From NCBI RefSeq assembly GCF_014650175.1, contig NZ_BMUL01000004.1, positions 186,001 through 250,000 on the forward strand: a DNA stretch of 64,000 nucleotides, given 5' to 3'. The notes under the pieces are model-generated. The model saw nothing but the letters and a program-made list of their open reading frames with translations. It was not told where the DNA came from and ran no database searches. Position numbers and translations under genes: made by a program. Below are positions 1-64,000 of this stretch, piece after piece; positions within the stretch are counted from its first letter, which is position 1; every line of letters starts with the position of its first letter. The stretch comes from Streptomyces termitum. Its GTDB lineage: Bacteria; Actinomycetota; Actinomycetes; Streptomycetales; Streptomycetaceae.

Positions 1-301
1 CCTTGACCAGGATCTGGGTGTCGAAGCCGGGTCCGGTGTCGAGGCCGAGCCGGTCGTGGGACTTGCGGGCGAAACAGAAGACGCAGGCGTGCGCGCAGCC
101 CCGGTAGGGGTTCACCGTCCACTCGTAGGGCATCCGGGAGGCCCCGGGCACCCGGTCGAGGACGGAGCGGGCCCGGATCTCGTGGAAGGTGGTGCCGTGG
201 AAGCCGGGCGCGTCGAGGGTGCGGGCGGTGACCGCGTCGGTGCCGAACAGGGCGCGGACGGTGGGCGCGTACGGGGTGTCGTCCGGCTGTCGCGCGCGCA
301 T
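1..301 (-). CDS. Rv2578c-family radical SAM protein, N-terminal part
   Basis: This is the first 100 codons of a radical SAM enzyme; the rest lies beyond the left edge. Reading from the ATG at 301, a CxxxCxxC cluster motif (residues in order Cys-Ala-His-Ala-Cys-Val-Phe-Cys) follows an NPYRG element around residue 65. This order is typical of the Rv2578c/spore-photoproduct-lyase-like family, which uses a 4Fe-4S cluster and S-adenosylmethionine. The substrate is not known to me. A LexA-like box lies about 70 bp upstream, suggesting a DNA-damage role. The start is supported by in-frame family similarity from residue 1; no strong ribosome-binding site is obvious. Confidence 0.85.
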   Translation of the reverse strand, partial: MRARQPDDTPYAPTVRALFGTDAVTARTLDAPGFHGTTFHEIRARSVLDRVPGASRMPYEWTVNPYRGCAHACVFCFARKSHDRLGLDTGPGFDTQILVK

Positions 302-369
302 GGACGCCCCTCTCCCGGCCCGTGGGACGACCCGGCGGGCCACCCGTTCACCTGGTCGCCAAGAGAATA

Positions 370-381
370 GAACAACTGTTC
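370..381. promoter_or_regulatory. LexA/SOS-box-like palindrome
   Basis: GAACAACTGTTC fits the Gram-positive LexA core GAAC-N4-GTTC. It lies in the divergent region between the radical SAM gene (69 bp upstream of its start) and the SRPBCC gene. On the minus strand a TATTCT hexamer just downstream could be the -10 element of the radical SAM gene, so LexA binding would block it. The match is seen; regulation is inferred. Confidence 0.6.
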
Positions 382-483
382 CCTTGATCGTCGCAACCCG
401 GATTTCGCGCCCCGCCGCCCGCATGGTTCGCTAGGGCCGCACCCCTTGGGAACACGGAAGAACCACGAGCTGGAGGAGAAGCG

Positions 484-927
484 ATGGCGCAGGTCGAGGC
501 CACGACGGAACGGATCATCGCGGCGGACGCGGAGACCGTCTTCGACACGCTGGCCGACTACAGCGGCGCGCGGGCGAAGCTGCTGCCCGAGCACTTCAGC
601 GAGTACGAGGTCCGCGAGGGCGGCGACGGCGAGGGCACGCTCGTCCACTGGAAGCTCCAGGCCACCAGCAAGCGCGTCCGCGACTGCCTCCTCGACGTCA
701 CCGAGCCCACCGACGGGCAGCTCGTCGAGAAGGACCGCAACTCCTCCATGGTGACCACCTGGACCGTCACCCCGGCCGGCGACGGCAAGTCCCGCGCCGT
801 CGTCACCACCGTCTGGAACGGCGCCGGCGGCGTCGGCGGCTTCTTCGAGCGGACCTTCGCCCCCAAGGGCCTCGCCCGGATCTACGACGCCGTGCTCGAC
901 AGGCTGGCCGCCGAGACGGAGAAGTAA
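484..927 (+). CDS. SRPBCC (START/Bet v 1-like) protein
   Basis: A 147-residue single-domain protein resembling the polyketide cyclase/dehydrase and CoxG-like SRPBCC families. An N-terminal strand is followed by an amphipathic FDTLADY helix, a central antiparallel sheet and a long C-terminal helix (FERTFAPKGLARIYDAVLD). Such proteins bind hydrophobic ligands in a cavity; neither ligand nor partner can be read here. GGAGGAGA ends 5 bases before the ATG, fixing the start. It appears monocistronic, since the next gene begins 238 bp downstream with its own ribosome-binding site. Confidence 0.75.
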   Translation: MAQVEATTERIIAADAETVFDTLADYSGARAKLLPEHFSEYEVREGGDGEGTLVHWKLQATSKRVRDCLLDVTEPTDGQLVEKDRNSSMVTTWTVTPAGDGKSRAVVTTVWNGAGGVGGFFERTFAPKGLARIYDAVLDRLAAETEK

Positions 928-1165
928 CGCCGGGGGCGTTCACCGATTCGGGTGGATTCCCCGCCGCCCCCGTACCGGCGCCCGGCGCGCCCGGGGGGCG
1001 CGGGGAGTTCCGCAAACGCGCTGATGAGCGCCCCAAGTGCGCCGCGTGCCGGGGCCGTTCACCGCCCCGTGCCCCACCGCCCGCCCGTACCGCCCGACTT
1101 GCTCCCGCTTCGCGCCCGATGCGAAGAATGGCCCGGCGCAGAGGCCGTGACGAGGGGAGCAGCAC

Positions 1166-3667
1166 GTGGGTGCGATCACGCTGGTGAAGAACGCGGAAGG
1201 GGCGGAGGGGGAGGAGGGAGCGGCAGGCGCGGAAGGGACGGCGGCCCCCGAGGCGCCCGCCGCCGACGGACCGCCCGCCGACACCCCGGCCCCCGCCGGG
1301 ACCCCGCTCGACCCCCGCCGCGTCCGGCTCGTCTTCTTCGGCCTCATGCTCGCGCTGCTCCTCGCCGCGCTGGAGCAGATGATCGTCGCCACCGCCCTGC
1401 CGAAGATCGTCGGCGAACTCCAGGGCCTCGACCGGATGTCCTGGGCGATCACCGCCTACCTGCTGACCTCCACCATCGGCCTGCCGGTCTACGGCAAGCT
1501 CGGCGACCTCCTCGGCCGCAAGCCCGTCTTCCTCTTCGCCATCGTCGTCTTCGTCATCGGCTCAGGACTCGCCGGCTGGTCGCGCACCATGGACCAGCTC
1601 ATCGCCTTCCGCGCGGTCCAGGGCATCGGCGCCGGCGGCCTCATGATCGGCGTCCAGGCGATCATCGCCGACATCGTCCCGCCCCGCGAACGCGGCCGCT
1701 ACATGGGCCTGATCGGCGCCGCCTTCGGCCTTGCCTCCGTCGCCGGACCCCTGCTCGGCGGCTTCTTCACCGACCACGTCTCGTGGCGCTGGTGCTTCTA
1801 CTTCAACGTCCCCTTCGGGCTCGTCACCCTCGCCGTCGTCGCCGCCGTCCTCAAGCTCCCCAAGCCCGCCGTCCGCGCCCGCTTCGACGTCCTCGGCGCC
1901 CTGCTGCTCGCCGCCGCCTCCACCTGCCTGGTCCTGCTGACCAGCTGGGGCGGGACCGAGTACGCGTGGGGCGACCGGGTCATCATCGGCCTCGGCTGCG
2001 GCGCCGCGGGCGCCACCCTCCTCTTCCTCGTCGTCGAGCGCCTCGCGCCCGAACCCCTCATCCCGCTCCGCCTCTTCCGCGACCGGGTCTTCGCCGTCAC
2101 CGCCCTCGTCGGCGCCGTCGTCGGCATCGCCCTCTTCGGCGCCGCCAGCTACCTGCCGAGCTTCCTCCAGATGGTCGAGGGCGCCACCGCCACCGAGTCC
2201 GGCCTCCTCATGCTGCCGCTCATGGGCGGGATCGTCGTCGCCTCCGTCGTCTCCGGCCAGCTCATCAGCCGCACCGGCCGCTACAAGATCTACCCGGTGA
2301 TCGGCGCCGCCCTCGCCACCGCCGGGATGGCCCTGCTCTCCCGCATGGACATCGGCACGCCCCGCCTCACCCACAGCCTCTGGCAGGCCGTCCTCGGCAC
2401 CGGCATCGGCCTGATCATGCCGGTCCTCATCCTCGCCGTGCAGAACAGCGTCCGCCCCGCCGACCTCGGCACCGCCACCAGCGCCCACAACTACTTCCGC
2501 CAGATCGGCGGCAGCGTCGGCGCCGCGATCTTCGGCACCCTCTTCGCCGCCCGCCTCGACGACGCCCTCGCCGAGCGGCTCCCGGCGCTCCCGCAGACCG
2601 GCGCCGCCCTGCCGCCCGCCGAGGCCATCACCCCGCAGACGGTGCACGCCCTGCCGCCCGCCCTGCGCGACCTCTACGTGCAGGCGTACGCGGACGCCAT
2701 GCCGCGCATCTTCCTCTACCTCGTGCCGGTCCTCGTGCTCGGCCTCGTCCTCGCCTTCTTCCTCAAGGAGCAACCGCTGGTGTCCCACCACACCCCCGCC
2801 CCCGAGGCCACCGACCTCCCCCACGACCCCGGCACCCAGGGCCTCCAGGGCGTGCCGCAGGCCCGCCACGCCGACTTCGACCCCGCGCCCGCCCCCGCGC
2901 CGTCCCGGGGCGGCCTGCCGGTCTGCGGCACCGTCCGGCACCACGACGGCAGCCGCGTCCCGCGCGCCGCGCTCACCCTCATCGACGTCGGCGGCCGGCA
3001 GATCGGCCGGGGCGCCAGCGGCGAGGACGGCCGCTACGCGCTCAGCGTCCCCGGCGCGGGCTCGTACGTGCTCATCGCCGCGGCGGGCGGCCACCAGCCG
3101 CAGGCCGTCTCCGTCACCGTCGGCGACCGGCCGGTCGACCTCGACGTCGTCCTCGGCGGCGCCGGGCGCCTCGCGGGCTGCGTCCTCACCGCCGACGGCA
3201 GCCCCGTCCGGGACGCCGCCGTCACCCTCACCGACGTGCGCGGCGAGGTCGTCGCCTCCACCCGCAGCGGACGCGAGGGCGGGTACGTGATCACCGAACT
3301 GGTCGCCGGGGAGTACACCCTCGCCGCCAGCGCCCCCGCCTTCCGGCCCGCCGCCGTCCAGGTCAGCGTCCAGTCCTCCCGCGAGACCCGGCAGGACATC
3401 GAGCTCGCGGGCGGCGCCGTGCTGCGCGGCACCGTCCGGGCCGGCGGCGGGCGGCCCGTCGAGGACGCCCGCGTCACCCTCCTCGACGCCGCCGGGAACG
3501 TCGTCGACACCCTCACCACCGGCCCCGACGGCACCTTCCGCTTCGTCGACCTCTCCTCCGGCGAGTACACGGTCATCGCCGCCGGATACCCGCCCGTCGC
3601 CACCGTCCTCCAGGTGGCCGGCGGCGGCCGCACCGAACGCGACCTCCAGCTCGGCCACCAGGACTGA
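1166..3667 (+). CDS. DHA2-type MFS transporter fused to three carboxypeptidase-regulatory-like repeats
   Basis: An 833-residue protein. Residues about 45-545 form a 14-helix EmrB/QacA-type drug:H+ antiporter, with the [13 protein letters not shown] loop after TM2 and the GPLLGG signature after TM5. Residues about 585-830 hold three roughly 80-residue beta-sandwich repeats, each with a GxVxxxDGxxVxxAxVTL start and a G.Y.v..l..GeYtl end, typical of the carboxypeptidase regulatory-like family. Export of an unknown compound is likely. The repeats follow the last membrane segment; their side of the membrane is uncertain. The GTG start at 1166 has GAGGGGAG upstream. It ends 13 bp from the convergent next gene. 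Confidence 0.85.
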
Positions 3668-3680
3668 CGGCCCGGACCCC

Positions 3681-4904
3681 TCAGGAGCCGGTCGGCGCCG
3701 CCTTGCGCAGCGCGGCGATGCAGCCGCCGATCGCCTCCTGGAGGGCCACGAGGCGCTGGAGCATGTCCTCCTCGTAGATCTCCTCCTCCATCACCTCGTC
3801 GAGGGTCAGCTCCTCGAAGACCTTCGTGGCCTTCTGGAGACTGCTGTAGAAACGGGTCCGGCGCTCCTGCACCCGCAGCGCCGGATCCTCCTCGACGGCC
3901 CGCGCCACCAGCCCCTTCACCGCCTCGTACGCCTCACCGGCCCACTCGCCGGCCTCCTCCGAGTCGTCCAGCTCGTCCAGCAGCGACAGATGCCGCTCGG
4001 CCTCCGCCCGGACCTCCGCCGGAGCCTCCACCGTCTGCCCCGCCGGCGTCTTGACCTGCCCGTTCTCCACGATCTGGCGGACGTAGCCGATCCGGTCGGC
4101 GACCTTCGCCTCGCTCGCCACCGCCTTCTTCAGGCCGTCGGTGCGCGCGATGGCCCGCGCCATCTCCGTCTGGAGCTCCGGGTCCTCCCGCATCCGGTCC
4201 AGCAGCGCCCCGCGCGCCGCCTCGGCCGTGCCCGGGTCGGCCAGGATCGCGGCCCGCAGCGCCGTCGGGTTCTCCGCCACCTCCAGTGCCTTCGTCGGCC
4301 GGATGCCCTCCGCCTCGGCCGCCGCGCTGATCGCCCGGCCGCGCACCGAGGACGCGCTGTTGCGGGAGGCGTAGTACGACAGCCACACGTCCGCGTCCGG
4401 CAGCTCGACGTCCGCGCCCGGCTCCAGCACCTCGAACTGCGGGACCAGACCGTCGTCGGCGGCCATGTCCCACGCCTTGTAGTGGCGCATCACCCGCTCC
4501 GGCGAGCACCCCGCCAGCGCGGCGAAGGCCCGCGCCGACACCTTCCGGGCCGCCGGTCCCTCGGCCGGCTGCCCGCCCGGCCGGACGCTGCGCGCCACCT
4601 TGAGCGCGAAGGCCCAGCCGCCGGTCCGGGCGTAGACGCCGAAGTCCCGGGCGTCGCGCACCACGACGGGATCGTGGTCGGCGGGGTCGGCCGCGTCGTC
4701 GGCCTCGTCCCCCGGATCGATCCCGGCGTCGGCCTCGGCCTCGGCGTCGGCTCCGGCGGGGGCGTCACCGGAGGCGCCGGTGTCGGTATCGGCGTCGACG
4801 CCGGTGACGTCCGCGTCGGCGGAGGGGGCGCCGTCGGGAACCCAGAAGTTCTCCTCCGGTCCGGCGGCGGGAGGGGTGGCGGACGGATCGAGGGCGAGGG
4901 TCAC
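3681..4904 (-). CDS. Acidic protein of unknown function
   Basis: A 407-residue protein I cannot assign to a named family. The first 80 residues are a low-complexity Asp/Ala/Glu-rich tail. Residues about 105-150 contain an alpha-helical stretch (ARAFAALAGCSPERVMRHYKAW) that could be a helix-turn-helix. The rest is highly charged and helical, ending in a Glu-rich segment (LTLDEVMEEEIYEEDM). There is no signal peptide or membrane segment, so it is probably cytoplasmic. The codon usage is typical of the genome and the gene is probably real. It stands alone, divergent from the M55 peptidase gene. Confidence 0.6.
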   Translation of the reverse strand: MTLALDPSATPPAAGPEENFWVPDGAPSADADVTGVDADTDTGASGDAPAGADAEAEADAGIDPGDEADDAADPADHDPVVVRDARDFGVYARTGGWAFALKVARSVRPGGQPAEGPAARKVSARAFAALAGCSPERVMRHYKAWDMAADDGLVPQFEVLEPGADVELPDADVWLSYYASRNSASSVRGRAISAAAEAEGIRPTKALEVAENPTALRAAILADPGTAEAARGALLDRMREDPELQTEMARAIARTDGLKKAVASEAKVADRIGYVRQIVENGQVKTPAGQTVEAPAEVRAEAERHLSLLDELDDSEEAGEWAGEAYEAVKGLVARAVEEDPALRVQERRTRFYSSLQKATKVFEELTLDEVMEEEIYEEDMLQRLVALQEAIGGCIAALRKAAPTGS

Positions 4905-4974
4905 CGAGGCTCTCCGAAGGTCGGGTACGACGAACTGCGGCCGTCAGCCTATACGCACCTCTTGGCCTCGTTTG

Positions 4975-4990
4975 GGTCATATCGATGACC
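4975..4990. promoter_or_regulatory. Small inverted repeat in a divergent promoter region
   Basis: GGTCAT-ATCG-ATGACC, a perfect 6-bp inverted repeat with a 4-base centre, lies between the unknown acidic gene and the divergent peptidase operon. The surrounding bases are unusually A+T-rich for this genome. It could be an operator, but no regulator gene is adjacent. Confidence 0.35.
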
Positions 4991-5064
4991 GGAAAAGCGT
5001 GCCCGTGGTCCCGCCCCGCGGCGGTTGTCCACAGGGGTGGTAGCGGCGGGCGACGGCGCGTACG

Positions 5065-5907
5065 GTGCCTCACATGAAGATCCTCATCAGCGCCGACATG
5101 GAGGGCGCGACCGGTGTGACCTGGCCCGCTGACGTGCTCCCCGGCACGCCCCAGTGGGAGCGCTGCCGCGCGTTCTTCACCTCGGACGTGAACGCGGCGG
5201 CGCTCGGCTTCTTCGACGGCGGCGCCGACGAGGTCCTCGTCAACGAGGCGCACTGGACCATGCGCAACCTCCTCCTGGAGCGGCTCGACGAGCGCGTCCA
5301 GATGCTCACCGGACGGCACAAGGCGCTCTCCATGGTCGAGGGCGTCCAGCACGGCGACGTCGACGCGATCGCCTTCGTCGGCTACCACACCGGCGCCGGA
5401 GCCGAGGGCGTCCTCGCCCACACCTACCTCGCCAACTCGATCACCGGCGTCTGGCTCGACGGCGTCAGAGCCGGTGAGGGCGTGCTCAACGCCCGGGTCG
5501 TCGCCGAGTACGGCGTCCCCGTCGTCCTCGTCACCGGCGACGACCTCACCTGCGAGGACGCCCTCGGATACGCCCCCGAGGCCCTCAAGGTCGCCGTCAA
5601 GGACCACGTCTCGCGGTACGCGGCGGTCTGCCGCACCCCCGCCCGCACCGCCGCCGACATCCGGGCCGCCGCCCGCGAGGCCACCGCCCTCGCCGGCCGC
5701 CGCGCGCCGGTCCACGCCGGACCCCACACGGTGGAGGTCGAGTTCGACGCCGAGCACCTGGGTGCCGCCGCCACGGTGGTTCCCGGCGTGGCGCGGAGCG
5801 GCGAGCGGCGCGTCGCCTACACCAGCGCGACCATGTACGAGGCGATCCGCACGTTCAAGGCGGTGACGACGATCGTCTCGTCCGCCGTGGAGGAGCAGTA
5901 TGGCTAG
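5065..5907 (+). CDS. M55 family D-aminopeptidase-like metallopeptidase (DppA-like)
   Basis: Related to Bacillus DppA, a zinc D-aminopeptidase. The N-terminal MKILISADMEGATGV block carries the Asp and Glu metal ligands, and further ligand motifs are NEAHWTMRN, GYHTGAGAEGVLAHT and GEG. At 280 residues the length is normal for M55. The GTG at 5065 or, more likely by family comparison, the ATG at 5074 is the start. Its 3' end overlaps the following M20 gene by 8 bp, so the two are probably translationally coupled. Likely role: cytoplasmic hydrolysis of small, possibly D-amino-acid-containing peptides. Confidence 0.88.
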   Translation: MPHMKILISADMEGATGVTWPADVLPGTPQWERCRAFFTSDVNAAALGFFDGGADEVLVNEAHWTMRNLLLERLDERVQMLTGRHKALSMVEGVQHGDVDAIAFVGYHTGAGAEGVLAHTYLANSITGVWLDGVRAGEGVLNARVVAEYGVPVVLVTGDDLTCEDALGYAPEALKVAVKDHVSRYAAVCRTPARTAADIRAAAREATALAGRRAPVHAGPHTVEVEFDAEHLGAAATVVPGVARSGERRVAYTSATMYEAIRTFKAVTTIVSSAVEEQYG

Positions 5908-7240
5908 CAGCACCACCCCCGCAGGACCCGACGCGCGGGCGCTCGACGAGGTCGTCGCCTTCACCTCGGACCTGATCCGCATCGACACGAGCAACCGGGG
6001 CGGCGGCGACTGCCGCGAGCGCCCCGCCGCCGAGTACGTCGCCGAACGGCTCGCCGACAGCGGCCTCGAACCGACCCTGCTGGAGCGCAGCCCCGGCCGG
6101 ACCAACGTGGTCGCCCGCATCCCCGGCACCGACCCCACCGCCCCCGCCCTCCTCGTCCACGGCCACCTCGACGTCGTCCCCGCCGACCCCTCCGAGTGGA
6201 CCGTCCACCCCTTCTCCGGCGAGGTCCGCGACGGCGTCGTCTGGGGCCGGGGCGCCGTCGACATGAAGAACATGGACGCGATGGTCCTCGCCGTCGCCCG
6301 CTCCTGGGCCCGCCAGGGCGTCCGGCCGCGCCGCGACATCGTCCTCGCCTACACCGCCGACGAGGAGGACAGCGCCGAGGACGGCTCCGGCTTCCTCGCC
6401 GACCGGCACGCCGTCCTCTTCGAGGGCTGCACCGAGGGCATCAGCGAATCCGGCGCCTACAGCTTCCACGCCCAGCCCGGCACCACGCTCTACCCCATCG
6501 GCGCGGGGGAGCGCGGCACCGCCTGGCTCAGGCTCACCGCCCGGGGCCGCGCCGGCCACGGCTCCAAGGTCAACGACGCCAACGCGGTCACCCGGCTTGC
6601 CGCCGCCGTCGCCCGCATCGGCGCCCACGAGTGGCCGATCCGGCTCACCGCCACCGTCCGCGCCGCCCTCACCGAACTCGCCGCCCTCCAGGGCATCGAG
6701 ATCGACACCGCCGCCCCCGACCTCGACGTGCGGCTCCTCCTCGACAAGCTCGGCCCCGCCGCCGCCCTCGTCGAGGCCACCGTCCGCAACAGCAGCAACC
6801 CGACCATGCTCCAGGCCGGATACAAGTGCAACGTCATCCCCGGCCAGGCCGTCGCGTACGTCGACGGCCGGATGCTGCCCGGCGCCGAGGACGAGTTCGC
6901 CGCCACCCTCGACGAGCTCACCGGCCCCGACGTCGACTGGGAGTTCCACCACCGCGAGATCCCGCTCGAAGCACCCGTCGACTCCCCGACCTTCGCCAAG
7001 CTCCGCGCCGCCGTCGAGCGCTTCGACCCCGACGGCCGGGCCGTCCCCTTCACCATGTCCGGCGGCACCGACGCCAAGCAGTTCTCCCGCCTCGGCATCA
7101 CCGGCTACGGCTTCTCGCCCGTGAAGCTGCCGCCCGGCCTCGACTACGGACGCCTCTTCCACGGCGTCGACGAGCGCATCCCCGTCGACGGCCTCCACTT
7201 CGGCGTCCGGGTCCTCGACCACTACCTGAAGAACGCCTGA
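5900..7240 (+). CDS. M20 family metallopeptidase (ArgE/DapE/CPG2-like)
   Basis: A 446-residue cytoplasmic di-zinc hydrolase. The HGHLDVVP motif (His87, His89, Asp91) and the downstream TADEEDSAEDGSG element supply metal ligands and the catalytic Glu, and the dimerisation domain follows in the RAGHGSKVNDANAV region. Known activities of the family include dipeptidase, carboxypeptidase and deacylase; the substrate cannot be decided here. It overlaps the M55 gene by 8 bp, and 33 bp separate it from the S9 peptidase. This order suggests sequential peptide breakdown. Confidence 0.9.
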   Translation: MASSTTPAGPDARALDEVVAFTSDLIRIDTSNRGGGDCRERPAAEYVAERLADSGLEPTLLERSPGRTNVVARIPGTDPTAPALLVHGHLDVVPADPSEWTVHPFSGEVRDGVVWGRGAVDMKNMDAMVLAVARSWARQGVRPRRDIVLAYTADEEDSAEDGSGFLADRHAVLFEGCTEGISESGAYSFHAQPGTTLYPIGAGERGTAWLRLTARGRAGHGSKVNDANAVTRLAAAVARIGAHEWPIRLTATVRAALTELAALQGIEIDTAAPDLDVRLLLDKLGPAAALVEATVRNSSNPTMLQAGYKCNVIPGQAVAYVDGRMLPGAEDEFAATLDELTGPDVDWEFHHREIPLEAPVDSPTFAKLRAAVERFDPDGRAVPFTMSGGTDAKQFSRLGITGYGFSPVKLPPGLDYGRLFHGVDERIPVDGLHFGVRVLDHYLKNA

Positions 7241-7273
7241 CCGACCGCACCGACCCCGGGGGGACACACGCAC

Positions 7274-9274
7274 ATGCAGCACCAGGCCGCCCATGGCAGC
7301 TGGGCCTCACCCGTCGACGCCGCCCTCGCCGCCGCCCACGACGGACGCCCCGACTTCCTCGGCACCGTCGGCGACGAGGTGTGGTGGACCGAGCCCCGCC
7401 CGGCCGAGGGCGGCCGCCGCGCCCTCGTCCGGCGGCACGCCGACGGCACCGCGCGGACCCTGCTGCCCCCGCCGTGGAACGTGCGCAGCCGGGTCCTCGA
7501 ATACGGCGGCCGACCCTGGGCCGCCCTCGACCGGCCCGGCACCGGACCGCTCGCCGTCTTCTGTCACTTCCCCGACCAGCGGCTCTACGCGTACGAGCCG
7601 GACGCGGGACCGGACGCCGCGCCCCGCCCGCTCACCCCCGTCTCCCCGGTCGGCGGCGGCCTGCGCTGGTCCGACCCGCTGCCGGTGCCCGCGCTCGGCG
7701 AGGTCTGGTGCGTCCTGGAGGAGTACACCGGACCGGGCCCCGGCGACGTCCGCCGCGTCCTGGCCGCCGTCCCCCTCGACGGCTCCGCCGCCGAGGACCG
7801 CGCGGCCGTCCGCGAACTCTCCGACGGCCGCCACCGCTTCGTCACCGGACCACGGCTCTCCCCGGACGGCCGGCACGCCGTCTGGCTCGGCTGGGACCAC
7901 CCCCGGATGCCCTGGGACGGCACCGAGGCGATCCTCGCCGACGTCACCCCCGACGGCCGCCTGGAGAACGCCAGGACCGTCGCCGGCGGGCCGGAGGAAT
8001 CCGTGCCGCAGGCCGACTGGGACGCGGCCGGCCGGCTCCTCCTCGCCTCCGACCGCGGCGGCTGGTGGAACCTCTACCGCGCCGAACTCGCCGCCGACGG
8101 CACCCTCGGCCCGGCCCGCGCCCTCTGCCCCCGCGAGGAGGAGTTCGCCGGACCGCTCTGGCAGACCGGACTCACCTGGTTCCGCGCCCTCGACAGCGGA
8201 CCCGTCGCCGTCCTGCACGGGCGCGGCGACGCCGTCCTCGGCCTCCTCGACCCCGAGACCGGCACCCTCGCCGACGCCCCCGGCCCCTGGACCGCCTGGT
8301 CCCCGACCCTCGCCGCGCACGGCACCCGGGTGTACGGCGTCGCCGCCGGGATCCACCGGGGCGCCGAGATCGTCGAACTCGACACCGCCACCGGCCGCAC
8401 CCGTGTCGTCGGCTCCCCGCACACCGACCCCGTCGACCCCGCCCACTACCCCGAGTCCACCGCCCGCGTCTTCACCGGCCCCGGCGGCCGCGAGGTCCAC
8501 GCCCACGTCCACCCGCCCCGCAACCCCGCCTTCACCGGCCCCGAAGGCGCCCTCCCGCCCTACGTCGTCCACGCCCACGGCGGCCCCACCGGCCACGCCG
8601 CCCTCGTCCTCGACCTGGAGATCGCCTACTTCACCTCCCGGGGCATCGGCGTCGTCGAGGTGAACTACGGCGGCTCCACCGGCTACGGCCGCGCCTACCG
8701 GGAGCGGCTGCGCGGCGAGTGGGGCGTGGTCGACGTCGAGGACTGCGCCGCCGTCGCCCTCGCCCTCGCCGCCGAGGGCACCGCCGACCCGGCCCGGCTC
8801 GCCGTGCGCGGCGGCAGCGCCGGCGGCTGGACCAGCGCCGCCTCCCTCGTCCGCACCGACGTCTACGCCTGCGGCACGATCATCTACCCCGTCCTCGACC
8901 TGAAGGGCTGGGCCACCGGCGAGACCCACGACTTCGAGTCCCGCTACCTCGACGGGCTCGTCGGCCCCCTCGACGAGGTCCCCGAGCGGTACGCGGAGCG
9001 CTCGCCGATCGAGCACGTCGACCGGATCACCGCCCCCTTCCTGCTCCTCCAGGGCCTCGACGACGTTATCTGCCCGCCCGCCCAGGCCGAGCGCTTCCTC
9101 GCCCGCACCGCCGGCCGGGGCGTCCCGCACGCCTACCTCTCCTTCCCCGGCGAGGGCCACGGCTTCCGCGGCGCCGACACCATGGTCCGCGCCCTGGAGG
9201 CCGAACTCGCCCTCTACGCCAGAGTGTTCGGCTTCGACCGGCCGGACGTGCCGGAGCTGGAGCTGCGCACGTGA
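7274..9274 (+). CDS. S9 family prolyl-oligopeptidase-like peptidase
   Basis: A 666-residue protein with an N-terminal beta-propeller (residues about 30-380) and a C-terminal alpha/beta-hydrolase domain. The catalytic triad is visible: Ser515 in GGSAGG, Asp597 in QGLDD and His629 in GEGHGF. The HGGPTG oxyanion-hole element lies upstream of the Ser. This is the acylaminoacyl-peptidase/dipeptidyl-peptidase type that cleaves short peptides. No signal peptide is seen, so it is cytoplasmic. Its stop codon overlaps the GTG of the next gene by 4 bp, showing a tight operon. Confidence 0.9.
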   Translation: MQHQAAHGSWASPVDAALAAAHDGRPDFLGTVGDEVWWTEPRPAEGGRRALVRRHADGTARTLLPPPWNVRSRVLEYGGRPWAALDRPGTGPLAVFCHFPDQRLYAYEPDAGPDAAPRPLTPVSPVGGGLRWSDPLPVPALGEVWCVLEEYTGPGPGDVRRVLAAVPLDGSAAEDRAAVRELSDGRHRFVTGPRLSPDGRHAVWLGWDHPRMPWDGTEAILADVTPDGRLENARTVAGGPEESVPQADWDAAGRLLLASDRGGWWNLYRAELAADGTLGPARALCPREEEFAGPLWQTGLTWFRALDSGPVAVLHGRGDAVLGLLDPETGTLADAPGPWTAWSPTLAAHGTRVYGVAAGIHRGAEIVELDTATGRTRVVGSPHTDPVDPAHYPESTARVFTGPGGREVHAHVHPPRNPAFTGPEGALPPYVVHAHGGPTGHAALVLDLEIAYFTSRGIGVVEVNYGGSTGYGRAYRERLRGEWGVVDVEDCAAVALALAAEGTADPARLAVRGGSAGGWTSAASLVRTDVYACGTIIYPVLDLKGWATGETHDFESRYLDGLVGPLDEVPERYAERSPIEHVDRITAPFLLLQGLDDVICPPAQAERFLARTAGRGVPHAYLSFPGEGHGFRGADTMVRALEAELALYARVFGFDRPDVPELELRT

Positions 9275-10227
9275 CCGCCGCGGTGCCCGCCCTGGTCCGG
9301 CCCGGCCGGCTGCGGCCCGGCGACCGCGTCGCCGTCGTCGCCCCCTGCGGTCCCGTCGCCGAGGACCGGCTGCTCGCCGGGCTCGGCCACCTGCGGGAGT
9401 GGGGCCTCGACCCGGTCGTCGCCCCGCACGTCCTCGACACCCATCCGCTGGGCCACCTCGCGGGCGCCGACCGGGACCGCGCCCGCGACCTGACGGAGGC
9501 GTACGCGGACCCCTCCGTCGCCGCCGTCCTCTGCGCGCGCGGCGGCTACGGCGCCCAGCGCATGGTGGACCTGGTCGACTGGGCCGCCGTCCGGGCGGCC
9601 GGGCCCAAGCCCTTCGTCGGCTTCAGCGACGTCACCGTCCTGCACGAGGCGTTCGCCCGGCGCGCCGGGTTCGCCACCCTGCACGGGCCGATGACCGCGA
9701 CCGCCTCCTTCCTCGACGAGCCGGCCGCCCGGGAGTCCCTGCGGGCCGCGCTCCTCGCGCCGGAGACGGTGCGGGCCCTGGGCCGGGGCCGGGCGCTGGT
9801 GCCGGGCCGGGCGGAGGGGGTGACCCTGGGCGGCTGCGCCAGCCTCCTCGCCGCCGAGCTGGGCACCCCGCACGCCCGGCCGTCCGCCGCGGGCGGGCTG
9901 CTGCTCCTGGAGGACGTGGGGGAGGAGCCGTACCGCCTGGACCGCGTCCTCACCCAGCTGCTCCGCTCCGGCTGGCTGGACGGGGTCGCCGGGATCGCCC
10001 TCGGCTCCTGGGCGGAGTGCGGGCCCTACGAGGAGGTGCGGGCGCTCCTCGCCGACCGGCTCGGCGGGCTCGGCGTCCCGGTGGTGGAGGAGCTGGGCTT
10101 CGGCCACGGGCCCGGTGCCCTCACCGTTCCGCTCGGGGTCCCCGCCGTGCTCGACGCCGACGCGGGGACCCTCGCCCCGGCCGCCCCGGACCCGGACGGG
10201 ACGGGCCCGCACGGGGCGGGGCGGTGA
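9271..10227 (+). CDS. S66 family LD-carboxypeptidase / MccF-like peptidase
   Basis: A 318-residue member of peptidase family S66, which includes muropeptide LD-carboxypeptidase LdcA and the microcin C immunity protein MccF. The nucleophile Ser sits in GFSDVT, the Glu in LLLEDVGEEPYR and the His in GHGPGALTVPLG, the expected S66 order. The GTG start lies in the 4-bp GTGA overlap with the S9 gene. As the last gene of the four-hydrolase operon it may recycle peptidoglycan peptides or detoxify peptidyl compounds. The C-terminal tail is Pro/Gly-rich and probably disordered. Confidence 0.87.
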   Translation: MTAAVPALVRPGRLRPGDRVAVVAPCGPVAEDRLLAGLGHLREWGLDPVVAPHVLDTHPLGHLAGADRDRARDLTEAYADPSVAAVLCARGGYGAQRMVDLVDWAAVRAAGPKPFVGFSDVTVLHEAFARRAGFATLHGPMTATASFLDEPAARESLRAALLAPETVRALGRGRALVPGRAEGVTLGGCASLLAAELGTPHARPSAAGGLLLLEDVGEEPYRLDRVLTQLLRSGWLDGVAGIALGSWAECGPYEEVRALLADRLGGLGVPVVEELGFGHGPGALTVPLGVPAVLDADAGTLAPAAPDPDGTGPHGAGR

Positions 10228-10258
10228 GGATCGGAGCCGTACGGGATCGGGGGAAAGG

Positions 10259-10294
10259 GAGTGCCCCCGGCCCGGACGGGGGACGGGGGCACTC
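10259..10294. terminator. Hairpin terminator between convergent genes
   Basis: GAGTGCCCCC and GGGGGCACTC form a 10-bp perfect stem around a GC-rich loop, 32 bp after the S66 stop and before the convergent permease stop. It probably ends transcription from both sides. No T-run follows, as is common in Streptomyces. Confidence 0.65.
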
Positions 10295-10314
10295 GGCGGC
10301 CGGGGAGGCGGGGC

Positions 10315-11670
10315 TCAGGCCGCCGCGACCCCGGCCCGCGGGAGGGCCCGCTCCAGGACGGCGTACGCGGCGATCGCGACGACCAGGCCGGTGACGGCGT
10401 CCGAGAGCTGGGGGGCGAACCAGTGGGCGATGCCCGCGCCCGCCGCGCCGACGGCCCAGGCGAGGAAGGCGGTGGGCCGGACCTTCGCGGTGGGGCGGCG
10501 GTCCATGGCGCCCCGGCCGCCCCGGGCGAAGAACTGGTCGGCGATGAGCACGCCGCCCAGCGGCGGGACGAAGACGCTCAGGACGACCAGCCAGTCCAGG
10601 AAGTGGTTCCAGACGCCCGCGAGCGCGGCGAGCGTGCCGATGAGGCCGAGGACCACCGTCATCAGCCGCATGGTGCGGCCGGTCAGGTGGGACCAGCCCA
10701 GCGCGCCGTTGTACAGGCAGTGGCTGCACACCGAGCCGAGGTTGACGAAGACGAAGACCGCCGCCAGCACGTCGAGCGCCGAGGAGCCCTCGCCGGTGAG
10801 GATCGGCAGGAAGTCGCCGCCCGCCGTGGCCGGCAGGGCGACCGCGCCCGCCGCGACCACCAGACCGCCGGTGACCTGGGCGATGACGCTGGCCACCGGG
10901 AAGGCGCTGACGGTGGCGAGGACGGCCTGCCGGCCGTTCTTCGACCAGCGGGTGAAGTCGGCGGTCATGGTGCCGGAGTCCGCGAAGGTCGCCATGATCA
11001 TGGAGATCGCGGCGCCGAAGGTGAGCGTGGCGTCGCCGCCCACGCCCTGGTACGAGAAGACCGCGCCGAGGTCGTGGTCCTTCGCGGCGATGATCAGGGC
11101 GGCGCCGCCGGCGATGACGAAGAGCGGGGCGGCGACCGCGCCCAGCCACGACAGCGCCCTGATGCCCAGATAGGTCAGGGCGATGAAGCCGAGGCCGGCG
11201 AGGACCGCGACGAGCCGCTCGTGCCAGCCGAACGCCTTGTGCAGGGTGGCGCCGGTGGCGCCGGTGTTGAAGGCGAACCAGCCGACCACGATGGTGGCGA
11301 GGAACGCCGAGGCGACGATGTAGCCGGTCCGGCCGAAGGTGCGGGTGGCCTGGAGCGAGAAGCTCTCGCCGCTGCTGCCCGCGCGGTGGCTGAGGACGCC
11401 GACGTACAGGAGCATCACCAGGTTGGCGACCGCGATGGCGGCCAGCCCCCGCCAGAAGCCCAGGAGCGCGACGACCACGCCGCCCGGGACGGCGTTGGTC
11501 AGGATCATGGGGAATCCGAACCAGACCGCCGAGACGGTCAGGAGCGACTTGCGGCTGCCGGCCGGGACGGGGCCGTGCTCGAACTCCGAGTCGGGTTCGA
11601 GGCCGGTCGGGGAGTCCTGCTCCCCGCCGGCCCCCGCGGGGTCCGCCGCGGGGGTGCGCTGTGTGTTCAT
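10315..11670 (-). CDS. NCS1-family permease (CodB/cytosine permease-like)
   Basis: A 451-residue inner-membrane transporter with about 12 hydrophobic segments after a 40-residue hydrophilic N terminus. The SAVWFGFPMILTNAVPGG start and the FADSGTMTADFTRW region resemble the CodB/PucI nucleobase-cation symporter-1 family, which imports cytosine, allantoin, hydantoins and related ureides. It is the last gene of a minus-strand operon, 34 bp after the DUF1116 gene. Co-transcription with FdrA, DUF1116 and DUF2877 genes suggests that it imports the nitrogen compound they degrade, plausibly a ureide. Confidence 0.88.
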   Translation of the reverse strand: MNTQRTPAADPAGAGGEQDSPTGLEPDSEFEHGPVPAGSRKSLLTVSAVWFGFPMILTNAVPGGVVVALLGFWRGLAAIAVANLVMLLYVGVLSHRAGSSGESFSLQATRTFGRTGYIVASAFLATIVVGWFAFNTGATGATLHKAFGWHERLVAVLAGLGFIALTYLGIRALSWLGAVAAPLFVIAGGAALIIAAKDHDLGAVFSYQGVGGDATLTFGAAISMIMATFADSGTMTADFTRWSKNGRQAVLATVSAFPVASVIAQVTGGLVVAAGAVALPATAGGDFLPILTGEGSSALDVLAAVFVFVNLGSVCSHCLYNGALGWSHLTGRTMRLMTVVLGLIGTLAALAGVWNHFLDWLVVLSVFVPPLGGVLIADQFFARGGRGAMDRRPTAKVRPTAFLAWAVGAAGAGIAHWFAPQLSDAVTGLVVAIAAYAVLERALPRAGVAAA

Positions 11671-11704
11671 CGTTTCTGCGGGTTTCCGGGAGGGCCGTCG
11701 CGGA

Positions 11705-13147
11705 TCAGGCGAGGGCGGCGGCGAGGGCGGTGGCTGCCTTGGTGAACGCCTCGGCGGGCGGGTGCGTGATCCCGGCGCCGATCATGCCGATGCCGGCTTC
11801 CCTGTGGGCGATGGCCGTGTTGATGACCGGGAGGATGCCGGTGTCGATGACCTTGCGGACGTCGATGCCGGTCGGGATGCCCTGGAAGTCGAGCGCGGGG
11901 ATGGTGACGTTGGGGTTTCGGGCGGTGGTGATCTCGCCCATGTCCCGGGTGTAGCCCATGGCGTCGGCCACGGTGCCGCCGACGAGGGCGACGATGGCCG
12001 GGGCCGCCGACATGGCGAAGCCGCCGAAGCCGTAGGTCTCGGTGATGGCGCTGTCGCCGATGTCGAGGCCGGAGTCCTCGGGCTTGTAGCCGGCGAACAT
12101 CGGGCCGACGACCCGCTGGGCCGGGCCGGTGAACCACTGGCCGGGCAGACCGGCGACGCGGATGCCGAACTCGACGCCGTTGCGGGCCATGGTGGTGACG
12201 ACGGTGGAGTCCGCGACGCCGTTGGCGGCGTCGAGGGCGGCCTTGGCCATCGCCATCCAGGTCGGGCCGGAGAAGTAGTCGGAGGACGCGACGAAGTCGA
12301 AGACCTCCTTCTTCTGCTCGGTCGTGAAGGACGACCGGAGCAGGCCCGGGGCGAGCGCCTGGAAGAGGAGCAGGGTGCCGGCGCCGTTGCGGTTGTGGCA
12401 CTCGTCGCCCATGTGGAGGGCCTGGGAGAGCAGCAGGCGCAGGTCGACGGGGCCGGTGAACTCGACGGCCTCCTTCAGCATCGGGCCGAAGACGTCCCGC
12501 ATCCAGACCAGGCGGTCGATGACGCTCTGGTCGTTGGCGCCCATCCGCAGGATCTTCGCCATCTGCTCGGACAGGTTGGTGAAGGCGGTGTTGCCGTGCG
12601 TCTCGTTGCGCACGATGTGCACGTACATCGACGCGGAGGTCACGCCGGCCATCGAGCCGACGGAGTCCGCCTCGTGGCAGGGCTTGAAGGTGATCCGGCC
12701 GGAGGCGGCGACCTCGGCGGCCTCCTCCAGGTCCTTCGCCAGGCCCTCGAAGACGATCGCGCCGGTGACGGCGCCCTTCATCGGGCCGTTCATGTCCTCC
12801 CAGGCGATGGGCGGGCCCGAGTGGAGGATGGTGGTCGGGGTCATGCCGGGGACCACGTCGAGGGCGCGGTCGAAGCCGACGAGCATCGGGCGGGCGGCCA
12901 TGACGCGCTCGACGGCCTCGGCGTTGGCGGCCTCGATCCGCTCGGCGACCCCGGCCCGCTCCAGGGCGTCGAGGGCGCGGACGGCGTCGGCGTTGCCGCC
13001 GCCGGGCGGGGTCCAGTCCAGGGTGGAGACCTGGGCGCCCTGGGCCGCGATGTCCGCGTCGAACAGGGCGAGGCCGACGTTGACGACGCTCAGGTCGGAG
13101 GCGAACAGCCGGGCGGCCGGGGTGGGTTCGGTGTTCTCGGTGCTCAT
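11705..13147 (-). CDS. DUF1116 protein (YlbE/AllG-like), putative carbamoyltransferase component
   Basis: A 480-residue cytoplasmic protein of the DUF1116 family. Recognisable blocks include HSGPPIAWEDMNGPMKGA, KPCHEADSVGSMAGVTSASM, GDECHNRNGAGTLL and ETYGFGGFAMSAAPAIV. In E. coli the homologue YlbE (AllG) is reported as one of three subunits of oxamate carbamoyltransferase, with FdrA and YlbF. Here the ATG overlaps the stop of the FdrA gene by 4 bp (ATGA), so the subunits are likely made in step. The exact substrate in this organism is inference. Confidence 0.85.
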   Translation of the reverse strand: MSTENTEPTPAARLFASDLSVVNVGLALFDADIAAQGAQVSTLDWTPPGGGNADAVRALDALERAGVAERIEAANAEAVERVMAARPMLVGFDRALDVVPGMTPTTILHSGPPIAWEDMNGPMKGAVTGAIVFEGLAKDLEEAAEVAASGRITFKPCHEADSVGSMAGVTSASMYVHIVRNETHGNTAFTNLSEQMAKILRMGANDQSVIDRLVWMRDVFGPMLKEAVEFTGPVDLRLLLSQALHMGDECHNRNGAGTLLLFQALAPGLLRSSFTTEQKKEVFDFVASSDYFSGPTWMAMAKAALDAANGVADSTVVTTMARNGVEFGIRVAGLPGQWFTGPAQRVVGPMFAGYKPEDSGLDIGDSAITETYGFGGFAMSAAPAIVALVGGTVADAMGYTRDMGEITTARNPNVTIPALDFQGIPTGIDVRKVIDTGILPVINTAIAHREAGIGMIGAGITHPPAEAFTKAATALAAALA

Positions 13148-14694
13148 GCCTGTGCCTTCTTCGCGATCTCGCGGGCGAACCGGCCCGTCTCGGTGGAGCT
13201 GAGGGTGACGGTGACGCCCGCGGCGCGCAGGGCGTCGCTCTGGGCGACGACCGACGGGGTGTCCAGGTCGGTGCCGAGGACGTACGCGACGATCTCCAGG
13301 TGGCGGCCGGCCTCCCGGGCGATCCGCCGGGCCTCCCGGAGGGCGGGCAGGGTGGTGCCGACCGGGTCCTCGTGGGAGCCGAAGCCGAGGACGAAGTCCA
13401 GGACGATCGCGGCGACCTCGGGGTCCCCGGCCTCCTCGACGATCCGCTCGATGCGCAGGGCGGGGTCGATCATCGGGTGCGGACGGCCGTTGGTGAAGTC
13501 GTCGTCGCCGAAGTCGAGGAAGGTGTGGCCGCGCGAGGCGGAGCCGGCCGGGAGGCGGAAGCCGGGGTCCTTCTGGATGTTCGACCACACGTCGAGCCCG
13601 GCGTCGCGGACGGCGTACATGGTCTCGTCGCAGAGGGTGCCGCCGCAGAACAGGCCGCGGACGTACTTCTGGCCCTCGGCGAGGCGGGCGACGACCTCGG
13701 CGGCGGCCGCCCCGGCGTCGAACTCCTCGACGGCGGGGCCGGTGATCCCGGCGAGTTCGACGGCCTTGCGGGCGGCCTGGAGGCTGTCGGCGGCGAAGTG
13801 GCCGCCGGCGGCGGTGACCGCCTCCTCGGAGCCGTCGATGAACCAGACGACGACCGGCTTGCCGGCGGCGGCGACCTCGGCGAGGACCTTCTTCTCGACC
13901 GAGGCGGCCGGCGGCTTGGAGACCAGGACGATGACGTCGGTGGCCGGGTCGGCGGCGAGGGCGCGGATGCCGTCGACCATCATGATGCCGCCGACCCGCT
14001 CGGACAGGTCGCGGCCGCCGGTGCCGATGAGCTGCGAGACGCCGCCGCCGAGCGCGTGGACGCGGACGGAGACCTCCTGCGAGCCGGTGCCGGAGGCGGC
14101 GACGATGCCGACGGAGCCGGGGCGGACCTTGTTGCCGAAGCAGAGCGCGACGTTGTTGATGATCGCGGTGCCGCAGTCCGGGCCCATCATGAACAGGCCC
14201 TTGTCGTGGGCGAGGTTCTTGAGCGCGATCTCGTCCTCGACGGCGACGTTGTCGCTGAACATCATCACGTGCAGGCCGCTTTCGAGGGCCTTGCGGGCCT
14301 CGCGGGCGGCGTACGCGCCGTTCACGGCGATCACGGCGAGGTTGGCGCCCTCGATGCCGGCGGCGGCGGAGGCGACGGTCCGGTAGGTGACCTCGGCGGC
14401 GCCGGCGGAGGCGGGGGCCTTGCGGGTCAGCAGGTCCTCGACCTCGGCGAGCAGCGCCTCGGTGTCGGAGCCGTCCGCGGCCACCACCACGATCATGAGG
14501 TCGCCGCTCTCGGCGGCCCGCAGCTCGTCGGTGAGCAGGCCCAGGTTCTCCAGCACCCCCTTGTTCATCTCGGTGCCCATGGCGGTGAACGCCTGCTCCA
14601 CCCCGTCCAGGCCGTTGGCCTTGGTCGAGACGGACATCAGGGACACGGAGTCGAAGTACGTGTTCTTTCGTACGACGGCTGTGGTGGTACTCAC
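13144..14694 (-). CDS. FdrA-like acyl-CoA-synthetase-fold protein (AllF-like)
   Basis: A 516-residue protein with two Rossmann-like CoA-ligase-type domains. The MGPDCGTAIINN and VGIVAASGTGSQEVS blocks (about residues 170-205) and the VWSNIQKDPGF and GFGSHEDPVG region in the second half match FdrA. In E. coli, FdrA (AllF) is reported as part of the oxamate carbamoyltransferase that passes a carbamoyl group between oxalurate/oxamate and phosphate. The GTG start (14694) lies in the GTGA overlap with the DUF2877 stop, and the stop overlaps the DUF1116 start. Confidence 0.87.
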   Translation of the reverse strand: MSTTTAVVRKNTYFDSVSLMSVSTKANGLDGVEQAFTAMGTEMNKGVLENLGLLTDELRAAESGDLMIVVVAADGSDTEALLAEVEDLLTRKAPASAGAAEVTYRTVASAAAGIEGANLAVIAVNGAYAAREARKALESGLHVMMFSDNVAVEDEIALKNLAHDKGLFMMGPDCGTAIINNVALCFGNKVRPGSVGIVAASGTGSQEVSVRVHALGGGVSQLIGTGGRDLSERVGGIMMVDGIRALAADPATDVIVLVSKPPAASVEKKVLAEVAAAGKPVVVWFIDGSEEAVTAAGGHFAADSLQAARKAVELAGITGPAVEEFDAGAAAAEVVARLAEGQKYVRGLFCGGTLCDETMYAVRDAGLDVWSNIQKDPGFRLPAGSASRGHTFLDFGDDDFTNGRPHPMIDPALRIERIVEEAGDPEVAAIVLDFVLGFGSHEDPVGTTLPALREARRIAREAGRHLEIVAYVLGTDLDTPSVVAQSDALRAAGVTVTLSSTETGRFAREIAKKAQA

Positions 14695-15695
14695 AGCGGA
14701 CCTCGCAGTTCTTCTTCCAGACGGAGCCCGGCCACCAGGCCGGACAGAAGGTCCCCGCCCGAGCTGTGGCCGATGGCCAGCACCTCGCGGACGGAAGCGT
14801 GGAGTTCCCCGGGGCGGGGTCCGCCGCCGGGGGTGGCGGCGGGGGCCGTGCCGGGCCGGGGGCCGGTGGCGGCGGGGCCGGCGCCGGTGGGGTTCCCGTG
14901 CGCCAGCAGGGCGACCAGGCCGAGGAGTTCGGAGCGGACCCGGCCCTCGGCGGCCTCGCTCAGGGTGGCGAGGGAGAGGGCCGTGGTCCGGTCGCCCCGG
15001 ACGGCGAGGAGGTCGCGCAGCAGCGGCGGGAAGCCGTCGAGCCGGCTGCCGGGGAGGGCGGCGACGAGGACGAGGCCGGTGAGGAAGTCGTCCCCGGCGG
15101 GGGTGAGGCCGGGGCCCAGGCCGAGGAGGGCGAGGACGCCGTCCCGGGTCCGCTCCTCCTCGCCGGTCCGCAGGCCCGCGAGGAGGAGGTCCCGGCCGGT
15201 GTGCAGGGCGCGCACGACGGCGGCCTCCATCGGGCCGGCGCCGGGGCGGGCGCCGAGCATGCCGCCGAGCGGGCCGTGGACGCGGCAGATCCGTGCGACG
15301 GCGTCGGCGGCGCGGGCGAGGGCGCCCGGGGGGAGCGGGGCGAGGGAGGGGGCGGCGGGACGCCAGGCGCGCGCCCCGGCGGTGGCCAGGCGCAGCGGAC
15401 GGCGGAGGGCCGGGGAGCGGTCGAGCGCGATGTTCCCGGTCGCGAACGTCACACCCAGGCCGGCGCCCAGTTGGTATGCCGACCAGGCGGCGACGTCGGC
15501 GACCAGGGTGCGGGGCGCGTCGCCGGAACCGCGGGCGGCGAGGGCGATCAGCGTCCCGCCGGGCGTCAGCAGGTTCACCACGCGGGTGAAGACCGAGTGG
15601 ACGGAACCCGTGCCCCGCAAGGAGGACAGCAGGTCGAGCAGGCGGCCGTCGCCGGAGAGCACCGGGATCGAGGGGGCGCCGATGGGGTCCTCCAC
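14691..15695 (-). CDS. DUF2877 protein (YlbF/AllH-like)
   Basis: A 334-residue protein with the DUF2877 signature LGLGPGLTPAGDDFLTGLV near residue 190. Its C-terminal half carries a Gly/Pro/Ala-rich insert (residues about 280-300) that is probably a loop. In E. coli the DUF2877 protein YlbF (AllH) is the third gene of the oxamate carbamoyltransferase set. It is the first gene of the minus-strand operon, divergent from the carbamate kinase gene. The shared 136-bp region holds a TTGGTATACCA palindrome, and an imperfect copy (TTGGTATGCC) lies inside this coding sequence at 15471. Confidence 0.85.
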   Translation of the reverse strand: MEDPIGAPSIPVLSGDGRLLDLLSSLRGTGSVHSVFTRVVNLLTPGGTLIALAARGSGDAPRTLVADVAAWSAYQLGAGLGVTFATGNIALDRSPALRRPLRLATAGARAWRPAAPSLAPLPPGALARAADAVARICRVHGPLGGMLGARPGAGPMEAAVVRALHTGRDLLLAGLRTGEEERTRDGVLALLGLGPGLTPAGDDFLTGLVLVAALPGSRLDGFPPLLRDLLAVRGDRTTALSLATLSEAAEGRVRSELLGLVALLAHGNPTGAGPAATGPRPGTAPAATPGGGPRPGELHASVREVLAIGHSSGGDLLSGLVAGLRLEEELRGPL

Positions 15696-15775
15696 CTCGT
15701 CCTCCTCGTCCTGTGGCTGTCGTACGACCGTCGCGCGGTCGGCGCGGTCGGCGGTACTCCTTCCGGTGTACCTCT

Positions 15776-15790
15776 ATTGGTATACCATTC
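15776..15790. promoter_or_regulatory. Candidate GntR/FCD operator between DUF2877 and arcC
   Basis: ATTGGTATACCATTC contains the perfect 10-bp palindrome TGGTATACCA, the shape bound by FadR/FCD-type GntR regulators. It lies about 45 bp upstream of the carbamate kinase start and 81 bp upstream of DUF2877. It may overlap the -35 region of arcC (TTGGTA, 17 bases, TAAGCG). A near-identical site lies downstream of arcC. Binding by the regulator encoded at 16868-17569 is inferred. Confidence 0.6.
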
Positions 15791-15831
15791 TGAGTCCCAT
15801 AAGCGAACGCAAGAGTCACAAGGGAAAACGC

Positions 15832-16767
15832 ATGCGCATCGTCGTCGCACTCGGAGGAAACGCCCTCGCCCGCCGCGGGGAGCCCATGACCGCCGACCGG
15901 CTGCGCGCCAACGTGCGGGGCGCCTGCCAGGCCCTCGCCGGGCTGGCCCGCGAGCACGAGGTCGTCATCACCCACGGCAACGGCCCGCAGGTCGGCCTCC
16001 TCGCCCTCCAGAACCTCGCCTACCAGGACGTCGCGGCCTACCCGCTGGACATCCTCGGCGCCGAGACCCAGGGCATGATCGGCTACGTCATCCAGCAGGA
16101 GCTGTCCAACGCCCTGGCGGGTGAGCGCGAGGTCGCCGCGGTCCTCACCACCACCGAGGTCGACGAGGCCGACCCGGCCTTCGAGCGCCCGACCAAGCTC
16201 ATCGGCCCGACCTACTCGGCGCGGGACGCCGCCGAAGCCGCCGCCGAGTACCGGTGGACGATCGCCCGTGACGGCGGCGCCTTCCGCCGGGTGGTGCCGT
16301 CCCCCGAGCCGCTGCGCGTCATGCAGGCCCCGCTGGTCTCCCGCCTGCTCGACGGCGGCACCCTCGTCGTCTGCGTGGGCGGCGGCGGCGTACCGGTGCG
16401 CACCGACTCCAAGGGCCGCCAGATCGGCATGCAGGCCGTCGTCGACAAGGACGCCGCCAGCGCCGCGCTCACCGCCGACCTGAACGCCGACATGCTGATC
16501 ATGCTGACCGACGGTGACTTCGTCAGCCAGGACTGGGGCACGCCCGAGCAGCGGGACATCCTCACCGCCTCGCCCGAGGGCCTGGCCGAACTCGCCTTCG
16601 CCGAGGGCTCGATGAAGCCGAAGGTGGACGCCGCGATCCGCGTCGCCCGGGCCGGCGGCCGTACCCTCATCGGCCCGCTGGAGCGCCTCGACGACCTGAT
16701 GGAGCGCCGGGTCGGCACCGAGATCCGCGCCGACGTCCCGGGCGGCGTCGTCTACGTCGGTGAGTGA
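15832..16767 (+). CDS. arcC: Carbamate kinase
   Basis: A 311-residue amino-acid-kinase-fold enzyme that makes ATP from carbamoyl phosphate and ADP, releasing ammonia and CO2. Family motifs are the start IVVALGGNAL, THGNGPQVG, the long insert with GAETQGMIGY, VCVGGGGVPV, VDKDAASA, LTDGDFV and the terminal FAEGSMKPKV. There is no arginine deiminase or catabolic ornithine carbamoyltransferase nearby, so it most likely consumes carbamoyl phosphate from the divergent FdrA/DUF1116/DUF2877 system, as YbcF (AllK) does in E. coli. AAGGGA precedes the ATG. Confidence 0.93.
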   Translation: MRIVVALGGNALARRGEPMTADRLRANVRGACQALAGLAREHEVVITHGNGPQVGLLALQNLAYQDVAAYPLDILGAETQGMIGYVIQQELSNALAGEREVAAVLTTTEVDEADPAFERPTKLIGPTYSARDAAEAAAEYRWTIARDGGAFRRVVPSPEPLRVMQAPLVSRLLDGGTLVVCVGGGGVPVRTDSKGRQIGMQAVVDKDAASAALTADLNADMLIMLTDGDFVSQDWGTPEQRDILTASPEGLAELAFAEGSMKPKVDAAIRVARAGGRTLIGPLERLDDLMERRVGTEIRADVPGGVVYVGE

Positions 16768-16784
16768 CGGACGCGCCTAGATCG

Positions 16785-16800
16785 TTTGGTATGCCATTCT
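16785..16800. promoter_or_regulatory. Second TTGGTATRCC operator-like site, downstream of arcC
   Basis: TTTGGTATGCCATTCT shares 13 of 14 bases with the site upstream of arcC, including the TTCT flank. It sits 18 bp after the arcC stop, between convergent genes, where no promoter is expected. It could be an auxiliary operator for looping, a roadblock, or the relic of a rearrangement. Confidence 0.5.
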
Positions 16801-16867
16801 CCGGCCGGTCCGTATGCCGGAACCCCCGGCCGTTCACGGGTACGAGCGGGGAGCCCCGTCCTCCCGT

Positions 16868-17569
16868 CTACCCGGACCCGGACCCGGACCCGGACCCGGT
16901 TCCGGACTCCGCCTCCGTCTCGGGCGCCGTACGGAACTGATGCGCGGTCGCCTCGCTCCGGCTGGTCTCCAGGTGACGCAGGGCCAGCTTCTCGACCCGC
17001 TCCACGTCCCGCGCCTCGATGCACCGGTAGAGCTCCTCGTGCTCCTCGGCGACGGCGGCGAAGGCGTCGTGCTGCCCCAGCAGCCAGCGCATCCGGCTGC
17101 TCAGCGTCGAGTTCAACTCGCTGAGCAGCACGTTGTCGGCGAGCTCGGTCACCGTCTCGTGGAAGTCGGCCGCCGCCCGCCGGGCGGCCGGCCCGTCGCC
17201 CCGGGCGGCGGCGGCCAGTTCGGCGTCGAGGTCGGCGCGGAGTCTGGCGAGCCCGGCCCGGGTGCGGCGCTGCGCGGCCAGCCGGAACCCGAGGACCTCC
17301 AGGGCGGACCGGACGTCCACGAGGTCGGCGATGTCGGAGGGAGAGAACTCGCGGACCACGGCCCAGGTGCGCGGGCGGGGCGTCACGAGCCCCTCGGCGA
17401 CCAGGTCCCGCAGGGCGTCGCGGACGGGCAGCCGGCTCACGTTCAGCTCGGCCGCGATCTCGCGCTCCACCAGCTTGCTGCCGGGTGCCCGGGTTCCGTC
17501 GATGATCTGGTCGCGCAGCGTGCGCGTGACCCGCTCCGATTCGGGTTTGAACTCCTCAGCACCTGTCAT
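16868..17569 (-). CDS. GntR-family regulator, FCD (FadR) subfamily
   Basis: A 233-residue regulator. The winged-helix domain (residues about 12-75) contains LREQIIDG-type helices and VEREIAAELNVSRLPVRDALR, the GntR signature. The FCD domain follows (residues about 85-205) with metal-ligand-type residues such as ADFHETVTELADN and HLETSR. The last 11 residues are an alternating Ser-Gly tail made by hexamer repeats. It is convergent with arcC, 100 bp away, and is the obvious candidate to control the carbamoyltransferase cluster through the TTGGTATACCA sites. Confidence 0.88.
   Translation of the reverse strand: MTGAEEFKPESERVTRTLRDQIIDGTRAPGSKLVEREIAAELNVSRLPVRDALRDLVAEGLVTPRPRTWAVVREFSPSDIADLVDVRSALEVLGFRLAAQRRTRAGLARLRADLDAELAAAARGDGPAARRAAADFHETVTELADNVLLSELNSTLSSRMRWLLGQHDAFAAVAEEHEELYRCIEARDVERVEKLALRHLETSRSEATAHQFRTAPETEAESGTGSGSGSGSG
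16871..16900. repeat. Hexamer tandem repeat (CCCGGA) at the 3' end of the GntR gene
   Basis: Four perfect CCCGGA units plus a degenerate fifth lie immediately before the TAG of the GntR/FCD gene. In frame they give a Ser-Gly repeat tail. Copy number could change by slippage without loss of frame. The site also occupies the convergent 3' junction with arcC. Confidence 0.8.
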
Positions 17570-17695
17570 GCGGTCATTCTTCCACCGGTCCGCCGCCGCA
17601 CCGGCCGCCACCTGCCCGTCCGTCCCCGTCGCGCCCCCTCCGGCGGACCGCCGGGAGAAGTACGCTGGGAGCACTGTCGAGAGCTGGGGGGGCGC

Positions 17696-19462
17696 ATGCG
17701 GCGGGGTGAGGTGCTGGCGGGGCGGTACCGGCTGGAGGAGCGGCTCGGCGCCGGGGGGTTCGGGATCGTCTGGCGGGCCCGCGACCCGCGGATCCAGCGG
17801 GACGTCGCCGTGAAGACGATGGTGCCCCGCTCCCCGGTCGAGGGGCTGCGGATGGTGCGGGAGGCCCGCCTCAGCGGCGGTCTGCGCCACCCGTACATCG
17901 CGACGGTGTACGACTTCGGCGAGACGGAGCACGCCGGGCGGCGCACGTTCTACCTGGTCATGGAGCTCGTGGACGGCGCCCCGCTGGCGGACGTCCTCCA
18001 GGAGGGCCCGCCGCCGCTGGAGACCGCGCTGACGTGGGCCGAGCAGATCTGCGAGGGGCTGGCCGTCGCGCACGACGCGGGGATCGTCCACCGGGACGTG
18101 AAGCCGGCGAACGTGATGATCACGCGCTCCGGCGAGGTCAGGATCCTCGACTTCGGCCTCGCCCGACAGCAGGTCGAACGGCCCGACGCGCCCCGGGTCA
18201 CGACCGAGGGCACCATCGTCGGCTCGCTCCCCTACATGGCCCCCGAGCGGTGGACCGGGCAGAGCGTCGACGGCCGGGCCGACCTGTACGCGCTGGGCTG
18301 CGTGCTCATGGAACTCTGCGCGGGACGCCTGCCGTTCCCGGAGGGCGAGTGGCAGGAGCTGTGGGTCCGGCACACCACGGCCGAACCTCCCGTCCCCAGC
18401 GCGTTACGCCCCGGGCTCCCGGCGGCGCTGGACGCCCTGGTCGCGGAACTGCTGGCCAAGGACCCCGGGGACCGGCCGGGCGACGCGCGGGAGGTCGCCC
18501 GCCGGCTGCGGGCGATGCGGACCGCGGCGGCGACCCGGACGGTCACGGGACCGCCGCCCGCCCGGCCCCGCACCCCGACACCCGTCCCACCCCCCGGTCC
18601 GGCCCCCGCCGTCCCACCGCCCGGTCGCGCGCCCGCCGCCCCACCGCCCGAGGACGCGGCCGGCCCCGGGCCCCGTCCCGCCCCCGCCGCGCCGACCGCC
18701 CCCGTCCCGACCGCCCCCGTCCCGGCCGCCCCCGCGCCGACCGGTCCGGTCCCGGCGGTCCGGTCGGGGCGGAAGGCGCTCGCGCCCGTCGCGGCGGCGG
18801 CCGTCGTGTCCGTACTCGCCCTCGCCGTCTGGAAACTGGCGCCCCTCGGCCTCACCGACCAGGACGGCGCCGCGGGCCGCCCCGGCGGCACCGCGAGCCG
18901 CACCGGCACCGTCGCACCGGACACCGGAACCCCGGCTTCCGTCGAGCCGTCCACGGAGTCCCCGGACCCGACGACCGAGCCCGCGCCCACGACCACCCCG
19001 GCCACGACCCCGGCGTCCGAGCCCCCGGCCCCGTCGACGAGCGGGGAGCCGGACCCGGACACCACCACCCCGCCGCCCCCGGCGCAGCGGCCCGCCGTCC
19101 CCCGCGAGGGCGAGTTCGTGGACGTCGCCACGGGCCTCTGCCTGGACAGCGACGCCTACGGGCGGGTGTACACCCTCGACTGCAACGGCGGCGACTACCA
19201 GCGGTGGCGGGTGGTCGCCCGGGACGCGGGCGAGTACGCCCTGGAGGACGTGGCCACCTCCCGGTGCCTGGACAGCAACGCCGACCAGGAGGTCTACACG
19301 CTGCCCTGCAACGACGGCAGTTACCAGGAGTGGTACCTCCGCCGGAGCGACGGCGCGTACCGCTTCGAGAACAAGGCCACCGGCTTCTTCCTCGACTCCA
19401 ACGCCTACGGGGAGGTCTACACCCACGTGTCCAACACGGGCGACTACCAGAGATGGCGGTAG
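17696..19462 (+). CDS. Membrane Ser/Thr protein kinase with C-terminal ricin-type repeats
   Basis: A 588-residue Hanks-type receptor kinase. The kinase domain has the Gly-rich loop GAGGFG (18-23), Lys40 in VAVK, HRD at 132-134 and DFG at 152-154. A Pro/Ala-rich linker (about 285-355) leads to one membrane segment (about 358-382) and a Thr/Pro-rich stalk. The extracellular part (about 475-588) holds three 40-residue beta-trefoil units, each ending in the QxW-like motif Y-Q-(R/E)-W. It may sense a carbohydrate outside the cell. The third unit has lost both cysteines present in the first two. The ATG at 17696 gives a standard kinase N terminus. Confidence 0.9.
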   Translation: MRRGEVLAGRYRLEERLGAGGFGIVWRARDPRIQRDVAVKTMVPRSPVEGLRMVREARLSGGLRHPYIATVYDFGETEHAGRRTFYLVMELVDGAPLADVLQEGPPPLETALTWAEQICEGLAVAHDAGIVHRDVKPANVMITRSGEVRILDFGLARQQVERPDAPRVTTEGTIVGSLPYMAPERWTGQSVDGRADLYALGCVLMELCAGRLPFPEGEWQELWVRHTTAEPPVPSALRPGLPAALDALVAELLAKDPGDRPGDAREVARRLRAMRTAAATRTVTGPPPARPRTPTPVPPPGPAPAVPPPGRAPAAPPPEDAAGPGPRPAPAAPTAPVPTAPVPAAPAPTGPVPAVRSGRKALAPVAAAAVVSVLALAVWKLAPLGLTDQDGAAGRPGGTASRTGTVAPDTGTPASVEPSTESPDPTTEPAPTTTPATTPASEPPAPSTSGEPDPDTTTPPPPAQRPAVPREGEFVDVATGLCLDSDAYGRVYTLDCNGGDYQRWRVVARDAGEYALEDVATSRCLDSNADQEVYTLPCNDGSYQEWYLRRSDGAYRFENKATGFFLDSNAYGEVYTHVSNTGDYQRWR

Positions 19463-19477
19463 CCGCCGCCCCCGCGG

Positions 19478-20566
19478 CTACAGCGCCGCGTACCCCGGGC
19501 GCACGGTCTCCTCGATCAGCCGCAGGCGCTCCGGGAGCGGCAGGAAGGCGGCCTCCAGGGCGGCGACCGTGAACTCCTCGAAGACCTCGGGGCCGTACCC
19601 GAAGGCGTCCGCCATGTGCTGGAACTCCTCGCTCATGGTGGTGCCGGAGACGAGGCGGTTGTCGGTGTTGAGGGTGATGCGGAAGCCGAGGCGGCGCAGC
19701 TCGTCGATCGGGTGCGAGGCGTAGTCCTTGGCCGCGCCGGTCTGGAGGTTGGAGGTCGGGCAGACCTCCAGCGCGATCCGGTTGTCGCGGACGTACGCGG
19801 CCAGCCGGCCGAGCGTGCCGTCCTCGGCGATGTCGTCGGTGATCCGCACGCCGTGCCCGATCCGCTCGGTGCCGCAGACCTGCACCGCCTCGTGGATCGA
19901 CTCGGCGCCGACGGCCTCGCCCGCGTGGATGGTGAAGTGGCAGTTCTCCCGCTTCAGGTGCTGGAAGGCGGGCAGGTGGCGGGCGGGCGGGTTGCCGATC
20001 TCGCCGCCGGCGATGTCGAAGCCGGCCACGCCGTTGTCGCGGTGGGCGACGGTCAGTTCGGCGATCTCCAGGGAGCGGTCGGTGTGCCGCATGCCGGTGA
20101 GCAGGGTGCGGACGGTGATCCGGCCGCCGGCCCGCCGCTCGCCCTCGCGGAAGCCCTCGTTGACGGCCTCGACGACCTCTTCGAGGGTGAGTCCGGCCTC
20201 CAGGTGCTGTTCGGGGGCGTAGCGCACCTCGGCGTAGACGACGCCGTCCTCGGCCAGGTCCTCGGCGCACTCGGCGGCGACCCGGAGAAGCGCCTCGCGG
20301 GTCTGCATGACGGCGCAGGTGTGGGCGAAGGTCTCCAGGTAGCGCTCCAGGGAGCCGGAGTCGGCGGCGTCCCGGAACCAGACGGCCAGCGCGGCCGGGT
20401 CCTCGGTGGGCAGCGCCGTGTAGCCGCACGCGCGGGCCAGCTCGACGATGGTGGCCGGGCGCAGCCCGCCGTCGAGGTGGTCGTGGAGGACGGCCTTCGG
20501 CGCGCGGCGGATCCAGTCGGAGACGGCGACCGGGGCAGGAACGGCAGAGTTGTCAGACAAGTGCAT
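19478..20566 (-). CDS. add: Adenosine deaminase
   Basis: A 362-residue zinc hydrolase converting adenosine to inosine in purine salvage. The metal site is visible: HDH (His28, His30), the HAGE motif with catalytic Glu, HGVRI and the late [10 protein letters not shown] Asp. The signature SNLQTG lies between them. The length fits bacterial Add. The ATG start lies just before an operator-like palindrome covering codons 3-6, the same motif found upstream of the adjacent GntR/UTRA gene. The gene follows the convergent kinase by 15 bp. Confidence 0.93.
20549..20562. promoter_or_regulatory. GTTGTCAGACAAGT operator-like palindrome at the start of add
   Basis: TTGTCAGACAA is an 11-bp near-palindrome lying inside the first codons of add. 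Thirteen of 14 bases (GTTGTCWGACAAGT) match the site 47 bp upstream of the neighbouring GntR/UTRA gene. Placement over the initiation region would suit repression. The match is seen; the binding protein is inferred. Confidence 0.55.
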
Positions 20567-20680
20567 GGCCGGGAAGTGTACGTCATCACCACCGCCCGGG
20601 GGAGAGGACGCAGAGGTACGGCTCCGAGGGCGGGGGCCCGGGCCGCGCGGCGTCCGGCGGCGCGCGGCCCCGCCCCGGTC

Positions 20681-21475
20681 TCAGTGGGACTGGAGCACGG
20701 GGAGCGCCGGAGAGCCCGTCGGAAGCATGTGCTTGGCGGCCAGCACCGGGACGTCCCCGACCCGCACCACCTGCGTGACCAGCACCGCCGGGGTGTCCGC
20801 CGGGCGGCCCAGCTGCTCGCCGCGCCGCCGCCCGAGCAGCGTCGCCGTGATCCCGCCGCCGGCCCGCAGCGCCACCTCGCGCGAGGCCCCGAGCAGGACC
20901 GACAGCATGGAGACCGCCCCGCCGTCCGCCCCGCCGTCCGCCCCGCCGTGCGCCTCGGCGGCCCCGTCCGCCCCGGTCGCGCGCAGGGCGCGGGCGAAGG
21001 CCGGATGGACCCGGTCCAGGACCTCGTCGGCCGCCGCCCACTCGTGGCACAGCGCCGCCGGGCCCGCCTCCCCGCCCAGCAGGGACTCCCAGAACCGCAG
21101 CTCGGCGCGGGCCGGGGCCAGCAGGTGCTGGGTGGTGAAGTCGGTGGGCTCCTCCAGGGTGCGCAGCAGCGCCCGTACCCGGGGACCCGTACCGCCGCCG
21201 ATCAGGTCCTCCAGCGGCTGGAGGTGCTCGAAGCCGCGGCGCGGCGGCCGGGCGTTCACCGTCCGGCCCACGCCCCGGCGCACCGTCAGCAGCCCGTCCT
21301 CCTGGAGCAGCAGCAGCGCCTCCCGCAGGGCCGGCCGGCTCACCCCCAGCTCGGCGGCGAGCCTCGGCTCGGAGGGGAGGGTCGAGCCGGGCGGGTAGGT
21401 GCCGTCGTGGACGGCGTCCGCGATCCGCTCGTAGAGCGCCACCACCGGCCGCCGCCGGTGCCCGCTGACCGCCAA
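20681..21475 (-). CDS. GntR-family regulator, HutC/UTRA subfamily
   Basis: A 264-residue regulator. The winged-helix N terminus (ALYERIADAVHDGTYPPGSTLPSEPRLAAELGVS...) is a clear GntR domain. The C-terminal half (GEQLGRPADTPAVLVTQVVRVGDVPVLAAKHMLP) has the UTRA effector-domain pattern. A Gly/Asp/Ala-rich repeat forms a loop in the middle. I chose the TTG at 21475 because AGGAGGGG sits just upstream; earlier starts lack one. A GTTGTCTGACAAGT palindrome about 47 bp upstream is probably its own operator and recurs at the start of add. The effector is unknown; a nucleoside-related signal is possible. Confidence 0.82.
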   Translation of the reverse strand: MAVSGHRRRPVVALYERIADAVHDGTYPPGSTLPSEPRLAAELGVSRPALREALLLLQEDGLLTVRRGVGRTVNARPPRRGFEHLQPLEDLIGGGTGPRVRALLRTLEEPTDFTTQHLLAPARAELRFWESLLGGEAGPAALCHEWAAADEVLDRVHPAFARALRATGADGAAEAHGGADGGADGGAVSMLSVLLGASREVALRAGGGITATLLGRRRGEQLGRPADTPAVLVTQVVRVGDVPVLAAKHMLPTGSPALPVLQSH

Positions 21476-21521
21476 GGCCCCTCCTCGTACTGTGGTCCGG
21501 CCTCCACCGTAGCGGCCGCAC

Positions 21522-21535
21522 GTTGTCTGACAAGT
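21522..21535. promoter_or_regulatory. GTTGTCTGACAAGT operator-like palindrome upstream of the GntR/UTRA gene
   Basis: TTGTCTGACAA lies 47 bp upstream of the TTG start of the regulator and about 100 bp from the divergent LapA-like gene. It is nearly identical to the site at the add start, pointing to autoregulation plus control of add. Confidence 0.6.
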
Positions 21536-21631
21536 CACCCGGACGGAGTCGTCCACCGCCCCTCGGCGGGCCGGTCCCCCCATTCTGGTCCCACGGGTAC
21601 GCCCGAGACGGACGACGGAGGAGGACCGGGC

Positions 21632-21883
21632 ATGAGTCCCAAGGACACGGCAGGCACGCGCAGGGGAGACCGGTTCGGAGGCATCACGCCCGGACGGATC
21701 GGGATGGCGGTCGTCGCGGTCCTCCTGCTCGTCTTCATCTTCGAGAACACCCGCGACGTCAAGATCCGGCTGCTGATCCCCGAGGTCACGATGCCGCTCT
21801 ACCTGGCGCTGCTCGGCACCGCCCTGCTGGGCGCGGCCTGCGGCTGGTACGTGGGCCGGAGGGGCGCGAGGGGGCGCAAGTGA
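21632..21883 (+). CDS. LapA-domain small membrane protein
   Basis: An 83-residue protein with two membrane segments (about residues 22-38 and 52-72) flanking the FENTRDVKIRLLIPEVTMPLYLAL core typical of the LapA (lipopolysaccharide assembly A) domain family. In Gram-positive bacteria the role is not established. ACGGAGGAGG lies upstream of the ATG. Its stop overlaps the GTG of the next gene by 4 bp, so the two are coupled. Confidence 0.75.
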   Translation: MSPKDTAGTRRGDRFGGITPGRIGMAVVAVLLLVFIFENTRDVKIRLLIPEVTMPLYLALLGTALLGAACGWYVGRRGARGRK

Positions 21884-22296
21884 GACGCGGGGCGCTGATC
21901 GGAGCCGGGGCCGCGCTGGCCGCCGCCGCGGCCGCGGCGGCGGGCGCGACCGGAGGCACGGACACCGGACGGGCCGGCGGCCGCGCGCGGCCCCGCGCCA
22001 CCGGCGCGGGCGCCCGCGCCCGGCGGGCCCGCGAGGCCGTCCCCGGGTGGCCGCGGATGCCGGACTTCCGGGGCCGGGGCCTGTGGCGGGTCTTCACCCG
22101 TCTGGACCACCGCACCCGGCTCGATGTCCACGATGCGAGCGGCCGCGACCGGCGGGTGCTGTGGCCGCCGCACTGGCGGGTCTGCACCCAGTACCCGGCC
22201 GCGGGCGAGGGCCTCGACCGCCGTACGACGGTCGTGATCGGCGTCCTCCGCAAGGGCGAACCCTGCCCCGTCCGGGTGACGACGGCGCGCCGCTGA
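21880..22296 (+). CDS. PASTA-like exported protein
   Basis: A 138-residue protein starting with GTG in a 4-bp overlap with the LapA-like gene. An N-terminal hydrophobic Ala-rich stretch (residues 4-22) looks like a signal or anchor. The C-terminal part (MPDFRGRGLWRVF...HWRVCTQYPAAGEGL) has the layout of a PASTA domain, with two cysteines that could form a disulfide outside the cell. PASTA domains bind cell-wall fragments in kinases and penicillin-binding proteins. Family assignment is moderate. Confidence 0.6.
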   Translation: MRRGALIGAGAALAAAAAAAAGATGGTDTGRAGGRARPRATGAGARARRAREAVPGWPRMPDFRGRGLWRVFTRLDHRTRLDVHDASGRDRRVLWPPHWRVCTQYPAAGEGLDRRTTVVIGVLRKGEPCPVRVTTARR

Positions 22297-22316
22297 ACGG
22301 GACGGGGACCACCGGG

Positions 22317-22388
22317 ACCGCCGGGGCGGAACGGACGGGAACCGCCGGGGCGGACCGGACCGGGACCACCGGAGCGGACCGGACCGGA
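22317..22388. repeat. Three tandem 24-bp GC-rich units
   Basis: Three 24-bp units begin at 22317, 22341 and 22365, differing at a few positions, in the gap between the PASTA-like gene and the acetyltransferase. They have no coding support. They may form local secondary structure in the leader of the acetyltransferase transcript. Confidence 0.65.
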
Positions 22389-22452
22389 TCGAACAGGGCC
22401 GGGCCCGGCGGGGCCGAACGGATCGGTTCCGGTGCGCCGTTAACCTGGACCG

Positions 22453-23013
22453 GTGCCGATCGACGCCCCCACGCCCCACGTCACGGCCGGGCCCCGGGTG
22501 GGGCTGCGGCCCTTCACCCCCGGCGACGCCGCCGAGTTCACCGCCCGCGCGGCGGAGAGCACCGCACTGCACCGGCCGTGGCTGTTCCCGCCGCTGACGG
22601 CCGAGCGGTACGCCGCCTACGCGGGCGCGCTGACCGGCGACCCGTCCCGCGCGGGCTTCCTCGTCTGCGAGCACGGCGGGGACCCGGGCGCGGGCGGCCC
22701 GATCGCCGGCTTCCTCACCGTCAACAACATCGTCCGGGGCGCCTTCCGCAGCGGCGCCCTCGGCTACGGGGCCTTCGCGCACGCCGCCGGGCGCGGGCTG
22801 ATGGGCGAGGCGCTCGGCCTGCTCCTGGCGCACGCCTTCGGGCCGATGGACCTGCACCGGCTGGAGGCGAACATCCAGCCGGGCAACGCCCCGTCCCGCG
22901 CCCTGGTCCGCCGGGCCGGCTTCCGCCTGGAGGGCTTCTCGCCCGCGATGCTGTTCATCGACGGCGCCTGGCGGGACCACGAGCGCTGGGCGGTCACCGC
23001 CCCTTGCGGTTGA
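22453..23013 (+). CDS. GNAT-family N-acetyltransferase (RimJ/RimL-like)
   Basis: A 186-residue acetyl-CoA-dependent transferase. The N-terminal VGLRPFTPGDAAEF, the LTVNNIVRGAFRSGALGYGAFAHAAG segment with the AAGRGLMGEAL acetyl-CoA loop, and the C-terminal HRLEANIQPGNAPSRALVRRAGFRLEG are the RimJ-type ribosomal-protein acetyltransferase pattern. The acceptor is unknown. The start is GTG at 22453. Its end overlaps the convergent next gene by 20 bp. Confidence 0.87.
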   Translation: MPIDAPTPHVTAGPRVGLRPFTPGDAAEFTARAAESTALHRPWLFPPLTAERYAAYAGALTGDPSRAGFLVCEHGGDPGAGGPIAGFLTVNNIVRGAFRSGALGYGAFAHAAGRGLMGEALGLLLAHAFGPMDLHRLEANIQPGNAPSRALVRRAGFRLEGFSPAMLFIDGAWRDHERWAVTAPCG

Positions 23014-23329
23014 TCTTCATGGTGTCGAGGTCGGTCACCTTCGACTTGAGGCCCTTGTAGCCGTGCCCCAGGGCGGCCAGCGCCGCCTCCACCCGCTCCT
23101 CGGCGAGCGCGCCCGCCATCTCGTCGCCGTCCTCGGCGTCCGACTCGACGACCAGCCGGTACGAGAAGTGCTTGAGCGTCCGGTCGTAGGCGAGCGAACC
23201 CTCCTCGGTGAACCGCATCGCGGCCATGCCGTGCTCCTCGACCTCGGCCAGCAGCCGTGTCCGGCTCGCCTCCGACAGCCCGTCGAAGGTGCCCCGGACG
23301 ATGACCCGGTAGGTGTGCGGCGTGCCCAT
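22994..23329 (-). CDS. DUF6204-like small protein
   Basis: A 111-residue protein beginning MGTPHTYRVIVRG, with alternating strands and helices and no membrane segment. It resembles an actinobacterial family of unknown function annotated DUF6204. The C terminus is basic. I placed the start at 23329, where the conserved sequence begins; an upstream ATG at 23365 adds 12 unlikely residues. It overlaps the convergent acetyltransferase gene by 20 bp at the 3' ends. Confidence 0.65.
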   Translation of the reverse strand: MGTPHTYRVIVRGTFDGLSEASRTRLLAEVEEHGMAAMRFTEEGSLAYDRTLKHFSYRLVVESDAEDGDEMAGALAEERVEAALAALGHGYKGLKSKVTDLDTMKINRKGR

Positions 23330-23436
23330 CCTCGTACTCCCGTGCTCGCTCCCGCCGCCCGCCACGGCGGCGGGCGACCCTCCACCCTAGGCACCGATCC
23401 CGCCGGGGCGCCCGTGATTAAGCGCGGGGTCCCGGG

Positions 23437-24258
23437 TCAGGGGACCCGGCAGAGGATCTCGCCGTGCGGGACCATGAACCAGGCGTCCTCCCGCTCGCCC
23501 CAGGCGCGCCAGCCCGCTGCGATCTCCTCCAGCGCGGCGCGCGTGGTGTGGCCGCCCTCGACGGCCAGGCCCGCGTAGGAGGAGGCGACGGTGCGGTCCG
23601 CCCACAGGCCGCTCCACCAGGCCCGCTCGTCGGGGGCGGCGAAGCACCAGGCGGCCGCCGAGGCGGTGACGTCGGTGAAGCCGGCCTCCCGCGCCCAGGC
23701 GAACAGCCGCCGCCCGGCGTCCGGTTCGCCGCCGTTGGCGCGGGCCACCCGCCGGTACAGCTCCTGCCATCCGTCCAGCACGGGGAGTTCGGGGTACCAG
23801 GTGAAGGCGCCGTAGTCGCTGTCGCGGGCGGCGACGACCCCGCCCGGCCGGCACACCCGGCGCATCTCGCGCAGCGCCCGGACCGGGTCGCCCACGTGCT
23901 GGAGCACCTGGTGGGCGTGGACGACGTCGAAGGAGTCGTCGGGGAAGTCCAGGGCGTGGACGTCGGCGACCGCGAACTCCACGTTCTCAAGCCCCCGTCC
24001 GTCCGCCGTGGCGCGCGCCTTGGCGAGGACGTCCTCGGCGGCGTCCACGCCGGTCACCCGGCCGCCGGGACCGACCAGGGCGGCCAGGTCGGCGGTGATG
24101 GTGCCGGGGCCGCAGCCGATGTCCAGGACGTCGAGCCCCGGGCGCAGCTCGTCCAGCAGGTAGGCCGCCGAGTTGGCGGCGGTGCGCCAGCTGTGCGAGC
24201 GCAGGACCGACTCGTGGTGGCCGTGGGTGTAGACGGCGGTCTCACGGGCGTGCGTCAT
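23437..24258 (-). CDS. Class I SAM-dependent methyltransferase (UbiE-like)
   Basis: A 273-residue methyltransferase. Motif I is VLDIGCGPGTI near residue 45, motif II GVDAAEDVL, and the VLQHVGDPVRALREMRRVCRPGG block is typical of the UbiE/methyltransferase 11 group. The acceptor substrate is unknown. The start at 24258 is followed by an N-terminal HGHHES segment. It is transcribed alone from the long intergenic region that follows. Confidence 0.88.
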   Translation of the reverse strand: MTHARETAVYTHGHHESVLRSHSWRTAANSAAYLLDELRPGLDVLDIGCGPGTITADLAALVGPGGRVTGVDAAEDVLAKARATADGRGLENVEFAVADVHALDFPDDSFDVVHAHQVLQHVGDPVRALREMRRVCRPGGVVAARDSDYGAFTWYPELPVLDGWQELYRRVARANGGEPDAGRRLFAWAREAGFTDVTASAAAWCFAAPDERAWWSGLWADRTVASSYAGLAVEGGHTTRAALEEIAAGWRAWGEREDAWFMVPHGEILCRVP

Positions 24259-24748
24259 GGAAGCGACTCCCTCGGTGTGGGTGCGTGTCCTCCACGGTAG
24301 GGCCAAACGCCGAATCGTGAGATGGGCGTCTTGGGATATGGACATAGGGAGGGGGGTGAACGGCGGAAGCGCGGGCGGGAGTTCGGGGGAGGGGCGGGGG
24401 GTCCGGCCCGGAAGCGGAACGGATTGAAGTTGGTTTCTAGAAAAGATTTCTATATCTTTCCGCCCGGGGGGACGCGCAACGGGGGGCGCGTACCGCGGGG
24501 CGGTCCGGTTTCCTGGGGAGACCGGACCGCCGCCGTGCTTCCCGGCCCGCCGCCGCTCCCGTACCCCCGCCGCTCCCGTACCGGTATCCGTACCCCTCCC
24601 GCGGCCCCTCCCGCGCCCCGCCCGGACGCCCGTCCACGTGACAGCCTCGTGAACAGGCCGCCCGGAACCCGGCCGGACGCCCCGCGCGCCCCTACGATCG
24701 GCCCGCCGCCGCCCGGCGGCCCGACCCGCGACCGCGCCGAGGAGTCCC
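24259..24748. other. 490-bp intergenic region between divergent genes
   Basis: No coding sequence is supported here. The left part should carry the methyltransferase promoter, the right part the promoter of the sulfite-oxidase-like gene. The middle has a striking A+T-rich patch with inverted repeats at 24434-24459. The rest is GC-rich, with runs of CCG/CCC. Confidence 0.6.
24434..24459. promoter_or_regulatory. A+T-rich double inverted repeat
   Basis: TTTCTAGAAA (24434-24443) is a perfect 10-bp palindrome. It is followed by AAAGAT-N6-ATCTTT (24442-24459), a second inverted repeat. In DNA this GC-rich, such a patch is exceptional and suggests a regulator-binding site or promoter for one of the divergent genes. 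No regulator gene is adjacent. Confidence 0.5.
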
Positions 24749-25945
24749 GTGCCGCACCCGCCCGCGCCCGCCCGCCGTTCCCTCCTCAAGGCCCTCGCCG
24801 CCGGACCGGCCGCCGCCGCGCTCGGCGGACTCGCCGCCACCCCGGCCGCCGCCGCACCCGCCGCCCCCGGCATCGTCAAGCCGCTCCCCGAGGCGTACTT
24901 CACCGTGCGCGGCACCAACGCCGAGGCCCGCTTCGAGACCTTCGCCGACACCGGCCCCCTCACCCCCGCCGACCGCTTCTTCGTCCGCAACCACACCTCC
25001 ACCCCCGTCCTCGACGCCGCCGACTGGAAGCTCACCCTCTGGGGCGACGGACTCCACGGCCGCGCTCCCGTCACCTTCGGCTACGGACAGCTCCGCTCCC
25101 TGCCCTCCGTCACCCGGACGGCCCTGGTCGAATGCGCCGGCAACGGCCGCGGCCTCTACACCACCCAGCAGGGCCAGACCGTCTCCGGCACCGCCTGGAC
25201 CCTCGGCGCCGTCGGCGCCGCCCGCTGGCGCGGCGTCCGCCTCGCCGACGTCCTGCACCGCGCCGGACTCGCCCACGACGCCGTCGACCTGCTGCCGCGC
25301 GGCCTCGACGACCCGTACATCTCCGGCGGCACCGACCACGGCCGGGTCCGCCGCCCGCTGCCCGTCGCCAAGGCGCTGGACGACGTGATCCTCGCGTACG
25401 AGATGAACGGCGAGCCCCTCCCGTACGACCACGGGCACCCCGTCCGGCTCATCGTGCCGCACTGGATCGGCATCGCCTCCATCAAGTGGCTCGGCGACAT
25501 CGAGGTCTCCACCCGCCCCCTCACCAGCCCCTGGTCCACCGACTGGTACCGCCTCTTCGGCGCCGCCCACCCGGCCGGCGGCAGCGCCCCGCTCACCCGG
25601 CAGACCCTCAAGTCCGCCCACCACCTGCCCTTCGGCGCCACCCTGGAGGCCGGCCGGACCCACCGGCTCACCGGCCGCGCCTGGTCCGCCCACGCCCCCG
25701 TCCGCGCCGTCGACGTCTCCACCGACGGCGGCGCCACCTGGCGCCCCGCCCGCCTCCACGACGGCCCCCGGCGCGGCGCCTGGGTCCGCTGGTCACTGCC
25801 CTGGCGCCCCGACCGCCCCGGCCCCGCCACCCTCCTCTCCCGCACCACCGACGCCGTCGGCCACACCCAGCCCGACACCGCCGTCCCCAACACCCAGGGC
25901 TACCTCTTCGACGCCGTCGTCCGTCACCCGGTCACCGTCGTCTGA
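24749..25945 (+). CDS. Tat-exported sulfite-oxidase-like molybdopterin oxidoreductase
   Basis: A 398-residue protein with an N-terminal twin-arginine signal (RRSLLKALAAGPAAAALGG) and AxA cleavage area. The molybdopterin domain (about 50-270) contains the cofactor cysteine in VECAGNGR, plus RPLPVAKALDDVILAYEMNGEPL and HGHPVRLIVPHWIGIASIKW. The C-terminal Mo-co dimerisation domain has DVSTDGGATWRPA. There is no haem domain, so an external electron acceptor is needed. The true substrate, sulfite or another oxoanion, is uncertain. GTG start with GAGGAG upstream. Confidence 0.88.
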   Translation: MPHPPAPARRSLLKALAAGPAAAALGGLAATPAAAAPAAPGIVKPLPEAYFTVRGTNAEARFETFADTGPLTPADRFFVRNHTSTPVLDAADWKLTLWGDGLHGRAPVTFGYGQLRSLPSVTRTALVECAGNGRGLYTTQQGQTVSGTAWTLGAVGAARWRGVRLADVLHRAGLAHDAVDLLPRGLDDPYISGGTDHGRVRRPLPVAKALDDVILAYEMNGEPLPYDHGHPVRLIVPHWIGIASIKWLGDIEVSTRPLTSPWSTDWYRLFGAAHPAGGSAPLTRQTLKSAHHLPFGATLEAGRTHRLTGRAWSAHAPVRAVDVSTDGGATWRPARLHDGPRRGAWVRWSLPWRPDRPGPATLLSRTTDAVGHTQPDTAVPNTQGYLFDAVVRHPVTVV

Positions 25946-26027
25946 GCGGGCGAACCACCGCGAACCTCCGTATAAAGAACACGGGGACGCCGTGCCCGGC
26001 GCCCCCCGCGCTCAGGAGGTACGGGAC

Positions 26028-27263
26028 ATGCGGGAGACGGCTCCGGAAGGCCGCGGCCCGGTGCGCTACGGCCCTCCCGCGCCCGAGAGCGGCCGGCCCG
26101 TCCCCCCGGGACTCGCCGCCCTCCTCGCGGCCGCCGCCGGCCGGACCGCCCCCGAACCGCCCGGCGGCGGACCCGTGCTGCGCGAGGCCGCCGCCGGCTA
26201 CTGGTGGCGCCGCGGCCTGCGCGGCCACGCCGAGGACGCCCTCGCCGCCCCCGGCGCCCCCGCCCTGCTCCTCGCCCTGCTCGCCGCCCACGGCGGCGAC
26301 GTGCTGCTGCCCCGCCCCTGCCCCGCCTGGTGGACCCCGCAGATCCGCCTCCTGGGCCGGCCCGCCTACCACGTGCCCACCCCCGCCGAGGCGGGCGGCG
26401 TCCCCGACCCGTACGCCCTCCTGGAGACCGTCCGCCGCATCCGCACCGAGGGCGGCGACCCCCGCGTCCTGCTGCTCTGCGTCGCCGACGACCCCACCGC
26501 CACCGTCGCCCCGCCCGAACTGGTCCGCGAGAGCTGCGAGGCCGCCGTCGCCGAAGGACTCCACGTCATCAGCGACGAGACCTGGCGCGACACCCTCCAC
26601 GACCCGCGCGGCACCGTCCTCGTCAGCCCCGCCGAGACCCACCCCGACCACGTCACCGTCCTCGCCGACCTCGCCGGCGGCGGCCTCGTCCCCGCCGCCT
26701 GGCCCTGCGCCGTCGCCCGCTTCCCGCCCGCCGGGGCCGACCGCGCCGACCGCTACCGCGACCCCCGCGCCCGCGCCCTCGACGTCCTCACCGCCCTCGG
26801 CGCGCTCCTGCCCGGCCCGGTCGCCCCCGCCGCCGCCCACGCCCTCGACGAACCCGAGGACGTCGCCGTCCCCGCCCTGCGCGCCGCCGCCGCCCACGGC
26901 CGGCTCGCCGCCGCCCTGCACCGCACCGTCCTCGCCGCCGGAGCCCTCGCCCGCCCGCCGAGGGCAGGCCGCCACCTCTACGCCGACCTCGGACCGCTCC
27001 GCGACGCCCTCGCCGCCCGCGGCGTCACCGACTCCCCCGAACTCGAACAGCACCTCACCGCCCGCCTCGGCCGCCCCGTCCCCGGCGGCCACCGCTTCGG
27101 CGACGAACCCGGCGCCCTGCGCGTCCGCCTCGACACCGCGCCCCTGCTCGGCCCCACCCCGCACGAACGCGCCGACGCCCTCGCCGCCCGCGCCCCCGAG
27201 ACCCTCCCCGCGGCCGTTCGCGGTCTGGCGGAGATCACCGCCGCCCTGACCGGCCCCGCCTGA
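26028..27263 (+). CDS. Aminotransferase-fold (class I/II PLP) homologue lacking all lysines
   Basis: A 411-residue protein of the aminotransferase class I/II fold. Recognisable blocks are the aromatic/GD region AAHGGDVLLPRPCPAWW and HVISDETWRD, equivalent to SDEvY in true enzymes. The strand that should carry the Schiff-base Lys (consensus S-x-S-K) reads LADLAGGGLVPAAW: Gly replaces Lys, and I find no lysine anywhere in the protein. A PLP aminotransferase reaction by the usual mechanism is therefore impossible. AGGAGGT precedes the ATG at 26028 by 7 bases. It may be regulatory or structural. Confidence 0.75.
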   Translation: MRETAPEGRGPVRYGPPAPESGRPVPPGLAALLAAAAGRTAPEPPGGGPVLREAAAGYWWRRGLRGHAEDALAAPGAPALLLALLAAHGGDVLLPRPCPAWWTPQIRLLGRPAYHVPTPAEAGGVPDPYALLETVRRIRTEGGDPRVLLLCVADDPTATVAPPELVRESCEAAVAEGLHVISDETWRDTLHDPRGTVLVSPAETHPDHVTVLADLAGGGLVPAAWPCAVARFPPAGADRADRYRDPRARALDVLTALGALLPGPVAPAAAHALDEPEDVAVPALRAAAAHGRLAAALHRTVLAAGALARPPRAGRHLYADLGPLRDALAARGVTDSPELEQHLTARLGRPVPGGHRFGDEPGALRVRLDTAPLLGPTPHERADALAARAPETLPAAVRGLAEITAALTGPA

Positions 27264-27337
27264 CCGAACCCGTCCCCGGAAAGCCGCCCGGGAAAGCCCC
27301 CGGGCAGACGCCCCACCGCGCAGAACGGAGCCCGCAG

Positions 27338-28372
27338 ATGACCGAACGGACGGCCCGCCCCGCCCCGGCGGCCGGGGCCCCGTACCCGCCCCCCGCCCCG
27401 GCCCCCTCCGTGCTCCGGCCGCTCGGCCGGCTCCGGCACGACTGGCCCCGCAGCTTCGCCGACCGGCTCACCGCCCCCCTGCCCGGCGTCCGGGCCCTGG
27501 CCCGGCTCGCCCGCGAAGGAGCCGTACGCCCCCGCCCCGAAGGACTGCGGGACGTGCCGCTGCTGCCCTTCGAACCGGGCCCGCCGCCGCCCGCAGGACC
27601 CGGCACCCTCGCCGTCACCTGGGCCGGGCACGCCAGCTGGATCCTGCGGGTCGGCGGCCTCACCGTCCTCACCGACCCCGTCTGGTCCCGCCGCATCTTC
27701 GGCACCCCCGCCCGGCTCACCCCCGTCGGCGTCCGCTGGGAGGACCTGCCGCCCGTCGACGCGGTCGTCATCAGCCACAACCACTTCGACCACCTCGACG
27801 CCCCCACCCTCAAACGGCTCCCGCGCGCCACCCCCGTCCTCGTCCCGGCCGGCCTCGGCCGCTGGTTCACCCGCCGCGGCTTCACCCGCGTCACCGAGCT
27901 CGACTGGTGGGAGGCGGCCGAACTCGACGGCGTCCGCTTCGACTTCGTCCCCGCCCACCACTGGTCCAAGCGGACCCTCCTGGACACCTGCCGCTCCCTG
28001 TGGGGCGGCTGGGTCCTCACCGACCCGGCCGGCCGGCGGATCTACTTCGCCGGGGACACCGGATACGGCCACTGGTTCGCCGAGATCGGCCGCCGCCACC
28101 CCGGCATCGACCTGGCGCTCCTGCCCATCGGCGCCTACGACCCCCGCTGGTGGCTCCGCGACGTCCACACCGACCCCGAGGAGGCCGTCCGCGCCCACCA
28201 GGACCTCGGCGCCCGCCGGATGGCCCCCATGCACTGGGCCACCTTCGTCCTCTCCTGCGAGCCCGTCCTCGAACCCCTCACCCGGGTCCGGGCCGCCTGG
28301 CAGCGGGCCGGACTGCCCCGGGACGACCTGTGGGACCTGCCGGTCGGCGGGTCACGCGTCCTCGCGCCGTAG
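27338..28372 (+). CDS. Metallo-beta-lactamase-fold hydrolase (NAPE-PLD/UlaG-like)
   Basis: A 344-residue cytoplasmic protein. After an N-terminal extension, the metal-binding SHNHFDHLD (HxHxDH) lies near residue 147, with TWAGHASWIL before it and FAGDTGYGHW after it. The final ligand is in APMHWATF. This pattern fits the NAPE-phospholipase-D-like or UlaG-like branch, which hydrolyses phosphodiesters or lactones. It follows the aminotransferase homologue by 74 bp in the same direction. The last 21 bp overlap the convergent DedA gene. Confidence 0.85.
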   Translation: MTERTARPAPAAGAPYPPPAPAPSVLRPLGRLRHDWPRSFADRLTAPLPGVRALARLAREGAVRPRPEGLRDVPLLPFEPGPPPPAGPGTLAVTWAGHASWILRVGGLTVLTDPVWSRRIFGTPARLTPVGVRWEDLPPVDAVVISHNHFDHLDAPTLKRLPRATPVLVPAGLGRWFTRRGFTRVTELDWWEAAELDGVRFDFVPAHHWSKRTLLDTCRSLWGGWVLTDPAGRRIYFAGDTGYGHWFAEIGRRHPGIDLALLPIGAYDPRWWLRDVHTDPEEAVRAHQDLGARRMAPMHWATFVLSCEPVLEPLTRVRAAWQRAGLPRDDLWDLPVGGSRVLAP

Positions 28373-29014
28373 CCCCCCGCGCTTCCCGTCGCGGCGGCGG
28401 CCCCGCAGCCGCCGCCACACCGCCGGCGCCCCGCTCACCAGGACCGTCAGCCCCACCGCCGCCACCACGCCCTGCCACGGCTCCGGGAACAGCGACCCGC
28501 CCAGGACGCCGATCAGCTGGTACGTCGCCGCCCACGCCAGACAGGCCGCCGCGTCGCCCCGCGCGAACCGGCGCAGCGGCATCCGCGACAGCAGACAGGC
28601 CAGCATCACCGGGATCCGCCCGGCCGGCACCAGCCGGGACAGCACGAGCACCGACACCTGGTGGGTGTCCAGCCGCTCCTGGGCGTGCGCCAGCCGGTCC
28701 GGCGCCGCCCGGGCCCGCAGCGCGTCCAGCCACCGCGAGCCGTTGCGGGAGCGGACCCCGCGCAGCCCCAGCCCGTACAGCGCCAGGTCGCCGAGGAAGG
28801 CCGCCGAGGAGGCCAGCAGGAAGACCACGAGGAGCGCGAACGGCGACGACTGGTGGAAGGCCACCACCGCGGCCGAGCTGACGATCGCCCCGGTCGGCAC
28901 CACCGGCACCAGCGCCCCCAGCGCCACCAGGAGGAACAGCGACGGATAGCCGACCGCCTGCTGCGTCGACTCCGGCGGCAGGTCCCGCACCGCCGCCAGC
29001 AGACCACCGGTCAC
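28352..29014 (-). CDS. DedA-family membrane protein
   Basis: A 220-residue integral membrane protein. The SNARE-associated (VTT/DedA) core contains PVVPTGAIVSSAAVVAF and the SRLVPAGRIPVMLACLLSRMPLRRFARGDA segment, the conserved re-entrant loop region. DedA proteins act in membrane lipid flipping or homeostasis and proton-dependent resistance. The GTG start is in a GTGA overlap with the preceding metallo-beta-lactamase-fold gene, so the two form an operon. The C terminus is Arg-rich. Confidence 0.82.
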   Translation of the reverse strand: MTGGLLAAVRDLPPESTQQAVGYPSLFLLVALGALVPVVPTGAIVSSAAVVAFHQSSPFALLVVFLLASSAAFLGDLALYGLGLRGVRSRNGSRWLDALRARAAPDRLAHAQERLDTHQVSVLVLSRLVPAGRIPVMLACLLSRMPLRRFARGDAAACLAWAATYQLIGVLGGSLFPEPWQGVVAAVGLTVLVSGAPAVWRRLRGRRRDGKRGGLRREDA

Positions 29015-29784
29015 CGGGCGACCTCCGGCCGCACCCGCTCGCCGTGCCCCAGCCGGTGCACCGCCACCTTCGGCGCCAGCCGGGCCGCCTTCCTGACGAA
29101 CTCGTCGCCCGGCGCGTGGAACTCGTGCGGCCGCACCCCGTCCAGCCCGATCGGCCAGTACGTCCCGTAGTGCACCGGCACCGCCGCCGCAGGCGCCAGC
29201 TCCGCCAGCGCCTGCGCCGCCCGCCCCGCGTCCAGGTGCCCGTGCCCCAGGTAGGGCCCCCAGCCGCCGACCGGCAGCAGCGCCACGTCCACCGGCCCGA
29301 CCGCCTCCGCCATCCCGTCGAAGAGACCGGTGTCCCCGGCGAAGTACGTCCGCGCCTCGCCCTCGACGACGTACCCCAGCGCGGGGGAGCGGTGCCGCCC
29401 CACCGGCAGCCGCCGCCCGTCGTGCAGCGCGGGCACCGCCCGCACCGTCACCCCCTCCACGACCAGCGCGTCCCCGGCCTCCACCTCGGTCAGCCGCAGC
29501 CCGCGCGCGGCGAGCCGGCGCAGCCCCGGCACCGCGTCCGGCGCGCCGCGCGGCACCACCAGCCGGGTCCCCGGCGCCAGCCGGGCCAGCGACGGCAGGT
29601 GCAGGTGGTCGGAGTGCAGGTGCGAGACGAGGACCGCCTCCGCGACGGCCGCCTCGGGCGGCGGCGGAGCACCCCGCCGGCGGCGCAGGTGCGCGAGCCG
29701 CCGCGCGAACAGCGGATCGGTCAGGACGCGGACCCCGGAGTCCTCGACCGTGCAGGTCGCGTGCCCCCACCAGGTGACCTCCAC
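29011..29784 (-). CDS. Metallo-beta-lactamase-fold hydrolase, second copy
   Basis: A 257-residue protein beginning VEVTWWGHATCTVED. The metal site is SHLHSDHLHL (HxHxDH) near residue 60, with ALHDGRRLP, FAGDTGLFDG and VPVHYGTYWPIG as further ligands. It resembles UlaG-like hydrolases of unknown substrate. I chose the GTG at 29784 because the family begins at this residue and AGGAAGGA lies upstream. Its stop overlaps the DedA start by 4 bp. It is the second protein of this fold within 3 kb, but the two are only distantly similar. Confidence 0.83.
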   Translation of the reverse strand: MEVTWWGHATCTVEDSGVRVLTDPLFARRLAHLRRRRGAPPPPEAAVAEAVLVSHLHSDHLHLPSLARLAPGTRLVVPRGAPDAVPGLRRLAARGLRLTEVEAGDALVVEGVTVRAVPALHDGRRLPVGRHRSPALGYVVEGEARTYFAGDTGLFDGMAEAVGPVDVALLPVGGWGPYLGHGHLDAGRAAQALAELAPAAAVPVHYGTYWPIGLDGVRPHEFHAPGDEFVRKAARLAPKVAVHRLGHGERVRPEVAR

Positions 29785-29898
29785 CGGCAGCCGTCCTTCC
29801 TCAGGGGTGCCCCGCACGGGCCTTCCCCCCGAGGGTAGGGCCGTCCGGCGCGTTCCCCCACCTCCCCGCGCCCCCGCCGGAGCAGTAGGGTTCGGCGC

Positions 29899-30303
29899 AT
29901 GAACGACGTCCGGGTGGCGGCGATCGCCAGCCTCACCCCGCTCGAAGAACTCGACTCCGCGCCCTTCCTCGTCGACACCCGGGGCCAGCGCGACGCGTGC
30001 GCCCGCTGGGCGGACGAGCGGGGCTACGTCCTCGCCCGCGAGCTCCTCTTCTACGGCATCCGCCCCGACCACGACGAACTGTGGGCCGACGTGGAGTCCG
30101 GCGAGGTCGACCTCTTCGTCGCCGCCAACGAGCGGGTCCTCGCCCGCGCGCTGACCTCGGTGCCGGACTTCCGCGCCGAGTGCGCCCGGCGCGGCGTCCG
30201 GCTGGAGACCGCCGGTGTCGAGGGGACGGGCTACGACGCCGCCTCCCGCGCCGCCGTCCACCGCCGCCTCTCCATGCCCACCGCCGGCTACGACGGCGGC
30301 TGA
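29899..30303 (+). CDS. Small protein resembling a stand-alone resolvase-type N-terminal domain
   Basis: A 134-residue soluble protein. The order (F)LVDTRGQRDACARWADERGYV ... DELWADVESGEVDLFVAANERVLARA ... FRAECARRGVRLETA follows the helix-strand pattern of serine recombinase catalytic domains (Q..ac..~a...G; g.vD.lv......Rl.R; f...l...gv.l). The catalytic Ser expected near the N terminus is not obvious and there is no DNA-binding domain. It is therefore unlikely to recombine DNA. I do not know its role. Confidence 0.5.
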   Translation: MNDVRVAAIASLTPLEELDSAPFLVDTRGQRDACARWADERGYVLARELLFYGIRPDHDELWADVESGEVDLFVAANERVLARALTSVPDFRAECARRGVRLETAGVEGTGYDAASRAAVHRRLSMPTAGYDGG

Positions 30304-30404
30304 CCCCCTCCGCCCCGGGGAACACGCTCCCGCGCCCGGTGGGCGCGGGCCGGGTGCCGGTGTGCCACGCTGGGGGGAGGATCCGGGCGAAAGGTGACAC
30401 GGGC

Positions 30405-32567
30405 GTGGCCGAGGGTCGAGGGGGAGGCGCCGGACGCTGGCGCACGGCGGGCCGGACGGCCCTGCGGGTGGTCGTCGTGTGGGCGGTGTCCACCCTCACC
30501 CTGCTGGTGCTCGCCGGCCTCCTGCCGGCCTTCCAGCTCCAGTCCGCCGACGGCGACAGCCTCACCCGGACGGCCCTGACCGCCGCCTGGGCCGCCGGGG
30601 CCTTCGGCCTCCTCACCGCCCTCGTCTGGCCGCTCCTGGTACGGGCCCTGCTGCTGGTGCCCGCCCTGGTGCTCGGCCTGCTCTCGTTCTTCCTCAACGG
30701 CTCGCTGCTGCTGTTCGCGCTCTGGCTGATCCCGGACGGCCGGGGCGCCGCCGACCCCGAGACGGCGGTCGTCGTCGCGGCCGTCATGTCGGCCGTCGCC
30801 TCCGCCACCTCCACCGCGCTGGCCGTCCGGGACGACGAGGCGTACCGCCGCCGGCTCTACCGGCTCACCGGCCGCACCCGCCCCCGCGACCCGGGCTCCG
30901 GCTCCGCGCCCGGCACGGTCTTCCTCCAACTCGACGGCGTCGGCCACGCGGTGCTGCGCGAGGCCGTCGACGCCGGGCTGATGCCGACGGTGGCCGGATG
31001 GCTGGAGGACGGGCACCGGCTCACCGGCTGGCGCACCGACTGGTCCAGCCAGACCGGCGCCAGCCAGCTCGGCATCCTGCACGGCAGCAACGAGGACGTG
31101 CCCGCCTTCCGCTGGTACGAGAAGGACACCGGCCGCCTGATGGTGTCGAACCGGCCCGCCTCCGCCGTCGAGCTCCAGCGCCGCGCGGTCCGCCGCACCG
31201 GCGACGGCGGGCTGCTCACCCTCGACGGCGCCTCGCGCGGCAACCTCTTCAGCGGCGGCGCCGACGAGGTCGCGCTGGTGCTGACGGTCGCCGCCCGGCG
31301 CGGCCGGCGCAACCGCTCACGGGCCGGCTACTTCGCCTACTTCGCCGACCCGGCCAACGGCGTCCGCACCGCCGGCTCCTTCGTCAACGAGGTGGTGCGC
31401 GAGGTCCTCCAGTCGCTCCGCGCCCGGCTGCGCCACGAGACCCCCCGCGTCCCGCGCGGCGGCACCTACCCCCTGGTCCGTGCCTTCGCCACCGTCGTCG
31501 AGCGGGACGTGGTGGTGGCCGCGGTGATGGGCGACATGCTCGCGGGCCGCACCGCGGTCTACGCCGACCTGGTGGCCTACGACGAGGTGGCCCACCACTC
31601 CGGGCCGCGCGGGCGCGACACCGACCAGGTGCTGCGCCGCCTCGACCGGGCGGTCGGCCTGATCGCGACGGTCGCCGAGCACGCCCCGCGGCCGTACCGG
31701 ATCGTGCTCCTCTCCGACCACGGGCAGAGCCCGGGGGAGACCTTCGAGGGGGCGTACGGGCTGACGCTGAAGGAGCTGGTACGGGCGGGCTGCGGGCTGC
31801 CGGTGCCGCGCCGGGTCCGCCGCACCCGCAGCGGCGCGGAGGCCCGGGACGCCGCCCGGGACGCGCTGCGCAGCGCCCTGCACCGGCCGGTGGACCCGGG
31901 CGGCGAGCACACCGGGGAGCTGCCCGCCCGGCCGTCCGAGCCGATCGTCCTGGCCTCCGGGAACCTGGGCCTGGTCTCCTTCCCGGACGTGCCGCACCGG
32001 CTGACGCGGGAGGAGATCGACCGGCGCCACCCGGCGCTGCTGCGGGCCCTCGCCCAGCACCCGGGCGTCGGCTTCCTGCTGGTGGCGAGCGAGCGGCACG
32101 GCTCGGTGGTGCTGGCCGCGGACGGGGTGGAGGTGCCGGTGGCGGAGCTGGCGGACGGCGAGGGGCCGCTCGCGGTCTTCGGTCCCGGCGCGGCCGACGC
32201 GGTGCGGCGCACCGACGGCTTCCCGCACGTCGCCGACGTGATGGTCAATTCGATGTACGACCCGGCGACCGGGGCGGTGCACGCCTTCGAGGAGCAGATC
32301 GGCTCGCACGGCGGCCTCGGCGGCGAGCAGACGCGGCCCTTCCTGCTGTCACCGCCGGAGCTGTCGCCGCCGGTCCCGGAAGGGGCGGAACCGGTGGGCG
32401 CCGAACAGGTCCACCGGGTGCTGCGGCGCTGGCTGGGCGAGGGCGGCGAGGGGCCGCAGGTGCCGGTGGAACGGCGGGCGGGGGTACCGGAGACCTCCCT
32501 GCCCGAGGGAAAGACGGAATCAGTCCTTCCGGCCGAGGGGGCGGCCGTACCGGACGAGAACCGCTGA
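30405..32567 (+). CDS. Membrane protein with alkaline-phosphatase-superfamily domain
   Basis: A 720-residue protein. Residues about 15-145 contain four hydrophobic segments of the phage-holin-4/superfamily-III-like type. The rest is an alkaline phosphatase/phosphodiesterase-superfamily domain: FLQLDGVGH (metal Asp), WSSQTGASQ (probable nucleophile Thr), ADLVAYDEVAHHSG and LLSDHGQS (metal Asp/His). It may hydrolyse or transfer phosphate esters at the membrane. The GTG at 30405 is preceded by AAAGGTGA. The C-terminal tail is unstructured. Confidence 0.78.
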   Translation: MAEGRGGGAGRWRTAGRTALRVVVVWAVSTLTLLVLAGLLPAFQLQSADGDSLTRTALTAAWAAGAFGLLTALVWPLLVRALLLVPALVLGLLSFFLNGSLLLFALWLIPDGRGAADPETAVVVAAVMSAVASATSTALAVRDDEAYRRRLYRLTGRTRPRDPGSGSAPGTVFLQLDGVGHAVLREAVDAGLMPTVAGWLEDGHRLTGWRTDWSSQTGASQLGILHGSNEDVPAFRWYEKDTGRLMVSNRPASAVELQRRAVRRTGDGGLLTLDGASRGNLFSGGADEVALVLTVAARRGRRNRSRAGYFAYFADPANGVRTAGSFVNEVVREVLQSLRARLRHETPRVPRGGTYPLVRAFATVVERDVVVAAVMGDMLAGRTAVYADLVAYDEVAHHSGPRGRDTDQVLRRLDRAVGLIATVAEHAPRPYRIVLLSDHGQSPGETFEGAYGLTLKELVRAGCGLPVPRRVRRTRSGAEARDAARDALRSALHRPVDPGGEHTGELPARPSEPIVLASGNLGLVSFPDVPHRLTREEIDRRHPALLRALAQHPGVGFLLVASERHGSVVLAADGVEVPVAELADGEGPLAVFGPGAADAVRRTDGFPHVADVMVNSMYDPATGAVHAFEEQIGSHGGLGGEQTRPFLLSPPELSPPVPEGAEPVGAEQVHRVLRRWLGEGGEGPQVPVERRAGVPETSLPEGKTESVLPAEGAAVPDENR

Positions 32568-32790
32568 TCCGGGCTGCCCGTCGCCACCGTCCCGCAGAGG
32601 AGGACGCCCCCCGCCGGGGGAGGCGTGACCCGGGCGCCCGCGCCCCCCCGTCCCTCTCCGCCATGACCTCCGGGGTAATCGACCCGGACCCCGGTCCGGC
32701 GGCAGGCTTCGGGGCACCGGGACCCGGGCGGCGCACTCCGCCCGGGGACCGGGCCCATCCCGCGCACGACCCCCAGGAGGGTGATCCGCC

Positions 32791-33207
32791 ATGTCCCGGA
32801 ACCTGCTCGCCGGTCTCACTCGCACCACCCGGCCGGACGCGACGATCCGCCGCCTCCTCGCCCTCGACGCGGTCGTCACCGGCGCCAACGGCCTCGCCTA
32901 CGCCCTCGCCCCCGGCCCGCTCGGCGAACTCCTCGGCGTCGGGTCCGGCCTCCTCCTCGGCCTCGGCCTCTTCCTCACCGCCTACGCCGCCGGCGTCGCC
33001 TGGCCGGCGAGCCGCCCGCAGCCGCCGGCCGCCGCCGTGAAGCTGGTCGTGGACGCCAATCTGCTCTGGGTCGTGCTCAGCCTCGTCGCTCTCGCCGCCT
33101 GGCTCGACCCCACCACCGCCGGAGCCGTCTGGATCCCGCTCCAGGCCGCCACCGTCGCGGGCTTCGCCGTCCTCCAGTGGACCGCCCTGCGGGCCGTCAG
33201 TCGCTGA
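32791..33207 (+). CDS. Four-helix membrane protein of unknown function
   Basis: A 138-residue protein with four predicted membrane segments (about residues 22-42, 47-67, 82-102, 110-130) and a short basic N terminus. I do not recognise a specific family; similar small integral membrane proteins are common in actinobacteria. CAGGAGG lies 11 bases before the ATG. The last 11 bp overlap the convergent regulator gene. Confidence 0.7.
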   Translation: MSRNLLAGLTRTTRPDATIRRLLALDAVVTGANGLAYALAPGPLGELLGVGSGLLLGLGLFLTAYAAGVAWPASRPQPPAAAVKLVVDANLLWVVLSLVALAAWLDPTTAGAVWIPLQAATVAGFAVLQWTALRAVSR

Positions 33208-34000
33208 GGGTCCGCAGGTACTCCGCCGTCGCCGGGTCGGCCGGGAGCATCGTCTCGATGGCCAGCTCGGCGACGGTCACGTCCAGCGGAGTGTTGAAGG
33301 TCGAGATCGACGACACGAACGACAGCACCCGCCCGTCGTGCTCGATCCGCAGCGGCAGCGCGAAGTAGGCGTACGGCTCCTCCGCCGGCTCCTCGTCGGG
33401 CCGCTCCGGCGGCAGCGGATACCCCGTCACCTCCGCGTGGAGCGCCCGCAGCGATTCCGAACGGCCGAAGGCGATCTGACGCTCCATCTGCTCCACCAGG
33501 TGCCCCCGCCAGGCCCGCAGATTGCGGATCCGGGGCGCCAGCCCCTCCGGGTGCAGGGTGATCCGCATCGCGTTCGCCGGCGGGGCCAGCAGGTGCTCCG
33601 GCAGCCCGGCGAGCAGCCGCTCCAGCGCCCGGTTGGCCGCCACCACCGTGTACGAGCCGTCCACCACCAGCGCCGGATACGGCTCGTACCCCCGCAGCAG
33701 CCGCCCGATGCCCTCCCGCAGCGTCTCCAGCTCCGGCGCGTCCAGCGCCGACTCCGGATAGCGGGGCGCGTAACCGGCCGCCAGCAGCAGCGCGTTGCGG
33801 TCCCGCACCGGCACCTCCAGGTGCTCGGCCAGCCGCAGGACCATCTCCTCGCTCGGCCGCGACCGGCCCGTCTCCACGAAGGAGATGTGCCGCGAGGACG
33901 ACTCCGCCCGCAGCGCCAGCTCCAGCTGGCTCAACCGCCGCCGCTCGCGCCAGCGGCGCAGCAGCGGCCCCACACCCGTGTCGCTCACGACCGTCGCCAT
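33197..34000 (-). CDS. XRE-type regulator with MmyB-like ligand-binding domain
   Basis: A 267-residue regulator. The helix-turn-helix lies at residues 10-65 (RLSQLELALRAESSSRHISFVETGRSRPSEEMVLRLAEHL), typical of the MmyB/XRE group. The C-terminal part (about 95-260) fits the MmyB-like ligand-binding domain, proposed to bind small hydrophobic molecules. The start at 34000 removes an unlikely 9-residue extension. It is divergent from the pterin dehydratase gene and convergent with the membrane protein gene. Confidence 0.85.
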   Translation of the reverse strand: MATVVSDTGVGPLLRRWRERRRLSQLELALRAESSSRHISFVETGRSRPSEEMVLRLAEHLEVPVRDRNALLLAAGYAPRYPESALDAPELETLREGIGRLLRGYEPYPALVVDGSYTVVAANRALERLLAGLPEHLLAPPANAMRITLHPEGLAPRIRNLRAWRGHLVEQMERQIAFGRSESLRALHAEVTGYPLPPERPDEEPAEEPYAYFALPLRIEHDGRVLSFVSSISTFNTPLDVTVAELAIETMLPADPATAEYLRTLSD

Positions 34001-34076
34001 GCCCAGACGGTATCCCAGAGGAGCCACCCGGGTACGAACCCCGTACCCCGCACCACCGACCGGAGGGAGCGCCCCC

Positions 34077-34382
34077 GTGCCCGTACAGCCGCTGTCGCAG
34101 AAGGAGATCGAGGACCGACTGCGGGAACTCCCCGGCTGGTCCGTCGAGAACGCCCGCCTGACCCGCTCCTACCGCCTCCCCGACCACTTCGCCGCCACCG
34201 CCCTCGTCGTCCACGTCGCCCAGATCCAGCAGGAGTTGGACCACCACTCCGACCTCACCCTCGGCTACGACACGGTGGCCCTCTCCGTCCACACCCACTC
34301 CGCCGGGGGCGCCCTCACCGAGAAGGACTTCGCCCTCGCCGAACGGGTCGAGGCCGCCGCCACCGCCCACGGCGCCCGCTGA
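34077..34382 (+). CDS. 4a-hydroxytetrahydrobiopterin dehydratase (PCD/DCoH)
   Basis: A 101-residue protein of the PCD family, which dehydrates 4a-hydroxy-tetrahydropterin made by aromatic amino acid hydroxylases. The catalytic signature HHSDLTLGYDTVALSVHTH near residue 58 has the conserved His pair, and ALTEKDFALA follows. The GTG start is preceded by CGGAGGGAG. No hydroxylase gene is adjacent. It is followed 32 bp later by a methyltransferase in the same direction. Confidence 0.88.
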   Translation: MPVQPLSQKEIEDRLRELPGWSVENARLTRSYRLPDHFAATALVVHVAQIQQELDHHSDLTLGYDTVALSVHTHSAGGALTEKDFALAERVEAAATAHGAR

Positions 34383-34414
34383 CCGCCGGGCCGCCCGCCC
34401 CGTAGGCTCCCCGC

Positions 34415-35161
34415 ATGGCGGACACCCTGCTCGACTACGAGACCGAGGCGGCCCACTACGACGAGACGCGCGGCGGCGTGCCCCGGGCCGGAGCGGCGGC
34501 CGCCGCCGTCCTGACGCTGGTGCCGCCCGCCGCGCGCACCCTCCTCGACCTGGCCTGCGGCACCGGCCTCGTCACCGAGCGGCTGACCCGGCCCGGACTG
34601 CGCGTCCTCGGCGCCGACGCCGCCCACGCCATGGCCAGGACCGCCGCCGGCCGGCTCCCCGGCCGCACCGTCCGCGCCGACGCCCGCCGGCTCCCGCTCC
34701 CCGGCGCGAGCCTGGACGCGGTCACCGCCGTCTGGCTCCTCCACCTGGTGCCGTTCACCGGCGAGGTCCTCGCCGAGGCCGCCCGCGTCCTGCGCCCCGG
34801 CGGCGTCCTCGTCACCACCGTCGACAAGGACGCCTGCCACGACGTCGGCAGCGACATCGACGCCCTGCTCCGCCCGTACCGGACGCCCGCCACCGCCCAC
34901 GACCGCACCGGCCGGGTCGACGCCCTCGCCGCCGCCCACGGCCTCGCCCCCGCCGGCACCGCCGCCTTCACCGGCCACGGCCAGGGCGCCACCCCCGAGG
35001 CCGTCGCCCGTCGGCTGCGCGCCGGGCACTACGCCTCCTGGTTCCGGGGCGACGCCGCCGCCGTCGAGACCCTGACCCGCGCCCTGGCCGCCCTCCCCGG
35101 CCCGACCGCCCCCCGACCGGCCCCGGTCTACCGCCTGCGCGCCTACACCCGCACGGACTGA
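34415..35161 (+). CDS. Class I SAM-dependent methyltransferase
   Basis: A 248-residue protein. Motif I is LLDLACGTGLVTERL near residue 45, the acidic loop is GADAAHAMA, and VTAVWLLHLVPFTGEVLAEAARVLRPGGVL is the methyltransferase-11 motif. The MADTLLDYETEAAHYDETRGG start is typical of the subgroup. The substrate is unknown. It lies 32 bp after the pterin dehydratase and probably shares its transcript. It is convergent with the ABC-F gene. Confidence 0.87.
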   Translation: MADTLLDYETEAAHYDETRGGVPRAGAAAAAVLTLVPPAARTLLDLACGTGLVTERLTRPGLRVLGADAAHAMARTAAGRLPGRTVRADARRLPLPGASLDAVTAVWLLHLVPFTGEVLAEAARVLRPGGVLVTTVDKDACHDVGSDIDALLRPYRTPATAHDRTGRVDALAAAHGLAPAGTAAFTGHGQGATPEAVARRLRAGHYASWFRGDAAAVETLTRALAALPGPTAPRPAPVYRLRAYTRTD

Positions 35162-35215
35162 CCCCGCCGGGCGGTGCCCTTCCGGGGCCGGGCCTTCCCG
35201 GTCGTACGGCCCCGG

Positions 35216-36898
35216 TCACGCGCCCCGGGCCGCCTCCTCGCGGATCCGGCCCGCCGCCAGTTCCAGCCGGCGGCCGGCGAAGGCCGTGCGGAAGGCGCGG
35301 TCGTGGGAGACCGCGACCACCGTGCCGGGGAAGGCGGCGAGGGCCTCCTCGACCTCCTCCAGGAGCGCGGGCGCGAGGTGGTTGGTCGGCTCGTCCAGGA
35401 CCAGCAGGTCCGCTGGGCGGTCCAGCAGCCGGGCCAGGTCGAGCCGCCGCCGCTGCCCGGCCGACAGGGCCGCCACCGGCACCGCCAGGTCCTCCTCGCG
35501 CAGCAGCCCCAGCGCCAGCAGCGCGTCCGCGTGCTCCTCCGGCGGGCCCGGCCGGCCCGCCGCCCAGACCGCGAGGGCGGTCCGGCGGGTGGGGGAGTGG
35601 GGCAGCTCCTGCGCCAGGTACCCGACCCGGCCGGTACGGCGCACCGCGCCCTCGTCCGGCACCAGGTCGCCCGCGAGGACCCGCAGCAGGGTCGTCTTCC
35701 CGGCCCCGTTGGGCCCGGAGACGAGCAGCCGCTCCCCGGCCTCCACCCGCAGCCCGGCCACGGCCAGCCGCCCGCCGACGACCACCCCCGCCAACTCCAC
35801 CCCGCCGACGGGAGCGGGAGCGGGGGCGGGGACCGGGGCACCGGGCGGCGCGGGGGGCCCGGCCGGGGCCGCGAACCGGCCGCCGAAGCGGAGCGGCTCC
35901 GGCGGCGCCGCCACCGGCTCCCGCCGCAGCTCCTCCAGCCTGCGGCGGGCCGCCCGCACCTGCCCCGACAGCTTGTTCTCGCTGGAGCGCCGGTGCTTGC
36001 CGAAGCCCTGGCGCGGGTCCCTCCCGGTCACGGCGAGCCGCTGCCCCGCCGCCGCGACCAGCTCCTCCGTGCGGTCCACCTCCTCCCGCCACTCCAGGTG
36101 CTCCCGCTCCAGGCGGCGCCGCTCGGCGGCCTTCGCGGACCGGTAGCCGGTCCAGCCGTCCCCGTACCGCCGCACGGACCGGGTGTCGCGGTCCACCTCC
36201 AGGACGGTGGTGGCGAAGCCGGACAGGAAGGCCCGGTCGTGGGTGACGACCAGGGCGGTGCCCCGGTGCGCGGCGAGCCGCCCGCGCAGCCAGTCGACGG
36301 CGTCCCCGTCGAGGTGGTTCGTCGGCTCGTCGAGCAGCAGCAGTTCGGCCCCGGAGGAGAGAACGCAGGCCAGCGCGAGCCGGGCCTGCTCGCCGCCGGA
36401 CAGCGAGCCGAGCCGCCGCCCGGGCGTGACGTGCCCGAGCCCGAGGGCGTGCAGGGCGGCGGCGGTCCCGGCGTCGGCCCGGTAGCCGCCGCGCTCCTCG
36501 AAGCGGTCCAGGAGCGCGCCGTACGCGGCGAGCCCGTCCGCGTCGGCCTCCCCGAGGCCCGCCTCCGCCGCCCGCAACTCCGCTTCCATGGAGCGCAGTT
36601 CGGCGAGCGCGAGATCGACGGTGTCCCGCACGGTGTGGTCGGGGCCGACCGGGTACGTCTCCGGCAGCGTCTGGGCGAGCCGGGCGACGGAGCCCGGGAA
36701 GTCGACGAGGAGCTCGCCTTCGTCGGGGGTCAGGCCGCCGTCGAGCAGCCGCAGCAGGGTCGACTTGCCGGAGCCGTTCTCGCCGACGACGACGGCCTTC
36801 TCACCGGGCCGGACGGTGAAGGAGACCTGGTCGAGGACGCGGCGGTCCCCGAAGGCGAGGCCGACGGAACGGAGGGAGAGCTGGGCGCGAGCACGCAT
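35216..36898 (-). CDS. ABC-F family ribosome-associated ATPase (antibiotic-resistance type)
   Basis: A 560-residue protein with two ABC domains and no membrane segments. Domain 1 has Walker A GENGSGKST, signature LSGGEQARLAL and Walker B LLLLDEPTNHLD. Domain 2 has GPNGAGKTT, LSAGQRRRLDLA and LLVLDEPTNHLA. The linker between them (about 255-340) is charged and helical. ABC-F proteins bind the ribosomal E site and relieve drug or translation stalls. Upstream is an 8-codon leader ORF whose end can pair with this gene's ribosome-binding site (AGAGGAA, 7 bases before ATG), strong evidence for drug-inducible translation. Confidence 0.9.
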   Translation of the reverse strand: MRARAQLSLRSVGLAFGDRRVLDQVSFTVRPGEKAVVVGENGSGKSTLLRLLDGGLTPDEGELLVDFPGSVARLAQTLPETYPVGPDHTVRDTVDLALAELRSMEAELRAAEAGLGEADADGLAAYGALLDRFEERGGYRADAGTAAALHALGLGHVTPGRRLGSLSGGEQARLALACVLSSGAELLLLDEPTNHLDGDAVDWLRGRLAAHRGTALVVTHDRAFLSGFATTVLEVDRDTRSVRRYGDGWTGYRSAKAAERRRLEREHLEWREEVDRTEELVAAAGQRLAVTGRDPRQGFGKHRRSSENKLSGQVRAARRRLEELRREPVAAPPEPLRFGGRFAAPAGPPAPPGAPVPAPAPAPVGGVELAGVVVGGRLAVAGLRVEAGERLLVSGPNGAGKTTLLRVLAGDLVPDEGAVRRTGRVGYLAQELPHSPTRRTALAVWAAGRPGPPEEHADALLALGLLREEDLAVPVAALSAGQRRRLDLARLLDRPADLLVLDEPTNHLAPALLEEVEEALAAFPGTVVAVSHDRAFRTAFAGRRLELAAGRIREEAARGA

Positions 36899-36905
36899 GG
36901 GAGGG

Positions 36906-36914
36906 TTCCTCTGA
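36906..36914 (-). promoter_or_regulatory. Ribosome-binding site of the ABC-F gene, sequesterable
   Basis: On the transcript this reads TCAGAGGAA, containing the Shine-Dalgarno AGAGGAA 7 bases before the ABC-F ATG. It is the exact reverse complement of TTCCTCTGA, the last two codons plus stop of the leader ORF at 36984-37010. Pairing would close the ABC-F start until a ribosome stalls on the leader. Confidence 0.75.
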
Positions 36915-36941
36915 CGGGTTCGTGGAAGAAGGGCACACGAA

Positions 36942-36975
36942 ACCGGCCCTCGGCCGCGCGGGCGGCCGGGCCGGT
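36942..36975 (-). promoter_or_regulatory. Strong hairpin between leader ORF and ABC-F gene
   Basis: ACCGGCCC and GGGCCGGT (8 bp) enclose a second inverted repeat (CGGCCGC/GCGGCCG), giving a nearly continuous GC stem. In the transcript it sits between the leader stop and the ABC-F ribosome-binding site and would bring the two complementary 9-mers together. A weak TTT follows, so an additional terminator function is possible. Confidence 0.7.
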
Positions 36976-36983
36976 GAACCGGA

Positions 36984-37010
36984 TCAGAGGAAGAAGTACA
37001 ACGCGCCCAT
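36984..37010 (-). CDS. Leader peptide of the ABC-F gene (8 residues)
   Basis: ATG followed by GGC GCG TTG TAC TTC TTC CTC and TGA encodes MGALYFFL. It starts 112 bp upstream of the ABC-F start. No Shine-Dalgarno is present, but TAGCCT ends 7 bases before the ATG, so the leader is probably read from a leaderless transcript. The final codons Phe-Leu-stop are complementary to the ABC-F ribosome-binding site. The aromatic-rich peptide resembles known stalling leaders of resistance genes in size and position. Its role is inferred. Confidence 0.7.
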   Translation of the reverse strand: MGALYFFL

Positions 37011-37017
37011 GGGATCG

Positions 37018-37023
37018 AGGCTA
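37018..37023 (-). promoter_or_regulatory. Probable -10 element of the ABC-F leader transcript
   Basis: TAGCCT on the minus strand, 7 bases before the leader ATG, fits a vegetative -10 hexamer and predicts a transcription start at or within a base of the ATG. The -35 region is not canonical. An A+T-rich AAATCAT lies further upstream at 37048-37054, which might suggest activator dependence. Confidence 0.45.
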
Positions 37024-37086
37024 ACAGCCGTCCCGGTACGCCCGCCGATGATTTCTCCGGCGCCCGCACGCCCCCCGGGGCGGAGG

Positions 37087-38010
37087 TCAGGCGTCCCGTG
37101 CCGCCTCCGCCGCGAACCGCCCGAAGGAGCGCGGGTCGCGGCCCAGGACGCGCTTCACGCCGTCCGTCGCCGACGCGTTGTGGCCGTCGAGCAGCGTCGC
37201 GAAGAGGTCCGCCAGCCACTCCGCCTCCGGCCCGGGCAGACCGAAGCCGGTCAGCAGGGCCGCGTACCGCTCCCGCCCCACCGGCACGTACGCCACCGGC
37301 CGCCCCGAGGCGCGGGACAGCTCCGCCGCGACCTCCGCGAAGGTCACCGGGCGGGGGCCGGTCAGCTCGTGGACGAGGCCCGCGTGCGCGTCCGACAGCA
37401 GCGTCTCCACCACCACGTCCGCGAGGTCCGCCACGTCCACGAACGGCTCCGCCGTCTCCCCGGCGGGGAAGACCAGCTCGCCCGCCGCGACCCCCTCCGC
37501 GAGCAGCCCCTCGGTGAAGTTCTGGGCGAAGAACGCCGCCCTGACCACGGTCAGCGGGATGCCGTCCGCCGCCGCCCGCAGCGCCTCCTCGGCCGCCACC
37601 GCCGTCGGCTCCCCGCGCCCCGACAGCAGCGTCAGCCGCCGCACGCCCGCCCGGGCCGCCGCCCCGCCGAAGGCGGTCATCGCGGCCACCGCGCCCGGCG
37701 CGGCCAGGTCCGGGTAGTAGTTCACATAGGCCGCGTCCGCGCCCGCCAGGGCCGGCGCCCAGCTCTCCGGGTCCTCCCAGTCGAAGCGGACCGGACCGGA
37801 CCGCGAGCCCGCCAGGACGGCCGTTCCGCGCGCCGCGAGCCGCTCCGCCACCCGGCGGCCCGTCTTGCCCGTCGCCCCCGTCACCAGGACCGTCCGCACG
37901 GCCGCGGCCCCCGCGTCCGTCCCCGTCGTGCCCGTCGTGCCCGTCGTGCCCGTCGTGCCCGTCGTGCCCGTCGTGCCCGTCGTGCCCGTGGTGTTCGTGG
38001 TGTTCGTCAT
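37087..38010 (-). CDS. NmrA-like NAD(P)-binding oxidoreductase
   Basis: A 307-residue atypical short-chain dehydrogenase. The Rossmann motif VLVTGATGKTGRRVAERL begins near residue 42, and AYVNYYPDL, RRLTLLSGRG and PFVDVADLADVVVETLL match the NmrA/NAD(P)H:quinone-type family. The first 35 residues are low-complexity Thr-Thr-Gly repeats encoded by a 9-bp tandem repeat and are not part of the fold. The actual start could lie downstream of the repeat. A divergent AraC-type gene suggests local control. Substrate unknown. Confidence 0.84.
   Translation of the reverse strand: MTNTTNTTGTTGTTGTTGTTGTTGTTGTTGTDAGAAAVRTVLVTGATGKTGRRVAERLAARGTAVLAGSRSGPVRFDWEDPESWAPALAGADAAYVNYYPDLAAPGAVAAMTAFGGAAARAGVRRLTLLSGRGEPTAVAAEEALRAAADGIPLTVVRAAFFAQNFTEGLLAEGVAAGELVFPAGETAEPFVDVADLADVVVETLLSDAHAGLVHELTGPRPVTFAEVAAELSRASGRPVAYVPVGRERYAALLTGFGLPGPEAEWLADLFATLLDGHNASATDGVKRVLGRDPRSFGRFAAEAARDA
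37924..37986. repeat. Seven perfect 9-bp tandem repeats (CGTCGTGCC)
   Basis: Seven identical 9-bp units followed by two variant CGTGGTGTT units lie at the N-terminal end of the NmrA-like gene, giving Thr-Thr-Gly repeats in the protein. The unit length is a multiple of three, so copy-number change keeps the frame. Expect variation between strains. Confidence 0.9.
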
Positions 38011-38159
38011 GATCGGCTCCTCGTCCCGCGGCCCGCTCGCCGCGCTCCCTCGTGCTCCCTTTTCGGGGTCCTCCCCGCTGCCTCCAGCCTTCCGCCCGGC
38101 GGCCCCCGCGCCCATGCTCCGGCGGCTCGGCCGCATGCGCGTGCGTCTACGCTGCGGGC

Positions 38160-39092
38160 ATGGACGCACTCGCCGGACTCCTCGACGGGCCCCGCGCCAA
38201 GGGCGCCTTCCTGCTGCGGATGGTGATGGAGCCCCCGTGGTCGGTGCGGATCGAGGACGGCGCCCCGCTGTGCCTGATGTGCGTCACCGAGGGCGAGGCG
38301 TGGATCACGCCGCCCTCCGGCGAGCCCGTCCCGCTGCGCCCCGGCGACCTCGCCATCGCGCGCGGCCCGGAGCCGTACACCGTCGCGGACGCCGCCGGCC
38401 GGACGCCGCGCGCCCGCATCGGACCCGGCGGGGAGTGCGCCACCCTCTCCGGCGAACCGCTCGCCGAGACCCTGCGCCTGGGCGTACGGACCTGGGGCAA
38501 CGCCCTCGACGGCGGCACGACCGTCCTCGTCGGCACCTACCTGGTGGACGGCGAGGTCGGACGGCGGCTGCTCGACGCGCTGCCGCCCCTCGTCCACCTC
38601 CCGGCCGAGCTGTGGCGCTGCCCGCTGATGCCGTTCCTGGAGGAGGAGATCGCCCGCGACGAGCCGGGCCAGAGCGCCGTCCTCGACCGGGTCCTCGACC
38701 TGCTGCTCATCGCCGCCGTCCGCGCCTGGTTCGCCCGGCCCGGCGCCGAGGCGCCCGCCTGGTACCGGGCGATGGCCGACCCGGTGGTGGGCCGCACCCT
38801 GCGCCTCCTCCAGGACGATCCCGCCCATCCGTGGACGGTGGCCTCGCTCGCCGCGAAGGCCGGGGTGTCCCGGGCGGCGCTCGCCCGCCGCTTCACCGCC
38901 CTGGTGGGGGAGCCCCCGATGACGTACCTGACCGACTGGCGCCTCGCGCTCGCCGCCGACCTGCTGCGCGAGGGCGACGCCACCCTGGAGTCCGTCGCCC
39001 GGCGGGTCGGCTACAGCGGCGCCTTCGCCCTCAGCGCCGCCTTCAAACGGGTCCGGGGCGTCAGCCCGAGCACCTACCGCTCCGGCACCTGA
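38160..39092 (+). CDS. AraC-family transcriptional regulator with cupin domain
   Basis: A 310-residue regulator. The N-terminal cupin_6-type sensor (residues about 15-180) contains LRPGDLAIARGPEPY. The C-terminal double helix-turn-helix (about 200-305) has WTVASLAAKAGVSRAALARRFTALVGEPPMTYLTDWRL and VARRVGYSGAFALSAAFKRVRGVSPSTYR, the AraC signature. Divergent transcription from the NmrA-like gene, with 149 bp between, is the usual layout of this regulator class and its oxidoreductase target. Start ATG at 38160. Confidence 0.9.
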   Translation: MDALAGLLDGPRAKGAFLLRMVMEPPWSVRIEDGAPLCLMCVTEGEAWITPPSGEPVPLRPGDLAIARGPEPYTVADAAGRTPRARIGPGGECATLSGEPLAETLRLGVRTWGNALDGGTTVLVGTYLVDGEVGRRLLDALPPLVHLPAELWRCPLMPFLEEEIARDEPGQSAVLDRVLDLLLIAAVRAWFARPGAEAPAWYRAMADPVVGRTLRLLQDDPAHPWTVASLAAKAGVSRAALARRFTALVGEPPMTYLTDWRLALAADLLREGDATLESVARRVGYSGAFALSAAFKRVRGVSPSTYRSGT

Positions 39093-39184
39093 CCCGCCCC
39101 GGACCCCGGCCGGACCCGGCCCGGACCCGGATCGGCCCCCGACCGGCCCTGACCGGTCCCGGTCGCTCCCGGGCCGCGACACGT

Positions 39185-39199
39185 TTGCCGTACCGGCAA
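39185..39199. promoter_or_regulatory. Perfect palindrome TTGCCG-TAC-CGGCAA upstream of a methyltransferase
   Basis: A 15-bp perfect inverted repeat lies 43 bp before the ATG of the His-rich methyltransferase gene, followed by an A+T-rich stretch (CTTTTCTCGCG). It has the form of an operator, possibly TetR-type. Confidence 0.55.
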
Positions 39200-39241
39200 C
39201 TTTTCTCGCGTTTTCGGCGACCTTCCCCGCACGCTGGTGCC

Positions 39242-40204
39242 ATGACCCAGCAGCGCGCACCCCACGACCACCACGGCGACCACTCCGGCCACGGCCACCA
39301 GGGCGGCCACGGAGAGGGCCACGGGCACGGACCGGGCCACGGACACGGCCACGGGCACGACACCGGGCTCGCCTGGAGCGAGCTCGCCCCGCTCCTGGAG
39401 CGGCAGGCCGAGGTCGCCGGCACCGCCTACCGCGAGGCCGCCGCCTGGCTCGGCACCCTGCTCCCGGCGAGCGGCGTCCGCCGCCTCCTCGACGTCGGCA
39501 GCGGCCCCGGCGTCATCACCGCGATGCTCGCCGAGGCGTTCCCGTACGCCGAGGCCGTCGCCGTCGACGGCACCCCCGAACTCCTGGAGCGCGCCCGCGC
39601 CCGCGCCGAGGCCCGGGGGCTCGGCGCCCGCGTCACCACCCTGCGCGCCGAACTCCCCGGCGAGGCCGCCGCGCTCGGCGAGGCCGACCTGGTGTGGGCG
39701 GGCAACTCGCTGCACCACATCGGCGACCAGCGCGCCGCGCTCGCCGACTTCGCGAAGGTACTGCGCCCCGGCGGCCTGGTCGCCCTCGTCGAGGGCGGGC
39801 TCACCCCCCGGCACCTGCCCCGGGACATCGGCATCGGCCGCCCCGGCCTGGAGGCCCGCTTCGACGCCGAGCACGCCGACTGGTTCGCCCGGATGCGGTC
39901 CGAGCTGCCCGGCGCGGTCCGCGAGCCGGACGACTGGCGGGCCCTGTTCGCCTCCGCCGGCCTCGTCCCGGCCGGCACCCGCACCTTCCTCGTGGACGTC
40001 CCGGCCCCCGTCCCGCAGGTCGTCCGCGAGCTGGCCGTCAGCCACTTCGGCCGGCTGCGGGAGGGCTTCGGCGACAGCCTCGGCGCCGAGGACCGGGCCA
40101 CCCTGGACCGGCTCCTCGACCCGGCGGACGAGCAGTCCCTGCACCACCGCACGGACCTCTTCCACCTCACCGCCCACACGGTCCACACCGCCCGCAAGGG
40201 CTGA
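39242..40204 (+). CDS. SAM-dependent methyltransferase with His/Gly-rich N terminus
   Basis: A 320-residue protein. Residues 8-40 are a repeated Gly-His tract with about 16 histidines, likely a metal-binding tail. Residues about 60-230 form a class I methyltransferase: LLDVGSGPGVITAML, AVDGTPELLERA, VWAGNSLHHIGDQRAALADFAKVLRPGG. The methyl acceptor is unknown. A palindrome 43 bp upstream may be its operator. It ends before a strong bidirectional terminator. Confidence 0.87.
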   Translation: MTQQRAPHDHHGDHSGHGHQGGHGEGHGHGPGHGHGHGHDTGLAWSELAPLLERQAEVAGTAYREAAAWLGTLLPASGVRRLLDVGSGPGVITAMLAEAFPYAEAVAVDGTPELLERARARAEARGLGARVTTLRAELPGEAAALGEADLVWAGNSLHHIGDQRAALADFAKVLRPGGLVALVEGGLTPRHLPRDIGIGRPGLEARFDAEHADWFARMRSELPGAVREPDDWRALFASAGLVPAGTRTFLVDVPAPVPQVVRELAVSHFGRLREGFGDSLGAEDRATLDRLLDPADEQSLHHRTDLFHLTAHTVHTARKG

Positions 40205-40222
40205 GCGCGGGCGCGCGGAAAA

Positions 40223-40263
40223 GGGAGGAGGGGGCACCGGCGCGGCCGGTGCCCCCTCCTCCC
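40223..40263. terminator. Perfect 19-bp stem bidirectional terminator
   Basis: A 19-bp perfect stem with a 3-base GCG loop lies between the convergent methyltransferase and aldo/keto reductase genes, preceded by AAAA and therefore usable in both directions. Confidence 0.85.
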
Positions 40264-40275
40264 GTCGTCCGGGGC

Positions 40276-41121
40276 TCAGGCGCCCACGTTGAACTCGCCC
40301 GGGTTCGGGCCCAGGCGGCGGCCCTCGTCGAGCGCCGCGATCGCGGCCAGGTCCTCGGCGTCCAGCTCGAAGTCGAAGACGTCGATGTTCTCCCGGATGC
40401 GGGACGGGGTCACCGACTTCGGGATCACCACGTTGCCCAGCTGGAGGTGCCAGCGCAGCACCACCTGGGCCGGGGTCCGGTCGTGCTTGCGGGCGACGGC
40501 GACGAGCGCGGGGACGTCCAGCAGGCCCCGGCCCTGGCCCAGCGGCGACCACGCCTCGGTCGCGATGCCCAGCTCGGCGTGGACCGCGCGGGACCCGGCC
40601 TGCGCGAGCTGCGGGTGCAGCTCGATCTGGTTCACCGCCGGCACCACCGAGGTCTCCCCGGTCAGCCGCTCCAGGTGCTCGGGCAGGAAGTTGGAGACGC
40701 CGATCGCGCGGGCCCGGCCGTCGGCGAGGATCTTCTCCAGGGCCCGGTAGGTGTCGACGTACGCGTCCTTCGCCGGCACCGGCCAGTGGATCAGGTACAG
40801 GTCGACGTGGTCGAGGCCGAGGAGCTCCAGCGAGGCGTCGAAGGCGCGCAGCGTGGAGTCGTACCCCTGCTCGCTGTTCCACAGCTTCGTCGTGACGAAC
40901 AGTTCCTCGCGGGGGAGCCCGGAGGCGGCCAGGGCCCGGCCGGTGCCCCGCTCGTTCTCGTAGATCGCCGCCGTGTCGATGGAGCGGTAGCCCGCCTCCA
41001 GCGCGGTGGCCACGGCCTTCTCCGCCTCGTCGTCCGGCACCTGCCAGACGCCGAAGCCGAGCTGCGGCATCGCCACGCCGTTGTTGAGGAGGACAGAGGG
41101 GACCTTGTTGTCCGTGCTCAC
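40276..41121 (-). CDS. Aldo/keto reductase
   Basis: A 281-residue NADPH-dependent reductase of the AKR5-like (2,5-diketo-gluconate reductase) group. The TIM-barrel motifs are GFGVWQV, the catalytic tetrad Asp in SIDTAAIYENE with Tyr, Lys in TTKLWN and His in LIHWP, and the nucleotide-binding IPKSVTPSRIRENIDVF. The start is GTG at 41121. It appears monocistronic. The natural carbonyl substrate cannot be read. Confidence 0.92.
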   Translation of the reverse strand: MSTDNKVPSVLLNNGVAMPQLGFGVWQVPDDEAEKAVATALEAGYRSIDTAAIYENERGTGRALAASGLPREELFVTTKLWNSEQGYDSTLRAFDASLELLGLDHVDLYLIHWPVPAKDAYVDTYRALEKILADGRARAIGVSNFLPEHLERLTGETSVVPAVNQIELHPQLAQAGSRAVHAELGIATEAWSPLGQGRGLLDVPALVAVARKHDRTPAQVVLRWHLQLGNVVIPKSVTPSRIRENIDVFDFELDAEDLAAIAALDEGRRLGPNPGEFNVGA

Positions 41122-41257
41122 GTGGGAAGGATCCTTACGTCGTCGTGGTCGTACGGGGACGGGCGCGGCCCGCCCTCCCGTGCAACGATCACCCGGCCCG
41201 TGGAATTCCGGCCACCGGAAACCGCTCTCCGGTCCTTGCGGGGTGCCCCCCGGCGCC

Positions 41258-43099
41258 TCAGCCGTACAGCGCGTCCACCTCGGCCCCGTACGCCCGCTCG
41301 ATCGCCTTCCGCTTCAGCTTCAGCGAGGGGGTGAGCAGCCCGTGCTCCTCGCTGAAGGGGTGCGCCAGGATGCGGAAGGTGCGGATCGACTCCGCCTGCG
41401 ACACCAGCGTGTTCGCGGCCACCACCCCGCGCCGGATCTCCGTCTCCAGGTCCGGGTCCCGCACCAGCTCGGCCGGGGAGAGCGACGGCCGGCCCCGGAT
41501 CGACAGCCAGTGCTCGACCGCCTCCCGGTCCAGCGTGACCAGGGCCGCCACGTACGGCCGGTCGTTGCCGACGACCAGGCACTGCGCGATCAGCGGATGG
41601 GCCCGCACCCGCTCCTCCAGACCGGCCGGCGACACGCTCTTCCCGCCGGACGTCACCAGGATCTCCTTCTTCCGCCCGGTGATCGTCAGATAGCCGTCCT
41701 CGTCGAGCGCCCCGATGTCCCCGGTGGCCAGCCAGCCGTCGCTGAGCACCGCGGAGGTGGCCGCCGGGTCGTTCAGGTAGCCGGAGAAGACGTGCCCGCC
41801 GTGCAGCCACACCTCCCCGTCCTCCGCGATGTGCACGGTCGTGCCCGGCACCGGCCGGCCCACCGTGCCGTACCTGACCCGGTCCGGCGGGTTCGCGGTC
41901 GCGGCGGCCGTCGACTCCGTCAGGCCGTACCCCTCGTAGACGGTCACCCCGGCGCCCGCGAAGAACAGCCCCGTCCGCCGGTCCATCGCCGAGCCGCCGG
42001 ACATCGCGTACCGGATCCGCCCGCCGAGCGCCTCCCGCACCTTCGCGTACACCGTCCGGTCGAAGAACTGGTGCTGCACCCGCAGCGCCGCCGACGGGCC
42101 GGGCCCCAGGCCGAAGGAGCGCTGCTCCAGCGCCTCCGCGTACTTCACCGCCACGTCCGCCGCCTTGTCGAAGACGCCCGCCCGGCCCTCCGCCTCCGCC
42201 TTCCGGCGGGCCGCGCCGAGGATCTTCTCGAAGACGTACGGGACGGCGAGGACGAAGCTCGGCCGGAAGGCGGCCAGATCGGGCAGGAGCACCGAGGCCG
42301 TCATCGACGGCTGGTGCCCCAGCTTCACCCCGCCGCGCACCGCCGCCACCTCCACCATCCGCCCGAAGACGTGCGCCAGCGGCAGGAAGAGCAGCGTGGA
42401 GGTCTGCTCGCCCGGCCGGGAGCCGAAGACCGGCGCCCACCCGGCGAGCACCGTGTCCGTCTCGAAGAGGAGGTGGCCGTGGGTGAGCACGCAGCCCTTG
42501 GGGCGTCCGGTCGTGCCCGAGGTGTAGATGACGGTGGCGACCGTGTCGGGCGTCACCGCCCGGCGGTGCCGCTCCACGACCTCCGCGTCGATCTCCGCCC
42601 CGGCCGCCGTCAGCTCGGCGACCGCGCCGGGCCCCGCGTCCTCGCCGGGGTCGAGCTGCCACAGCCGCTGGAGGCGCGGCAGCCGGTCCACCACCGAGCC
42701 GATCGTCATGGCGTGGTCCTCGTGCTCCACCACGCAGGCCGTGACCTCGGCGTCGTGCAGCATCCACAGCACCTGGTCGGCGGAGGAGGTCGGATAGACC
42801 GGCACCGGCTGGGCGCCGAGCGTCCACAGCGCGAAGTCGAAGAGGGTCCACTCGTAGCGGGTACGGGACATGATCGCGACCCGGTCCCCGAACCGCACCC
42901 CGTGCGCGACCAGCCCCTTCGCCAGCGCCAGCACCTCGTCCCGGAACTCCGCGCAGGTCACGTCCCGCCAGGAGCCGTCCGGGCCCCGGCGCGCGAGGGC
43001 GGCCGCGTCGGGGGTGGCCCCGGCCCGGTCGAAGACGGCGTCCGCCAGACCGCCGTCGAGCGGGGCCGCCCCGACGGGCGGCACGGTGAACTCGCGCAC
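41258..43099 (-). CDS. Long-chain acyl-CoA synthetase (AMP-binding, FadD15-like)
   Basis: A 613-residue adenylate-forming enzyme that activates fatty acids as acyl-AMP and then acyl-CoA. The P-loop-like VIYTSGTTGRPKG lies near residue 185, followed by YEGYGLTESTAAAT, DGWLATGDIG and the C-terminal hinge/catalytic Lys region GRKKEILVTSGGKSV. Length and order match the bacterial FadD15/long-chain type. GGGAGGAG precedes the GTG at 43099. The gene stands alone between an aldo/keto reductase and a 345-bp gap. Confidence 0.92.
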   Translation of the reverse strand: MREFTVPPVGAAPLDGGLADAVFDRAGATPDAAALARRGPDGSWRDVTCAEFRDEVLALAKGLVAHGVRFGDRVAIMSRTRYEWTLFDFALWTLGAQPVPVYPTSSADQVLWMLHDAEVTACVVEHEDHAMTIGSVVDRLPRLQRLWQLDPGEDAGPGAVAELTAAGAEIDAEVVERHRRAVTPDTVATVIYTSGTTGRPKGCVLTHGHLLFETDTVLAGWAPVFGSRPGEQTSTLLFLPLAHVFGRMVEVAAVRGGVKLGHQPSMTASVLLPDLAAFRPSFVLAVPYVFEKILGAARRKAEAEGRAGVFDKAADVAVKYAEALEQRSFGLGPGPSAALRVQHQFFDRTVYAKVREALGGRIRYAMSGGSAMDRRTGLFFAGAGVTVYEGYGLTESTAAATANPPDRVRYGTVGRPVPGTTVHIAEDGEVWLHGGHVFSGYLNDPAATSAVLSDGWLATGDIGALDEDGYLTITGRKKEILVTSGGKSVSPAGLEERVRAHPLIAQCLVVGNDRPYVAALVTLDREAVEHWLSIRGRPSLSPAELVRDPDLETEIRRGVVAANTLVSQAESIRTFRILAHPFSEEHGLLTPSLKLKRKAIERAYGAEVDALYG

Positions 43100-43444
43100 G
43101 GACCTGCTCCTCCCTCGACGGCTCGCCGGATCGATGGCTCGGTGGCTGAAAGAGGCCGCTGTGACGGCTGCGGCGCCGTGACCGTACCCCACGGGGAGGG
43201 GCGGCGGCAGGACCTTCACCAAGCCGCGACAAATCCCGTTCCCACAGGTCAGGGCAGGTGAGAAGGCATATGCCGACCGGATGGGACGCCGGGCGTGCCG
43301 AGGGGCGCGTCCGCCGGCCCTGAAGTCTCCACGGAATCCGTACGCCCTCCGCACGTTCCCGGAACCGGCCGGTAACCACCGACCCGGCGCCCAACGGCGA
43401 CCCGGAGCCGCCGCCGGACCCGCCCCGCGCCCCCTCCCGGTCCC
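43100..43444. other. 345-bp intergenic region
   Basis: No gene is supported here. It should carry the acyl-CoA synthetase promoter, and the convergent side receives the LysR promoter's neighbour only at its 3' end. A perfect 10-bp palindrome GGCATATGCC lies at 43266-43275 near other A+T-rich bases. I see no terminator hairpin of note. Confidence 0.5.
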
Positions 43445-44317
43445 TCAGGGCGCGGGCCGCAGCCGGTCGCCGCTCTCCAGGATGGCTTCCGCCAGGGCGT
43501 CCACCGCCTCCCGCACGGGCCCGGCGCCCCGCCCCCGGCGCAGGACGAAGTCCACCCCGCCCAGCTCCGGCAGGCCCGCGCGGGCCGGCACGGGGGCGAG
43601 GCCCGGCGGCAGCAGGCCCCGGGCGTGGGCCATCACGCCGAGGCCCGCCCGCGCCGCCGCCACGTTCGCGCTCAGGCTCGAACTCGTGCAGGCGATCCGC
43701 CAGGACCGGCCCGCCGCCTCCAGCGCGGCCAGCGCCCGCGCCCGGGTGATGCCCGGCGCCGGGTAGACGATCAGCGGCACCGGCCGGTCCGGATCGACCC
43801 GCAGCCCCGGCGCCCCGATCCACACCAGCGCGTCGCTCCACACCAGCACGTCGCCGCCGTCGTCCGCCCCGCCGCCCCGCTTGGCCAGGACCAGGTCGAG
43901 CCGGCCGGCCGCGAGCCGGGCCTGGAGCGTCCCCGACAGCTCCACCGTCAGCTCCAGGTCCACCTCCGGGTGGGCCCGCCGGAACGCCTCCAGGATCTCC
44001 GGCAGCCGGGTCGCCACGAAGTCCTCCGAGGCCCCGAACCGCAGCCGGCCGCGCAGCCGCGTCCCGGTGAAGAACGCCGCCGCCCGCTCGTGCGCCTGGA
44101 GGATCGTCCGGGCGAACCCCAGCATCGCCTGACCGTCCTCGGTCAGCTCCACCCGGTGCGTGTCCCGGGTGAACAGCGGCCGCCCCACCGCCTCCTCCAG
44201 CCGCCGCACGTGCTGGCTGACGGTCGACTGGCGCAGCCCGAGCCGGCGGGCCGCCCGGGTGAAGCCCAGGGTCTGGGCGACGGCGAGGAAGGTGCGCAGC
44301 TGCGCGGGCTCGTACAC
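43445..44317 (-). CDS. LysR-family transcriptional regulator
   Basis: A 290-residue regulator. The N-terminal helix-turn-helix (LRTFLAVAQTLGFTRAARRLGLRQSTVSQHVRRLEEAVGRPLFTR) is unmistakable. The effector domain follows with GRLRFGASEDFVATRLPEIL. I chose the GTG at 44317, where the family begins; an ATG at 44356 would add 13 residues without a ribosome-binding site. It is divergent from the BASS-type transporter, its probable target, with 177 bp between them. Confidence 0.9.
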   Translation of the reverse strand: MYEPAQLRTFLAVAQTLGFTRAARRLGLRQSTVSQHVRRLEEAVGRPLFTRDTHRVELTEDGQAMLGFARTILQAHERAAAFFTGTRLRGRLRFGASEDFVATRLPEILEAFRRAHPEVDLELTVELSGTLQARLAAGRLDLVLAKRGGGADDGGDVLVWSDALVWIGAPGLRVDPDRPVPLIVYPAPGITRARALAALEAAGRSWRIACTSSSLSANVAAARAGLGVMAHARGLLPPGLAPVPARAGLPELGGVDFVLRRGRGAGPVREAVDALAEAILESGDRLRPAP

Positions 44318-44494
44318 CCGCCCCACTATCCCCGCCCGGCCCGCCCCCGTCATCACGGAACGCGATCACAGTCAGAGCGCCGTACGGGATTCCCGATCAC
44401 CGGGGGGTGGCGCAGGATGGGAGGGCGCGACCCGCCCCGGGACGGCACCGCCCGAGGGCGGCGGCCCGCCCGCCCGATCCCACCGAGTGGAGCC

Positions 44495-45559
44495 ATGACC
44501 GTCCGCCTTGCCCGTCCCGCCCGCCGCACCGGCCGCCCGCCGTTCCGGCTGCCGGTCGACGGCTACGTCCTCGCCCTCCTCGGCACGGTCGGCCTCGCCG
44601 CCCTGCTGCCCGCCTCCGGCACCGCCGCCACCGTCGCCGGGTCCACCGCGACCGGCGCCGTCGCGCTCCTCTTCTTCCTCTACGGCGCCCGGCTCTCCAC
44701 CCGCGAGGCCCTCGACGGCCTCCGCCACTGGCGGCTCCACCTCACCGTCCTCGGCTCCACCTTCCTCGTCTTCCCGCTGCTCGGCCTGGCCGCCCGCGGC
44801 CTCGTCCCCGGCGTCCTCACCCCGCAGCTGTACGGCGGCTTCCTCTTCCTCTGCCTGGTCCCGTCGACCATCCAGTCGTCGATCGCCTTCACCTCGATCG
44901 CCCGGGGCAACGTCCCGGCCGCGATCTGCGCGGGCTCCTTCTCCTCGCTGGCCGGCATCGTGCTGACCCCGCTCCTCGCCGCCGCCCTCCTCGGCGGCGG
45001 CACCGGCGGCCTCTCCGCCGACTCCCTCCTCAAGATCACCCTCCAGCTCCTGGTGCCCTTCCTCGCCGGACAGCTCCTGCGCCGCTGGGTGGGCGGCTTC
45101 CTCGTCCGGCACAAGAAGGTCCTCGGGTACGTCGACCGGGGCTCGATCCTCCTCGTCGTCTACACCGCCTTCAGCCAGGGCATGGTCGCCGGCATCTGGC
45201 ACCTGGTGACCCCCGGCCGGCTCGCCCTCCTGCTCGCCGCCGAGGCCGTCCTCCTCGCCGCGATGCTGGCCCTGACCTGGTACGGAGCGGGGAAGCTCGG
45301 CTTCGGCCGGGCCGACCGGATCGCCATCCAGTTCGCCGGCTCCAAGAAGAGCCTCGCCGCCGGCCTCCCCATGGCGAGCGTCCTCTTCGGCGCCCACGCC
45401 TCCCTCGCCGTGCTGCCGCTGATGCTCTTCCACCAGATGCAGCTGATGGTCTGCGCGGTCCTCGCCAAGCGCCGCGCCCGCGACCCGGAGGAGCCCGCCG
45501 GGGAGACGGCTGGGGAGACCGCGCCGCCGGTCCCCGGGCGGACCGCCGCGCCGAAGTGA
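44495..45559 (+). CDS. Bile acid:sodium symporter-family transporter (YocS/BASS-like)
   Basis: A 354-residue membrane protein with about ten hydrophobic segments. The LVPSTIQSSIAFTSIARGNVPAAICAGSFSSLAGIVLTPLL block and the QFAGSKKSLAAGLPMASVLF crossover motif identify the SBF-like family with the PSTIQSS pattern. In bacteria these proteins carry organic anions or pantothenate-like acids with sodium; the substrate is unknown. The C-terminal 25 residues are hydrophilic and disordered. Divergent LysR control is likely. Confidence 0.88.
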   Translation: MTVRLARPARRTGRPPFRLPVDGYVLALLGTVGLAALLPASGTAATVAGSTATGAVALLFFLYGARLSTREALDGLRHWRLHLTVLGSTFLVFPLLGLAARGLVPGVLTPQLYGGFLFLCLVPSTIQSSIAFTSIARGNVPAAICAGSFSSLAGIVLTPLLAAALLGGGTGGLSADSLLKITLQLLVPFLAGQLLRRWVGGFLVRHKKVLGYVDRGSILLVVYTAFSQGMVAGIWHLVTPGRLALLLAAEAVLLAAMLALTWYGAGKLGFGRADRIAIQFAGSKKSLAAGLPMASVLFGAHASLAVLPLMLFHQMQLMVCAVLAKRRARDPEEPAGETAGETAPPVPGRTAAPK

Positions 45560-45646
45560 TCACCGGGGCCGTTACGGTGCTCCCATGCCCGCACCCGCGC
45601 CCGCCCGCCCCGTGACCGGCCCCGCCCCGCACCGGGACGGCCGCCG

Positions 45647-46030
45647 ATGACCCGCGTCCCGATACGGTATGGAGCCCGCCCCTGCTCCCTCGTCGTCTGC
45701 CGCGGCTGCTGCTGCGGCGACGCCCGCAAACACCCCGGCACCGACCACGCCGGCCAGCTCGACCGGCTCCGCGCCGCCGCCGCGGCCTCCGGCGGCCGGT
45801 TCGCCGTCCGCACCAGCGACTGCCTCGGCGTCTGCGAGCACGCCAACGTCGTCGTGGTCCAGCCCTCCACCGAGGGCCGGCGGCGCGGCGGCCGGGCGGC
45901 CTGGGTCGGCTTCGCCCTCGACGACGACTGCCTCGACGACATCCTCGCCTGGACCGAGGCGGGCGGCCCGGGCCTCGCCCCGCCCCCGCCGGCCCTCGCC
46001 CTCCAGCTGATCGACCCGCCGAAGAACTAG
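45647..46030 (+). CDS. Thioredoxin-like [2Fe-2S] ferredoxin-domain protein
   Basis: A 127-residue protein of the small (2Fe-2S) ferredoxin/TRX-like family. The Cys cluster VVCRGCCCGD near residue 20 and the second pair in DCLGVCEHAN supply the four ligands expected for a thioredoxin-fold ferredoxin. Its partner is unknown; the neighbouring FdhD gene suggests a loose link to metal-dependent redox enzymes. It is 87 bp after the transporter gene and convergent with fdhD. Confidence 0.78.
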   Translation: MTRVPIRYGARPCSLVVCRGCCCGDARKHPGTDHAGQLDRLRAAAAASGGRFAVRTSDCLGVCEHANVVVVQPSTEGRRRGGRAAWVGFALDDDCLDDILAWTEAGGPGLAPPPPALALQLIDPPKN

Positions 46031-46077
46031 ACGGCCCCGCTCCGGCCCGCGGCGGAACCCCTCGCGGTCCGGAGCGC

Positions 46078-46115
46078 GCCGGCCCGCACCGGCCACCGGA
46101 CCGGCGCGGGCCGGC
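46078..46115. terminator. Hairpin between convergent ferredoxin and fdhD genes
   Basis: A 15-bp stem with one mismatch (GCCGGCCCGCACCGG against CCGGCGCGGGCCGGC) and an 8-base loop lies immediately before the fdhD stop codon. It probably terminates both transcripts. Confidence 0.65.
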
Positions 46116-46943
46116 TCACAGCGCGAGCCGGTGCTCGCCCGCGTACACGTTCATGTCCGCCCCGCGCAGGAAGCCGACCAGCGTCAGCCCCGTCTCCGCC
46201 GCCAGGTCCACCGCCAGCGAGGACGGCGCGGACACCGCCGCGAGCACCGGGATGCCCGCCATCACCGCCTTCTGCGCCAGCTCGAAGGAGGCCCGCCCCG
46301 ACACCAGCAGCACCGCCCGGTCCAGCGGCAGCAGGTCCTCCCGCAGCGCCCGCCCGACCAGCTTGTCCACCGCGTTGTGCCGGCCCACGTCCTCCCGTAC
46401 GTCCAGCAGCTCGCCGTCCTCCGAGAAGAGCGCCGCCGCGTGCAGCCCGCCCGTCCGGTCGAAGACCTTCTGCGCGGCCCGCAGCCGCTCCGGCAGCGCC
46501 GACAGCAGCGCGGGGGAGACCCGTACCGGCGGGGTGTCCGCGATCGGGAAGCGCGCCGTCGTCCGCACCGCGTCCAGGCTCGCCTTCCCGCACAGCCCGC
46601 ACGACGAGGTCGTGTAGACGTTCCGCTCCAGCGTGATGTCGGGGAGCACGACGTGCGGCGCCAGCTTCACGTCCACCACGTTGTACGTGTTCGAGCCGTC
46701 GTCCGTGGCGCCCGCGCAGTACACGACGGTCCGCACGTCCTCGGCCCGCGCCAGCACCCCCTCGCTCACCAGGAACCCGGTGGCCAGCGCGAAGTCGTCG
46801 CCCGGCGTGCGCATGGTGACGGCGAGCGGCCGGCCGTTCAGCCGGATCTCCATCGGCTCCTCCGCCACCAGCGTGTCCGGCCGGGCGCTCACCGCCCCGC
46901 CGCGGATCCGCGTGACTCGCCGTCGCTCGGTGACCCGTCCCAT
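46116..46943 (-). CDS. fdhD: Formate dehydrogenase accessory sulfurtransferase FdhD
   Basis: A 275-residue protein that passes sulfur from a cysteine desulfurase to the molybdenum cofactor of formate dehydrogenases. The active-site pair is in SSCGLCGK (Cys115, Cys118). Other family blocks are [35 protein letters not shown] and [15 protein letters not shown]. The formate dehydrogenase itself is not in this window. The start ATG at 46943 fits the family length. Confidence 0.92.
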
Positions 46944-47181
46944 CGCCGCCCTCGTCCCTCGTGCCTCGTCCGCCGCGCCCGGAACCCTTCCCGGCCGCCC
47001 CATTCTCCGCCACCCCCGGCGACCCCGCCGGACCCGGTGCGGGGCTTGGGCCGTTGTCACGGTCGGCCAAGCGGTAAGGGCGAATCTTGGTGGTTTACGT
47101 CACCTGTTACCCATCAGTCGCTGACAAGACTGGGTCCTTCCTGCCGACGACGCATCACGAACCATCGAGGGGGGTCCCGGT

Positions 47182-48126
47182 ATGACCGGCACTCGCATTG
47201 CCGCGCTCGGGCACTACCAGCCCGCCAAGGTCCTGACCAACCACGACCTGGCCGAACTGGTCGAGACGAGCGACGAGTGGATCCTCAGCCGGGTCGGCAT
47301 CCGCACCCGGCACGTCGCCGGCCCCGAGGAGCCCGTCGACGAGCTCGCCGCGCACGCCGCCGGCAAGGCGCTCGCCGCCGCCGGCCTCACCCCCGGCGAC
47401 ATCGACTACGTCATCGTCGCCACCTCCACCGCGATCGACCGCTCGCCCAACACCGCCGCCCGGGTCGCCGCCCGCCTCGGCATGGGCTCGCCCGCCACCC
47501 TCGACCTCAACGTGGTCTGCGCCGGCTTCACCCACGCCCTCGCCACCGCCGACCACACCGTCCGCGCCGGCGCCGCCCGCCGCGCCCTCGTCATCGGCGC
47601 CGACAAGATGACCGGGATCACCGACTGGACCGACCGCACCACCTGCGTCCTCACCGGCGACGGGGCGGGCGCGGTCATCATCGAGGCGACCGACGAGGAC
47701 ACCGGCGCCATCGGCCCCGTCCTGTGGGGCTCCGTCCCCGAGATGGGCCACGCCGTCCGCATCGAGGGCACCCCGCCGCGCTTCGCCCAGGAGGGCCAGA
47801 GCGTCTACCGCTGGGCCACCCAGCAGCTCCCCGCCCTCGCCCGCGCGGTCTGCGAGCGGGCCGGCGTCACTCCCGAGGAGCTCGCCGGAGTCGTCCTCCA
47901 CCAGGCCAACCTGCGGATCATCGAACCCCTCGCGCACAAGATCGGCGCCGTCAACGCGGTCGTCGCCCGCGACGTCGTCGACTCCGGCAACACCTCCGCC
48001 GCCTCCATCCCCCTCGCCCTCGCCAAACTCGTCGAGCGCGGCGAACTCCCCTCCGGCGCCCCCGTCCTCCTCTTCGGCTTCGGCGGCAACCTCTCCTACG
48101 CGGGCCAGGTCGTCCGCCTCCCCTGA
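47182..48126 (+). CDS. 3-oxoacyl-ACP synthase III family protein (FabH-like)
   Basis: A 314-residue thiolase-fold condensing enzyme. The catalytic triad is Cys113 (NVVCAGF), His240 (HQANLRI) and Asn270 (SGNTSAAS), as in FabH. There are no neighbouring fatty-acid synthesis or ACP genes, so it is unlikely to be the housekeeping FabH, which lies in a fab operon in Streptomyces. It may serve a specialised lipid or polyketide primer pathway. GAGGGG precedes the ATG. A 238-bp upstream region holds its promoter. Confidence 0.9.
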   Translation: MTGTRIAALGHYQPAKVLTNHDLAELVETSDEWILSRVGIRTRHVAGPEEPVDELAAHAAGKALAAAGLTPGDIDYVIVATSTAIDRSPNTAARVAARLGMGSPATLDLNVVCAGFTHALATADHTVRAGAARRALVIGADKMTGITDWTDRTTCVLTGDGAGAVIIEATDEDTGAIGPVLWGSVPEMGHAVRIEGTPPRFAQEGQSVYRWATQQLPALARAVCERAGVTPEELAGVVLHQANLRIIEPLAHKIGAVNAVVARDVVDSGNTSAASIPLALAKLVERGELPSGAPVLLFGFGGNLSYAGQVVRLP

Positions 48127-48307
48127 GTTCCCCCCCCGGACGACCGCCCCTCCGTGCCCCGTCCGGCGCAGTGCGGGCGGGGACCGGTGGCGGGGGCACC
48201 CGGGCGCGCCTAGCTTCGACCACGGTGGGGGTACCGGCGCCGACGGCGCCGGACCCGGACCCGGAGCCGCTCCGCGCCCGCGCCCCCGCCGCGAACCGGA
48301 GGACCGC

Positions 48308-48868
48308 ATGCGCGCGATACGCACCGCCCCCGCCGCCCTGCTCGCCACCGCGGCCGTGGCCCTGGCCGCCCCCGCGGCCACCGCGGGGGAGGGCGACGAG
48401 GGGACGGACCGGAACATCACGTCGTTCGGCTTCTCCGTCTCGCCCCGCACCATCGCCCCCGGCGGCACCGTCACCCTCACCACCGAGGGCTGCGAGGTGC
48501 CCTCCGTGACCGTCACCTCCGGGATCTTCGACACCGTGACCCTCACCGAGGGCCGGCCCGGCAGGGCGACCGTGGACATCGACGCCAAGGCCGGGACCCA
48601 GTACGAGATCGCCTTCGACTGCAAGGGCGAGCGCGGCACCACCACCCTCACCGTCGAAGGCGGCGGCGCCCCGCACGACCGGCCCACCCCGCCCGCGCCG
48701 CACGACCCGCACGACCCGCCCAAGGGCGTCAAGGCGGGCTTCGGCGGCTCCACCGGCTCCGAGACGCTCGGCACCGCCGAACTCGCCGCCGGCGGCGTCC
48801 TCATCGCCGCCGCCGCGGGCACCGCCTTCGTCCTCACCCGCCGCGGCCCGTCCGGCGGCCGCCCCTGA
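48308..48868 (+). CDS. Secreted, membrane-anchored protein paired with sortase
   Basis: A 186-residue protein with a signal peptide (residues 1-26, cleavage after ATA), a beta-rich domain (about 35-120) containing two cysteines (GCEVPS and FDCKG) likely to form a disulfide, a Pro/His/Asp-rich stalk and a C-terminal membrane helix followed by basic residues. It lacks an obvious LPxTG motif, so it may be anchored by the helix rather than by sortase. It is followed 81 bp later by a class F sortase gene, an arrangement common in actinobacteria. Function unknown. Confidence 0.75.
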   Translation: MRAIRTAPAALLATAAVALAAPAATAGEGDEGTDRNITSFGFSVSPRTIAPGGTVTLTTEGCEVPSVTVTSGIFDTVTLTEGRPGRATVDIDAKAGTQYEIAFDCKGERGTTTLTVEGGGAPHDRPTPPAPHDPHDPPKGVKAGFGGSTGSETLGTAELAAGGVLIAAAAGTAFVLTRRGPSGGRP

Positions 48869-48949
48869 AACGGCCCCTCCGCCCCGGTGTGACGAGGTCC
48901 GGGACGGAGGGGCGCCACGCCCCGCCCGCCGCCGAGGAGGCCCGCCCCC

Positions 48950-49576
48950 GTGAACAGCCCGACCGGCCGGCGCGGCGCCTGGGGCATCGTCGCGATCCTC
49001 CTCCTGCTCGGCGTCCACCTGGTCCGCGGCGGCGCGCAGCAGCTCACCGCCACCGGCCCGCCCCGGCCGGTGGCCGCCGAGGCCCCCACGAGGACGGCCC
49101 CCGCCCCGGCGCGCCCGCTCCCCGCCTCCCCGCCGCTCGCCGTCGCGATCCCCGCGATCGGCGTCGACGCCCCCCTCGCCCGGGTCGGCCTGGACGCCGA
49201 CGGCTGGCTGGAGGCCCCGCCGCCCGAGCACCCCGGCCGGGCCGGCTGGTACGCCGCCGGAGTCACCCCCGGCGAACGCGGCACGGCCGTCGTCGTCGGC
49301 CACGTCGACACCCCCGCGGGCCCGGCCGTCTTCCACTCCCTCGGCGCCCTCACCCGGGGCGCCGCGGTCGAGATCCGCCGCACCGACGGCCGCACCGCCG
49401 TCTTCACCGTCCACGGCGTCGAACTCGTCCCCCGGGACGACTTCCCCGCCGCCCGCGTCTACGCCGCCACCGGCGCCCCGGAACTCCGCGTCATCACCTG
49501 CGGCGGCCGCTACGACCCCCGCACCGGCTACACCGGCAACGTCGTCGTCTCCGCCCGCCTCACGGCCCTCCGCTGA
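48950..49576 (+). CDS. Class F sortase
   Basis: A 208-residue transpeptidase-fold protein with an N-terminal anchor helix (residues 9-27), an Ala/Pro-rich stalk and the sortase beta barrel. The catalytic His is in VVVGHVDT, the Cys in VITCGG and the Arg probably in NVVVSARL. Start GTG at 48950. Class F enzymes are typical of actinobacteria; substrates are poorly known. The gene just upstream encodes a likely partner. Confidence 0.87.
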   Translation: MNSPTGRRGAWGIVAILLLLGVHLVRGGAQQLTATGPPRPVAAEAPTRTAPAPARPLPASPPLAVAIPAIGVDAPLARVGLDADGWLEAPPPEHPGRAGWYAAGVTPGERGTAVVVGHVDTPAGPAVFHSLGALTRGAAVEIRRTDGRTAVFTVHGVELVPRDDFPAARVYAATGAPELRVITCGGRYDPRTGYTGNVVVSARLTALR

Positions 49577-49751
49577 CCTGACGTATTCCGGCCACGCACT
49601 GGCTCGGACCAACCGCCCAGGGCCATCGTGGACCCCGGAGCGGGCGTCGGGGGGCGTCGCGCTCCGGGGGACGGGAGGTCCCGTGCACCCGGCCCCGCCG
49701 GAACACGGGACCACCCCTGCCCCACCCCGTGACTGACCACGGCAAACACCG

Positions 49752-49781
49752 GTGAAAGCGCCCGCGAACCCCTGGTAGAGT
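49752..49781 (+). promoter_or_regulatory. Probable tRNA-Leu promoter
   Basis: GTGAAA (49752-49757) and TAGAGT (49776-49781), separated by 18 bases, fit a vegetative promoter whose start would fall about 40 bases before the tRNA. Confidence 0.5.
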
Positions 49782-49827
49782 TGTCCATGTCGCCGCGGGG
49801 AGCACCCGCGACCACGACACACACCCT

Positions 49828-49915
49828 GTCCGGGTGGCGGAATGGCAGACGCGCTAGCTTGAGGTGCTAGTGCCCTTTATCGGGCGTGGGGGTTCAAGTC
49901 CCCCCTCGGACACCA
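49828..49915 (+). tRNA. tRNA-Leu (anticodon GAG)
   Basis: The 88-base gene folds as a class II tRNA. The acceptor stem GTCCGGG pairs with CTCGGAC (one G-U), the anticodon stem CTAGC/GCTAG frames the loop TTGAGGT with anticodon GAG at 49861-49863, a long variable arm (TGCCCTTTATCGGGCG) identifies a type II tRNA, and the T arm is GGGGG-TTCAAGT-CCCCC. The 3' CCA is encoded. It reads CTC/CTT leucine codons. Confidence 0.97.
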
Positions 49916-49918
49916 CAC

Positions 49919-49955
49919 GGAAAGCGCCGGTCGATCTCATCGACCGGCGCTTTCC
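49919..49955. terminator. 17-bp stem terminator after tRNA-Leu
   Basis: GGAAAGCGCCGGTCGAT is followed by CTC and its exact reverse complement, giving a 17-bp stem with a 3-base loop directly after the tRNA. Being symmetrical, it can also end transcripts from the opposite strand. Confidence 0.85.
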
Positions 49956-49996
49956 GCATGTCCCCTTCCGGGCCGGCCGGGGGCTCCGAGGACCGT

Positions 49997-50707
49997 TCAC
50001 GCCTTCCGGGCCAGGACCAGTCGGCAGTTCGGGGTGCCGTCCGGGCGGGTGCCGAGGGTGGGGAGGGGGTGGTGGGTGACGTGGAAGCCGGTGCGTTCCA
50101 GGTGGGTGCGGACGTCGGCGAGGCGGAAGGTGCGGTAGTACATGACGAACGGGGGGCGCCACAGGAGGTTGCGGGCGCGCATCGCCGTGTCGAAGGCCCA
50201 GAGGGTCCAGTAGGCGGCGGAGCCGACCGGGGGCGGGGCCGGGAGGGGGAAAGCGAGGAGGCCGCCGGGGCGGAGGGCGGCGTGGACGCGGGCGAAGAGG
50301 GCGGGCTGGTCGGCGGGGAGGAAGTGGCCGAAGGCGCCGAAGCTGACCGCGAGGTCGAAGGCGGGGCCGAAGGGGAGGGCCAGGGCGTCGGCCCGGACCA
50401 GGGTGGCGCCGGGGTGCCGGCGGCGGGCCTCGGCCAGCATGTTCGTACTGATGTCGGCGCCCGCGATCCGGCCGGTGCACAGGGCGCGCAGGACGCCGAG
50501 GCCCGCGCCGGTGCCGCAGCAGACGTCGAGGCCGGAGCCGAAGGGGCCCAGGGGCTCCAGGGCGCGGGTGACCGGCTCCAGGATCCGGTCGGGGGTGCGG
50601 AACGGGGTCGCGTCGAACTTAGGCGCCAGCAGGTCGTAGCCGTGCTCGACGGAGGAGAGCGCCTGGACGGCCAGTTCGCGGAGGGTCGGGCCCTGCGGGG
50701 TGAACAT
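49997..50707 (-). CDS. Class I SAM-dependent methyltransferase
   Basis: A 236-residue protein. Motif I is GLDVCCGTGAGLGVL near residue 60, followed by GADISTNMLAEARRR and VSFGAFGHFLPADQPALFARVHAALRPGG. The PTLRELAVQALSSVEHGYDLLAPKFDATPFRTPD N terminus is shared by a subgroup in actinobacteria. Substrate unknown. The ATG at 50707 is supported by the conserved start. It follows the downstream protein gene by 34 bp on the same strand. Confidence 0.86.
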   Translation of the reverse strand: MFTPQGPTLRELAVQALSSVEHGYDLLAPKFDATPFRTPDRILEPVTRALEPLGPFGSGLDVCCGTGAGLGVLRALCTGRIAGADISTNMLAEARRRHPGATLVRADALALPFGPAFDLAVSFGAFGHFLPADQPALFARVHAALRPGGLLAFPLPAPPPVGSAAYWTLWAFDTAMRARNLLWRPPFVMYYRTFRLADVRTHLERTGFHVTHHPLPTLGTRPDGTPNCRLVLARKA

Positions 50708-50741
50708 GGGGCGACTCTACGCAGCGGGCGGGCCGCCGCGG

Positions 50742-51170
50742 TCAGAGCGCGCTGCGCACCGGCGGGGCGGGCCAGACGGGAGTGGTCCCGGTGAGCTGGC
50801 AGGCCAGCAGGTAGAGGGGGATCGGCGGGGTGTAGGGCCAGGTCCCGTCGGGGTGGTGGATGAGGCGCGGCCGGCGGTCGGGGATCTCGGCACCGGGGGC
50901 GTAGCAGGAGGGCAGCGGCCAGGTGAGGTCCTGGTCGGAGCCGGCCGGGACGAGCCACCACCACCAGTCGGAGTCGGCGTACACGCAGCCCTTGGCGGGG
51001 AGCCGGGAGAGGACCTTGAAGCCGAAGCGGGCGGGGACGCCGACGGCGTCGCAGCCGAGCTCGGTGCGCAGCCCGGCGGGGACCGCGAGCCGGGTGCCGG
51101 CCAGGACGCGGCGGTGCTCGGGGGACCGGCGGGCGCGGGGGACGAGGAGGGACGCCATCGACTTCAGCAT
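50742..51170 (-). CDS. Trp-rich conserved protein of unknown function
   Basis: A 142-residue protein. A cluster CVYADSDWWWWLVPAGSDQDLTWP and a C-terminal RPRLIHHPDGTWPYTPPIPLYL segment are distinctive and recur, as far as I recall, in streptomycete proteins encoded next to anti-sigma-like ATPases. No catalytic motif is seen. Its start overlaps the 3' end of the ATPase gene by 7 bp, so they are co-translated and probably act together. Confidence 0.68.
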   Translation of the reverse strand: MLKSMASLLVPRARRSPEHRRVLAGTRLAVPAGLRTELGCDAVGVPARFGFKVLSRLPAKGCVYADSDWWWWLVPAGSDQDLTWPLPSCYAPGAEIPDRRPRLIHHPDGTWPYTPPIPLYLLACQLTGTTPVWPAPPVRSAL

Positions 51171-51787
51171 GGCTCCCCCAGGCCGTGGGCGAGCTCCGCC
51201 CAGACGATCTGGGCCGTGCCGTGGCCGGTGCGCTCGGAGCCCCAGGCCGGACAGAGGGCGTCGACGATCAGGAGGCCGCGGCCCCGCTCCTCCGCGCCGC
51301 AGTCGCGGATCCGGGGCCCGGCCGGGCCGCCCTCGTCGCGGACGGCGATGCGGAGGGTCTTCGTGCCCTCGCGGACCTCGCAGACGATGCGGCTGCTGGC
51401 GGTGTGCAGGACGGCGTTGGTGGCCAGCTCGGAGACGACCAGGGCGGCCGTGTCGCGTATCTCGGGGCCGCAGCCCCACAGGATCAGCCGTTCCTCGACG
51501 AGTCGGCGGGCACGGCCGACGGACTCGGTGCGGGCGGGCAGCTCGAAGGCGAAGCGGCGGACCGGGTCGCGGAAGCCGGCGGGATCGGGATCGCGCGGGC
51601 CGGTGTCGTGGCGGGTGGTGTCGCGGTGCGGCCGCGGGCGCTGGGCCATGACTCGGGAGCTCATGAGACCTGAGGGCTGCGCGTTACCAGAAGCCACGAC
51701 CGGTTCCTCACAACAGTGGGCAGGGCTGCCGTACGTCGCTGTCGCCGGGACACGGGGGCGTACCGGCGGCAGTGTGTACTGGTTCAC
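51164..51787 (-). CDS. Anti-sigma-type ATP-binding protein (RsbW-like HATPase)
   Basis: A 207-residue protein. After a 70-residue variable N terminus, the GHKL ATPase domain shows the N box LVVSELATNAVLHT, the G1 box VRDEGGPAG and the G2 box ERGRGLLIVDAL. Such single-domain kinases are anti-sigma factors or regulators in streptomycetes. The GTG at 51787 has GGGAGGAG upstream. It is divergent from the XRE regulator across a region with a strong inverted repeat, the standard layout of WhiJ-like systems. Confidence 0.85.
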   Translation of the reverse strand: MNQYTLPPVRPRVPATATYGSPAHCCEEPVVASGNAQPSGLMSSRVMAQRPRPHRDTTRHDTGPRDPDPAGFRDPVRRFAFELPARTESVGRARRLVEERLILWGCGPEIRDTAALVVSELATNAVLHTASSRIVCEVREGTKTLRIAVRDEGGPAGPRIRDCGAEERGRGLLIVDALCPAWGSERTGHGTAQIVWAELAHGLGEPC

Positions 51788-51824
51788 CGGAACACTCTCC
51801 TCCCGTCTCGGACACTTGGCAAGT

Positions 51825-51849
51825 GGCACTCTGAAAATTGCAGAGTGCC
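51825..51849. promoter_or_regulatory. 9-bp inverted repeat between ATPase and XRE genes
   Basis: GGCACTCTG-AAAATTG-CAGAGTGCC: two perfect 9-bp arms around an A+T-rich centre, in the 125-bp divergent region. It lies 38 bp upstream of the ATPase start and 64 bp upstream of the XRE start, ideal for control of both by the XRE protein. The arms are seen; the binding is inferred. Confidence 0.65.
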
Positions 51850-51912
51850 GTGTTCTCTCCGGCCGTCCTTCGTGGCACACTCATCGAAACAGTGCGTCGG
51901 GGAGGTCTGAGA

Positions 51913-52788
51913 GTGAGCGAGCCGCGGTCCGCCCCCACGGTGGGACAGGTCGTCCTCGGCCGTCGTCTCCAGGACCTGCGCGAGCGCGCGGGCATGAAGC
52001 GCGAGGAGGCCGCCAAGGTCCTCCACGTGGCCCCGGCCACGGTGCGCCGCATGGAGACCGCCGAAGTCGCGCTGAAGATCCCGTACGTCCAGCTCCTGCT
52101 GCGCACGTACGGCGTCACCGGCCCCGAGGCGGAGGCGTTCCTCGCCCTCGCCGAGGAGGCCAACCTGCCCGGTTGGTGGCAGCGGTTCCACGACGTGCTG
52201 CCCGGCTGGTTCTCGATGTACGTCAGCCTGGAGGGGGCCGCGAGCCTCATCCGGGCCTACGAACCCCAGTTCGTCCCCGGTCTGCTCCAGACCGAGGAGT
52301 ACGCCCGCGCCATTCTGCGCAGCGGAGCGGTCGGCGGGGGCGGCGACGCCGCCCGCGAGGAGGACATCGACCGGCATGTAGCCCTGCGGATGGAGCGTCA
52401 GGCCCTGCTCGTCAGGGAGGACGCCCCGAAGTTCTGGGTGATCATGGACGAGACGGTGTTCCGCCGGCCGGTCGGCGACGGGCCCGAGGTGATGCGCGCC
52501 CAGCTCGACCGGCTGCTCGAAGCGTCCGAGCTGCCGAACGTCACCCTGCAGATCGCGGAGTTCGCGTCAGGCCACCACCCCGGCACGTACGGTCCCTTCG
52601 TCCTCTTCCGCTTCGCCATGCCCGAACTCCCGGACATGGTCTACAGCGAGTACCTGACCGGCGCCGTCTACCTCGACGCGCGCCCCGAGGTGGCGTCCCA
52701 CCTGGAGGTCATGGACCGTATGGCGGCGCAGGCCGCGACTGCACAACGCACGAAGGAGATCCTCCGGGACCTCCGCAAGGAGCTGTGA
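51913..52788 (+). CDS. XRE-family regulator with DUF5753-type domain (WhiJ-like)
   Basis: A 291-residue regulator. The helix-turn-helix (LGRRLQDLRERAGMKREEAAKVLHVAPATVRRMETAEV) spans residues about 15-55. The remaining part starts WWQRFHDVLPGWFSMYVSLEGAASLIRAYEPQFVPGLLQTEEYARA, the DUF5753 block shared by WhiJ-type proteins of development and antibiotic control. The GTG at 51913 follows AGGTCTGA. It is directly followed by a DUF397 gene with no gap, its usual small partner. Confidence 0.9.
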   Translation: MSEPRSAPTVGQVVLGRRLQDLRERAGMKREEAAKVLHVAPATVRRMETAEVALKIPYVQLLLRTYGVTGPEAEAFLALAEEANLPGWWQRFHDVLPGWFSMYVSLEGAASLIRAYEPQFVPGLLQTEEYARAILRSGAVGGGGDAAREEDIDRHVALRMERQALLVREDAPKFWVIMDETVFRRPVGDGPEVMRAQLDRLLEASELPNVTLQIAEFASGHHPGTYGPFVLFRFAMPELPDMVYSEYLTGAVYLDARPEVASHLEVMDRMAAQAATAQRTKEILRDLRKEL

Positions 52789-53025
52789 ATGGATCGCATA
52801 TACAACGGCATGCCCGCCGCGGAGCTCGGTGCCGAGGGATGGCACAAGCCCTGGAGCGGCGGGAACGGGGGCAACTGCGTGGAGGCCATGAAGCTGGCCG
52901 ACGGCAGGGTCGCCGTGCGACAGTCCGCAGACCCTGAAGGACCCGCGCTCATCTACACCCACGGAGAGATCGCCGCGTTCATCGCGGGGGCAAAATCCGG
53001 CCAGGCTGACTTCCTGCTCACCTGA
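52789..53025 (+). CDS. DUF397 small protein
   Basis: A 78-residue protein of the DUF397 family. The GWHKPWSGGNGGNCVEAMKLADGRVAVRQSADPEGPALIYT core is typical (usual W.kss.S...g.CVEva....g.vaVRdSkdp.gp.l.f). The ATG follows the XRE stop directly. In Streptomyces such proteins act with WhiJ-like regulators, probably as partners that relieve repression. Start is certain by family comparison. Confidence 0.88.
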   Translation: MDRIYNGMPAAELGAEGWHKPWSGGNGGNCVEAMKLADGRVAVRQSADPEGPALIYTHGEIAAFIAGAKSGQADFLLT

Positions 53026-53102
53026 CCCCTTCCCTCCCGCCCCTACCGTCACGTAACTCTTGTAGCAGCGCCACACGTTCGTCCCGACCAGGAGAGCCGA
53101 CG

Positions 53103-53921
53103 ATGACCCAGGACCCCGCATCCGTCCGCAGCGAGATACGGATCGACACCAGCAAGCCCCATCCCGCGCGGATGTACGACTGGTTCCTGGGCGGCAAGGA
53201 CAACTACCCGGTCGACGAGGAGATGGCCCGCCAGCTCCTCACCGTCGACGCCCGCGGCCGCGACATGGCCCGGGTCAACAGGGCCTTCATGCACCGCGCC
53301 ATACGCTGGCTCAGCGCCCGGGGCGTGCGCCAGTACCTGGACATCGGCACCGGCATCCCGACCGAGCCCAACCTGCACCAGATCGCACAGCAGGCCGCGC
53401 CGGAGGCCCGGATCGTCTACTGCGACAACGACCCCATCGTGCTCGCGCACGCCGCCGCCCTGCTGCGCTCGACCCCGGAGGGGGCCACCGAGTACATCCA
53501 GGCGGACGCGCGGGACCCCGAGGTCATCCTGGAAAGGGCTGGAAAGGTCCTTGACTTCGACCAGCCCATCGCCCTGTCGATGCTCGCGCTGCTCCACTTC
53601 CTCGGCGACGAGGACGGCGCCCACGACATCGTCGCCAAGCTGGTCGAGAAGCTCGCCCCGGGCAGCTACCTCGTCCTGTCGCACGTCACCGGGGACTTCG
53701 ACCCCGAGGGCGCGGCGAAGGCCGTCGGCATGTACAAGGCCCGCGGCCTGACCCTGCGGCCCCGCAGCCGCGACGAGCTCGCCGCCTTCTTCGAGGGCAT
53801 GGACCTCGCCGAGCCCGGCGTCTCGCTCACCGCCGAGTGGCACCCGGAGCTGGGCGAGCCGGTGCCGGTCCAGGGCGACGACCCGATCCCCGGCTGGTCG
53901 GGCGTGGCCCGCAAGCTCTGA
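53103..53921 (+). CDS. SAM-dependent methyltransferase, DUF574 (PF04672) family
   Basis: A 272-residue protein. The PHPARMYDWFLGGKDNYPVDEEMA start and the YLDIGTGIPTEPNLHQIAQ motif are diagnostic of this streptomycete family, often encoded with DUF397/XRE genes. The fold is a class I methyltransferase but the substrate is unknown. AGGAGA lies 7 bases before the ATG. It is 77 bp after the DUF397 gene and ends before a strong terminator. Confidence 0.9.
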   Translation: MTQDPASVRSEIRIDTSKPHPARMYDWFLGGKDNYPVDEEMARQLLTVDARGRDMARVNRAFMHRAIRWLSARGVRQYLDIGTGIPTEPNLHQIAQQAAPEARIVYCDNDPIVLAHAAALLRSTPEGATEYIQADARDPEVILERAGKVLDFDQPIALSMLALLHFLGDEDGAHDIVAKLVEKLAPGSYLVLSHVTGDFDPEGAAKAVGMYKARGLTLRPRSRDELAAFFEGMDLAEPGVSLTAEWHPELGEPVPVQGDDPIPGWSGVARKL

Positions 53922-53945
53922 CCGGAGCCGTACCCACGCACGGAC

Positions 53946-53983
53946 GGGGAGGGGCCCGCGGTTCGCGCCGCGGGCCCCTCCCC
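53946..53983. terminator. 16-bp stem bidirectional terminator
   Basis: GGGGAGGGGCCCGCGG and CCGCGGGCCCCTCCCC form a perfect 16-bp stem with a 6-base loop between the convergent methyltransferase and GH4 genes. Confidence 0.82.
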
Positions 53984-53991
53984 GCGTGCCG

Positions 53992-55335
53992 TCACGCCCG
54001 CAGGTACGCGAGCCCCGGGTGCACCGCCGCGTAACCGTCGAACAGCCGGCGCGCCACCGCCACCGAGTCCACCAGCGGGTGCAGCGCGAACGCCTTCACC
54101 GCCGCCGCCCGCTCGCCGCTCTCCGCCGCCGCCAGCACCTCCCGCTCCACGCCCTTCACCGCCGCCACCAGGCCCGCCGCGTGGTACGGCAGCGGGTCCA
54201 CGGCCATCGGCCGGGCGCCGTTCGCGTCGACCAGGCACGGCACCTCGATCACCGCGTCCGCGTCGAGGCCCGGCAGCGTCGTCCCGTTCCGCACGTTCAG
54301 GATCAGGGTGGCCCGCTCGCCGCGCGCGACGGCCCGCATCAGCGCCAGCGCCACCTTCTCGTAGCCGCCGGACTCCAGGTCCTCCTCGGCCCGGTCCCCG
54401 GCCCCGGCCGCCTCCCGGTTGTGCGCCATGTAGGTCGCCTCGCGGTCCGCCAGCGTGCGGTGCCAGGCGTCCAGCGCCCGGACCTCCGGCTTCGCCGCCT
54501 CCGCGTAGAAACCGGCCTGCTGGTCCAGCAGGTACGCCCCCCGGGTCCGCTCCGCCGCCCGGTAGGAGGCCACCGCCTCCCGGTTGAAGTAGTAGTAGTG
54601 CAGGTACTCGTTGGGCACCGCGCCCAGCGAGCGCAGCCACTCCGGGCCGAACAGCCGCCCCTCCTCGAACGAGCCCAGCAGCGCCTCGTCCGCGAACAGC
54701 CGGGGCAGCTCGTCCCGCCCGTCCACCCGCAGCCCGCGCAGCCACCCCAGGTGGTTCAGGCCCACGTAGTCGATCCACACCCGGTCCGGGTCCGCGCCCA
54801 GCACCCGCGCCACCCGCCGGCCCAGCCCCACCGGGGAGTCGCAGATGCCGACGACCCGGTCGCCCAGCACCCGGGACATCGCCTCCGTCACCAGCCCGGC
54901 CGGATTGGTGAAGTTGATGACCCAGGCGTCCGGGGCGAGCGCGGCGATCCGGTGCGCGATCCGGGTCGCGACCGGCACGGTCCGCAGGCCGTACGCGATC
55001 CCGCCCGCGCCGACCGTCTCCTGCCCGAGCACGCCCTCCGCCAGCGCCACCCGCTCGTCGGCGGCGCGGCCCTCCAGACCGCCCACCCGGATCGCCGAGA
55101 AGACGAAGTCGGCGCCGCGCAGCGCCTCGTCGAGGTCGGTGGTGGCGGTGACCTCCGGCGCGTCCGGCACCCCCGCCGCCTGCTCGGCCAGCACCCGGGC
55201 CACGGCCGCGAGCCGGTCGCCGTCGAGGTCGTGCAGGGTGACGCGGGTGATCCGCCCCTCGGCGTGGTCGCCGAGCAGGGCTCCGTACACCAGCGGAACC
55301 CGGAATCCGCCGCCGCCGAGAATCGTCAGTCGCAT
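53992..55335 (-). CDS. GH4 family 6-phospho-beta-glucosidase-like enzyme
   Basis: A 447-residue NAD- and metal-dependent glycosidase. The N-terminal Rossmann start MRLTILGGGGFRVPLVYGAL, the VFSAIRVGG motif, the Cys in GICDSPVGLGRR and the His in YVGLNHLGWLRG are the GH4 metal-site pattern. The family cleaves phosphorylated disaccharides by a redox mechanism. No PTS or sugar transporter gene is adjacent, so an orphan role is possible. The ATG at 55335 may be near the transcription start, as TAGCGT lies 7 bases before it. Confidence 0.9.
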   Translation of the reverse strand: MRLTILGGGGFRVPLVYGALLGDHAEGRITRVTLHDLDGDRLAAVARVLAEQAAGVPDAPEVTATTDLDEALRGADFVFSAIRVGGLEGRAADERVALAEGVLGQETVGAGGIAYGLRTVPVATRIAHRIAALAPDAWVINFTNPAGLVTEAMSRVLGDRVVGICDSPVGLGRRVARVLGADPDRVWIDYVGLNHLGWLRGLRVDGRDELPRLFADEALLGSFEEGRLFGPEWLRSLGAVPNEYLHYYYFNREAVASYRAAERTRGAYLLDQQAGFYAEAAKPEVRALDAWHRTLADREATYMAHNREAAGAGDRAEEDLESGGYEKVALALMRAVARGERATLILNVRNGTTLPGLDADAVIEVPCLVDANGARPMAVDPLPYHAAGLVAAVKGVEREVLAAAESGERAAAVKAFALHPLVDSVAVARRLFDGYAAVHPGLAYLRA

Positions 55336-55404
55336 GGCCCGTACGCTACTCGGCCGCCCCCGCCGTCCGGGGCGGACCGGCCCGGACGTCCACGCGCCCG
55401 TCCA

Positions 55405-55479
55405 CATCCCGGTCAGCCGCATCCCGGTCACCGGCGTTCCGGTCAACCGCGTCCCGGTCACCGGCGTCCCGGCCGCCGG
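55405..55479. repeat. Five tandem 15-bp units upstream of the YchJ gene
   Basis: Five units of 15 bp with consensus CRTCCCGGTCACCGG run from 55405 to 55479, ending 14 bp before the ATG of the YchJ-like gene. They occupy the 5' leader of that gene or its promoter. The units differ slightly, so they are not recent. Confidence 0.75.
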
Positions 55480-55493
55480 GGGAGAATGAGCGC

Positions 55494-55943
55494 ATGTCCC
55501 GACGCAAGCCCACGCCGCGCCCCCGTCCGTCCGCGCCCGCCCCGGCCGTCACCGCGGGATCGCCCTGCCCCTGCGGGCTGCCGGCCGCGTACGGCGACTG
55601 CTGCGGGCGCTTCCACGACGGGAGCGGGGGTACGGCGCCGACCGCCGAGCTGCTGATGCGGTCCCGGTACAGCGCCTTCGTCGTCGGGGACGCGGCCTAT
55701 CTGCTGCGGACCTGGGCGCCGGCCACCCGGCCCGCCGTCCTCGACCTCGACCCGGGCACCCGGTGGACCGGCCTGGAGATCCGCGACACCCGCGACGGGA
55801 CGGCCTTCCACCGGACCGGCACGGTCGCCTTCACGGCCCGCTACGTCCAGGGCGGCGAGCCGGGCGCCCTGGCCGAGCACAGCCGCTTCGCCCGCCACGA
55901 CGGCGCCTGGGTGTACGTGGACGGCGACTTCCCGGAGGACTGA
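55494..55943 (+). CDS. YchJ-family SEC-C metal-binding protein
   Basis: A 149-residue protein. The SEC-C type zinc motif CPCGLPAAYGDCCGRFH lies near residue 25, followed by the YchJ middle region (LLMRSRYSAFVVGDAAYLLRTW) and the C-terminal beta domain (LEIRDTRDG...VAFTARY). Its role is unclear; it is widespread and cytoplasmic. GGGGGAGA precedes the ATG. It is convergent with the MFS fusion gene, 19 bp away. Confidence 0.85.
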   Translation: MSRRKPTPRPRPSAPAPAVTAGSPCPCGLPAAYGDCCGRFHDGSGGTAPTAELLMRSRYSAFVVGDAAYLLRTWAPATRPAVLDLDPGTRWTGLEIRDTRDGTAFHRTGTVAFTARYVQGGEPGALAEHSRFARHDGAWVYVDGDFPED

Positions 55944-55962
55944 CCCGCCCGCGCCCGCGTCC

Positions 55963-58062
55963 TCAGCGGGCGCCGACCGGCCGCCGGTCCTGGGCGCGGT
56001 GGGCCGGGAGGCCCGCCGACAGGTCCTCCGCGACGGCCTTCTTGGCGATGGCGTCGGCGGCGGCCCGCAGCTCGGGCCCGCTGGGCCGGCCGCGCTCGCC
56101 CTCCAGCCGGTCGGCCAGCCAGTCGCCCCAGGCCCGGGTGATGACCTCGCTCTCGCGCCGGCCGGCCTCCGTGTGGGAGAGGAGGTTGCCGTGCCGGGTG
56201 AGGAAGCCCTCGTCGACCATCCGGTCGAAGACCGGGAAGATCACCTCCGGCGGGACCCGGCGGCTCGCCGCGATGAGCCCGAGGCTCGCGTGTCCGACCG
56301 TCCGGGTGTACAGCTCCACCTGCATGACGGCCCAGGCGCCCGCGACGTCGAGCCGGGTGTCGGAGTCCAGGACGATCCGGCGGGCGGTGTCCCGGTCCAT
56401 CCGGCTCAGCAGCCGGCCCACGGAGAGTTCGAGGAGCTTGGCGGAGTCGCCCGCGCTGGTGGGGGAGGCGAAGCCCTCGCCCATGTCGGGGGCGGCCTCC
56501 CGGACCGTGTCGCGCAGCTTCACCTGCTTGAGGAAGAGGGCGACGACGAAGCCGACGACGGCGACCGGCACGGTCCACAGGAAGACGGTGTGGAGGGTGT
56601 CGGCGTAGGCGCGGACGATCGGCGCGGCGACGCCGTCGGGCAGCGAGTGGAGCCCGGCGGGGCTCTGCGCGGCCCGCGCGATCGCCTCCGGGGAGAGGCC
56701 GGCGGGCCCGCCGAGGGCGGCCGCCTCGGCGACCCCGGCGGTCAGGTTCGGCTTGAGCGAGTTGGCGTAGATCGTGCCGAAGACGGCGGTGCCGAAGGAG
56801 CTGCCCAGGGTCCGGAAGAAGGTGACGCCGGAGGTGGCGGTGCCGAGGTCCGCGTAGTCGACGGTGTTCTGTACGGCGATCGTCAGGACCTGCATGCACA
56901 GGCCGATGCCGAGGCCGAGGACGAACATGTACAGCGACTCCAGCCAGGCCCCGCTGGTCTCGTCCATCAGCGACAGCAGGTAGAGCCCGAGGCCCATGAC
57001 GGCGCAGCCGACGATGGGGAAGATCCGGTAGTGCCCGGTCTTGCTGACCACGTTGCCGCTGTAGATCGAGGCGATGAGCAGGCCGACGACCATCGGCAGG
57101 GTGCGGATGCCGGAGATCGTCGCCGAGTCCCCGTCCACGTACTGGAGGTAGGTCGGCAGGAAGGTCATCGCGCCGAGCATCGCGAAGCCGACGACGAAGC
57201 TGAGCACCGAGCAGACGGTGAAGACCGGGTTGCGGAACAGCGTCATCGGCAGCATCGGCTCGGCCGCCCGGGTCTCCACCCAGCAGAACAGGGCGAGGGC
57301 GAGCAGACCGCCCGCGAAGAGGCCGATGATGACGCCGGAGCTCCAGGCGTACTCGTTGCCGCCCCAGCTCGTCGCCAGGATCAGGGCGCTGGAGCCGACG
57401 GCGACCAGCGCGATGCCCAGGTAGTCGATGACGGGGCGGCTCGCGGAGCGGACCGAGGGGATGGTGCGGGCGGCGGCGATCACGACCAGGACCGCGATCG
57501 GCACGTTCACGTAGAACGCCCAGCGCCAGCTCGCGTGGTCGGTGAACAGACCGCCGAGCAGCGGTCCGATGACGGTCGAGACGCCGAAGACGGCGCCGAT
57601 CGCGCCCTGGTACTTGCCCCGTTCGCGCAGCGGGATGACGTCGGCGATCAGCGCCATCGAGGTCACCATCAGACCGCCGGCGCCGACGCCCTGGAGGCCG
57701 CGCCACACGATCAGCAGCGTCATGTTGGAGGCGAGGCCGCACAGGAACGAGCCGGTGATGAAGACGACCGCCGAGATCTGGAAGATCACCTTGCGGCCGA
57801 AGAGGTCGCCGAACTTGCCGACCAGGACCGTCGCCACCGTCTCCGCGAGGAGGTAGGAGGTGACGACCCACGACATGTGGGCGGCGCCGCCGAGGTCCGC
57901 CACGATCGTCGGCAGCGCGGTGCCGACGATGGTCTGGTCGAGGGCGGCCAGGAGCACGCCGAGCATGATCGTGCCGAAGACGATGTTGCGCCGCCGGCCG
58001 TCGAGCACGGGCGGGGCGGGTGCCTCCGGGGTCGCGGGCGCCGCGTCGGTGGTCGTGGTCAC
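55963..58062 (-). CDS. DHA2-type MFS transporter fused to a MarR-like winged-helix domain
   Basis: A 699-residue protein. Residues about 25-540 form a 14-helix drug:H+ antiporter of the EmrB/QacA type (motif [13 protein letters not shown], motif C GPLLGG). Residues about 555-670 read as a MarR-type winged helix: [17 protein letters not shown]...[65 protein letters not shown] membrane pump carrying a DNA-binding-like domain is unusual. The pump may sense its own substrate, or the tail may be purely structural. The start ATG at 58062 fits the family. Confidence 0.88.
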
Positions 58063-58149
58063 CCTCGCAGCGTCACACCGGCCCGGCGCGGCTGCCCGTG
58101 GGGTACCGCCGAACAGGTGGCGCCCGCCGGGCGGCCGCGGAGGCCGTGG

Positions 58150-58401
58150 TCAGGGACGCACGGGCAGCTGCGGGTGGTGCTTGGCGAGGATCTTGTTGGC
58201 GCGCGCGAGGGCGGCCAGCGCGTGCTCCCGGTCGGCCCGGTCCTCCGCGCAGAGCGGTCCGCGGAAGCGGTAGACCTCGCGGGCCGCGCAGTCCGCCTCG
58301 ATCTCCGCCTGGAGGACGTGGGCGGGGAGACAGGAGCCGATGAGGGCGGCCACGTGGTCGGGGATCGGGACGGGCACGAGGGGGGAGGACGAGGCGATCA
58401 C
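58150..58401 (-). CDS. Small protein of unknown function
   Basis: An 83-residue soluble protein with a hydrophobic N terminus (VIASSSPLVPVPIPDHVAALIG) and a C-terminal charged helix (ADREHALAALARANKILAKHH). I do not recognise its family. The GTG at 58401 gives the most likely start, though the ribosome-binding site is weak (AGGA). It is upstream of, and in the same direction as, the MFS fusion gene, 87 bp away, and may be in its operon. Confidence 0.5.
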   Translation of the reverse strand: MIASSSPLVPVPIPDHVAALIGSCLPAHVLQAEIEADCAAREVYRFRGPLCAEDRADREHALAALARANKILAKHHPQLPVRP

Positions 58402-58958
58402 GGGGTCAGTCCTAGCGGTTCGTGGGGGCGGACGGGAAGGGCTCTCACCTCCATACGTACCGGACCCCGGTGCCGGTTCCGTCCCGGCCCCGGTCCCGGC
58501 GCGCGGCGGGGGCACCGGGTCCGCCGGGCGCACGCGGGGGCGCCCCGCCCGCGCCCGGCGCGGACGGTGATCGCGGGACCGCGCGTTCCCGCAGGTACGG
58601 GGCCCGGCGCGGGCGCGGCTTTGCGCACGGTTCCTGCGTATGGCGGGCGCCGGCGGCGGACGGTGGACGGTCCGGGCGGCGGCGCAAGACCCGGGACGAT
58701 GATCGTGATGTGAAGGAAATCACGTGGCGCGGAGCCGCCCGGACCCGGATGATCATTGGCCGCCCGGGCGCCGGGGGAGGGGGCCGGAGGGGCGGAACGC
58801 GGGCGGCAGGGCCGCCGGGCCGGACGGGGAGGGGGAGGTCCGGCGAGGGCTCCCGGGGCGGCGCGGGAGGGGGCGGCGAAACGTGGGAGGGGAAGGGCGA
58901 CGCGCCGCATTGATCGGATGTTGACGGCGCGTTTAGCGCGGCTCGGCACGGTGGAGGC
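58402..58958. other. 557-bp intergenic region upstream of the WhiB-type gene
   Basis: No gene is supported. The right half should contain the promoter of the WhiB-type gene; TTGACG at 58921 might be a -35. A+T-richer bases at 58690-58725 contain two overlapping inverted repeats, ACGAT-G-ATCGT (58696-58706) and CGTGAT-N9-ATCACG (58704-58724), possible operators. The remainder is GC-rich with no coding signal. Confidence 0.55.
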
Positions 58959-59234
58959 ATGCAGAACGACACCGACGTCCTGACCTTCCCGACCTCCCGG
59001 CCCGCCGCCGACCTCGCCTGGCGCGAGGACGCGCTGTGCGCCCAGGCGGGCCCCGAGTTCTTCTTCCCCGCCCCCGGCTCCTCGACCCGCGAGGCCAAGC
59101 AGCTGTGCGGCGCCTGCGAGGGGCGGGTGGCCTGCCTGGAGTACGCGCTCGCGCACGACGAGCGGTTCGGCGTGTGGGGCGGGCTCTCGGAGAAGGAGCG
59201 GCTGCGGCTGCGGCGGGTGCGCGACGGGGCCTGA
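58959..59234 (+). CDS. WhiB-family [4Fe-4S] transcriptional regulator
   Basis: A 91-residue Wbl protein. The four cluster ligands are Cys27, Cys50, Cys53 and Cys59 (C-x22-C-x2-C-x5-C), followed by the GVWGG turn and a basic C-terminal helix (SEKERLRLRRVRDG) for DNA binding. Proteins of this family respond to redox or nitric oxide and control development, antibiotic production or resistance. I cannot assign it to a named Wbl subclass. GTGGAGG precedes the ATG. Confidence 0.93.
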   Translation: MQNDTDVLTFPTSRPAADLAWREDALCAQAGPEFFFPAPGSSTREAKQLCGACEGRVACLEYALAHDERFGVWGGLSEKERLRLRRVRDGA

Positions 59235-59270
59235 GCCCCGCCGCGCGGCGGGCCGGGGGCCGGCGGCGGT

Positions 59271-60245
59271 TCAGCCGGCGGCGCGCGCGGCCATCCGGGC
59301 CTTGCGGGCGGCGAGCTTCACGTCGAACTTCGCGGCCTCCGCGTCCAGACCGTTCATGAACAGGCCCAGCTCCTCCTGGGCCCGCAGGCCCTCGGGGCCG
59401 AGACCGGAGATCTCCAGGACCTTCAGGTTCCGCAGCACCGGCTCCAGCACGTCGTCGTGGTGGATGCGCATGTTGTAGATCTCGCCGATCGCCATCTGGG
59501 CGGCGGCCCGCTCGAAGCCGGGGATGCCGTGACCGGGCATCCGGAAGTCGACCACCACGTCCCGCACGGCCTGCATCGCCAGGTCGGGGGCGATCTCCAG
59601 GGCGGCCCGCAGCAGGTTGCGGTAGAACAGCATGTGCAGGTTCTCGTCGTGCGCGATGCGCGCGAGCATCCGGTCGCAGACGGGGTCGCCGGACTGGTGG
59701 CCCGTGTTGCGGTGCGAGATGCGGGTGGCGAGCTCCTGGAAGGCCACGTACGCCACCGAGTGCAGCATCGAGTGGCGGTTGTCCGACTCGAAGCCCTCGC
59801 TCATGTGCGCCATCCGGAACTGCTCCAGCTTGTCCGGGTCGACGGCCCGGGAGGCGAGCAGGTAGTCGCGCATGACGATGCCGTGGCGGCCCTCCTCGGC
59901 GGTCCAGCGGTGCACCCAGGTGCCCCAGGCGCCGTCCCGGCCGAAGAGGCTGGCGATCTCGTGGTGGTAGCTGGGGAGGTTGTCCTCGGTCAGGAGGTTC
60001 ACCACCAGCGCGGTCTTCCCTATGTCGGTGACCTTGGACTGCGACGGGTCCCACGCCTCGCCGTCCTCGAAGAAGCCCGGGAAGTTGCGCGCGTCCGACC
60101 ACGGCACGTACTCGTGCGGCATCCAGTCCTTGGCGACCTTGAGGTGCCGGTTCAGCTCCTGCTCCACCACCTCTTCCAGCGCGTACAGCAACCGCGCGTC
60201 GGTCCACCCTGCCGAGCTGTCGAGGGAGGGAGAGGTGAGCGTCAC
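59271..60245 (-). CDS. Acyl-ACP desaturase (stearoyl-ACP Delta9-type)
   Basis: A 324-residue soluble di-iron enzyme that introduces a double bond into acyl-ACP. The iron ligands appear as EEGRH (about residue 115) and DENLH (about 200), the two E-x-x-H motifs; the first Glu of each pair lies in earlier helices. The MHEYVPWSDARNFP and SVAYVAFQELATRISHRNTG blocks match the actinobacterial DesA1/A2-like branch. A TetR-type palindrome lies 39 bp upstream of the ATG. A ferredoxin and reductase partner is not in view. Confidence 0.9.
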   Translation of the reverse strand: MTLTSPSLDSSAGWTDARLLYALEEVVEQELNRHLKVAKDWMPHEYVPWSDARNFPGFFEDGEAWDPSQSKVTDIGKTALVVNLLTEDNLPSYHHEIASLFGRDGAWGTWVHRWTAEEGRHGIVMRDYLLASRAVDPDKLEQFRMAHMSEGFESDNRHSMLHSVAYVAFQELATRISHRNTGHQSGDPVCDRMLARIAHDENLHMLFYRNLLRAALEIAPDLAMQAVRDVVVDFRMPGHGIPGFERAAAQMAIGEIYNMRIHHDDVLEPVLRNLKVLEISGLGPEGLRAQEELGLFMNGLDAEAAKFDVKLAARKARMAARAAG

Positions 60246-60283
60246 GGGGACTCCTGGGGACGGAGAGGGACAGACGGAGAACT

Positions 60284-60318
60284 ACCTACGGAGTCGTAGG
60301 TTACGAGACCGTAGGTTA
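60284..60318. promoter_or_regulatory. TetR-type operator upstream of the acyl-ACP desaturase
   Basis: ACCTACG-GAGT-CGTAGGT (60284-60301) is a perfect 7-bp inverted repeat, and CGTAGGTTA occurs twice, at 60295 and 60310, so a third half-site follows. It lies 39 bp before the desaturase start. The form fits TetR-family repressors of fatty-acid desaturases; no such gene is in the window. Confidence 0.65.
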
Positions 60319-60507
60319 AGGCCCGATAAGGCGCGGACCAACCCCCGCCGGAGCGATGTCCGATTACATTCCGTTATGTTCCCAGCTCGGCCCGGTAAAA
60401 GAGACGCAGGTCACGTAGGTGCGGGTCACCCGTGAACAACTGAACGGCTACCCGGCGACTACACAGCGCAGACGCCGGGCCCCGCCTCCCCCACGCCCGG
60501 ACCCCCC

Positions 60508-62151
60508 TCACTCCCCGAAGCACGTCCCTTCGCGCAGCTCCTCCACCGGGACCGGCCGCAGAGCGCCGTCCAGGAGCAGCCACCGGGTCGGCTCCAGCGA
60601 CTCCAGGAACGCCAGGTCGTGACCGGCCACGACCAGCGCCCCCTCGTACGCGGCGAGCGCCGCCGTCAGCTCCCGTACCGACGCCATGTCCAGACCGTTC
60701 GTCGGCTCGTCCAGCAACAGCAGCTGCGGGGCCGGCTCCGCGAGCAGCAGCGCCGCCAGCGTCGCCCGGAACCGCTCCCCGCCCGACAGGGTGCCCACCA
60801 CCCGGTCCGCCCGGGCGCCCCGGAACAGGAACCGGGCCAGCCGGGCCCGGATCACGTTCCCCGTCGCGGCCGGCGCGAACCGGGCCACGTTCTCCACGAC
60901 GGTCAGGGAGTCGTCCAGGAGGTCCAGCCGCTGCGGCAGGAACCGCAGCGGCACGTGCACCGCCGCCTCGCCCGCCACCGGCGCCAGCTCCCCGGCCAGG
61001 GTCCGCAGCAGCGTCGTCTTCCCCGCCCCGTTCCGCCCCGTCAGCGCGATCCGCTCCGGGCCCCGCACCTCCAGCGCGCCCTCCACCCGGGCCCCGTACC
61101 GCAGCTCCAGGTCCCGCAGCAGCAGCACCTCGCGGCCGGCCGGCACCGAGGTGCGCGGCAGCTCGACGCGGATCCCGTCGTCCTCCCGCACCGCCTCCGC
61201 CGCCGCGTCCAGCCGCTCCCGGGCCTTCGACAGACGCTCCTCGTGCAGGTGCCGGTGCTTGCCCGCCGACACCTGCGCCATGCTCCGGCGGTTGTTGGCC
61301 ACCACCTTCGGCACGACCTTGTTCTCGTAGCTCTTGCGCGCGTACCGCTGCCGCCGCGCCAGCTTCGCGCGGGCGTCCGACAGCTCCCGCCGCTGTCGCC
61401 GCACGTCGGCCTCGGCGACCCGCACCATCCGCTCCGCCGCCTCCTGCTCGGCCGCGAGCGCCTCCTCGTACGCCGTGTACCCGCCGCCGTACCAGCGCAG
61501 CCCGCCCTCGTGGAGGTCGGCGATCCGGTCGACCCGCTCCAGGAGCTCGCGGTCGTGGCTCACCACCACCAGCGCCCCCGGCCACTCCTCCACCGCCCGC
61601 TGGAGGCGCGCACGGGCCCGCAGGTCCAGGTTGTCGGTCGGCTCGTCGAGGAGCAGCACGTCCGGCCGGGCCAGCAGCAGCGCCGCGAGGCGCAGCAGCA
61701 CCGTCTCGCCGCCGGACACCTCGCCGACCGTGCGGTCGAGGCCGATCGCGCCCAGCCCGAGCCGGTCCAGGGCCGCGTGGGCGCGCTCCTCCACGTCCCA
61801 GTCGTCGCCGAGCACCGCGAAGTGCTCCTCGGCCGGGTCGCCGGCCTCGATCGCGTGCAGCGCGGCCCGTTTCCGGTCGATGCCGAGGACCGCGTCCACC
61901 CGGCGGCCGGTGTCCAGGACGAGGTTCTGCGGCAGATAACCGATCCGGCCGGACCGGCGCACCGAACCGGCGGTGGGTACGAGGTCCCCGGCGAGGAGCC
62001 GCAGCAGGGTCGACTTCCCGGAGCCGTTGGTGCCGATCAGGCCGGTGCGGCCGGGGCCGACGGCGACCTTCAGGCCGTCGAAGACGCCGGTGCCGTCGGG
62101 CCAGGCGAAGGAGAGGGCGGCGGAGGAGAGGAGAACGGGCTGGTGTGACAC
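60508..62151 (-). CDS. ABC-F family ATPase, second copy
   Basis: A 547-residue ABC-F protein with two ABC cassettes (GTNGSGKST, VSGGETVLLRLA, LLLDEPTDNLD; GRNGAGKTT, LSGGERFRATLA, LLLDEPTNGLD) and a linker containing KHRHLHEERLSKARERL. Note the N-terminal cassette has DNLD and the C-terminal NGLD after DEPT. It differs strongly from the ABC-F protein at 35-37 kb, so it is not a duplicate. The GTG at 62151 has GGGAGG upstream. A 250-bp upstream leader suggests post-transcriptional control, as in resistance-type members. Confidence 0.88.
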   Translation of the reverse strand: MSHQPVLLSSAALSFAWPDGTGVFDGLKVAVGPGRTGLIGTNGSGKSTLLRLLAGDLVPTAGSVRRSGRIGYLPQNLVLDTGRRVDAVLGIDRKRAALHAIEAGDPAEEHFAVLGDDWDVEERAHAALDRLGLGAIGLDRTVGEVSGGETVLLRLAALLLARPDVLLLDEPTDNLDLRARARLQRAVEEWPGALVVVSHDRELLERVDRIADLHEGGLRWYGGGYTAYEEALAAEQEAAERMVRVAEADVRRQRRELSDARAKLARRQRYARKSYENKVVPKVVANNRRSMAQVSAGKHRHLHEERLSKARERLDAAAEAVREDDGIRVELPRTSVPAGREVLLLRDLELRYGARVEGALEVRGPERIALTGRNGAGKTTLLRTLAGELAPVAGEAAVHVPLRFLPQRLDLLDDSLTVVENVARFAPAATGNVIRARLARFLFRGARADRVVGTLSGGERFRATLAALLLAEPAPQLLLLDEPTNGLDMASVRELTAALAAYEGALVVAGHDLAFLESLEPTRWLLLDGALRPVPVEELREGTCFGE

Positions 62152-62480
62152 GAGGGCCTCCCGGATGCCGCGGGCACGGACGCGGGCGTCGGCGTGCGCG
62201 CGGACACAGGTGTGAGCACGGGCAGGAGCGACGTGTGAGACACCGGGGCGCGGGCGGCGTGGAGAACGGCTCGTCCACCGAGGTCGAGAACGGCACGCAC
62301 GGCACAGCGGGGCACGCGCGGCACGGTGTCTCGGGACCTCAGACGAGCAACGTTCCTTCTCCGATCGGGAGGTGAGGGGACGCCGACGACGGTACGGGCC
62401 GGGCCGGGAGGGCCGCAAACGGTTTACGGCGGCCGGGAACGCCTCACGGCGGCCCCGGGGGCCGCCGCGTCACCACCGGG
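62152..62480. other. 329-bp region between an ABC-F gene and an SsgA-family gene
   Basis: No protein-coding gene is convincing here. On the minus strand, upstream of the ABC-F gene, a long leader is likely: GAGACACCG and CGGTGTCTC (62237-62245 and 62324-62332) are exact complements 78 bases apart, and a tiny TTG-CTC-GTC-TGA frame follows AGAAGGA at 62343-62354. Whether these form an attenuator cannot be decided from sequence. Confidence 0.4.
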
Positions 62481-62897
62481 CTACGGAAGGCCGCCCAGCA
62501 GCTCCGCCAGGTCCCGGTCCCAGTCCAGGTACTGGTGCTCGCGCCCCGACGGCACCAGGTGCTGCGACCGCTCCAGGAAGAGGCGCAGCTCCGAGGTGCG
62601 CACATGGACCATCGCGACGCCCTCCGGGGCGTGGAACTCGACGACCGTGCGGTCGTACCCGTACGGCCGCAGCCGCACGTCGCCGTCCCCGGCCGGGCGG
62701 TCCACGCCCTGCGCGAGCAGCTCCCGGGCGAAGGCCCAGGACACCTCCACGCCCTCCAGGGTCGCCGGCGGCGGGAAGGCCATGCTGACGGCGTACGGAT
62801 CGTCGAGGTCGTAGCGGAGGGTGGCGGGGACGGTCTCCATCCGGGGAGCGGAAGCGACCAGACGGGCCTGGACGGGCTGCTCGATCACGGCGGACAC
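62481..62897 (-). CDS. SsgA-family sporulation/cell-division protein
   Basis: A 138-residue member of the SsgA-like protein family restricted to morphologically complex actinomycetes. The VPATLRYDLDDPYAVSMAF, WAFARELLAQGVDRPAGDGDVRLRPYGY and LRLFLERSQHLVPSGREHQYLDWDRDLAELL blocks cover the whole fold. SsgA-like proteins steer septum placement and spore-wall assembly; it is not SsgB by sequence. The GTG at 62897 has GAGAGGAG upstream. Confidence 0.9.
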   Translation of the reverse strand: MSAVIEQPVQARLVASAPRMETVPATLRYDLDDPYAVSMAFPPPATLEGVEVSWAFARELLAQGVDRPAGDGDVRLRPYGYDRTVVEFHAPEGVAMVHVRTSELRLFLERSQHLVPSGREHQYLDWDRDLAELLGGLP

Positions 62898-63130
62898 GGC
62901 GGACTCCTCTCGCGGGGCTGCGGATCCTGAGCGTCTCCCCGACACCAGGGCACCTGACACCACTGAAGACGAGCGGGAAGCCCGGAACGTGCACCGGGAA
63001 ACCGCGTGAGGTGCGTCACCGTGCATTCCGCTTGCGTCCCGGAACCGGCCGGAGAAAGCTGTCGGACCCGGTGCGCGGAAGACCCCGGCGGCGGCCGTGC
63101 GGGGCTTCCGGTAAGCCGGTGCCGCCCGGT

Positions 63131-63616
63131 TCAGCGTTCTTCGGCCACGTCGTCGTCGGGTTCCGCGCAGGGGCCCGAGTGGTCGCAGTAGGGCTGGTTC
63201 CCCGAGGCGCCGCAGCCGCAGAGGACCACCCGCGTCTCCCGCCGCTCCCCGTCCCCGTCCGCGACCCGCAGGTCCCCGCGCACCACCAGCTGCCCCGACG
63301 CGGAGCGCCGCACGGTGGTCGGCGCGTCCGGCGGCTCCGCCGTCCCGTCGGCGGGCCGGTACCGGAGCGCGCCCGACGGGCAGCGCCGGATCACCTCGGC
63401 GACCCGTTCCGGGGCGGCGGCGTCCGGCAGCACCCACGGGCGCCGGGAGAGGTCGAAGACCTCCGGCAGCCCGCGCACGCACTCGGCCGCGTGCAGACAG
63501 CGCCGGGGCTCGAAGGTGACGGTGACGCCCTCGCCCTCGTACTCCTTGATCCGCGGCTTCCCGGCCTCCGGGGGCCGCTCCGTGCCGGATCCGCCGCCGG
63601 CCGTCGCCTCGCTCAT
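63131..63616 (-). CDS. Ferredoxin-like plus CDGSH iron-sulfur protein
   Basis: A 161-residue protein with two iron-sulfur modules. The N-terminal half (VTVTFEPRRCLHAAECVRGLPEVF ... RRCPSGALRY) is a divergent Fer4_19-type 4Fe-4S mono-cluster domain. The C-terminal part (LCGCGASGNQPYCDHSGPC) is a CDGSH [2Fe-2S] motif. This pairing is known in bacterial YjdI-like/CDGSH proteins. Its function is probably redox or iron sensing. The start ATG at 63616 fits. Confidence 0.85.
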   Translation of the reverse strand: MSEATAGGGSGTERPPEAGKPRIKEYEGEGVTVTFEPRRCLHAAECVRGLPEVFDLSRRPWVLPDAAAPERVAEVIRRCPSGALRYRPADGTAEPPDAPTTVRRSASGQLVVRGDLRVADGDGERRETRVVLCGCGASGNQPYCDHSGPCAEPDDDVAEER

Positions 63617-63798
63617 GCCGCCAGCCTAGGAACGCCGCCCGCGCCCCGCACCCCGAGCGCCGACCGGGCCGGGACGGCGGCCCTCCGGGCGGACCCGGGC
63701 CGGGACGGCGGCTCCCGGACAGGTCGGGCCAGGACAGGACCGGATCGGACGGCGGCCCTCTGGACGGGCCGGGCCGGGCCCCGCTAGCTTCCGGCGCC

Positions 63799-64000
63799 AT
63801 GACACCTGTGCGAAAGACGCGACGCGTGATCACGGCGGGACTGCTGGGGACGGCGCTGGCGCTCACCCTCGCGGCCCCCGCGCGGGCCGGGGCGACCCCC
63901 GCGGCCCCCGCGATTCCCGCACCCCCGGCGGCCCCCGCCTCCTTTGCGGCCCCCGCCCCCTCCACGCTTTCGGCGGCCCTCGCGGCCCCCGCGCCCGACA
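63799..64000 (+). CDS. Secreted protein, N-terminal part
   Basis: The first 67 codons of a gene running off the right edge. MTPVRKTRRVITAGLLGTALALTLAAPARA is a signal peptide with a basic n-region, hydrophobic core and AxA cleavage site. What follows is Ala/Pro-rich and disordered. Nothing more can be said about its function. Confidence 0.6.
   Translation, partial: MTPVRKTRRVITAGLLGTALALTLAAPARAGATPAAPAIPAPPAAPASFAAPAPSTLSAALAAPAPD

Follow-up and report, generated by a model that had tools for sequence, protein, structure and literature searches.

The ABC-F gene at this locus is preceded by an eight-codon open reading frame whose end is complementary to the gene's predicted Shine-Dalgarno (SD) sequence. 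Does this short frame control the gene? The initial annotation took it for a leader-peptide translational attenuator, and our comparison with related loci supports that proposal. In the window, the whole 64,000-nucleotide stretch of Streptomyces termitum DNA that was analyzed, the frame reads ATG GGC GCG TTG TAC TTC TTC CTC TGA and codes for MGALYFFL. Its last nine nucleotides, TTCCTCTGA, are the exact reverse complement of TCAGAGGAA, and seven nucleotides (CCCTCCC) separate the latter from the ABC-F ATG (36898-36896), letter for letter as first annotated. Upstream, a TAGCCT -10 box is followed by seven nucleotides (CGATCCC) and then the leader ATG. The features of the locus are:

37050..37055, minus strand: GAAATC box matching the WblC motif GAAAWY (6 of 6 letters, 17-bp spacer; consensus as given in PMC7157823), 3 bp ahead of the -35 position
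37018..37023, minus strand: -10 box TAGCCT, from sequence, 7 nt before the leader ATG; the predicted transcript start is at or adjoining the A of ATG
36984..37010, minus strand: leader ORF MGALYFFL with its stop codon, predicted to be leaderless (sequence and homologue comparison)
36984..36992, minus strand: anti-SD arm TTCCTCTGA, formed by leader codons 7 and 8 and the stop (complementarity, fold, clade alignment)
36917..36981, minus strand: GC-rich hairpin region separating both arms (RNA fold)
36944..36956, minus strand: weak terminator-like stem with a GTTTCGTGTG tail, the sole terminator hint (1 found versus a mean of 0.2 in shuffles)
36906..36914, minus strand: SD arm TCAGAGGAA, the predicted ABC-F ribosome-binding site (complementarity, fold, clade alignment)
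35216..36898, minus strand: ABC-F ATPase gene, 560 aa (ORF and NCBIfam match, TlrC/CarA/OleB/SrmB being the best model)

When the 125-nt RNA is folded, both nine-mers are paired (10 pairs including one G-U), with the GC-rich hairpin that had been annotated between them lying inside. Leader codons 2-4 pair with the ABC-F start region in the same fold. The minimum free energy is -62.7 kcal/mol (z -5.43), and none of 200 shuffled sequences was equally stable. Two known designs offer a comparison. In erm-type attenuators a drug-stalled leader ribosome frees the SD, by way of a mutually exclusive hairpin pair; cat-86 type attenuators have a single helix that ties up the SD of the resistance gene with the leader region. 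The initial annotation likened the locus to the erm type. That likeness holds insofar as a drug-stalled ribosome on the leader would free the SD, but the folds give a single leader:SD helix with an inner hairpin, not competing hairpins (alternatives were sought by constrained folds only). The erm-type double hairpin was set aside, with no support seen for it. The modeled structure is best read as a single leader:SD helix, closer to cat than to erm. The cat-86 type has the same single helix and differs in gene, peptide, and inducer, and its leader is not leaderless.

How widespread is the arrangement? We searched 392 genomes of the same genus with the first 200 bases of the gene together with its leader. 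Of these, 313 match with an E value of 1e-12 or lower, for the most part over coding sequence. The loci taken for comparison were 30 that the search returned, 60 further listed places from the top (several were skipped, including those in G050, G205, G331, and G313), and three named Streptomyces loci, L009-L011. L009 equals L129 and was dropped; of the 92 loci that remain, 82 are homologues at 58% identity or above and 10 are paralogues near 50%. Our detector required 6-11 residues, an aromatic penultimate residue, and another aromatic within the three before it, and ignored the -10 box. Leaders were detected in 81 of the 82 homologues, L111 being the sole exception, and in none of the 10 paralogues. 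As controls, reverse complements gave 6 detections in 82 and shuffled sequences 18 in 1640. If the detector also had to see a -10 box at 6-7 nt, homologues gave 79 of 82 and paralogues 0 of 10, with 0 of 82 for reverse complements and 0 of 1640 for shuffles. With homologues and paralogues differing so sharply, chance does not account for the arrangement. An accidental ORF had also been considered and was rejected.

A stem could hide the SD for other reasons, the short ORF being incidental to a plain RNA hairpin, and conservation does lie partly in the bases that pair with the SD. Against this, in 79 of 81 leaders the spacing from -10 box to start codon is constant, the leaders run from 7 to 10 residues in differing frames with aromatic residues upstream of the paired bases, and the detector is nearly silent on reverse complements and shuffles. 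We regard this explanation as very improbable indeed.

The leaders vary around a common theme, as in MGTFHYFL, MGAFSYYFL, MGAYHYYFFL, MGSFYFFL, MAFLFFV, MTFYFFL, MRFFFFL, MDFYRFP, and MPTYSYYFFR. Two named Streptomyces plasmid records outside the count encode MAFLFFV (NZ_CP030074.1) and MAFFYFL (NZ_CP081497.1). L130 and L135 lack a TANNNT box and are omitted from the analysis set of 79 leaders. All 79 stop at TGA and have Phe as the penultimate residue, an earlier detector having been used without demanding it. The last residue is Leu in 38, Arg in 19, Val in 18, and Pro in 4. Position -3 is F or Y in 75, position -4 is Y, F, H, or L in 76, and position -5 is F, Y, H, or L in 78. The penultimate Phe lies within the pairing region, and its invariance may partly be an RNA constraint.

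So aromatic a leader could also sense charged Phe-tRNA. The gene would then answer starvation or general translation stress and not a tunnel drug. For S. lividans TK24 eight leader peptides are listed, several of them leaderless, in a study that covered amino-acid genes (PMC8079986); WblC is described as responding to amino-acid starvation as well (PMC12421871). However, Tyr, His, Leu, and Phe interchange at positions -3 to -5 of our leaders, with just one Phe position fixed, and the downstream gene encodes an ABC-F ATPase and is not an amino-acid gene. Amino-acid attenuation seems to us decidedly improbable.

Rfam gave no matches in positions 30000-42000 of the window or in six loci at E 0.5. 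The pattern TTCYTCTGA-N45-75-TCAGARGAA is present in 5 of the 392 genomes, two of which (the window's own genome and G346) carry the present element; the other three, judged from the matched letters only, show no resemblance to it. A model, R1, built on subclass A1 picked out 18 of 101 genomes under strict filters. It missed the window's own genome, so the share of genomes with a leader does not follow from it. Eight of the 18 matches were read and six precede an ABC-F homologue. At one of the other two, L226 in G049, the ABC-F locus has decayed and a remnant of the leader, with the ending TACTTCCTCTGA, persists. The other, L233, precedes what we take to be an electron-transfer-flavoprotein gene and was judged a chance match. 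By their coordinates the remaining 10 matches are at ABC-F loci already analyzed. Among the 18 R1 matches we found no leader before a gene other than ABC-F.

The initial annotation read the leader as leaderless, with TAGCCT seven bases upstream, and the homologues support this. A TANNNT box stands ahead of the leader start by 6 nt in 46 and by 7 nt in 33 of the 81, and because of this spacing the leader mRNA is probably leaderless. WblC-activated promoters of S. coelicolor are described as having GAAAWY 3 bp before the -35, a TANNNT -10, and transcript starts that mostly fall 7-8 bp downstream of the -10 (PMC7157823). At least five of the six GAAAWY letters are present at 24 of the 41 leaders that lack a GAGACG repeat and at 12 of the 38 that have one, compared with 1.6% of shuffles. 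The window's -35 hexamer, GGCGGG, is poor. The promoter is probably of the WblC/WhiB7 type. At many subclass A loci (e.g., L099, L107, and L114) a GAGACGAGACG...CGTCTTG inverted repeat covers the promoter just before the leader's -10 box. The same repeat is found upstream of several paralogues as well, and it is a possible repressor operator.

Is the pairing between leader and SD kept across these loci? Predicted pairing of the SD core to the leader exceeds 0.5 in 66 of 79, compared with 16% once the SD window is shuffled. Related genomes thus retain the leader and, for the most part, its complementarity; the loss of both in relatives would have told against the initial proposal. Duplexes between each leader end and its own SD average -11.29 kcal/mol in the 79 leaders versus -10.08 kcal/mol (sd 0.19) for swapped partners, and none of 10,000 permutations was as low; with a shuffled SD the average is -5.9 kcal/mol. 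For 27 representatives, hand-picked from different tree clades, the values are -12.52 for own and -10.79 (sd 0.37) for swapped duplexes (0 of 20,000 permutations). Leaders ending in Val or Arg have a mismatch in the helix. Strong predicted pairing is absent in 13 of the 79. One of these is L118, the tree neighbor nearest the window's own four, with no predicted leader:SD pairing and a free SD that costs 1.9 kcal/mol to open in the energy model. Inspection by eye of L101, L117, and L129 shows a segment immediately 5' of the SD that is able to pair with the whole leader (CGTCAGGAAGAAG...CACGTAC in L101), possibly a second form of the switch.

Codon choice fits the pairing as well. The rare Phe codon TTT is used at the penultimate position in 29 of 79 leaders. 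Elsewhere in the leaders it accounts for 2 of 117 Phe codons, and in the ABC-F coding stretches for 17 of 721; the excess is consistent with pairing to AGGGAAAG. Where leaders end CTC TGA, those with TTT have A in the SD in 26 cases and G in one, and those with TTC have G in six and A in three (Fisher p 0.0003, a value that kinship inflates; one further leader has no readable SD base). Tree-based independent pairs of codon and SD base number about two for and none against, too few to be significant.

The initial annotation also suggested comparing related genomes for covarying bases, and one compensatory pair was found in the window's clade. RNAalifold returns the leader:SD helix as the consensus for the window's 15-member clade, where only one pair alters on both sides (30-181, U-A in 10 and C-G in 4). 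The helix is paired in 96.7% of cells compared with 48-68% in slid registers. Its covariation score of 0.188 was reached by 4 of 500 shuffles, and the register slid by -1 scores slightly higher (0.199). Subclass A1 is the largest and comprises 34 of the 37 sequences whose gap is 60-78 nt. Here 83% of the helix cells are paired, but covariation does not exceed that of shuffles (112 of 500), and RNAalifold returns just the inner hairpin together with a short stem in the coding start, not the leader:SD helix.

Given the leader, the pairing, the conservation, and the promoter position, all of them read from sequence, we consider it likely that the element is a ribosome-mediated translational attenuator. 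Transcription would start at the leader ATG, from the probable WblC/WhiB7-type promoter, and the leader would be translated without an SD of its own. With no drug, a ribosome would complete MGALYFFL and depart. The last two codons and the stop would then pair with the ABC-F SD and the earlier codons with the start region, and little ABC-F protein would be made. An antibiotic-stalled ribosome on the peptide would switch the gene on. We infer leader translation, the drug dependence of the stalling, and the site of the stall.

Which ribosome positions could free the SD was modeled with a footprint that reaches 15 nt upstream and 16 nt downstream of the first P-site base. In the free RNA the predicted cost of opening the window's SD is 15.6 kcal/mol; it falls to 14.0 with a ribosome at the start codon, 4.3 with one in mid-leader, and 3.8 with one at the last sense codon. 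Over the 79 leaders the corresponding means are 8.7, 6.1, 4.1, and 4.3 kcal/mol. The last-codon cost is below the free cost in 74 of 79 and below the start-codon cost in 46 of 79. According to this model a ribosome halted past the start would expose the window's ABC-F gene and one stalled at the start codon would not, and since the latter leaves the SD closed, drugs that stall at initiation are disfavored for the window. For leaders ending in Val a start-codon ribosome opens the SD as well or better, and stalling there would be predicted to expose the gene. With a ribosome at the stop codon the SD is predicted to be still 0.59 paired on average, with local partners.

The same leader ribosome could instead choose between a terminator and an antiterminator ahead of the ABC-F gene, with the SD pairing secondary. 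Streptomyces terminators may lack a U run. The window's one weak terminator-like site would fit such transcription attenuation, as would a similar CCGGTTTCGTGTG or CCGGTTTCGCGTG stretch in L095-L097. On the other hand, of the 79 regions from leader to gene, 1 contains at least four consecutive T, and the sequence after the SD arm in the window is C-rich and not U-rich. A Rho-independent terminator of the MsrDL kind was not found beyond that one T run and the one weak site. We think transcription attenuation unlikely overall, and in the window's own clade it is possible, with one weak terminator-like site behind it.

Control of ABC-F genes by uORFs is already known. Among the closest known systems is MsrDL (MYLIFM), the leader of the streptococcal macrolide ABC-F gene msrD, which is likewise very short and hydrophobic or aromatic with a penultimate Phe. 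In the published description, MsrDL arrests at its stop codon in the presence of erythromycin, with F5 clashing with release factors, and changing UAA to UGA lowered induction (PMC10314930). By analogy, such an arrest is what the present anatomy would need, and drug-dependent arrest at the leader stop codon is perhaps what happens here. As described there, MsrDL works through a Rho-independent terminator and has a ribosome-binding site and a UAA stop, compared with a hidden SD, UGA, and a predicted leaderless start here. Like the present gene, S. coelicolor are5sc and tiaA are Streptomyces ABC-F genes with a uORF (MLV and MVGDDDISG), and are5sc is WblC-regulated; they differ in being ARE5 genes with other peptides and a predicted terminator switch, and lincosamides, streptogramin A, and pleuromutilins are reported to stall ribosomes on the start codon of ARE5 uORFs (PMC12421871). 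The cplR gene of Clostridioides (uORF MRI), as presented in PMC10201436, is likewise an ABC-F gene with a sequestered SD, under combined transcriptional and translational attenuation; it differs in its three-residue uORF, its terminator with a U run, and its membership in the ARE1 family. The uORFs described in these sources belong to ARE1, ARE2, ARE3, and ARE5 genes, msrD included, and the present leader is not among them. Nor was this leader family named in the titles or abstract openings among the literature matches listed, a search that subscription papers mostly fell outside, and six leader strings sought in the literature gave no match.

The ABC-F product itself scores 623 bits with its best NCBIfam model, that of the TlrC/CarA/OleB/SrmB producer group (NF000171), below the curated cut-off of 800. 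ARE4 proteins such as TlrC are reported to protect against macrolides and streptogramin B (PMC10201436); the inducer class and the resistance function here are putative. Two other ABC-F genes in the window's own genome (G000, 7.1 Mb in 77 contigs), L184 and L185, outscore it on NF000171, and no such leader was seen upstream of either.

A broader reading is tentative, and we would give it somewhat less than an even chance. The leaders would form a family of leaderless arrest peptides found throughout Streptomyces, and one set of nine nucleotides would have two roles in it. Read as codons, they would bring about a drug-dependent termination arrest in which the invariant penultimate Phe keeps release factor 2 from acting at UGA; as RNA, they would be the ABC-F anti-SD. 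The sensor peptide and the RNA switch would have to evolve together, synonymous Phe codon changes being matched in the SD, with the WblC-type promoter as a second control layer. If this is true, the TlrC-like ABC-F group of Streptomyces would have a drug-sensing control that we did not find in the literature searched, and leaderless mRNA would act as a regulatory sensor. There would also be dozens of natural variants of an arrest peptide, ending in L, R, V, or P and with interchanged aromatic positions, from which to learn how a 7-10 residue peptide together with a drug halts the ribosome at the peptide's end.

Some other ABC-F genes have short frames of different kinds. Three homologues of family f17 at 55-60% identity (L198 in G629, L199 in G533, and L200 in G444) share a different leaderless-looking leader, MWSFYGYANRLRSL in 3 of 3, 7 nt after a -10 box; they were left out of the leader counts. 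In further paralogues different short ORFs lie close to a -10-like box, namely MIRFYYFYI (L209 in G516), MGSL (L206 and L210), and, by eye, MGTLIFQ (L207, family f36). The window itself holds a second ABC-F gene at about 60508-62151 on the minus strand. Before it, at 62350-62339 on the same strand, TTG CTC GTC TGA encodes MLV and is preceded by AGAAGGA. From its sequence this frame looks like the are5sc uORF, which is given as MLV with a TTG start (PMC12421871). Adjoining the leader element, at 37918-38010 on the minus strand, an NmrA-like protein starts with Thr-Gly-Thr repeats that come from a tandem cccgtcgtg DNA repeat.
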